From positions 1 through 22,849 of the IMG/VR virus record IMGVR_UViG_3300032323_000354: a DNA stretch of 22,849 nt. One strand, written 5' to 3'. The stretch comes from a virus. The notes beneath the pieces were generated by a model, which was not told where the DNA came from, did no database searches, and was given only the letters and a program-made list of their open reading frames with translations. Of this stretch, positions 1-22,849 are shown piece by piece. A program made the translations under genes and the position numbers. Position 1 is the first letter of the stretch. The number at the start of each line of letters is the position of its first letter.

Positions 1-341
1 TAATCGCCTTCCATTAGTGTGCCAACTGTACCGTCATTATGTAATAAAACAATTCTGCCGTCTGGTAGGACTATGGGGGTTTTATCTGGTTCTTGCCATG
101 AAGAAACCATAAATCCTTTATTCGTAGCCCACGCCGGATTACTGTGAATACTGTTTGTGCCTAAATTATGGCAACCGTGATGTACGCGCATTAAATTAGA
201 TGGCGTATCTTTACCGCCACGGGATTTAAGTTTGCGGTGGTGTAGCGCCATTGACTCCTGCTCTAGACCACCACACGCCTCACAATAGTTGCCGGCTCTT
301 GCCGTAACTATTTCAACTACTTTCCTATCAATACCAACCAC
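1..341 (-). CDS. HNH endonuclease, 3' end beyond window
   Basis: An open minus-strand frame runs from a GTG at 341 off the left edge (113 codons visible). Residues 18-59 hold an HNH core: a C20-x2-C23 zinc knuckle, the H34-H35 pair, N49, and H54-H55-G-C57-H58-N59. This is the beta-beta-alpha metal nuclease fold. In phages, small HNH proteins of this type usually lie beside the terminase genes and assist DNA packaging; that neighbourhood would be just left of the window, so the role is inferred. The start is fixed because an in-frame TAA lies two codons upstream of the GTG; AAGGA sits about 8 nt before it. The first 14 bases overlap the end of the transglycosylase gene. The part after residue 60 is not recognised. 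Confidence 0.85.
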   Translation of the reverse strand, partial: MVGIDRKVVEIVTARAGNYCEACGGLEQESMALHHRKLKSRGGKDTPSNLMRVHHGCHNLGTNSIHSNPAWATNKGFMVSSWQEPDKTPIVLPDGRIVLLHNDGTVGTLMEGD

Positions 342-765
342 CCCTTAGATCCTTACCGGCTTTGCGCTTCCAAAATTCCCAAGCGCCGCAAGGCGTGTCA
401 TAGCGTTTATAGATGTAACGCAATCCTGCCTTGATTTGAACCTGTGGATCTTTAGGGCGAACGGGATAACCATAATTTACCCAAGTTGAATTGAGAAATT
501 GAGGAATCCCAAATGCTGTGCTTTTTGGATTAGCCGCATGAGATCGCCAGCCGCTCTCTTTGTGCCAGAGCAAATCCAGACACGCAAATTCACGCTTTGG
601 ATTGTCCCATTGTTTAGTTACAAGGTGCTTAGCAAATTCTTTTGGAGCCATAGCCCGTATCACTTGTTCTTGTGTTTTAAACGGTGCTTGTGCTTCTGCG
701 CTAGGCACTACAACAAATCCAACCGCAAGCGCGACTACTAAAAGGATTTGTTGAATACTTTTCAG
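328..765 (-). CDS. Secreted lytic transglycosylase (SLT-like), probable CTG start
   Basis: Counted from the CTG at 765 the product has 145 residues. Residues 1-25 form a Sec signal peptide: Lys at position 2, a hydrophobic core at 7-20 and an A-E-A cleavage motif at 23-25. The mature part has a goose-lysozyme/SLT-like core with catalytic Glu candidate E70 in the motif HKESGWRSHAANP, then a T-A-F-G-I-P-Q-F substrate-groove motif, typical of soluble transglycosylases and Rpf-like muralytic enzymes that cut the glycan strand. The first standard start, GTG at 708, would cut the signal peptide off. CTG 765 has AAAGG 7 nt upstream and lies 3 nt after the TAA of the 30-residue gene, so translation is probably coupled. 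Two Cys (62 and 126) might pair after export. The family call is confident; the CTG start is inferred. Confidence 0.8.
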   Translation of the reverse strand: MKSIQQILLVVALAVGFVVVPSAEAQAPFKTQEQVIRAMAPKEFAKHLVTKQWDNPKREFACLDLLWHKESGWRSHAANPKSTAFGIPQFLNSTWVNYGYPVRPKDPQVQIKAGLRYIYKRYDTPCGAWEFWKRKAGKDLRGGWY

Positions 766-768
766 GCT

Positions 769-861
769 TTAGCCTTTGGCTCCTTTAGTACAACAGCCGC
801 AGGCGTTTGCGCCCCATACCCAACTACCGCATTGTTTACAGCGATTTACCATTTGGTCCAT
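769..861 (-). CDS. 30-residue Cys-rich zinc-ribbon-like microprotein
   Basis: ATG at 861 preceded by AAAGGGG with 6 nt spacing, stop TAA at 769-771. The short product has five cysteines arranged C8-x2-C11 and C21-x-C23-C24, with glycine and tryptophan between the pairs, as in a rubredoxin-type or zinc-ribbon knuckle. No function is recognised. It fills the gap between the 75-residue protein and the secreted transglycosylase, and its stop lies 3 nt before the CTG proposed as that gene's start. The strong ribosome-binding site and the conserved-looking cysteine spacing argue for a real gene rather than a random frame. Alternatively it may serve as a leader peptide that sets translation of the lytic enzyme. 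Confidence 0.6.
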   Translation of the reverse strand: MDQMVNRCKQCGSWVWGANACGCCTKGAKG

Positions 862-895
862 GATTTACCCCTTTCAGGTTATTGTTTGGACTGAA

Positions 896-1123
896 TTATT
901 TTACCGTGTATTTGGCGGCTAAAGGGTGATCAAACACCTTTGAATGGGTTTTGCCGTTTGGCTCTAGTAATACAATTTCACGCCACATACGGCATGAACC
1001 GTGATCTACAAAGCGGTTGTAAGCATTTACCGCGTCTATGGCGTTCTTGAATTTGCGTGTAAAAGTTACGGATCCATCTTCTACAACTTGTAACATAAAT
1101 TCATAATCTTCTTTATCAAACAT
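896..1123 (-). CDS. Small hypothetical phage protein (75 aa)
   Basis: ATG at 1123 with AAGG 7 nt upstream; the stop at 896 is 35 nt before the next gene. The acidic N-terminus is followed by an alternating beta pattern (residues 9-24) and a helix with aromatic residues (25-40), suggesting a compact alpha/beta fold. One Cys only. It has no signal peptide or membrane span. It lies in the dense run of small minus-strand genes between the Thr-rich secreted protein and the transglycosylase, so it is probably expressed with them. Function not recognised. Confidence 0.75.
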   Translation of the reverse strand: MFDKEDYEFMLQVVEDGSVTFTRKFKNAIDAVNAYNRFVDHGSCRMWREIVLLEPNGKTHSKVFDHPLAAKYTVK

Positions 1124-1127
1124 TTTG

Positions 1128-1346
1128 CTACCTTTCCTCTGAATAATTTATGGTGTGCTTACATTGTGCGCACAAAACATCTTGATCTACATTGCCCCAA
1201 TCGTCAGTTTGTAGATCTTCTTCCCATACAGCATTACAAGTCTTGCCTTCTAAATCGCAATCCTCACAACGCTCTTTACACACTATTTCCCGTGTAATAG
1301 TTTCTGAATAGATCCCTGAACCCATCATTGAAAAACCGGGGGTCAT
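1128..1346 (-). CDS. Small Cys-rich putative zinc-binding protein
   Basis: The start chosen is the ATG at 1346, whose ATGA overlaps the stop of the secreted protein upstream, the junction type used throughout this cluster; a TTG at 1358 would add four residues. The 72-residue product has seven cysteines in its second half: C-x3-C-x2-C, a further C about 6 residues later, and a final C-x2-C near the C-terminus. This spacing fits one or two structural zinc sites. The rest is acidic. It has no membrane segment. Function unknown; such small zinc proteins are common in phage accessory regions and can act as adaptors or inhibitors of host enzymes, but nothing here shows which. Confidence 0.7.
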   Translation of the reverse strand: MTPGFSMMGSGIYSETITREIVCKERCEDCDLEGKTCNAVWEEDLQTDDWGNVDQDVLCAQCKHTINYSEER

Positions 1347-1942
1347 AGCCTTAGCCAAATCTTTTCAAACCACGCCACAATCCAAGCAATGATTTTGTCC
1401 CAATCCCAAGTTAGATCCAGTTCTTCATCAAGAATAGAAGTTACGGTTGCTGTATCACTTAGAACTGTCGTTGTTGTAGTTTCCGTTGTAACCGTTGCTG
1501 TATCTACTTTGGTTGTAACTGTTGCTGTGTCTGTTTTTGGGGTTTGTATTGGCGTTGGTGCAACTGGCGCAGGTTCCGGTGTAATAACCGTAAAACGCTC
1601 AACCGTTACAATTGGTTGAGGTGTGGGCGCTGATGGCTGTGCAACTGGCGCAGGTTGTGTTCTAGAAATAACCCATTCATTAGTTGCCGCCTCATGTTTG
1701 ACTTCTGTGTTTGGATTGTTGTTGCCAATCCCATAATGAACTCCAACACCTTGAAGCACATAGCGTTCACCGGATCCAAGGGTAAGGCGTGAGTATGTAG
1801 ATCCTTCTCCACATGTAGCCGCGTCACACATGATTGCTCCGCTTATGGCGTTGCCTTGTGCATCAACTTTCACATAAACATCTGCACTTGCTGTTTGTGC
1901 TGATGCCAACGCAATAACTAATCCAATAATTAAGCGCTTCAT
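1343..1942 (-). CDS. Secreted protein with Thr-rich DTATVT repeats and Trp-rich C-terminal helix
   Basis: The 199-residue product has a clear signal peptide (K2-R3, hydrophobic core 4-14, cleavage after A-S-A at about residue 20). Residues 21-95 look like a small beta domain with one Cys pair (39 and 44). Residues 96-135 are Pro-rich. Residues 136-170 carry three copies of DTATVT separated by Thr/Val/Glu-rich sequence. The last 21 residues contain five Trp plus hydrophobic and Lys residues, and read as an amphipathic or membrane-inserting helix. The layout (exported head, extended linker, membrane-active tail) suggests a cell-envelope protein. It may help lysis or protect the envelope from superinfection; both are guesses. 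ATG at 1942 overlaps the upstream stop as ATGA. Family not recognised. Confidence 0.8.
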   Translation of the reverse strand: MKRLIIGLVIALASAQTASADVYVKVDAQGNAISGAIMCDAATCGEGSTYSRLTLGSGERYVLQGVGVHYGIGNNNPNTEVKHEAATNEWVISRTQPAPVAQPSAPTPQPIVTVERFTVITPEPAPVAPTPIQTPKTDTATVTTKVDTATVTTETTTTTVLSDTATVTSILDEELDLTWDWDKIIAWIVAWFEKIWLRL

Positions 1943-2106
1943 GGTGTTACCACCAAATCAATCATGGCTTTGCATGATCCATAACCGTAAAAATTACCCG
2001 GCATGTTGCCTACAAAACAAACATCTCTAGTTGCATAGGTAAAAAGACTCATTATTAAGCCAACAGTCACCCATAGAACTACCCAACCGCGTGTAGTTAG
2101 TTTCAT
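1939..2106 (-). CDS. 55-residue single-span membrane protein
   Basis: ATG at 2106 overlaps the upstream stop as ATGA; an in-frame ATG at 2112 would add two residues. The stop TGA at 1939-1941 overlaps the start of the secreted protein. After a short basic N-terminus (K, R) residues 7-24 form one hydrophobic helix, followed by a small external part with two Cys (31 and 45) and several Gly, Tyr and Asn. Predicted topology is N-in, C-out. Overlapping junctions on both sides support expression as part of the same operon as the exported protein downstream. Function unknown; a small envelope or holin-modulating protein is possible. Confidence 0.65.
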   Translation of the reverse strand: MKLTTRGWVVLWVTVGLIMSLFTYATRDVCFVGNMPGNFYGYGSCKAMIDLVVTP

Positions 2107-2282
2107 ACGCATGTTCTTTCTTCTTGAACTTTGCGTACGGCTAGAACCATAGCGCCCGGAACTGATGCTTCAACTAATTGAAGTATCTGCTCACGCTGTA
2201 ATGCGTTGATCATTGACTTGCTTTTATTGGCAGGGATCGCAAAATCCTCTTTGTCAATGAACATTTCTACTTTGAACTTCAC
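2103..2282 (-). CDS. Small hypothetical protein (59 aa)
   Basis: GTG at 2282 forms a GTGA overlap with the stop of the 70-residue gene upstream, and its own TGA overlaps the ATG of the membrane protein downstream. The product begins with a short beta strand (K-F-K-V-E-M-F-I), followed by two predicted helices and a C-terminal basic/acidic helix. It has one Cys at the C-terminus and no membrane span. Translational coupling on both sides is the main evidence that it is a gene. Function not recognised. Confidence 0.65.
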   Translation of the reverse strand: MKFKVEMFIDKEDFAIPANKSKSMINALQREQILQLVEASVPGAMVLAVRKVQEERTCV

Positions 2283-2491
2283 TTGCTCGCCTCCTGAATT
2301 ATTTCAACTAAGCGCTGTCTAGCATTTCTAAACCCGCGCACATCTTCTAAATGAATTGAACCTTCGTCTGTGTGTTTACCGATTTGGTAAATTCCACATC
2401 TGCCGGCTAGATAGATGATGTAATACTTTCCATCATGCGTTTCACGGTAACCATCTAAATCTGGCTTAGTCATTACAAGTGTTTTAGTCAT
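2279..2491 (-). CDS. Small hypothetical phage protein (70 aa)
   Basis: ATG at 2491 with AGGGG 7 nt upstream, 2 nt after the stop of the 111-residue gene. The N-terminal half has beta strands rich in Tyr (D-G-K-Y-Y-I-I-Y-L), and the C-terminal half is a basic/acidic helix. A single Cys is present and there is no signal peptide. It belongs to the operon started by the promoter near 2876-2904. No family recognised. Confidence 0.75.
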   Translation of the reverse strand: MTKTLVMTKPDLDGYRETHDGKYYIIYLAGRCGIYQIGKHTDEGSIHLEDVRGFRNARQRLVEIIQEASK

Positions 2492-2493
2492 AA

Positions 2494-2829
2494 TTACACC
2501 CCTTTTACTTTATCTTCATAAATGTTTGTTAAACGGAACGCGGCTGGAACTGATTTGATGCACTCTGATCCAACTGGGAACCAACCCATGTCACCGCCAT
2601 CAATAGCCTTGTCATAATCTTCAGGGTGAATAATTGTTGCGCCACCGCCACTAACCATTACACCACTTGAATTGCCTTGCTTAGAAGTATCGCGACCACA
2701 AAAAACACAAGATAAAAAGCCAACTTTGTTTTGATCTGCTTTTATTTGGTACTTTGCACCAAACAATAAATCTGTATCAAATGCGCGGGCTTCTTCTCCT
2801 GTGCGGTGGTTCTTGTACATGTATTCCAT
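2494..2829 (-). CDS. Hypothetical phage protein (111 aa)
   Basis: ATG at 2829 with a strong GGAGG ribosome-binding site 7 nt upstream, first gene after the promoter and leader hairpin at 2850-2904. The product has a CVFCG motif near residue 42, suggesting a metal knuckle with a partner elsewhere (a third Cys lies near residue 90), a Ser/Gly-rich turn at about 54-64, and a compact mixed alpha/beta C-terminal half. No membrane segment. Being first in its transcript suggests early or high expression. Function not recognised. Confidence 0.75.
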   Translation of the reverse strand: MEYMYKNHRTGEEARAFDTDLLFGAKYQIKADQNKVGFLSCVFCGRDTSKQGNSSGVMVSGGGATIIHPEDYDKAIDGGDMGWFPVGSECIKSVPAAFRLTNIYEDKVKGV

Positions 2830-2849
2830 TTTGTTGCCTCCATGTTTGG

Positions 2850-2863
2850 GGGGCTTATGCCCC
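2850..2863 (-). promoter_or_regulatory. Leader hairpin before the 111-aa gene
   Basis: On the minus strand GGGGC-ATAA-GCCCC makes a perfect 5 bp GC stem with a four-base loop. It lies between the likely transcription start and the GGAGG ribosome-binding site of the gene starting at 2829. No U tract follows, so it is unlikely to be an intrinsic terminator. It may stabilise the 5' end of the transcript. Confidence 0.5.
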
Positions 2864-2875
2864 TTGGTTGAGATA

Positions 2876-2904
2876 AGTATTACGGTTTTTTAGATAAATT
2901 ACAA
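2876..2904 (-). promoter_or_regulatory. Sigma70-like promoter for the 2829-1 gene run
   Basis: Minus strand -35 TTGTAA (2904-2899), 17 nt spacer, -10 AATACT (2881-2876). The -10 region reads AATACTTAT, matching the TATACTTAT of the promoter at 3443-3472. It lies in an 88 bp gap after the 62-residue gene, with a short leader containing a hairpin and GGAGG. This is sequence evidence only. Confidence 0.5.
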
Positions 2905-2917
2905 GCACCTTTTTTAA

Positions 2918-3106
2918 TTATTTTTTGCCTAAACATCTGCGGCAAAGTAGAGGGTGAAAGTCTGTTTGGTGTGGGCTTACATGGATCGGACCAGCCTTGG
3001 TGTCCATGATCGCGTTGTGGCAGGTAGCAACGCCAGTGATCTTGTCCACGGTATGCCACTTGCCACCAGCAGGGGCAGGGTAAAAAATGTATGTACGGTT
3101 GCGCAT
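2918..3106 (-). CDS. Small hypothetical protein with C-terminal CRRC knuckle
   Basis: ATG at 3106 overlaps the TAA of the upstream gene as TAATG, with GGAG about 10 nt upstream. The 62-residue product has an aromatic beta-rich N-terminus (Y-I-F-Y-P), a central C-H-N and H-x-S-P-H segment, and a C-R-R-C near the end; together these could hold one zinc ion. A longer overlapping frame (2880-3161) reads the same DNA in another phase, but lacks a sensible start and looks compositionally random. Function unknown. Confidence 0.65.
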   Translation of the reverse strand: MRNRTYIFYPAPAGGKWHTVDKITGVATCHNAIMDTKAGPIHVSPHQTDFHPLLCRRCLGKK

Positions 3107-3399
3107 TAGAGTTTAACTCCCAACTCACGGGCATAAGCGCCATAAATTGTGTCCTCATCAAATGAAAATTCTTGAACCATTATTTTAACAACCTCAGATT
3201 TGTTAGCAATTCTTTTTCCGTTTTTGCGAGATGCTTTATCCATCTCATTTACGCGCTTTGTACACATTTCTTTTTTAGCGCTGTTAATTAACTCTTGAAG
3301 AATTGCAACTGCTTCAACATCTTTAGATGTGAAAACATCAGATGTTATTATTTCTTGCACAAACATTAACTTGTCTATTGGTGTTACTTTTGTTGCCAT
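3106..3399 (-). CDS. Hypothetical helical phage protein (97 aa)
   Basis: The start is placed at the ATG at 3399, not the upstream in-frame ATG at 3414, because the latter's codons (ATG GAG GCA) are themselves the GGAGG ribosome-binding site, 8 nt before 3399. The product is mostly charged helices, with a Lys-rich middle (R-K-N-G-K-R-I-A-N-K) and an acidic turn near the C-terminus. It has no membrane span or catalytic motif that I recognise. It is the first gene after the promoter at 3443-3472 and is coupled to the 62-residue gene by TAATG. Confidence 0.7.
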   Translation of the reverse strand: MATKVTPIDKLMFVQEIITSDVFTSKDVEAVAILQELINSAKKEMCTKRVNEMDKASRKNGKRIANKSEVVKIMVQEFSFDEDTIYGAYARELGVKL

Positions 3400-3403
3400 T
3401 TGC

Positions 3404-3439
3404 CTTGCCTCCATAGTTTCCGCCCCTTTGGGCTATGGC
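3404..3439 (-). repeat. Leader repeat copy 1
   Basis: Minus-strand leader with GCCATAGCCCAAAGGGGC (3439-3422), then about 7 nt, then ATGGAGGCAAG (3414-3404). The same two blocks recur at 8943-8977 with a 6 nt gap. The first block can fold as a short GCCC/GGGC hairpin and the second contains the ribosome-binding site. Confidence 0.75.
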
Positions 3440-3442
3440 ATA

Positions 3443-3472
3443 AGTATAGGCATAGTTATGGATTTATCTCAA
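3443..3472 (-). promoter_or_regulatory. Strong sigma70-like promoter
   Basis: Minus strand -35 TTGAGA (3472-3467), 18 nt spacer, -10 TATACT (3448-3443). It lies in the 76 bp gap between rusA and the 97-residue gene and points into the leader repeat. It is the best promoter match I see in the window. Confidence 0.6.
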
Positions 3473-3475
3473 CAT

Positions 3476-3862
3476 TTAAGCAAGGTTTTTTGGGAGTTTT
3501 GCACCCACTTTTACGCTCACGCCGGGGGTTCCGTACTCCTTAGTAGCGGTGATCCGTGTCACTTGCCCATCATCACGGTATGCAACGGCTGTCAAAGCGT
3601 CTAAAACGGCTCTAATAAGTTTATCTAGGTCAGGAGCCACTGACGGCTCTGAACGGGTCACAGTGCGGGGTCTAGCCATTCTAAACACCAGTTCTATTTC
3701 AACTGGTTCAATGTGCGGTTTTGCTCCCGCCACTTTTGCAGAAAGCGCAATTGCAGAACGCCATGCCGCGAGCGCTGACCCTTGTGAATGGATCACATGC
3801 CCGTTGATGACTTTCATAGATCCTTGTGGGATCGGTTGCCCATCTACATCAAAAATAATCAC
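3476..3862 (-). CDS. rusA: RusA-like Holliday junction resolvase
   Basis: The 128-residue product matches RusA in length and layout. It has the N-terminal G-x-P-x-P-Q-G-S motif (8-15), a basic W-R-S segment, and the acidic catalytic stretch P-D-L-D-K-L-x-R-A-V-L-D-A-L (77-90) followed by Y-R-D-D-x-Q-V (95-101). D78, D80 and D97/D98 are the likely Mg-binding residues. RusA enzymes cut four-way junctions made by recombination or replication and often finish phage DNA before packaging. GTG at 3862 overlaps the stop of the upstream gene as GTGA. It ends the DNA-metabolism operon that includes the annealing protein and the Cas4-like nuclease, its natural partners. Confidence 0.9.
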   Translation of the reverse strand: MIIFDVDGQPIPQGSMKVINGHVIHSQGSALAAWRSAIALSAKVAGAKPHIEPVEIELVFRMARPRTVTRSEPSVAPDLDKLIRAVLDALTAVAYRDDGQVTRITATKEYGTPGVSVKVGAKLPKNLA

Positions 3863-4053
3863 ATAATGATTGTAACTAAATCTGTCACAAGTTCAATGTG
3901 AGAATTCCCAACTTCATCAATAACATTTACATCATAAGTACCAATGCGATCTGGTCCATCAATGTATTTAACTGTGCGTACAACATTGTTATCTAAAACA
4001 ATTTGATCTCCACAATTAAGGTGCATAGGTTGTACTTTTACTAATGTAGCCAT
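3859..4053 (-). CDS. Small beta-rich hypothetical protein (64 aa)
   Basis: Start ATG at 4053 with AAGGAG 6 nt upstream; a TTG two codons earlier overlaps the ribosome-binding site and is less likely. The product is almost all beta: residues 9-62 alternate strands and tight turns (C-G-D-Q-I-V-L, G-P-D-R-I-G-T-Y-D-V-N-V-I-D-E-V-G), resembling a small SH3-like or OB-like barrel. It has one Cys and no membrane span. It sits behind the palindromic block at 4070-4093 and is coupled to rusA by GTGA. It might be a nucleic-acid-binding accessory protein; this is only a structural guess. Confidence 0.7.
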   Translation of the reverse strand: MATLVKVQPMHLNCGDQIVLDNNVVRTVKYIDGPDRIGTYDVNVIDEVGNSHIELVTDLVTIIM

Positions 4054-4069
4054 TTTCAACTCCTTATAG

Positions 4070-4093
4070 TTGTAATGATTACAAAAATTGTAA
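4070..4093. promoter_or_regulatory. Palindromic operator-like block
   Basis: Plus strand 4070-4084 reads TTGTAATGATTACAA, a perfect 15 bp palindrome. It overlaps a second palindrome at 4079-4093, TTACAA-AAA-TTGTAA. Three TTGTAA/TTACAA half-sites are thus evenly set 9 bp apart, just upstream of the ribosome-binding site of the gene starting at 4053. The minus strand also carries a -10-like TACAAT inside the block. It may bind a dimeric repressor or fold as an mRNA hairpin. Confidence 0.55.
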
Positions 4094-4118
4094 CAGTTAT
4101 CCGTAATAGATGTATAAA

Positions 4119-4934
4119 TTACTTTCTCAATAATGCCCGTAATGTTTCCGGCATAGGAACGGCGCGAGCGCGGGCGGCTTCTTGTTCCTCTAAAAATTCA
4201 CGGGCTAATCTACGGTCCCGTTCTTCTTTTTCTTTTGACTTGCGTAATTCTTCTGCCTTCTTTTCATCTGCGGTTTTCTCTCGCTCTGGCAATGGAGCAT
4301 CTAACCAACGGTGTCCATTGAGCCATGTAGCAGGGTGGGCTGTGTAAGCCTCAACGCGGTTAGGATCATGTGCGTACGCACCTGCTCCACTAAGAATTAA
4401 ACCAAACGGTGTGTGCTTGATTGCTTTTGCAAATGCTATTTCTGCTGATTTTTTTGCTACTTTTCTTGGATAAACATTCCAAAAAATTTCAAACTCACTG
4501 TCTGTATCTAAGTTCTTCTTAGATAGTTCTTCTAAAGAACCCTGATTATCCAACCCCGGTTTTTCAGGTTCCGGTTTTTCAGGGCTTGGTTGCACCAAAG
4601 TAGGAATTTCAGGGCTTGGCGAGATACTTCCAGACACATCTTGGGGCGTGTCATAAACATAATTATTGGTTTCAAATCTGCCGTTCTCTAGGCGCTTTGT
4701 TTCTGTTCTGATGTAGCCACAATCCCGTAATTCTTTTAATGCTGTCAGGATTGCATCTCTGCCTTCTTTGCCTGATCGCGCTAATGAATCACCCGATACC
4801 CGCCAGTTGTCAGGGCGTGAAAGGATCTCTAATAAAACCCCACGCGCCCGGTAACTAAGCCGGCTGTCACGAATTACAGCGTTAGACATAATTGAAAAAT
4901 TACTTTCTAACCGGGGTGATCTGATGATGCTCAC
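4119..4934 (-). CDS. Replication-initiator-like protein with N-terminal winged helix
   Basis: From GTG 4934 (GTGA overlap with the WhiB stop, AAGGAG 5 nt upstream) the product has 271 residues; a GTG two codons earlier falls within the ribosome-binding site. Residues 26-77 form a winged helix (L-S-Y-R-A-R-G-V-L-L-E-I-L, then a helix ending in C-G-Y-I-R-T). A Pro/Ser/Glu-rich linker covers 97-140. Residues 147-212 match the C-terminal module of many phage replication proteins: F-W-N-V-Y-P-R-K, then A-F-A-K-A and H-P-A-T-W-L-N-G. The rest is a charged coiled coil. Such proteins bind the phage origin and load the host helicase. No helicase loader or polymerase is present in the window, so it probably recruits host machinery. 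Confidence 0.75.
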   Translation of the reverse strand: MSIIRSPRLESNFSIMSNAVIRDSRLSYRARGVLLEILSRPDNWRVSGDSLARSGKEGRDAILTALKELRDCGYIRTETKRLENGRFETNNYVYDTPQDVSGSISPSPEIPTLVQPSPEKPEPEKPGLDNQGSLEELSKKNLDTDSEFEIFWNVYPRKVAKKSAEIAFAKAIKHTPFGLILSGAGAYAHDPNRVEAYTAHPATWLNGHRWLDAPLPEREKTADEKKAEELRKSKEKEERDRRLAREFLEEQEAARARAVPMPETLRALLRK

Positions 4935-5263
4935 ATGCACTCCTTTATTTGTTGCAAAGTTATTCCTAATTGGCTCATGTTAAAAATGGCGCGGCTTCTC
5001 TGATTAGGGTATTTGCCAAACTCTTTTAGCGCAACTCTTTCAACAGAAGTTAAGCCGCCCCACACACCGTAATCTTCATTCTCAAATGCGTATGTAAGAC
5101 ACGCCTTCCACAATGGGCAGGCGGCACAAATACTGCGCAAAGAATTTATGTATTCATACTGCATTATTGAGCGTTCTTCTTCTACACTATAAAAAAGATC
5201 TGTATAAATTTCCGCTTCTGCACAAGCGGCAAGATCCCAATTTACTTCTGAATACTTGGGCAA
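4931..5263 (-). CDS. WhiB-like transcriptional regulator
   Basis: The 110-residue product has the four-cysteine pattern of Wbl proteins: C14, then C46-x2-C49-x5-C55, which bind a 4Fe-4S cluster, followed by G-V-W-G-G-L-T (66-72), the turn that contacts the sigma factor. Wbl proteins bind region 4 of the host principal sigma factor and redirect transcription; phage versions can repress host whiB genes. The C-terminal half is basic with a predicted helix, perhaps the DNA-binding part. The start is a TTG at 5263, the only in-frame start that keeps C14; it lies inside the nuclease gene (22 bp overlap) behind a G-rich stretch. This gene is the main evidence for an actinobacterial host. Confidence 0.92.
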   Translation of the reverse strand: MPKYSEVNWDLAACAEAEIYTDLFYSVEEERSIMQYEYINSLRSICAACPLWKACLTYAFENEDYGVWGGLTSVERVALKEFGKYPNQRSRAIFNMSQLGITLQQIKECM

Positions 5264-5910
5264 CCCGCCACCCCCGTTTGATCAAAGTATGGGCAATAAT
5301 CTGCACAAAATTTAACAGTCTTTTCTGGTGCGGGAATTTCCAGATTGTTTGCAACTGTTTGTTTAACATCATCAAGCCATGCGATACCTTCCAAAGCCAT
5401 GCTTTCATCATAAGGCTCACGCAAAACCGTAATGTCTTTCATTTTGCCATCACGCGGAATACCAACAATGGCTACTTCTTTAACTTCATAACCATTTTTG
5501 GCTAGAAGATAACCGTAAACATGTATCTGGTAACGCTTTTGTTTGTCATTTAAGTATCTAATGCCTGACTTTGTAATTGTTTTCCAATCAACTACTAGCC
5601 CAAGATCCTTTATGTATAAATCACAATGACCCTTTAAGCCTTCATGTTCAACTGCAATCTCTATAAGAAAGTTGTCACCAAAAGGATCATTGCGGGTTAT
5701 CGCTTGCTCCATACCGGCATGAATAAAAGTCCCAAGAATGGCGGCAAGTTTTTCTGTTTCATTGATCTTGGGCGCTTGTTTTAAATCGTAATAAGTACGG
5801 CGGCGGCAACCCCCAATACTGCTTGGACCAATCTCAACCTGCTGTGATCTATCGCGTTGGCTGTCATAAGCCCCTAGGGACTTAACAACCATGTCTTGTA
5901 AATCAATCAT
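5242..5910 (-). CDS. Cas4/RecB-like PD-(D/E)XK exonuclease with iron-sulfur cysteines
   Basis: The 222-residue product carries the RecB-family nuclease motifs: H64 (F-I-H-A-G-M-E), D97 (G-H-C-D-L-Y), D108-W-K110 (V-V-D-W-K-T) and Q128 (Y-Q-I-H-V-Y-G-Y). C35 at the N-terminus and C202, C206 and C217 near the end match the Cas4/AddB arrangement, in which one early and three late cysteines hold a 4Fe-4S cluster. Such nucleases resect DNA ends to give single strands for the annealing protein; the candidate annealing gene lies upstream in the same operon. Start ATG 5910 overlaps the preceding stop as ATGA. No CRISPR array or other cas gene is in view, so a role in phage recombination is more likely than spacer acquisition. 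Confidence 0.9.
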   Translation of the reverse strand: MIDLQDMVVKSLGAYDSQRDRSQQVEIGPSSIGGCRRRTYYDLKQAPKINETEKLAAILGTFIHAGMEQAITRNDPFGDNFLIEIAVEHEGLKGHCDLYIKDLGLVVDWKTITKSGIRYLNDKQKRYQIHVYGYLLAKNGYEVKEVAIVGIPRDGKMKDITVLREPYDESMALEGIAWLDDVKQTVANNLEIPAPEKTVKFCADYCPYFDQTGVAGCPSIQK

Positions 5911-6077
5911 TTGCTTCTTGCCTCTCTTGCGCGTTTGATTGCAACTTCTTGCAGTTTTACATGTCTATCAAGATTGGTCATGGCTTCTAATGCTATTGCG
6001 GCGGCTTCTTTTTTCTTGAATTTGAACCGTGTAATTAAAGTTTCTTTTAATGTTTCTACACGCGTTTCAAAGTTCAT
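5907..6077 (-). CDS. Small basic helical protein (56 aa)
   Basis: The start is placed at the ATG at 6077; a frame 15 codons longer (6122) would lie inside the upstream gene without a ribosome-binding site. The product is one or two helices rich in Lys, Arg, Glu and Ala (R-F-K-F-K-K-K-E-A-A-A), net basic, possibly nucleic-acid binding. It overlaps the membrane-protein gene by 11 bp and the nuclease gene by 4 bp (ATGA). Function not recognised. Confidence 0.65.
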   Translation of the reverse strand: MNFETRVETLKETLITRFKFKKKEAAAIALEAMTNLDRHVKLQEVAIKRAREARSK

Positions 6078-6249
6078 CTTCAGTCCATTGCTTCTGGTAT
6101 TGCTCAATGTCTTGCACAACATCTTTCATTTGCACAATTACGGCGTTCATGCGAGCCATAGCAGAAAGCACACCCATCTGAAATCCTATGCGGTAAGCGC
6201 CATAACCAATAATTACGCCAACAACAAACGCAACCAATCCTGTAATCAT
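6067..6249 (-). CDS. Single-span membrane protein (60 aa)
   Basis: Residues 2-20 form one hydrophobic helix with small-residue spacing (G-V-I-I-G-Y-G-A-Y), followed by a cytoplasmic amphipathic helix with Met, Gln and acidic residues. The N-terminus has no positive charge, and Arg20 follows the span, which suggests N-out, C-in. ATG 6249 overlaps the upstream stop as ATGA. Placed inside the replication operon, it may tether a phage complex to the membrane; this is inference only. Confidence 0.7.
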   Translation of the reverse strand: MITGLVAFVVGVIIGYGAYRIGFQMGVLSAMARMNAVIVQMKDVVQDIEQYQKQWTEDEL

Positions 6250-6614
6250 GCTAAATCCAAACTGGTACGCACTGATGTACCGATAGAACGGGCAATTTCA
6301 ACTTGTGTTTTTATGCGGTTTGCATTTGCGCGGGCGGCTTTAACTGACGCTTCAGCAAATCCAATCTGCATGTGTAATTGTTCATTGTCTATTAGTGCAA
6401 GATCATCACGCTCTTGAACTGTGTAATTTTTGCCAGTAGCAGAAGTCTTAGTTGCGTAAGTCATTCTGCTCCTAGCCATAGCCAATTCATAATTACTTTT
6501 AATACGGTTGTAAGCGGCTTCTGCTTCTACAAGTTCCGTATGACATTCATCAATTTCTTTAGAAAGAGCGTAAAGCCGCGCCTCAATCTGTGCTGGTGTC
6601 ACTACCTGCGTCAT
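6246..6614 (-). CDS. Coiled-coil hypothetical protein (122 aa)
   Basis: ATG at 6614 has GGAG about 8 nt upstream and overlaps the end of the 93-residue gene by 32 bp in another frame. Residues 1-55 and 75-115 form two long charged helices separated by a polar hinge (K-N-Y-T-V-Q-E-R), consistent with a helical hairpin or coiled-coil dimer. It has one Cys and no enzymatic motif. It lies between the winged-helix gene pair and the membrane protein in the DNA-metabolism operon. Similar helical proteins occur in phage replication regions, but I cannot name a family. Confidence 0.7.
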   Translation of the reverse strand: MTQVVTPAQIEARLYALSKEIDECHTELVEAEAAYNRIKSNYELAMARSRMTYATKTSATGKNYTVQERDDLALIDNEQLHMQIGFAEASVKAARANANRIKTQVEIARSIGTSVRTSLDLA

Positions 6615-6864
6615 CAGTAGGCTCCTTAACTACTCTCAATCCTTCTGTTTCATGGCGGGCTTGTAATTTAATTAGCCCGGTTGCATCTGCTGTTAGGTTA
6701 AATGGATCCGCAACAAGTTGGAATCCTGCGCGGTCTAATGCCTCTCCTAATACTTCAGGGAACACATCAAGTTCTTCTGCTACCGCTCTAATGCCTAGAG
6801 AATTCATGTGTACTGCAACCACAAATCCTGCTGATGGCTTGAACTTATTTTCTTTTTTGCTCAT
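6583..6864 (-). CDS. Hypothetical protein with HTH-like segment (93 aa)
   Basis: The start is placed at the ATG at 6864, which overlaps the upstream stop as ATGA behind a GGGGGAG ribosome-binding site. After a basic N-terminus, residues about 22-52 read as a helix-turn-helix (G-I-R-A-V-A-E-E-L-D-V-F-P-E-V-L-G-E-A-L-D-R-A-G). The C-terminus is acidic and probably disordered (D-D-A-G-S-D-T-S-T-D). It directly follows a second DNA-binding-like gene, so the two may act together. No named family recognised. Confidence 0.7.
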   Translation of the reverse strand: MSKKENKFKPSAGFVVAVHMNSLGIRAVAEELDVFPEVLGEALDRAGFQLVADPFNLTADATGLIKLQARHETEGLRVVKEPTDDAGSDTSTD

Positions 6865-7241
6865 AACTCTCCCCCACAATGTTTACATGTATTTGTTTTT
6901 CTTTCGCTTGTTTCTCTGCCATTCACAAATGCTGGCAAGACATAGATTGAACAACGGTTCCGGCGCTCTTTTAATCGGGCAACCAAACCTTCTAAATGCA
7001 ATACAGATAAACAGCCTGATGACTGCCCCGCGTGCCAACCGTAGATTTCACCCAACTCTTTCCAAGTGAGTCCACGGATACCTGCCGCGCCTAGGGAAAC
7101 CAAAGTTTCTTTTTGACGCTTGCTTGTTGTGCCATCTGCGTCATCTTCAATAACGCGGTCACGGCTTGCCTCTGATCCTTTCCAACCAGAAGTTCCTGCA
7201 TACGGTGTTACAGGTAATGAAAAATCTAGTTCTTCATTCAC
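6861..7241 (-). CDS. Winged-helix DNA-binding protein with C-terminal CxxC
   Basis: GTG at 7241 overlaps the stop of the annealing-protein gene as GTGA. In the 126-residue product, residues 45-100 fit a MarR/GntR-type winged helix: a T-L-V-S-L-G helix, then L-T-W-K-E-L-G-E-I-Y-G-W, a recognition helix containing S-G-C-L-S-V-L-H-L-E-G-L-V, and a basic wing (R-L-K-E-R-R-N-R-C-S-I-Y-V). The last residues hold C-K-H-C-G, half of a zinc knuckle. The N-terminal 40 residues are acidic and look disordered. A role as an operon regulator or replication accessory is plausible from position alone. Confidence 0.75.
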   Translation of the reverse strand: MNEELDFSLPVTPYAGTSGWKGSEASRDRVIEDDADGTTSKRQKETLVSLGAAGIRGLTWKELGEIYGWHAGQSSGCLSVLHLEGLVARLKERRNRCSIYVLPAFVNGRETSERKTNTCKHCGGEL

Positions 7242-7807
7242 TTGAATTTCACCGCTTTCTTATTGATTACATCAAGAAGTGTTACACCATTTACCTTTGC
7301 TTCTAAAACATCTGCATTGGTACGGTAGATTTCTTTTAGTTCATCTTTAGTAACTGCGGCTTCTGCTTGTGCAATAGCGGCTGTTGCTAAACCAACTTCT
7401 GCATCAGAATAAACGCGTGTTTTAAGTACAGTTTTTTCTACTGGTTCAACGCGTGATGCTTTTTCCATGTCCTGACGGGTAGGGCGTGATGGCTTCTTAG
7501 TATTTGGATCAACACCAAGATACCCGGCAAGGCTCAACGCTCTGCCGCTTGCAGATGTAGATGCGTTTTCTAGTGCAGATGTTTTGTTGATGTGTGAACT
7601 GCCTACCATTTCTTCAGCAAAATCAACTGCCTTTAATACATCACCGTAAAACACTGATGCTTCAACAATGTATTGAAGCGGGCGTAATGTTTGCGGATCT
7701 CTAACAATGTCAATGATCCTTGTAATTATTCTTAGATCATCATGGTCTGCATGAGCGCGTTGTAATCTTTCTGCAACGGTTTCATAAGCATTTAGGTCAA
7801 ATGCCAT
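7238..7807 (-). CDS. Putative single-strand annealing (ERF/Sak3-like) protein
   Basis: This is the first gene of the DNA-metabolism operon, 189 residues, with GAAGG 8 nt before ATG 7807. The core (residues 25-95) is a mixed beta/alpha segment ending in S-A-L-E-N-A-S-T-S-A-S-G-R-A-L-S-L-A-G-Y. This resembles the E-T-S-A-x-G-R-A-L-x-x-x-G-Y signature of ERF/Rad52-type phage recombinases. The C-terminal half is charged and helical. Such proteins coat and pair single strands made by an exonuclease; the Cas4-like nuclease and RusA downstream would complete the pathway. The match rests on a single motif, so a single-strand binding or unrelated replication protein remains possible. Confidence 0.6.
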   Translation of the reverse strand: MAFDLNAYETVAERLQRAHADHDDLRIITRIIDIVRDPQTLRPLQYIVEASVFYGDVLKAVDFAEEMVGSSHINKTSALENASTSASGRALSLAGYLGVDPNTKKPSRPTRQDMEKASRVEPVEKTVLKTRVYSDAEVGLATAAIAQAEAAVTKDELKEIYRTNADVLEAKVNGVTLLDVINKKAVKFK

Positions 7808-7830
7808 AACTTATGCCTTCTTTCTTTTAT

Positions 7831-7886
7831 GAGCCTGCGGCTCTGGTCATGGGCAAAGTTACAGACCAGCACCGACAAATACAAGG
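7831..7886 (-). promoter_or_regulatory. Control region upstream of the annealing-protein operon
   Basis: In the 129 bp divergent gap, a minus-strand promoter is possible: -35 TTGTAT, 17 nt, -10 TAACTT (about 7886-7858, weak -10). It lies over an inverted repeat CTGGTC (7843-7848) / GACCAG (7864-7869). A 5 bp hairpin, GAGCC-TGC-GGCTC (7831-7843), follows in the leader before GAAGG. This repeats the hairpin-then-ribosome-binding-site layout of the other leaders. I see no convincing plus-strand promoter for the divergent gene. Confidence 0.4.
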
Positions 7887-7936
7887 ACCCAAGCATTACG
7901 GCGCGGCGTGAGAAGATAGGGTTCTAGGAGGGCTAA

Positions 7937-8470
7937 ATGACCACAATCATAGGTATTGAAAAGCCTGACGGCTGTTCCTTAGTTGCTGATAGCCGTGTCA
8001 CTGACCCTGCCGGCAGGATCTTTTCTCATTCTGCTGTAACCAAAATCAATAAGCGCGGTGCATTTTTGATAGCCGGGGCAGGTGAAGTTGTGCCTTGCGA
8101 CATTGCGCAACACATTTGGAACCCACCAGTTCTTACAGAAAAAGATAAAAAAGATGTTTACCATTTTATGATTGCAAAAGTTATGCCTTCTTTGCGAAAA
8201 AGTTTGATAGATAATGGCTACTCTTTTGATGACGCAGGGGAAAACCGGTTTAACTTTATTCTTGCAGTTAATGGAGAATTGTTTGACATAGATCAAGATT
8301 TGGCTGTGTGCAAAAATGATGACGGTATTTATGCCGTTGGCTCTGGCGCTGATTTTGCTATTGGTGCTTTACATGCAGGAGCCACACCTATGCAAGCCAT
8401 GGCGATAGCGGCAAAGGTTTCTGCCTATACCGCCCCGCCATTTGTAGAAAGATCACAAAAGCGTAATTAG
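7937..8470 (+). CDS. Proteasome beta/HslV-like Ntn hydrolase
   Basis: This is the only plus-strand gene, with AGGAGG 5 nt before ATG 7937. The 177-residue product starts M-T-T-I-I-G-I, so Thr2 would be the N-terminal nucleophile after Met removal. D18 in V-A-D-S-R matches proteasome Asp17. G47-A-G49 in L-I-A-G-A-G and A-V-G-S-G-A-D-F-A-I-G-A-L-H-A-G near residue 135 match the conserved late part of the fold. The usual active-site Lys33 is not at its expected place (Ser32 by my alignment); K36 is the nearest. Actinophages carry related short beta-subunit-like proteins of unknown role. It may degrade host or phage proteins, or be a non-proteolytic Ntn hydrolase. No ATPase partner is nearby. Confidence 0.85.
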   Translation: MTTIIGIEKPDGCSLVADSRVTDPAGRIFSHSAVTKINKRGAFLIAGAGEVVPCDIAQHIWNPPVLTEKDKKDVYHFMIAKVMPSLRKSLIDNGYSFDDAGENRFNFILAVNGELFDIDQDLAVCKNDDGIYAVGSGADFAIGALHAGATPMQAMAIAAKVSAYTAPPFVERSQKRN

Positions 8471-8640
8471 TTTGCTTGCAGTTTATGTTGTTTAAATTGT
8501 TCTTTGGCGCTTTTAATGGCTTCTGTTTTGTATCCGCGAGATTTAGGAAGATTGCGAAAAAAACTAAAATTACCACAAGTGCAATTAACGCTTACATAAA
8601 AAGCGCCAGTGCGACCTGTAATTTTAATTGTGTGTTGCAT
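8467..8640 (-). CDS. Small CxC protein, 57 aa, stop interlocked with convergent gene
   Basis: ATG 8640 overlaps the TAA of the upstream gene as TAATG, with GGAGG 7 nt upstream. The product has an N-terminal beta hairpin with N-C-T-C-G (about residues 19-23), then a basic helix (K-T-E-A-I-K-S-A-K-E-Q-F-K-Q-H-K). The order strand, C-x-C-G, basic stretch, helix ending in His resembles the C-terminal part of the 99-residue protein just upstream. Its TAA (8467-8469) overlaps the TAG of the convergent Ntn hydrolase gene. Function unknown; the C-x-C plus late His could hold zinc. Confidence 0.7.
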   Translation of the reverse strand: MQHTIKITGRTGAFYVSVNCTCGNFSFFRNLPKSRGYKTEAIKSAKEQFKQHKLQAN

Positions 8641-8939
8641 TAGTTTGCCTCCTGATTTGAACGGTGTGCTTCGATCTCTGCTAATAATTTTGCAAGGCGT
8701 GAATTTGGGCTAGGTGTGCTTGCAACCCATTCGTAATTGTGTTCGTGCCATTTGTGCGCTTCAACATCTCTTACAACTGCCGCCTTAATTGCTCCACCAG
8801 TTCTTGATTCCCAACCACATGAACATTTAACTTCCCAAGCGTTGTGAATAAAACCTTTGTTGTTACGCATTTTTGAACCATCATGCAAAACAGCAAACCA
8901 TTGAATTTGAACTTTCTCTGTTGTTGCTACTAACTTCAT
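8640..8939 (-). CDS. Small CxC protein (99 aa), putative zinc-binding
   Basis: The start is placed at the ATG at 8939, with GGAGG 7 nt upstream; a frame 17 codons longer would run through the leader repeat. A beta-rich N-terminus contains W-F-A-V-L-H-D-G, then W-E-V-K-C-S-C-G-W-E-S and a helix A-V-V-R-D-V-E-A-H-K-W-H-E-H. The C-x-C and the His cluster are likely metal ligands. The C-terminal tail is polar. It is the first gene after the promoter at 8984-9012 and is coupled to the 57-residue paralogue-like gene. Small proteins of this type are common in actinophages, but no function is known to me. Confidence 0.75.
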   Translation of the reverse strand: MKLVATTEKVQIQWFAVLHDGSKMRNNKGFIHNAWEVKCSCGWESRTGGAIKAAVVRDVEAHKWHEHNYEWVASTPSPNSRLAKLLAEIEAHRSNQEAN

Positions 8940-8942
8940 TTT

Positions 8943-8977
8943 CTTGCCTCCATGTCTTTGCCCCTTTGGGCTATGGC
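8943..8977 (-). repeat. Leader repeat copy 2
   Basis: Contains GCCATAGCCCAAAGGGGC (8977-8960) identical to 3439-3422, then ATGGAGGCAAG (8953-8943), identical to 3414-3404. The coding sequences downstream are unrelated, so the shared part is the leader itself. Confidence 0.75.
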
Positions 8978-8983
8978 AGAAGC

Positions 8984-9012
8984 GTAACACATTTCTGGCA
9001 GGTTTTGTGCAA
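8984..9012 (-). promoter_or_regulatory. Sigma70-like promoter, weak -10
   Basis: Minus strand -35 TTGCAC (9012-9007), 17 nt spacer, -10 TGTTAC (8989-8984). It is placed relative to leader repeat copy 2 much as the promoter at 3443-3472 is to copy 1. The 90 bp gap after the metallophosphoesterase gene supports a fresh transcript here. Confidence 0.4.
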
Positions 9013-9029
9013 CCTTTTATGGCAAGTTT

Positions 9030-10064
9030 CTAGTCCAGCCACACCTTATAGGCGGCTGTGACCCGCCCCTTTACGGGGTCTATGAAGTGCAGGCGTTGGC
9101 TAGGGGTGGCACTAGCCGCCAGCATAACCCCCGCATAGCGGTTATCTGACTCTGTGGAGCCTGTCTGGTACACCGACCCCTGCCCGTTCGCCATAGCCCA
9201 CTCTGCGTGGGTGTGGTAATGCCCTATGTACACATCACGGAAGTCCCAAGGGTAGGAACCGGATCGCCATTTGTTTGCGTGTTGAACTATCGCGCCGGGA
9301 GAAGCAAAGCCATTGCGCCCGACTTCATCACCATGAATTAAGAGCGCTTTGTAGTTTCCAATTTCTATGCGCTGAATGTCCTCCGGGCAGTCCTGCCATG
9401 TTAGGCGTTTTTCTCCTGCCAGTAATTGTTTTGCCAATTCATAACACATGCGGTCAAAGTTATCTGACCGTGGCACATTGTCGCGTTTAGATCCTATGCG
9501 CCCATGGTTTCCCCATTCAGGGACAACCGTAACTTTTTCATAATTGGCGAGCGCAAACCGCACCACATCTACACAAAGCCGGGACACATTTACATACTGT
9601 TCAAACAAGGTGCTATCAATTTCAAATGCTTGTGATGGAAAATTAAACAATCCTTCAACCATGTCACCGCCAAAAGCAATTGTTACTTCTTTAACCGGGT
9701 GATCTGCGCGTTGGATCTCTGTAATGCGTACAGCCTTTTCAGTAAATTCTAAAACGCGTTTGCGCATGATCTCACTGTTGTAAGTAACTGTGCGCTTTGC
9801 TCCTTGCCAATCTGTCATGTGCCATAAAGCAACTTCACTTTTGGCTTTGCGTTTATCAATAACAACATCTGGCACTTGTGGAATTTTGCCTAAAGTAAGC
9901 ATGGCATCATAGGCGGCTTGCTTAGTAGCAAACACAAGATCCTCATTGCGCTCTTTGCTTTGTTTTAATTGTTTCTGCAAACGCATCATTGCAGACCGTA
10001 ATTCTTTTACATCTTCTGTTTCTATACCTTCAGGCATTTCTTCTAAGCGTTTTTCAAGACTCAT
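9030..10064 (-). CDS. Calcineurin-like metallophosphoesterase (SbcD/Mre11-like)
   Basis: The 344-residue product begins with a coiled-coil region (1-60), then shows the metal-binding motifs of the family in order: D85-x-Q87 (T-D-W-Q), G-G-D134, G-N186-H187, H244-G-D and G-H282-Y-H284-T-H286. Gln in place of the usual His of the first motif is common among phage members. Related phage proteins are predicted DNA repair or end-processing phosphodiesterases. No SbcC/Rad50-like ATPase is in view, so it may act alone. Start ATG 10064 has GGAG 7 nt upstream and overlaps the preceding gene by 11 bp. Last gene before the promoter gap at 8940-9029. Confidence 0.88.
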   Translation of the reverse strand: MSLEKRLEEMPEGIETEDVKELRSAMMRLQKQLKQSKERNEDLVFATKQAAYDAMLTLGKIPQVPDVVIDKRKAKSEVALWHMTDWQGAKRTVTYNSEIMRKRVLEFTEKAVRITEIQRADHPVKEVTIAFGGDMVEGLFNFPSQAFEIDSTLFEQYVNVSRLCVDVVRFALANYEKVTVVPEWGNHGRIGSKRDNVPRSDNFDRMCYELAKQLLAGEKRLTWQDCPEDIQRIEIGNYKALLIHGDEVGRNGFASPGAIVQHANKWRSGSYPWDFRDVYIGHYHTHAEWAMANGQGSVYQTGSTESDNRYAGVMLAASATPSQRLHFIDPVKGRVTAAYKVWLD

Positions 10065-10305
10065 TGGCTATCTCCATACCGTGTTTTGTGTAGCCCTGTT
10101 TATCCAACCAATTATCATCATGTAATGGATTAGACATGCACCTAACAGATTTACCAGCGTCATACATCAGCGCCACAACATGCGGCGGTATGTCCTCAAT
10201 CTGAAGTAAAGCCCCCCACATGCGCCCAATCATGGTGAAGTTAGTTACTGCATCACCGTGAGTTTCTTGCCTTTCAGCAAGAATGTCATTCACTCTTTTG
10301 GACAC
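10054..10305 (-). CDS. DUF6378-like phage protein
   Basis: The product (83 residues from GTG 10305) matches a widespread phage family with the signature E-R-x-x-T-H-G-D near the N-terminus, then W-G-A-L-L, P-P-H-V-V-A-L-M-Y-D-A-G-K-S-V-R and a C-terminal D-N-W-L-D-K-Q-G-Y. All-helical, with conserved Asp, Glu and His that could bind a metal; the fold might be related to MazG-type nucleotide pyrophosphatases, but that is a guess. The start is uncertain: TTG 10311, GTG 10305 (weak GGGA upstream) and GTG 10293 (GTGA overlap with the previous stop) are all possible. Confidence 0.75.
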   Translation of the reverse strand: MSKRVNDILAERQETHGDAVTNFTMIGRMWGALLQIEDIPPHVVALMYDAGKSVRCMSNPLHDDNWLDKQGYTKHGMEIANES

Positions 10306-10532
10306 CGACAAGTCCCACTTCTATGCGCTCGCACCGCATCACTGCTTGTTTTATGTCCTTCTGATCTAATAGCCGCTACTACAACGCTTACCGGGTAATT
10401 TTTTTCCCACGCGTTATCTAAAGCCTTCTGATCTTCTTTGCTTAGATTGTTGTAAAAAACAGTGTAGGCACAATAGGTTGGTGACTTACTACGCTTCTTA
10501 ATAAGGTTTTCAATTTGATCTGCTAATGCCAT
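10290..10532 (-). CDS. Small HTH-like hypothetical protein with C-terminal CxC
   Basis: ATG 10532 with a strong AAGGAGG ribosome-binding site. The 80-residue product has helices at 4-14, 29-45 and 48-58, followed by S-S-D-A-V-R-A-H-R-S, giving a helix-turn-helix-like ending with a C-R-C-P tail. Phages of actinobacteria often carry proteins with a similar R-x-H-R-x-G-x-C-x-C terminus; their function is unknown to me. It is the first gene after the lysis cassette and starts a new operon with the DUF6378-like and metallophosphoesterase genes. Confidence 0.7.
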   Translation of the reverse strand: MALADQIENLIKKRSKSPTYCAYTVFYNNLSKEDQKALDNAWEKNYPVSVVVAAIRSEGHKTSSDAVRAHRSGTCRCPKE

Positions 10533-10587
10533 GTTTTGCCTCCTTGTAGGAAAGGATAGCGGTAAAAAGTGTAAAGAGGCAGTTTAG

Positions 10588-10626
10588 ACACATGCCTAGG
10601 TGTGTTTTCCCATGGAGGCGGGAAAC
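10588..10626 (-). terminator. Possible hairpin terminator or attenuator after the lysis cassette
   Basis: Directly after the stop of the lysine-tailed holin candidate, the minus strand can fold GTTTCCC...GGGAAAAC (10626-10604, 8 nt loop, one bulge). Overlapping it is a weaker ACACA...TGTGT stem (10605-10588). No clear U run follows, so an intrinsic terminator is not proven. The remaining gap to 10532 has a TTTACA-like element but no good -10. Confidence 0.35.
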
Positions 10627-10899
10627 TTATTTAGCCGCTTTTTTAGCCGCCTTTTTTGCGATTGATTTTTTAGCAGACTTCTTAGCCAATTTCTTAATCT
10701 CTACATCTACCGCATCAGCAATGAAACCAAATGACGGATCATTACGATTGATTGCGCGGATTGCAGGTCCGGCAGTAGCCGCTAATGCGGCAATAGCGAT
10801 TGCCTTTAGGTCTGATTCTCCTGCGCTGTAAACAGCAATAGCCGCTACAACAAATGAGCGGGCGTATGACTCTAAGGCTAACTTAAAACTTTTGTTCAT
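10627..10899 (-). CDS. Holin-like membrane protein with lysine-rich tail
   Basis: The 90-residue product has two hydrophobic helices (about 12-26 and 32-47) joined by an acidic turn (G-E-S-D), then R-A-I-N-R-N-D-P-S-F-G, a motif like the R-x-L-N-P-x-D-P-x-F-G found after the second helix in many actinophage holin candidates. The last 22 residues contain 11 Lys in K-K-x-A-K-K steps, as in histone H1-like tails. Holins open the membrane for the endolysin; the CHAP gene overlaps its start by 4 bp, which supports the role. The basic tail may bind the membrane surface or nucleic acid. It could instead be a structural or DNA-binding protein. Confidence 0.6.
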   Translation of the reverse strand: MNKSFKLALESYARSFVVAAIAVYSAGESDLKAIAIAALAATAGPAIRAINRNDPSFGFIADAVDVEIKKLAKKSAKKSIAKKAAKKAAK

Positions 10900-11411
10900 T
10901 TTGACTCCTTAAATTTTGGCTTACCAAAGCCTACTATGGCTACGGCTTTAGACGGAAGCACTTTGCTACCGTTCTTCTTTTTATAGGCGCGGACCTTATT
11001 GCAAACTTGTCCACCGTTTCTTTGATCCCCTTTTCTATCAGAACTGGTGTTTCCTTCTACACAAGTTACGGTCCCATTGCCATTGTCTTTTACAACAATA
11101 CCTACATGGCTAATACGGTCCACCCCGTCACCCGGAAAATCAAAAAAGACAACATCTCCCGGCTGTGGTGTTGCTGTTTCAGCATCTTGCCATCTGCCGT
11201 TCTTTTGAAAAGCAGTAGCACCAGCAACAGTTGAAACGCAGTTAGGGATTTTTAGCCCTACTTCATTGGCGCACCACATAACAAATGATCCGCACCAAGG
11301 TAGGAAATTAGCCTTTGTAAACTTGCCGTATTTTGTTTCATTGTCTTTAGGACCCTCAACAGTGCCTACTTCTTTAAGCGCAACTGCAATAAATTCATTG
11401 GCTTGGCTCAT
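10896..11411 (-). CDS. CHAP-domain endolysin
   Basis: The product has 171 residues from ATG 11411, which has GGAAGG 8 nt upstream; a GTG at 11420 has poor spacing. A CHAP amidase/endopeptidase fold fills most of it: catalytic C40 in P-W-C-G-S-F-V, H102 in I-S-H-V-G-I-V, and E119 followed by G-N-T. The P-G-D-V-V-F-F-D motif before the His is also typical. It has no signal peptide or separate cell-wall-binding domain, only a basic C-terminus, so export would depend on a holin. It overlaps both neighbours, each a membrane protein, making a compact lysis cassette. The cut bond in peptidoglycan cannot be told from sequence. Confidence 0.9.
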   Translation of the reverse strand: MSQANEFIAVALKEVGTVEGPKDNETKYGKFTKANFLPWCGSFVMWCANEVGLKIPNCVSTVAGATAFQKNGRWQDAETATPQPGDVVFFDFPGDGVDRISHVGIVVKDNGNGTVTCVEGNTSSDRKGDQRNGGQVCNKVRAYKKKNGSKVLPSKAVAIVGFGKPKFKESK

Positions 11412-11679
11412 CAGTTTCACCTTCCTTTAATTTAGGTTTAGATTTTAGCCCGTTTGCACTTAGTATTCCAGCCAAAGTTCCAGTAAGAAACACACATAGG
11501 GTGCTTACAAGATCAATAAACGCCGCATCATTAGGGGCTTGTGCCATTGGTTGTGTAATAAATAGCAACGCATAGAGTAGTGAGAATACGGATCCAGCAA
11601 AAACAATTGCAAGAATAACCCCAATGGTCACAATCAAACGCGCATGTAATTCTTCTGGTGTAAATCTGCGTCTAGCCAT
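11395..11679 (-). CDS. Two-span membrane protein, holin candidate
   Basis: The 94-residue product has a basic N-terminus (A-R-R-R-F), a first span at about 15-41, a short polar loop with N-D, a second span at about 55-74, and a charged tail (K-S-K-P-K-L-K-E-G-E). This is the size and topology of class II holins, N-in and C-in. It overlaps the endolysin gene by 17 bp and the lipoprotein gene by 8 bp. With the lysine-tailed protein on the other side of the endolysin, the cassette has two holin-like proteins; one may be an antiholin. ATG at 11679. Confidence 0.65.
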   Translation of the reverse strand: MARRRFTPEELHARLIVTIGVILAIVFAGSVFSLLYALLFITQPMAQAPNDAAFIDLVSTLCVFLTGTLAGILSANGLKSKPKLKEGETDEPSQ

Positions 11680-11857
11680 TTGTTGTATCTACTTCCGGTA
11701 AAAGGTCTTTTGTACATTGCCCAATTGCTTCACATTGAGGCGGCTGACACTCTGCTTTTTGCCAGTTTTCAAACTCTTGACATGGATAGCGCACCCACCC
11801 TTGATAGCCACAACCTGTAAGACTAAGCGCGATTAACAAGCAGGCGATAAATTTCAT
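11672..11857 (-). CDS. Small lipoprotein, o-spanin-like
   Basis: Start ATG 11857 (a TTG lies one codon earlier). The 61-residue product has a lipoprotein signal ending in L-T-G-C16, then a short mature part with five further Cys in C-x-P-P-x-C and C-T-K-D style spacing and W-V-R-Y-P-C. Similar Cys-rich lipoproteins sit in the lysis region of many marine podoviruses, as far as I recall. The gene begins inside the coiled-coil membrane protein gene in another frame (35 bp overlap), the arrangement of Rz/Rz1 spanin pairs. In a host without an outer membrane its job would have to differ. Confidence 0.75.
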   Translation of the reverse strand: MKFIACLLIALSLTGCGYQGWVRYPCQEFENWQKAECQPPQCEAIGQCTKDLLPEVDTTNG

Positions 11858-12041
11858 CAACCCTGTCCTCTAATCTTTTAATTGTTTCGCCTTGCCTATT
11901 TTGTTCATCTCGCAAACTGCTTCCGCCGTTAGGTTTTAATTCTGAAAGATAGTGTTTAACAAGAAAACGCACTGCAATTGCTAAAGATCCCAAAAGGGTG
12001 CTTACGGCAACGCAAATTCCAAGCCATTCATTAGGTGTCAT
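11823..12041 (-). CDS. Membrane-anchored coiled-coil protein, i-spanin-like
   Basis: The 72-residue product has one N-terminal span (about 6-28), a basic stretch, then a coiled coil (about 44-68; R-L-E-D-R-V-D-E-I-Y-R-L-L) ending at N-R-A. This is the layout of small inner-membrane spanins and also of some holin-associated proteins. The lipoprotein gene overlaps its 3' end. ATG at 12041 follows a 17 bp gap after the last tail gene, so it opens the lysis cassette. I see no strong ribosome-binding site immediately upstream. Confidence 0.65.
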   Translation of the reverse strand: MTPNEWLGICVAVSTLLGSLAIAVRFLVKHYLSELKPNGGSSLRDEQNRQGETIKRLEDRVDEIYRLLVNRA

Positions 12042-12058
12042 GGAATAAATGTTATCAA

Positions 12059-12679
12059 TTATGGAATAAAATAAGTGCCAGAAATGTAGAAGAAATCTGC
12101 CGTTGCTAGAGTAAGCGGTGAATTATGGTCAAATGGATCATCTTGAACATGGCTACCCTGTGACCTTGAATAAAGTAATTCAATACTTGTAGAGCCAGCA
12201 TTAGAGTCACCAAGTATTGAATAATGAAGATTTGCTGATGTGTCATGTAATCCACCGTTACGGAAAACAAAATTATTAAATGGGGCAAATGGAAGCGTTA
12301 AAAAGTATTGTCCTGTGCCAAAGTTTGTAACTGTTGTGCAATTTACTTTAATGTAAAATGTAATCATTTTTCCAACGCGAGAGTATTGCCCCACGGCAGG
12401 AGTTCCTGTAAAAGCCAAACCTGTTCCTGACCAAACAGGAGCGTAAGAAATTACTGGTACACCTAAATTATCATCTCCAAAAACAACCCATTCTGTGCCG
12501 TTCCAATACTCCATGTAATCTTGCGTGTTGTTGTAAATAATGTCACCTATACGCGGGTAAGCAGGTTCAGTTGTTACATCTGGCGCAGTAAAACGAACCG
12601 CAGTTTCTAATTTACGCAGGCGGTCATAAAGATCTTGAAACATCATAAACAAATCTGGTGGTTGATTGATGTAAGCCAT
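12059..12679 (-). CDS. Tail appendage / fibre-like structural protein
   Basis: The 206-residue product has an N-terminal helix (1-30, L-Y-D-R-L-R-K-L-E-T), then the motif G-D-I-I-Y-N-N...E-Y-W-N-G-T-E-W-V (about 45-68), a short repeat often seen in phage fibres and shared with the 84-residue protein at 17483-17737. Residues 80-206 are beta-rich and aromatic, like a C1q or jelly-roll receptor-binding head. ATG 12679 overlaps the stop of the Gp37-like gene as TAATG. It is the last tail gene before lysis, a usual place for receptor-binding proteins. Ligand unknown. Confidence 0.7.
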   Translation of the reverse strand: MAYINQPPDLFMMFQDLYDRLRKLETAVRFTAPDVTTEPAYPRIGDIIYNNTQDYMEYWNGTEWVVFGDDNLGVPVISYAPVWSGTGLAFTGTPAVGQYSRVGKMITFYIKVNCTTVTNFGTGQYFLTLPFAPFNNFVFRNGGLHDTSANLHYSILGDSNAGSTSIELLYSRSQGSHVQDDPFDHNSPLTLATADFFYISGTYFIP

Positions 12680-13794
12680 TACGCCTCACCTGCTCCCTGT
12701 GTAAGCGTCAATGTGGCGCGCTCTGGTCCATCTTCACCCGGTTGAACTGACACACCCACAATGCGGTAAATAGCATCAAGCCCGTTAGGAAAACGGTTAT
12801 CTACAATCATAATTCTTGCGTCATCACCAATGTTGTATGAACCAAATTCAGGATCTACATAAGGCGGCACAACAATTTTTAGCGTTGTTGGTGGGTAAGC
12901 AGTAGCAATAACTCTTGCAAGCGCTAATTCATCAAGAACTGTTTGATCTGTAATGTCTGAATAGTTAGCCTGATCTTCAAGAAGCGCCCAACCTTGCCCT
13001 AGAAAATCTAGGTTTTGCGCGTTAGAAGTTAATTTGCCTTCATTAGATCCAGCACCTAAAGCGTAGATTGAGTTAGCCGCTAATGATCCATCTTCAGGGT
13101 ATTCATACTCAACAATGTTTCCTGCCGGAAATGTAAACACCAGCGCATCAGGATCATTAACATCATAAGCCACACCACTGCGCGGAAAGTATGTGTTAAA
13201 TGATTTACTTGGTAGCCCTGTCACAATGTCATAATCAACATCAATGTCAAAATCAAACCCATCATCTTGACGGCTAAGATCTTGAATAGCGTTAAACACA
13301 CCTTTTAATTCATAGTAATAGTAAACGCGGTCAATCAATACGCCTGAAGATGTTTGCCCTGCTTGATTGTAAAGAACTCCAATGTCACCATAGGTAGCAT
13401 CTTGCGCGTTCTCAATGAGAGTTTTAGCAATTACAAGTTGATCAGTATTTGTAAATGCAACAGTTTCCGTAATTCTTCTGCGCTCAAAATAAGATACCCA
13501 TTCACGCGCTTGGAAAGTAAGAGTTTGTTCTGTGCTGTTGTAGGTACGCCCCCAAATAACTCCGCCCCATACAAGTACGCCGTTGCGATCTACATAAAGA
13601 CCACAAGCGCCGGGAATAGTTGAGTTATCAACATTAAAAGCGGCGGCGTTAATACCTGAAAGCAAAAGATGACCAGAGAAAGTTCCAGCCTGATTTAACT
13701 GTTGGGTAAAAGCAACACCCGTAAGCGGCAACTCTGCAATGACCGTATTAGAAAGAAGATCAACAAAAAGATACCTGTATGTTGTTACAGCCAC
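12679..13794 (-). CDS. Minor tail protein, Gp37-like tail-associated protein
   Basis: Start GTG 13794, with AGGGG 5 nt upstream. The 371-residue product begins with beta strands (Y-R-Y-L-F-V-D), has W-G-G-V-I-W-G near 76, F-Q-A-R-E-W-V-S-Y-F near 95, a central acidic D-D-G-F-D-F-D-I-D-V-D-Y segment, and a C-terminal beta domain with Y-x-I-G-D-D-A-R and Y-R-I-V-G-V-S-V-Q. This fits the Siphovirus ReqiPepy6 Gp37-like family, which belongs to the baseplate hub and tail tip region of actinophages. It probably forms the hub below the distal tail protein. The unusual distance from the Dit-like gene (five genes between) reflects inserted fibre genes. Confidence 0.75.
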   Translation of the reverse strand: MAVTTYRYLFVDLLSNTVIAELPLTGVAFTQQLNQAGTFSGHLLLSGINAAAFNVDNSTIPGACGLYVDRNGVLVWGGVIWGRTYNSTEQTLTFQAREWVSYFERRRITETVAFTNTDQLVIAKTLIENAQDATYGDIGVLYNQAGQTSSGVLIDRVYYYYELKGVFNAIQDLSRQDDGFDFDIDVDYDIVTGLPSKSFNTYFPRSGVAYDVNDPDALVFTFPAGNIVEYEYPEDGSLAANSIYALGAGSNEGKLTSNAQNLDFLGQGWALLEDQANYSDITDQTVLDELALARVIATAYPPTTLKIVVPPYVDPEFGSYNIGDDARIMIVDNRFPNGLDAIYRIVGVSVQPGEDGPERATLTLTQGAGEA

Positions 13795-13802
13795 GGTATC
13801 CC

Positions 13803-14144
13803 CTATTCAGTAGGAATTAACTCCCAAGAAGTATCTTCTTCATTCCAAGTGTAAAGGTTTCCATCTTCAGGATAAGCAACTGGCGCTTCCCATAGATAAG
13901 AAGTTTCATCTAATGTCCATGAAGGATACGGTTGTGGAGCCGCAAAACCTGTGCCATCAAATGTATAACCAATACCAGCGTAATTTTTATGTAGCGGTGT
14001 TCCGCCTAGCGTATGAACGCCGCCTTTTGTGTTGTATGAAGTTTGCACCCATGTGCCACCAAGATTGGCTTTGCACCATTCAGCAGAGTCAGCAACAATT
14101 ACGCGCTCTACAACTCCATCAACTACTTCTGCAAAATGAGCCAT
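13803..14144 (-). CDS. Small virion structural protein, cyanophage-like
   Basis: ATG at 14144 with AAAGGAA upstream. The 113-residue product starts M-A-H-F-A-E-V-V-D-G-V-V-E-R-V-I-V-A-D, a pattern I know from small tail or fibre-associated proteins in marine and cyanobacterial phages. It continues with W-V-Q-T-S-Y-N and G-I-G-Y-T-F-D-G-T-G-F, beta hairpins rich in Trp, Tyr and Pro, and ends in W-E-L-I-P. It sits between the adhesin and the tail hub genes. Its exact virion location is unknown; a fibre tip or adhesin-capping role is plausible. Confidence 0.7.
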   Translation of the reverse strand: MAHFAEVVDGVVERVIVADSAEWCKANLGGTWVQTSYNTKGGVHTLGGTPLHKNYAGIGYTFDGTGFAAPQPYPSWTLDETSYLWEAPVAYPEDGNLYTWNEEDTSWELIPTE

Positions 14145-14146
14145 GA

Positions 14147-14347
14147 TTATTCCTTTTCTTCTCCGTAAAGAACTGCGGCGTTAAGTAATTTTACATCACG
14201 CTTAGTAACTATTCCGCCTTTTTCATCTAGTTGTGATTTGGCTTCCGCTTCAGTATCAGCAACTATGTGAACAAGCATTACAACTTCATAACTAAAAAGT
14301 TGTGTTTTCTTTTCTGTCTTAATCGGTATTACATTTTCTTCAGTCAT
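14147..14347 (-). CDS. Small hypothetical protein (66 aa) in the tail cluster
   Basis: ATG 14347 with AAGGAG upstream, 11 bp after the adhesin gene stop and 2 bp before the next start. The product has a polar N-terminus, a beta strand (Y-E-V-V-M-L-V-H-I-V-A-D), a helix (T-E-A-E-A-K-S-Q-L-D-E-K-G-G) and a second strand region (L-L-N-A-A-V-L-Y-G). This is a ferredoxin-like small fold with no Cys. Position suggests a chaperone or accessory for the adhesin, but nothing in the sequence proves it. Confidence 0.7.
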   Translation of the reverse strand: MTEENVIPIKTEKKTQLFSYEVVMLVHIVADTEAEAKSQLDEKGGIVTKRDVKLLNAAVLYGEEKE

Positions 14348-14358
14348 TTGCCTTCTCC

Positions 14359-16857
14359 TTATACCGGGTAACGAACTATAACAATACCTGAACCGCCTGC
14401 TCGTGCGCTACTATTGCCAGTTCCATCTTGCGCACCACCGCCGCCACCTGTGTTTGCAGTTCCAGCAACAGGAGCAACAGTTGGAGTTCCACCATTTCCA
14501 CCGCCACCTTTTTGTGCAGTAGTTGATGTTCCACCACCTAGCCCTGCTACTCTATCTGATCCAGCAGAGTTAGTTCCTCCACCGCCTCCACCTGCATAAT
14601 AAACTGATGAACCTGTTATTGAATTTGCAGTTGCAATACCACCATTACCACCAAACTGAGTTGTAGCACCTGTTTCACCATCACCACTTGAACCACCACC
14701 ACCGCCTGAACCTGATGAACCAGTTGTTCCTGCACCAGCGTAACCTTCTACTGGTGAATACGAACCTGCGTTACCTGCACCACCTGAACTGCTTGAATTA
14801 GAACGAGAACCACCACCTGAACCACCGCTTTGACCAGCATTAGTGCCGGGATTACTACCACCACCGCCACCGCCTGAAGAATTTGTAGAGCCAAAAGTTG
14901 AGGTTCCACCCGCACCACCTCTATTTCCGCTACTTCCACCTACACCACCTGCTCCAATAGTGACTGTGTAATTTGTAGAAGCAGTTAAAGATTGAGAAGT
15001 TAAATAACGATAGCCACCAGCACCGCCACCGCCTCCTGCTTCGTGACCACCGCCACCACCACCAGCAACTACTAAATAATCAGCAGTTAAGTTTTCAGTT
15101 GGAGTAAATGTTCCTGAACTTGTAAATGTATGAACCCAATGAGTTCCAGTATTAGTAACTGTTCCACCAAATGCTTTAGCAGGCGTGTAGCGAACAACTA
15201 CAATTCCAGAACCGCCATTACCGCCATTGTTTGCACCATCTGTTCCACCACCGCCACCACCGCCGCTGTTGGCAGTTCCAGCAGTTCCAGAACTTCCAAA
15301 TGTTCCGCCGCCGCCGCCGCCGCCGTTGCCGCCTGTTCCGGGATCAACGCCACCACCGCCACCACCACCACCGCCAGCATAAAATGTTGCTGTTCCAGAA
15401 ATGTCAAAAGCAAGACCTACGCCACCATTTCCAGCCTGTCCAGAATTATTTTGTACTGCATTTTGACCAACAGCACCAGCACCGCCCCCGCCGCCGCCTT
15501 TGTATTGCGCTCCAGTTCCACGCCAACCTAAACCACCATTAGAACCAAAACCAGTTAAACCGCCAGAATTGCCTTGATTTGCTGAACCTCCCGCACCAGA
15601 TGAACCAGAAGATGCCCCCATGGCTCCGCCACCACCAGAACCACCATTTGCACCTGTAATGTTTCCAGACCAACCACCGCCACCGCCACCGCCGTTAGCA
15701 GTGCTAGTACCAAAAACAGAATTAACTCCATTTGTTCCTTTTGTTGAACTAGAAGTTGCACCAGCGCCTCCGCCACCAACTTCAACTGTGTATGCAGTTG
15801 GAGTTAATGATAAAACTCCATTTAATAAACCGCCACCGCCACCACCGCCGCCGTATTCTTCACCACCACCAGCACCACCAGCAACAACAAGCACCTCTGC
15901 ACTAAAACTTGATGACGGTGTAAATGTGCCTGATGAAGTAAATGTGTGAATAAAAGAATAATTAGCAAATGTGATTGTTCCACCTGTTGCTTGTGGCATA
16001 CCTGTGTAGAAATCACCTGAAGAATTAAATGTGTGGATTGTGTTTCCACCTGAAGTAGTTACTGTTCCGCCAAATGCTTTTTGTGTAGTGCCTGAGTAAC
16101 GGGCTATAACAATTCCTGATCCACCTGCGCTAGAAGTACTAGCATAAGCACCACCACCACCACCACCAGTATTTGTTCCTCCAGCAGTTCCAGTTTGCGT
16201 TCCAGCATCACCACCTGCGCCTCCACCACCTGCGCCACCTGCGCCACCTGAACCAGTATTTGTTGCTCCGCCAGCACCGCCAGCATAAGTAATTGATGAA
16301 CCAGTTATAGAGTTAGCCGTTCCTGCGCCACCTGCTCCGCCACCGCTTCCACTTCCAGCAAAACCATCTTGACTTGCACCACCGCCACCACCTGCGCCAA
16401 AACCGCTTGAAGTATTACTTCCGTTACCACCAGCAAAACCTTCTACTGGAGTAAAGCCACCTTGATTACCTGCTCCGCCAGCACCAGATAAACCATTTCC
16501 TGAACCACCGCCACCACCTGAACCACCTGTTGCACCAACATCACCGCCAGTATCGTTTCCTCTACCACCACCACCTCCACCAGTTGATGTGATACTGCTA
16601 AACACTGAATTATTGCCTTTTAAACCTTGACCTTCAGTTGTTCTACCAGCACCGCCAGCACCAACAGTTATTGGATAAAGAGTATTTAAAGATAAAGTTA
16701 AAGGAGTACCACTGATAGATGTGCGATAACCACCAGCACCTCCACCACCACCACGCCCTTTAGAGCCGCCGCCACCACCGCCAGCAACAACAAGGTAATC
16801 AACAATTAAATTTTGTTGAATAAATTTACTAGACGCAATAATTCCAAGAATAGGCAT
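14359..16857 (-). CDS. Glycine-rich tri-modular tail adhesin
   Basis: The start is ATG 16857 (TAATG overlap, GGAG upstream); an earlier start would run into the previous gene. The 832-residue product has three glycine-rich modules, at about 17-250, 317-555 and 588-832. Each opens with L-V-V-A-G-G-x-G-G-G, carries Y-x-V-x-V/I-G-x-G-G, A-N-S-I-T-G-S-S (modules 1 and 3), many runs of four to eight Gly, and closes with G-S-G-I-V-x-x-R-Y. Linkers repeat G-G-T-V/I-T...H-T-F-x-S-S-G. Glycine-rich phage adhesins, such as the gp38 type of T4-like phages, stack polyglycine helices and present variable loops to receptors. The tandem modules invite recombination. Host-range determinant is inferred. Confidence 0.8.
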   Translation of the reverse strand: MPILGIIASSKFIQQNLIVDYLVVAGGGGGGSKGRGGGGGAGGYRTSISGTPLTLSLNTLYPITVGAGGAGRTTEGQGLKGNNSVFSSITSTGGGGGGRGNDTGGDVGATGGSGGGGGSGNGLSGAGGAGNQGGFTPVEGFAGGNGSNTSSGFGAGGGGGASQDGFAGSGSGGGAGGAGTANSITGSSITYAGGAGGATNTGSGGAGGAGGGGAGGDAGTQTGTAGGTNTGGGGGGAYASTSSAGGSGIVIARYSGTTQKAFGGTVTTSGGNTIHTFNSSGDFYTGMPQATGGTITFANYSFIHTFTSSGTFTPSSSFSAEVLVVAGGAGGGEEYGGGGGGGGLLNGVLSLTPTAYTVEVGGGGAGATSSSTKGTNGVNSVFGTSTANGGGGGGGWSGNITGANGGSGGGGAMGASSGSSGAGGSANQGNSGGLTGFGSNGGLGWRGTGAQYKGGGGGGAGAVGQNAVQNNSGQAGNGGVGLAFDISGTATFYAGGGGGGGGGVDPGTGGNGGGGGGGTFGSSGTAGTANSGGGGGGGTDGANNGGNGGSGIVVVRYTPAKAFGGTVTNTGTHWVHTFTSSGTFTPTENLTADYLVVAGGGGGGHEAGGGGGAGGYRYLTSQSLTASTNYTVTIGAGGVGGSSGNRGGAGGTSTFGSTNSSGGGGGGSNPGTNAGQSGGSGGGSRSNSSSSGGAGNAGSYSPVEGYAGAGTTGSSGSGGGGGSSGDGETGATTQFGGNGGIATANSITGSSVYYAGGGGGGTNSAGSDRVAGLGGGTSTTAQKGGGGNGGTPTVAPVAGTANTGGGGGAQDGTGNSSARAGGSGIVIVRYPV

Positions 16858-17486
16858 TAAGAAACATCTCCAAACACATACCAAAGATCAGTTCCGGCTT
16901 TAAGACAAGTTGCCGCGCTGTAACGCGCTCTAAGTTTTGGAGCCGCCGCAGTTCCACCAGTTGATAAAATACTTGTTGTGCCGCTTGTTACGGCTTGAAT
17001 AGTTGTTTGTCCTGTACCAATTTGAAGCACATTTATTTGTGTACCAATTGGAAACGCAACTGAAGCATTTGTAGGAATAGAAAAAGTATTTGCAGAAGAA
17101 TTATCCATGGTTACTACTTGCCCATTGTTGGCAAGAACAGCCGTAAAAGAAGCGGTTTCTGCGTCAAACGCAAGATTTATTTTAGGATCTGTCAGCGTTT
17201 TATTAGTTAAAGTTTGTGTGCCTGTAAGAGTTGCAACGGTAGAATCAATTGCAATAGTTCCGGTTGTAGTTATTGTTCCACCAGAAAGACCAGTACCAGC
17301 AGTAATGCTTGTGACTGTTCCGGCTCCTGTGTACCCCAAAGAGTTCCAAACAGTTGATCCGTTGCCAATTTTTACTTTGCCTGTATCGCTTTCAAAACCC
17401 CATTCACCTGAAGCAAGTGTTGGGTTGGCAGAAGTCCATTGGGAGGCTGTGCCACGGCGTACTTGAATTTGTGTAACTACACTCAT
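16857..17486 (-). CDS. Tail fibre protein with tropism-type N-terminal repeat
   Basis: ATG 17486 overlaps the upstream stop as ATGA. The 209-residue product begins Q-I-Q-V-R-R-G-T-A-S-Q-W with L-A-S-G-E-W-G-F-E-S-D-T-G-K-V-K-I-G-N-G, the N-terminal attachment module known from major tropism determinant and other fibre proteins. T-Q-T-L-T-N-K-T-L-T-D-P (about 89-100) follows, and a beta-rich C-terminal half resembles the end of the 327-residue protein at 17734-18717. It probably forms part of the same trimeric fibre or side appendage as the neighbouring proteins. Confidence 0.8.
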   Translation of the reverse strand: MSVVTQIQVRRGTASQWTSANPTLASGEWGFESDTGKVKIGNGSTVWNSLGYTGAGTVTSITAGTGLSGGTITTTGTIAIDSTVATLTGTQTLTNKTLTDPKINLAFDAETASFTAVLANNGQVVTMDNSSANTFSIPTNASVAFPIGTQINVLQIGTGQTTIQAVTSGTTSILSTGGTAAAPKLRARYSAATCLKAGTDLWYVFGDVS

Positions 17487-17737
17487 GGTGTGCCTCCATT
17501 AAATGTTTGTGTTGCGGTGTCACTTGGAAAACCGCCTTGGTATGGAGCAATGCTATCAAATACACCAGCATCTAGTTCTGTAATGGCTGATGCGCTAACA
17601 GCAACCCAAGCAGTTCCATCATAAGCCATAAGTCCAGTATTAGTGTTGTAATACAAATCCCCTGTGCGCAGTGTTGGTGTAGAAATGTCCGTTGCACTGG
17701 CAGGAGTATTTGTAGGTGTTAAGGCTAAACGACTCAT
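17483..17737 (-). CDS. Small fibre-associated structural protein (84 aa)
   Basis: Coupled on both sides by ATGA overlaps. The product has Thr/Pro-rich N-terminal sequence, then G-D-L-Y-Y-N-T-N-T-G-L-M-A-Y-D-G-T-A-W-V (about 26-45), the short repeat found in many phage fibres and near the start of the appendage protein at 12059-12679, and a polar C-terminus. It is probably a linker or adaptor piece of the fibre assembly formed with its two larger neighbours. It has no catalytic motif. Confidence 0.7.
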   Translation of the reverse strand: MSRLALTPTNTPASATDISTPTLRTGDLYYNTNTGLMAYDGTAWVAVSASAITELDAGVFDSIAPYQGGFPSDTATQTFNGGTP

Positions 17738-18717
17738 GCAATGTCACCCGCAATTAACCAACTATCTTGTGCCACACAAATAGCGGTGGCTGATGAATAC
17801 TGTGCGCGTAATTTAGGCGCTGTTGCAGATGCTCCTGTTGAAACAATAGTTACACCCGCTCCTTGTGCAAAAGTTACTTGCCCTGCACCGTATTGAACAA
17901 AGTTGAGTTGAGCGCCAACAGGATAAGCCACACTAGAAAACGGTGGAATTGTTGTTGTAATTGCGCTTGCATTTGTTTGCGTAATTAACTTGCCATTGTC
18001 TGCAAGAACTGTGGTGTAACTTGTTCCAGTTTGCGCGTTAATACCAACATTGATTAAAGGTGAAGTTAATGTTGGTGTTGTTAATGTTTTATTAGTTAAT
18101 GTCTGTGCAGTTGTAAGATCGGCTGTGACTGATGTGTTAATTGAAAGAGTTACAGATCCACTTGATCCGCCACCGCTTAAACCTGTACCTGCTACAACGG
18201 CAGAAATGTCACCGCTTTCAGGAATGTTTGTTGTAACCAAAACGCGTGTGTCTGTAATGTTTGCGTTTGTAATTGAAGTTGCGCCCGCTCCTACTGCTAT
18301 GGTTGCAAGAGAAATTGAGTTAGCAGGCAACGCTGGTGCAACAGGAGATCCAGCAGGAGTTCCTGCAACAACTTGAAGAATTACATCATTAAGTGATCCA
18401 GTGTAGTAAGCATCTTGAACAGTCATGCACACGCGATCAATGCGCGGATTTGTTGGATTTGCTGTTGTTACTGTAAGAACTGTTGATGCGTCATTGTAAC
18501 CAACATAAGTACCCATGTTTGCTTGGGTAGTTCCAACAATTGCCGCCCAACCAGATGCAACAACAATAGACATACCGGGTGGCGTATTTTGTGCAACCAC
18601 TAAAGAAGTGTCTTTGATGATACCGGTGGTAGCCCAAAGAGCCTGTGTGGTTAAACGATCATTTTCCGCAGGGTGGGAACCGTTTTGTAACCAACTAGGG
18701 GGTGTTCTTACTGTCAT
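17734..18717 (-). CDS. Tail fibre / upper baseplate protein
   Basis: ATG 18717 with AGGAG upstream. The N-terminal part of the 327-residue product (P-P-S-W-L-Q-N-G-S-H-P-A-E-N-D-R) is typical of phage appendage proteins that attach near the baseplate, with I-D-R-V near 93 and V-A-G-T-P-A-G-S-P-V-A-P near 116 as further family features. From about residue 180 a fibre repeat region begins (G-T-G-L-S-G-G-G, then A-Q-T-L-T-N-K-T-L-T), and the last 115 residues are similar to those of the 209-residue protein downstream. It probably anchors the other fibre components to the tail tip. Confidence 0.78.
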   Translation of the reverse strand: MTVRTPPSWLQNGSHPAENDRLTTQALWATTGIIKDTSLVVAQNTPPGMSIVVASGWAAIVGTTQANMGTYVGYNDASTVLTVTTANPTNPRIDRVCMTVQDAYYTGSLNDVILQVVAGTPAGSPVAPALPANSISLATIAVGAGATSITNANITDTRVLVTTNIPESGDISAVVAGTGLSGGGSSGSVTLSINTSVTADLTTAQTLTNKTLTTPTLTSPLINVGINAQTGTSYTTVLADNGKLITQTNASAITTTIPPFSSVAYPVGAQLNFVQYGAGQVTFAQGAGVTIVSTGASATAPKLRAQYSSATAICVAQDSWLIAGDIA

Positions 18718-18725
18718 TTATTCTC

Positions 18726-19589
18726 CTAAATGTACGCTGATTGCCATGTAACGGTTGCACCTGTGACACCGACAAGGGTACTACCTGCGTTACCTGTCAG
18801 GTAGAAAAGATTAGTGCCGGGTTGAGCAGAAAACCATTCACCTGATGTAAGAAGATTGCGGGCTGGTTGTCCATTCAATGTAATAAGTTTATTGTATAGA
18901 TCTACAACAAGGTAGTCAGTGTTGGTTAATGAGCAGTTAAAATCCAAAGCAAAACCTTCAGTTTGATTTCCTAAAATTGGATTATCAATTGGTCCGTTTA
19001 GCGTAATTGTTGGATAGGTTGAAGTCCACCCGTTGTTTTCAATGTTAGTTGTAATTAAAACAGAACCGCCACCGTAAACAAGATTGTAAATGCGGTTGTA
19101 TGTTCTACCACCCGGCGGTGTGTAATTTAGCGTTGCGGTCTGAAGGTTTGAGTCATAATAACGGGGATCAGGGCAGAAAAAGATTACCTGCGCCGTAATG
19201 TATCCGTAAGTGTAGTTAGGATCTACTGATGCTTGTAAACCGCGTACACGGCTGTTTATGACCTGTTCCCCTGCGGCGTTAGACAAGATGAAGTAAAGCG
19301 GAGTTGTACCGCTCTGTTGTGGCAGTAAAGCCCTCTGAAGGGTATTGAAATTGGCTTGGGCAGTTGCTCCTGTTGATCCAAGAATTTGAATAACCATAGA
19401 GATTTCTCTACCGCCTAAAAAGTCACGCCCTGAAAACATGCCATCTGCGTAACCACGGTTGTCATCTTGATTACGGATTTCTGGCAAAGCCTCTAAGCCA
19501 TCAACACTTAGGATCTGGTAAGGCGAGCCTGTACCACCAAAAACCTGATTGTTAAATGAAAAGGAATAATTAGCAATTACTTGTGTCAT
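18726..19589 (-). CDS. Distal tail protein (Dit-like)
   Basis: The gene directly follows the tape measure gene in the transcription direction, the standard place for Dit. The 287-residue product opens with F-G-G-T-G-S-P-Y-Q-I-L-S-V-D-G-L and has R-D-F-L-G-G-R-E-I-S-M-V-I-Q-I-L-G at about 55-70, then Y-G-Y-I-T-A-Q-V-I-F-F-C-P-D-P-R-Y-Y-D near 128-146, which marks Dit N-domains of actinophages. The C-terminal half is a beta galectin-like domain (P-T-I-T-L-N-G-P-I-D-N-P). Dit forms a hexameric ring joining tail tube and tip. ATG at 19589 lies 4 bp after the tape measure stop, with a modest AGGTG upstream. Confidence 0.85.
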   Translation of the reverse strand: MTQVIANYSFSFNNQVFGGTGSPYQILSVDGLEALPEIRNQDDNRGYADGMFSGRDFLGGREISMVIQILGSTGATAQANFNTLQRALLPQQSGTTPLYFILSNAAGEQVINSRVRGLQASVDPNYTYGYITAQVIFFCPDPRYYDSNLQTATLNYTPPGGRTYNRIYNLVYGGGSVLITTNIENNGWTSTYPTITLNGPIDNPILGNQTEGFALDFNCSLTNTDYLVVDLYNKLITLNGQPARNLLTSGEWFSAQPGTNLFYLTGNAGSTLVGVTGATVTWQSAYI

Positions 19590-19593
19590 GGTG

Positions 19594-22434
19594 TCACCTA
19601 AATGCCGGATTTCCGGAGCCGTAAGTAAAGTTAGATGTTGGTTTAGATTTACTTGCCGCTTCTATACCTGCAATTGTTCTAGTGTTTACAGTTACAGGAG
19701 CGCTAAATTTAGCCGCATTAGTTACGGCATTAGCAATTGAACTAGGGCTGGCATTTGTTTGTGCGTTTACAGTTGTGTTAATTACGGTAGATGATCCAGT
19801 ATTAAACGGAGTTGTAATCTTTCCACCGGTACTGTAAGTAGGAGAAGAATAAACAGGGGCATTTTGCATAGCCGCCATAGCCGCTTGTTGCGCTCCAAGA
19901 GCCGCCATAGCCGCGGCAACTTCCGCTAACTTAGATCTTAAATCAGCAAGTTTCTTTTCAGTAGCCTTTTGAATTTCATCAATAGCCTTTTGGTATGCAA
20001 TCTGCGCTTCAATTAAAGCCTTGTTAAGATCTTTTTGTGCATCAGCCAATGCTTCAGTTAAGCGTTTTTTAGCGTTTGCAATTTGCTCATTCATTTGGGC
20101 AACTGACTCTGCGGCTCTTTCATCACGCTCAATTTTTGCTTGATCCATGGCTTCTTGGTAAACCTTGTTAGCCTCTGCCAAACTTGTTTTTAATTCACTA
20201 TCTACTTCAGCCAAAGAAGCCTTTAAATCAACGGCTACTTGGGAATACGCTTCACGCAATTCATCAGTGGCTAATTTGCCACCAGCGTTCATACTCTTAG
20301 CAAGTTCATTTAGTCCATTATCAGAAATGTTTTCTACTTGACCATACAAAGTTTGTAATTCTTTGGTTGCTTCAGGGGAGGCGGCTTTGAGCGCGGCGGC
20401 AATTTTGTTACCGGCTTCTGGTCCATTCTTAACAACTTCTTCAATAAAAGTTTGGCTGTATCCCATGCCCGCAAGAGCGGCGGCATTAGCCTGAAGATCT
20501 TTAGCGGCTTGTAATTTAGCCTTTAAATCAATAAGTAATTTATCAGCAGATGGACCTGCGGCAAATGACTCTGCAAGATTAAACCCGGTCTTAGATGCAA
20601 ACGCGGAGCGTAGGCGGTCTATTGATTGTTTAACTATGGAGGCTTCTTTTTCTAAAGCCTTAACACGCAAGTCAGCAGATTTCTCTGTTGCTCTAGCGTT
20701 TATTTCTGCAATTTTTTCTTGTAAATCTTTTGCTAGTTCAGCAGTTTTTTTGTTGTAATCTTTTGTAATGTCTATTAAACGCTTTGCGTTGTCTGTTTTA
20801 GCATCTGCTTCTGCTTCTGCATAAGCCTTGTTAGCATCTGCAACACGCTCTTGATAACGCTCATTTGCTTCAGCAATTTTTTCATCACGGTCAGCCGCCG
20901 CTTCTAGCATTTTTTCATTTGCTTCAGCCATTACTTCATTCATGTCTTTGTAAATGCCTTCAACATCTTTTTGGTATGCCTTGATTTTGTCTAAAGTTTT
21001 TTGATCTACTGGACCAGCCTTAGTTGTGCCGGTTGTGCCAGCCGCGCCACCTTTAGTTGCTTTGTTTACTTTATCGGTGGATTTAGTTGCGGCTTTAGCC
21101 ACATTATCTAAACCAGCCGCAAGTTCTTTAGCCTTCTTAGCCGCGCTATCAGCAAAACCAGAGATGCCATCAAGCCCTTTGTTCATTATGTCTAAACCTG
21201 CTTTAGCGTATTTTCCTACGCCCGGTAATTTAGAAAGAACTAAAAGCAATACGCGTAAAGGTCCTGTACTTATTTTTAAAATAACTTCAATGACTTTGCC
21301 TACCATTGGAATAATTGAAGCAAAAGCATTAAGAGCAACTTTAGCCATGGTGATTACAGCGTTACGGAATGTTTCATTACTCTTGAATAGTTTAACCATT
21401 CCCGCAACAAGTAATGCAACTGCTGTAATAATTAAACCTATTGGATTTAATTTTTGTACTGCGTTTAAAATCTTTTGTTGTATGATCGCGGCTTTTAAGT
21501 AAACAGTATAAGCGGCGTAAGCGGTTCCAAGCACACCAATAGTGATTGCAAATGCTTTAACTTCATCTTGATTATTCTTAAAGAAGTTACCTATGGCGGT
21601 AAGTACAGGAACAAGTAAATTTAAAATTCCTAACAAGCCTCTAAAAGCAGGCATCAAAGCATCACCTACTGCAACTTTGGCATCTTGAAATCTAGCCTGC
21701 AAAGTTTTCATAGTGTTGGCTGTGCCATCTGCGGTACGGGCGTAATCACCTTGCGCTAGTTTTGTGTCTTTCAAGATCAAAGAATAAGAAGCCTGTGCTT
21801 TGATTGCAGGTGTTAGCGCTCCGGTTGTGGATTTAATTAAACCCATTGCCATTGCTTCTGTTTTTAAGCGTACTTCAGATAGGGCTACACCAAACTTTTT
21901 TAGCGGTTCTGTTTCTCCTGATAGACCAGAACGCAATGCAAGAATGGCATCATCAACACTTGTGTTGTTGAAAGAAGCCATGTCAGCCGCCAGTTGCACA
22001 AGGCTTGTGGACATTTTCTGTGACTCACCTTGCCCCAAACCAAAGGCTTGAAATAAGTTACCGTAAGTACCAGTTGCCTCTAATGCGGCTTGGTTAGAAA
22101 TACCTAAATTATCTGCGGCGCTCTTACCAAATTTTTCTACTTCTGCCGCGCCTTCACCAAAAACAACTCTAACCTTAGACAAACTTTCTGCCATGTTGCT
22201 AGATGCCATAACAGCATCTTTACCAAAACTAACAATTTGTGCGGCTCCAAAAGCAACACCGATAGTTGCCGCCATTGATTTCATTTGGCTAGTAAATTGA
22301 CCCATGCCTTTACCGGCTACTTTTACTTGATCATCTACGCCTTTAATAGCCTTTTCTGCTTGGGCTAATCCTGATTTAAGTTGGCTTACATCTGCTTGGA
22401 GTTGAACTAAAATTGGTGGGATTGCTGATGCCAT
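19594..22434 (-). CDS. Tape measure protein
   Basis: At 946 residues this is the longest gene, mostly helical. The N-terminal 250 residues contain coiled coil (Q-A-D-V-S-Q-L-K-S-G-L-A-Q-A-E-K-A-I-K-G) and the T-G-T-Y-G-N-L-F-Q-A-F-G-L motif usual in tape measure proteins. Several hydrophobic segments lie between about 265 and 410. Long Ala/Lys/Glu coiled coils follow at about 490-620 and 740-880, split by a globular stretch with G-M-G-Y-S-Q-T-F-I-E-E-V. The C-terminus is Ser/Thr/Asn-rich. The protein sets tail length and is ejected with the DNA. No lysozyme or peptidase domain was seen inside. ATG 22434 has AGGGG 6 nt upstream, right after the neck protein gene. Confidence 0.93.
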   Translation of the reverse strand: MASAIPPILVQLQADVSQLKSGLAQAEKAIKGVDDQVKVAGKGMGQFTSQMKSMAATIGVAFGAAQIVSFGKDAVMASSNMAESLSKVRVVFGEGAAEVEKFGKSAADNLGISNQAALEATGTYGNLFQAFGLGQGESQKMSTSLVQLAADMASFNNTSVDDAILALRSGLSGETEPLKKFGVALSEVRLKTEAMAMGLIKSTTGALTPAIKAQASYSLILKDTKLAQGDYARTADGTANTMKTLQARFQDAKVAVGDALMPAFRGLLGILNLLVPVLTAIGNFFKNNQDEVKAFAITIGVLGTAYAAYTVYLKAAIIQQKILNAVQKLNPIGLIITAVALLVAGMVKLFKSNETFRNAVITMAKVALNAFASIIPMVGKVIEVILKISTGPLRVLLLVLSKLPGVGKYAKAGLDIMNKGLDGISGFADSAAKKAKELAAGLDNVAKAATKSTDKVNKATKGGAAGTTGTTKAGPVDQKTLDKIKAYQKDVEGIYKDMNEVMAEANEKMLEAAADRDEKIAEANERYQERVADANKAYAEAEADAKTDNAKRLIDITKDYNKKTAELAKDLQEKIAEINARATEKSADLRVKALEKEASIVKQSIDRLRSAFASKTGFNLAESFAAGPSADKLLIDLKAKLQAAKDLQANAAALAGMGYSQTFIEEVVKNGPEAGNKIAAALKAASPEATKELQTLYGQVENISDNGLNELAKSMNAGGKLATDELREAYSQVAVDLKASLAEVDSELKTSLAEANKVYQEAMDQAKIERDERAAESVAQMNEQIANAKKRLTEALADAQKDLNKALIEAQIAYQKAIDEIQKATEKKLADLRSKLAEVAAAMAALGAQQAAMAAMQNAPVYSSPTYSTGGKITTPFNTGSSTVINTTVNAQTNASPSSIANAVTNAAKFSAPVTVNTRTIAGIEAASKSKPTSNFTYGSGNPAFR

Positions 22435-22436
22435 CT

Positions 22437-22849
22437 TTATCCCCTCAACTTCATAGTAAACGCTCCAATGAATGTGCGTGACAATGTGCCGTTATCTTTA
22501 AGGCTCTGCGCGGCAGGTCCAAGATAAGGGTATTTTACCCCTGACTTCCATCTAGGGGAGCCTAATTCCACGGCTCTTGCGTAAGACATTGTTGCACTTA
22601 CTTCTGCAATGTAAGTACCAAATCCATAACGGGCAGATGTTGTAATAGATCTACGCAAATTACCAGTGACAACATTGGGACCGGGACCACCACTGCGGGG
22701 CTGACCCTTAGCATGTGTACCGGTGTTAGCGTTTTGTTTAGCCTTTCGCTCTACCGCTAAACCTGTAATAGTTATTGCGTATTGCGCGGCTCTTTCTAAT
22801 TGATCTTCAGTGGCTTCAAAACCGGCAAGCACTTCTGCAAGGTTAGTAA
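22437..22849 (-). CDS. HK97 gp10-like neck / tail completion protein, 5' partial
   Basis: The frame stays open to the right edge above the GTG at 22832, reading T-N-L-A-E-V before L-A-G-F-E-A, so the real start probably lies outside. The visible part shows the gp10 pattern: helix with A-A-Q-Y-A-I-T-I-T-G-L-A-V-E-R-K-A-K, then G-P-G-P-N-V-V-T-G-N-L-R-R-S-I, A-R-Y-G-F-G-T-Y-I-A-E-V-S-A-T-M-S-Y-A-R-A-V-E-L-G-S, and a final P-Y-L-G-P-A. These small proteins bridge the head-tail connector and the tail tube. Its place before the tape measure gene fits, though tail tube and assembly chaperone genes that often lie between are not present here. Confidence 0.82.
   Translation of the reverse strand, partial: TNLAEVLAGFEATEDQLERAAQYAITITGLAVERKAKQNANTGTHAKGQPRSGGPGPNVVTGNLRRSITTSARYGFGTYIAEVSATMSYARAVELGSPRWKSGVKYPYLGPAAQSLKDNGTLSRTFIGAFTMKLRG

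Follow-up and report, generated by a model that had tools for sequence, protein, structure and literature searches.

The inverted gene and its surroundings

The window, by which is meant the whole 22,849-base stretch analyzed, is a virus record (IMGVR_UViG_3300032323_000354) and a fragment. Genes for a tape measure protein, Dit, an endolysin, RusA, a replication initiator and WhiB were recognizable, identifying it as a long-tailed phage. The minus strand carries about 40 genes and the plus strand a single one, at 7937-8470, bearing out the description of a lone plus-strand gene with a strong ribosome-binding site in the initial annotation. The locus contains the following features:

7238..7807, minus strand: left neighbor, phrog_11717, with a weak match to the RecT protein of L056 (E 2e-4)
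7808..7936, no strand assigned: intergenic region from the divergent gene 7238-7807 to the peptidase gene, similar in L001-L003
7926..7932, plus strand: ribosome-binding site by sequence, AGGAGGG, 4 to 10 bases 5' of the ATG
7937..8470, plus strand: predicted proteasome/HslV-type Ntn hydrolase gene, 177 amino acids (aa), without propeptide, Met-Thr start
9030..10064, minus strand: right-hand conserved neighbor, exonuclease/phosphoesterase, phrog_284, 63% identical in L056

The reading frame of the inverted gene opens with Met-Thr-Thr and encodes 177 aa without a stop; at the composition of the window, the chance of an open run this long is approximately 7e-5 per start. A moron-type accessory gene would be expected to have its own promoter and terminator. 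The gene here is inverted and has a strong ribosome-binding site; no match to a sigma-70-type promoter was found near it, 7808-7936 included, nor was a terminator match found 3' of it. The product of the left neighbor may be distantly related to RecT-type annealing proteins, judging from sequence similarity. No nucleotide match to the region 7238-10064 was found in the phage records searched.

On the minus strand at 8467-8640, a convergent 57-aa ORF encodes a CTC (Cys-x-Cys) motif and overlaps the stop of the peptidase gene by 4 bases; it is left out of the ORF list, which has a default cut of 60 aa. Elsewhere in the window (14359-16884, minus strand), an 841-aa protein built from glycine-rich repeats (DYLVVAGGGGGG...) has similar glycine-rich counterparts in Planktophila phage F5 (L202:157-1890).

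Fold, active site and selection

Using a profile search, residues 1 to 171 of the window peptidase were matched to PHROG 1040, 'peptidase HslV family' (E 9.6e-27), in agreement with the Ntn-hydrolase identity first proposed. The match to Pfam Proteasome (PF00227) was weak (E 7e-4), its 19.7 bits lying under the curated cut-off of 22.4 bits. A score of 18.1 bits against the NCBIfam cut-off of 157.75 for TIGR03692 (HslV) places the protein outside HslV proper, and 26.1 bits against 224 for TIGR03634 (20S proteasome beta subunit), together with the missing propeptide, places it outside the beta subunits. An AlphaFold (AF2) model of the monomer, with a 38-sequence alignment as input, has a mean pLDDT of 93.3 and helices at residues 51-60 and 74-92. 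When this model was used in a structure search, 1026 PDB chains were matched at E<=0.001 with Z up to 18.9, the top matches being BPH (Betaproteobacteria proteasome homologue; Z 18.9), the proteasome beta subunit of S. acidocaldarius (18.3) and HslV (18.0), over about 160 residues. Within the limits of prediction, the Ntn/proteasome fold is secure.

Relatives of the window peptidase in IMG/VR comprised 29 close ones, with more than 560 detected, and tblastn matched the protein to 99 isolated phage records, with 28 to 42% identity among the matches listed. Arthrobacter phage Hum25 (gp81) and Microbacterium phage Pumpernickel (gp135) are examples of phages carrying a related gene. With L035 as the query, viral relatives were not found. 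A search of bacterial genomes with the close-family alignment found no relatives of the gene, and the alignment of more distant family members was too diverse for scanning. The bacterial relatives are mostly rhizobial, with two in Streptomyces. On a Sinorhizobium plasmid (L199:4001-4546), a distant homologue annotated only as hypothetical lies between nifQ and nifS-type genes, and several rhizobial plasmids carry genes similar to it.

The active-site positions were compared across 185 aligned family members (all codons on the plus strand):

7940..7942: codon for Thr2, the predicted N-terminal nucleophile after Met removal (mature Thr1), invariant in 185/185
7988..7990: codon for Asp18 (proteasome Asp17), invariant in 185/185
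8042..8044: codon for Lys36 (aligned to proteasome Lys33 and BPH Lys37), invariant in 185/185, with a Lys-to-Gly spacing of 13 in all
8081..8083: codon for Gly49 (aligned to the oxyanion-hole Gly47 of the proteasome and Gly50 of BPH), invariant in 185/185
8342..8344: codon for Ser136 in GSG (proteasome Ser129), with S in 150, T in 33 and A in 2 of 185

Thr2, Thr3 and Asp18 are present as the initial annotation described; family conservation, which it had left to be checked, proved complete for Thr2 and Asp18, and Thr3 is likewise invariant. The displaced active-site lysine that it proposed was rejected. Lys36 occurs in every family member, phmmer pairs it directly with Lys33 of the S. acidocaldarius beta subunit, and it stands 13 residues before the glycine, as in BPH. 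The BPH structure solved with epoxomicin bound has its lysine at Lys37 and its oxyanion glycine at Gly50 (PMC5777263), a lysine even further along than Lys36. By alignment, Lys36 does not just happen to lie closest to the expected place; it corresponds to proteasome Lys33 and never varies in the family. The Asp-to-Lys spacing is 17, 18 or 19 within the family; the length of the Asp-Lys hairpin simply varies from one proteasome relative to another.

In the proteasome the triad is Thr1-Lys33-Asp17, Asp166 and Ser129 protonate the Thr1 amine, and replacing Asp166 by Asn in yeast beta5 lowers activity drastically (PMC4792962). The Asp166 position appears to correspond to Ser162 in the window peptidase and is S, T, N or D across the family. 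HslV and BPH likewise vary here in the profile alignment, so the second-shell Ser162, the sole real deviation found, is not treated as evidence of inactivity.

Comparison of the window gene with its four nearest relatives gave dN/dS values of 0.107 to 0.128, and values among those four were 0.055 to 0.087. With Thr2, Asp18, Lys36 and Gly49 invariant and dN/dS about 0.1, a dead copy or dead decoy is very unlikely. A further suggestion was that the protein may mimic the host proteasome as a non-catalytic decoy, and a small subunit with a proteasome-like fold would suit such a role. However, every catalytic residue is invariant and under purifying selection, and 79 of 81 genomes sampled from the likely host order have no proteasome to be mimicked, leaving this suggestion with hardly any probability.

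Genomic positions and likely hosts

The position of the peptidase gene was determined in 184 relatives, of which 152 carry it directly after the portal gene, 11 inverted and 20 elsewhere, with one partial. In the portal slot, the gene is on the same strand as the portal gene, typically 17 to 42 bases away, and a GGAGG/AGGGG-type site precedes it in 135 of the 152. In the 11 inverted relatives (12 with the window), the gene is flanked by a RecT/annealing-type gene on one side and an exonuclease gene on the other, the arrangement also seen in the window; the other slots include sites after the endolysin gene and near early genes. In a tree of 65 proteins the inverted-context members clustered, yet at least two origins are needed. 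The lone inverted gene is thus a feature of this and a few other lineages and fails as a general trait, since most relatives are codirectional beside the portal; its position in the window is a lineage-specific relocation. In L040, L056, L105 and L115, a 66-aa gene (MAFSSIEIRLGGL...) lies on the same strand directly 5' of the inverted peptidase gene, its stop overlapping or nearly overlapping the peptidase start; the L056 copy had no Pfam match.

Exactly one copy of the peptidase gene was present in each of the 19 records examined. At 79 readable loci with an 84 to 97% identical portal, the gene was present in 68 and absent from 11, and in 10 of these 11 a 73- to 79-aa frame of one recognizable family fills the slot. 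This conserved protein, which has an acidic tail and lies directly after the portal (L220, L221, L226, L230, L231, L241, L248 and L264-L266), gave no Pfam match for the one copy tested. On nine of the 11 peptidase-less contigs, several of them near 40 kb, the gene was sought elsewhere and none was found. Given these absences, the several slots and the single copy, the peptidase gene is a dispensable, relocatable accessory gene, and its product most likely works in trans.

The predominant slot, between the portal gene and the remaining head module, is the usual one for a capsid maturation protease, and a head-morphogenesis (prohead) protease that processes scaffold or portal was considered on that basis. 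In phage F5, terminase is followed by two small genes, the portal and peptidase genes, three further small genes and the gene for a 1711-aa protein; next come two more genes, a scaffold-like gene and the major capsid protein gene. The ORFs scanned from terminase to major capsid protein (L202:7947-22031) matched no protease family besides that of the peptidase, consistent with such a role for it. Against it, the gene is missing from closely related portal loci, a remotely homologous terminase-portal module (contig G003) has none beside its portal and carries its copy in the inverted slot, and other phages place it after the endolysin gene or near early genes. Capsids without a maturation protease also exist. 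As the gene is not a fixed, indispensable part of the head module (11/79 absences and unrelated slots), a dedicated prohead protease was lowered to a rather improbable reading.

The window and phage F5 share the HslV-type gene, WhiB, a transglycosylase and two small proteins (37 to 48% identity), and the window endolysin is 69% identical to that of viral contig L055. On the strength of these similarities, the host of the window phage is probably a freshwater actinobacterium related to "Ca. Planktophila." In four genomes from the order of "Ca. Planktophila," HslU and the proteasomal ATPase Mpa/ARC were below cut-off in all four and ClpX was present in all four. Two larger host-order genomes, of 1.8 to 1.9 Mb (G063 and G088; L291 and L292), carry an adjacent pair of proteasome-type subunits, and the other 79 sampled carry none. 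PHROG 1040 matches were obtained in 5 of 201 host-order genomes, as frames of 268 to 416 aa; these are most likely proteasome subunits, as two of them coincide with the subunits in the two proteasome-bearing genomes. In the genome located by a 16S signature, which we take to be that of LanE-43, the host of phages E7 and F5, no proteasome, HslU or proteasomal ATPase was detected.

No ClpX/HslU-type AAA+ domain (AAA_2, PF07724) was found in the window or 11 related records, some of these 12 being fragments, which fits the earlier remark that no regulatory ATPase is nearby. Given the 79 of 81 host-order genomes without a proteasome, the four with HslU and Mpa/ARC below cut-off and the 12 phage records without such a domain, a proteasome decoy and a partnership with HslU or Mpa/ARC are unlikely. 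The initial annotation also held that the protein may borrow a host unfoldase; the four genomes give no support to this for HslU and Mpa/ARC, and ClpX-type partners remain. HslV itself depends on an unfoldase partner, and with ClpX in all four genomes the peptidase could borrow ClpX, ClpC or FtsH and redirect it to phage-chosen substrates. Neither of the cognate partners, HslU and the proteasomal ATPase, was detected in those genomes, however, and the proteasome homologues already described have no co-occurring AAA+ genes (PMC8665760), so that borrowing of a host AAA+ unfoldase is considered unlikely, while retaining some chance of being correct.

Proposed function and known systems

The reading preferred here, with a probability of roughly 60%, is that the accessory gene encodes a proteasome-like peptidase of the HslV/BPH group that is catalytically competent, stands alone and acts in trans, its activity being suggested by anatomy, conservation and setting. 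The initiator Met would be removed to expose Thr1, the hydroxyl of which would be activated by Lys35 and Asp17 (mature numbering), with Gly48 forming the oxyanion hole by homology with solved structures. The subunits probably assemble into a double ring, a particle that would need no AAA+ partner of its own to cleave peptides or proteins with a loose fold and would act in trans while the phage infects proteasome-poor actinobacteria. Candidate substrates are host or defense proteins, or peptides for amino acid supply. The gene would be kept by selection at one copy per genome and shifted among several slots in related freshwater phages; in this lineage it stands alone and inverted, preceded by its own ribosome-binding site, with an annealing-protein-like gene on one side and an exonuclease gene on the other.

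Tentatively, this may extend to freshwater actinophages in general, which would on a wide scale bring a stand-alone proteasome-type particle, independent of any ATPase, into hosts without proteasome and HslUV; the slots would be interchangeable since the particle acts in trans, for example, clearing defense proteins or freeing amino acids. The papers found assign no function to phage proteasome homologues, and here a large, well-conserved group is linked to phage-host pairs in culture (E7 and F5 on "Ca. Planktophila" LanE-43). Given these pairs and a host genome in which no proteasome, HslU or proteasomal ATPase was detected, it is directly testable whether such a peptidase works without its own unfoldase. 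The literature search yielded no paper that connects HslV with freshwater actinophages.

BPH (PDB 5ovt, 5ovs and 5ovu) has the same fold as the window peptidase (rmsd 2.6 over 164 residues) and likewise has a Thr after the Met, Asp17, a late-placed Lys and the 13-residue Lys-to-Gly spacing; for neither is an unfoldase partner known. The two share 18 to 23% identity, the Thr1-Lys spacing is two residues shorter in the window peptidase, and the BPH gene is bacterial whereas the window gene is phage borne. BPH forms a double ring of 14 subunits, with a pore loop that is long and acidic. It showed no activity toward standard substrates in vitro, though inhibitors bound (PMC5777263). Because this nearest solved relative was inert, by analogy the window peptidase may need a cofactor. 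The lack of BPH protease activity in vitro (PMC5777263), the wide diversification of Ntn hydrolases and the ligase activity of monomeric connectase (PMC8665760) would also suit a specialized amidase, ligase or peptide-transferring enzyme like connectase in place of a protease. The AF2 model has no connectase-type S3/S4 helical insertion, however, and the nearest folds are ring-forming proteases, so that such an enzyme would come as a surprise. HslV (ClpQ), the peptidase subunit of HslVU, resembles the window peptidase in fold, compact subunit and Thr-Asp-Lys triad but differs in having HslU as its partner, of which none was found in the phage records or examined hosts.

Phage-borne proteasome homologues termed PPH, AAH and CPH were described by Fuchs, Alva and Lupas in 2021, with no known function, consistent gene neighbors or AAA+ partner (PMC8665760). 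The window peptidase resembles them in being phage borne, HslV related and compact, without a co-occurring AAA+ partner. It falls outside PPH, which is about 140 aa and has no helix H2 (PMC8665760), as it is 177 aa long with the second helix in place. It could be an AAH, a group with sequences from alphaproteobacteria and actinobacteria: its rhizobial and Streptomyces relatives fit the AAH range, but AAH was not found in actinobacteria-specific phages (PMC8665760). The cultured Planktophila phages LanE43AprE7 and LanE43AprF5 (OX376640 and OX376641), phages of "Ca. Nanopelagicales" (PMC10202952), carry a 41 to 42% identical gene; their copy is codirectional and directly after the portal in genomes that are otherwise mostly different, whereas the window copy is inverted. 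The window peptidase belongs to the family of phage proteasome homologues already described in 2021, and this family moves between phages whose likely hosts are mostly without a proteasome of their own.
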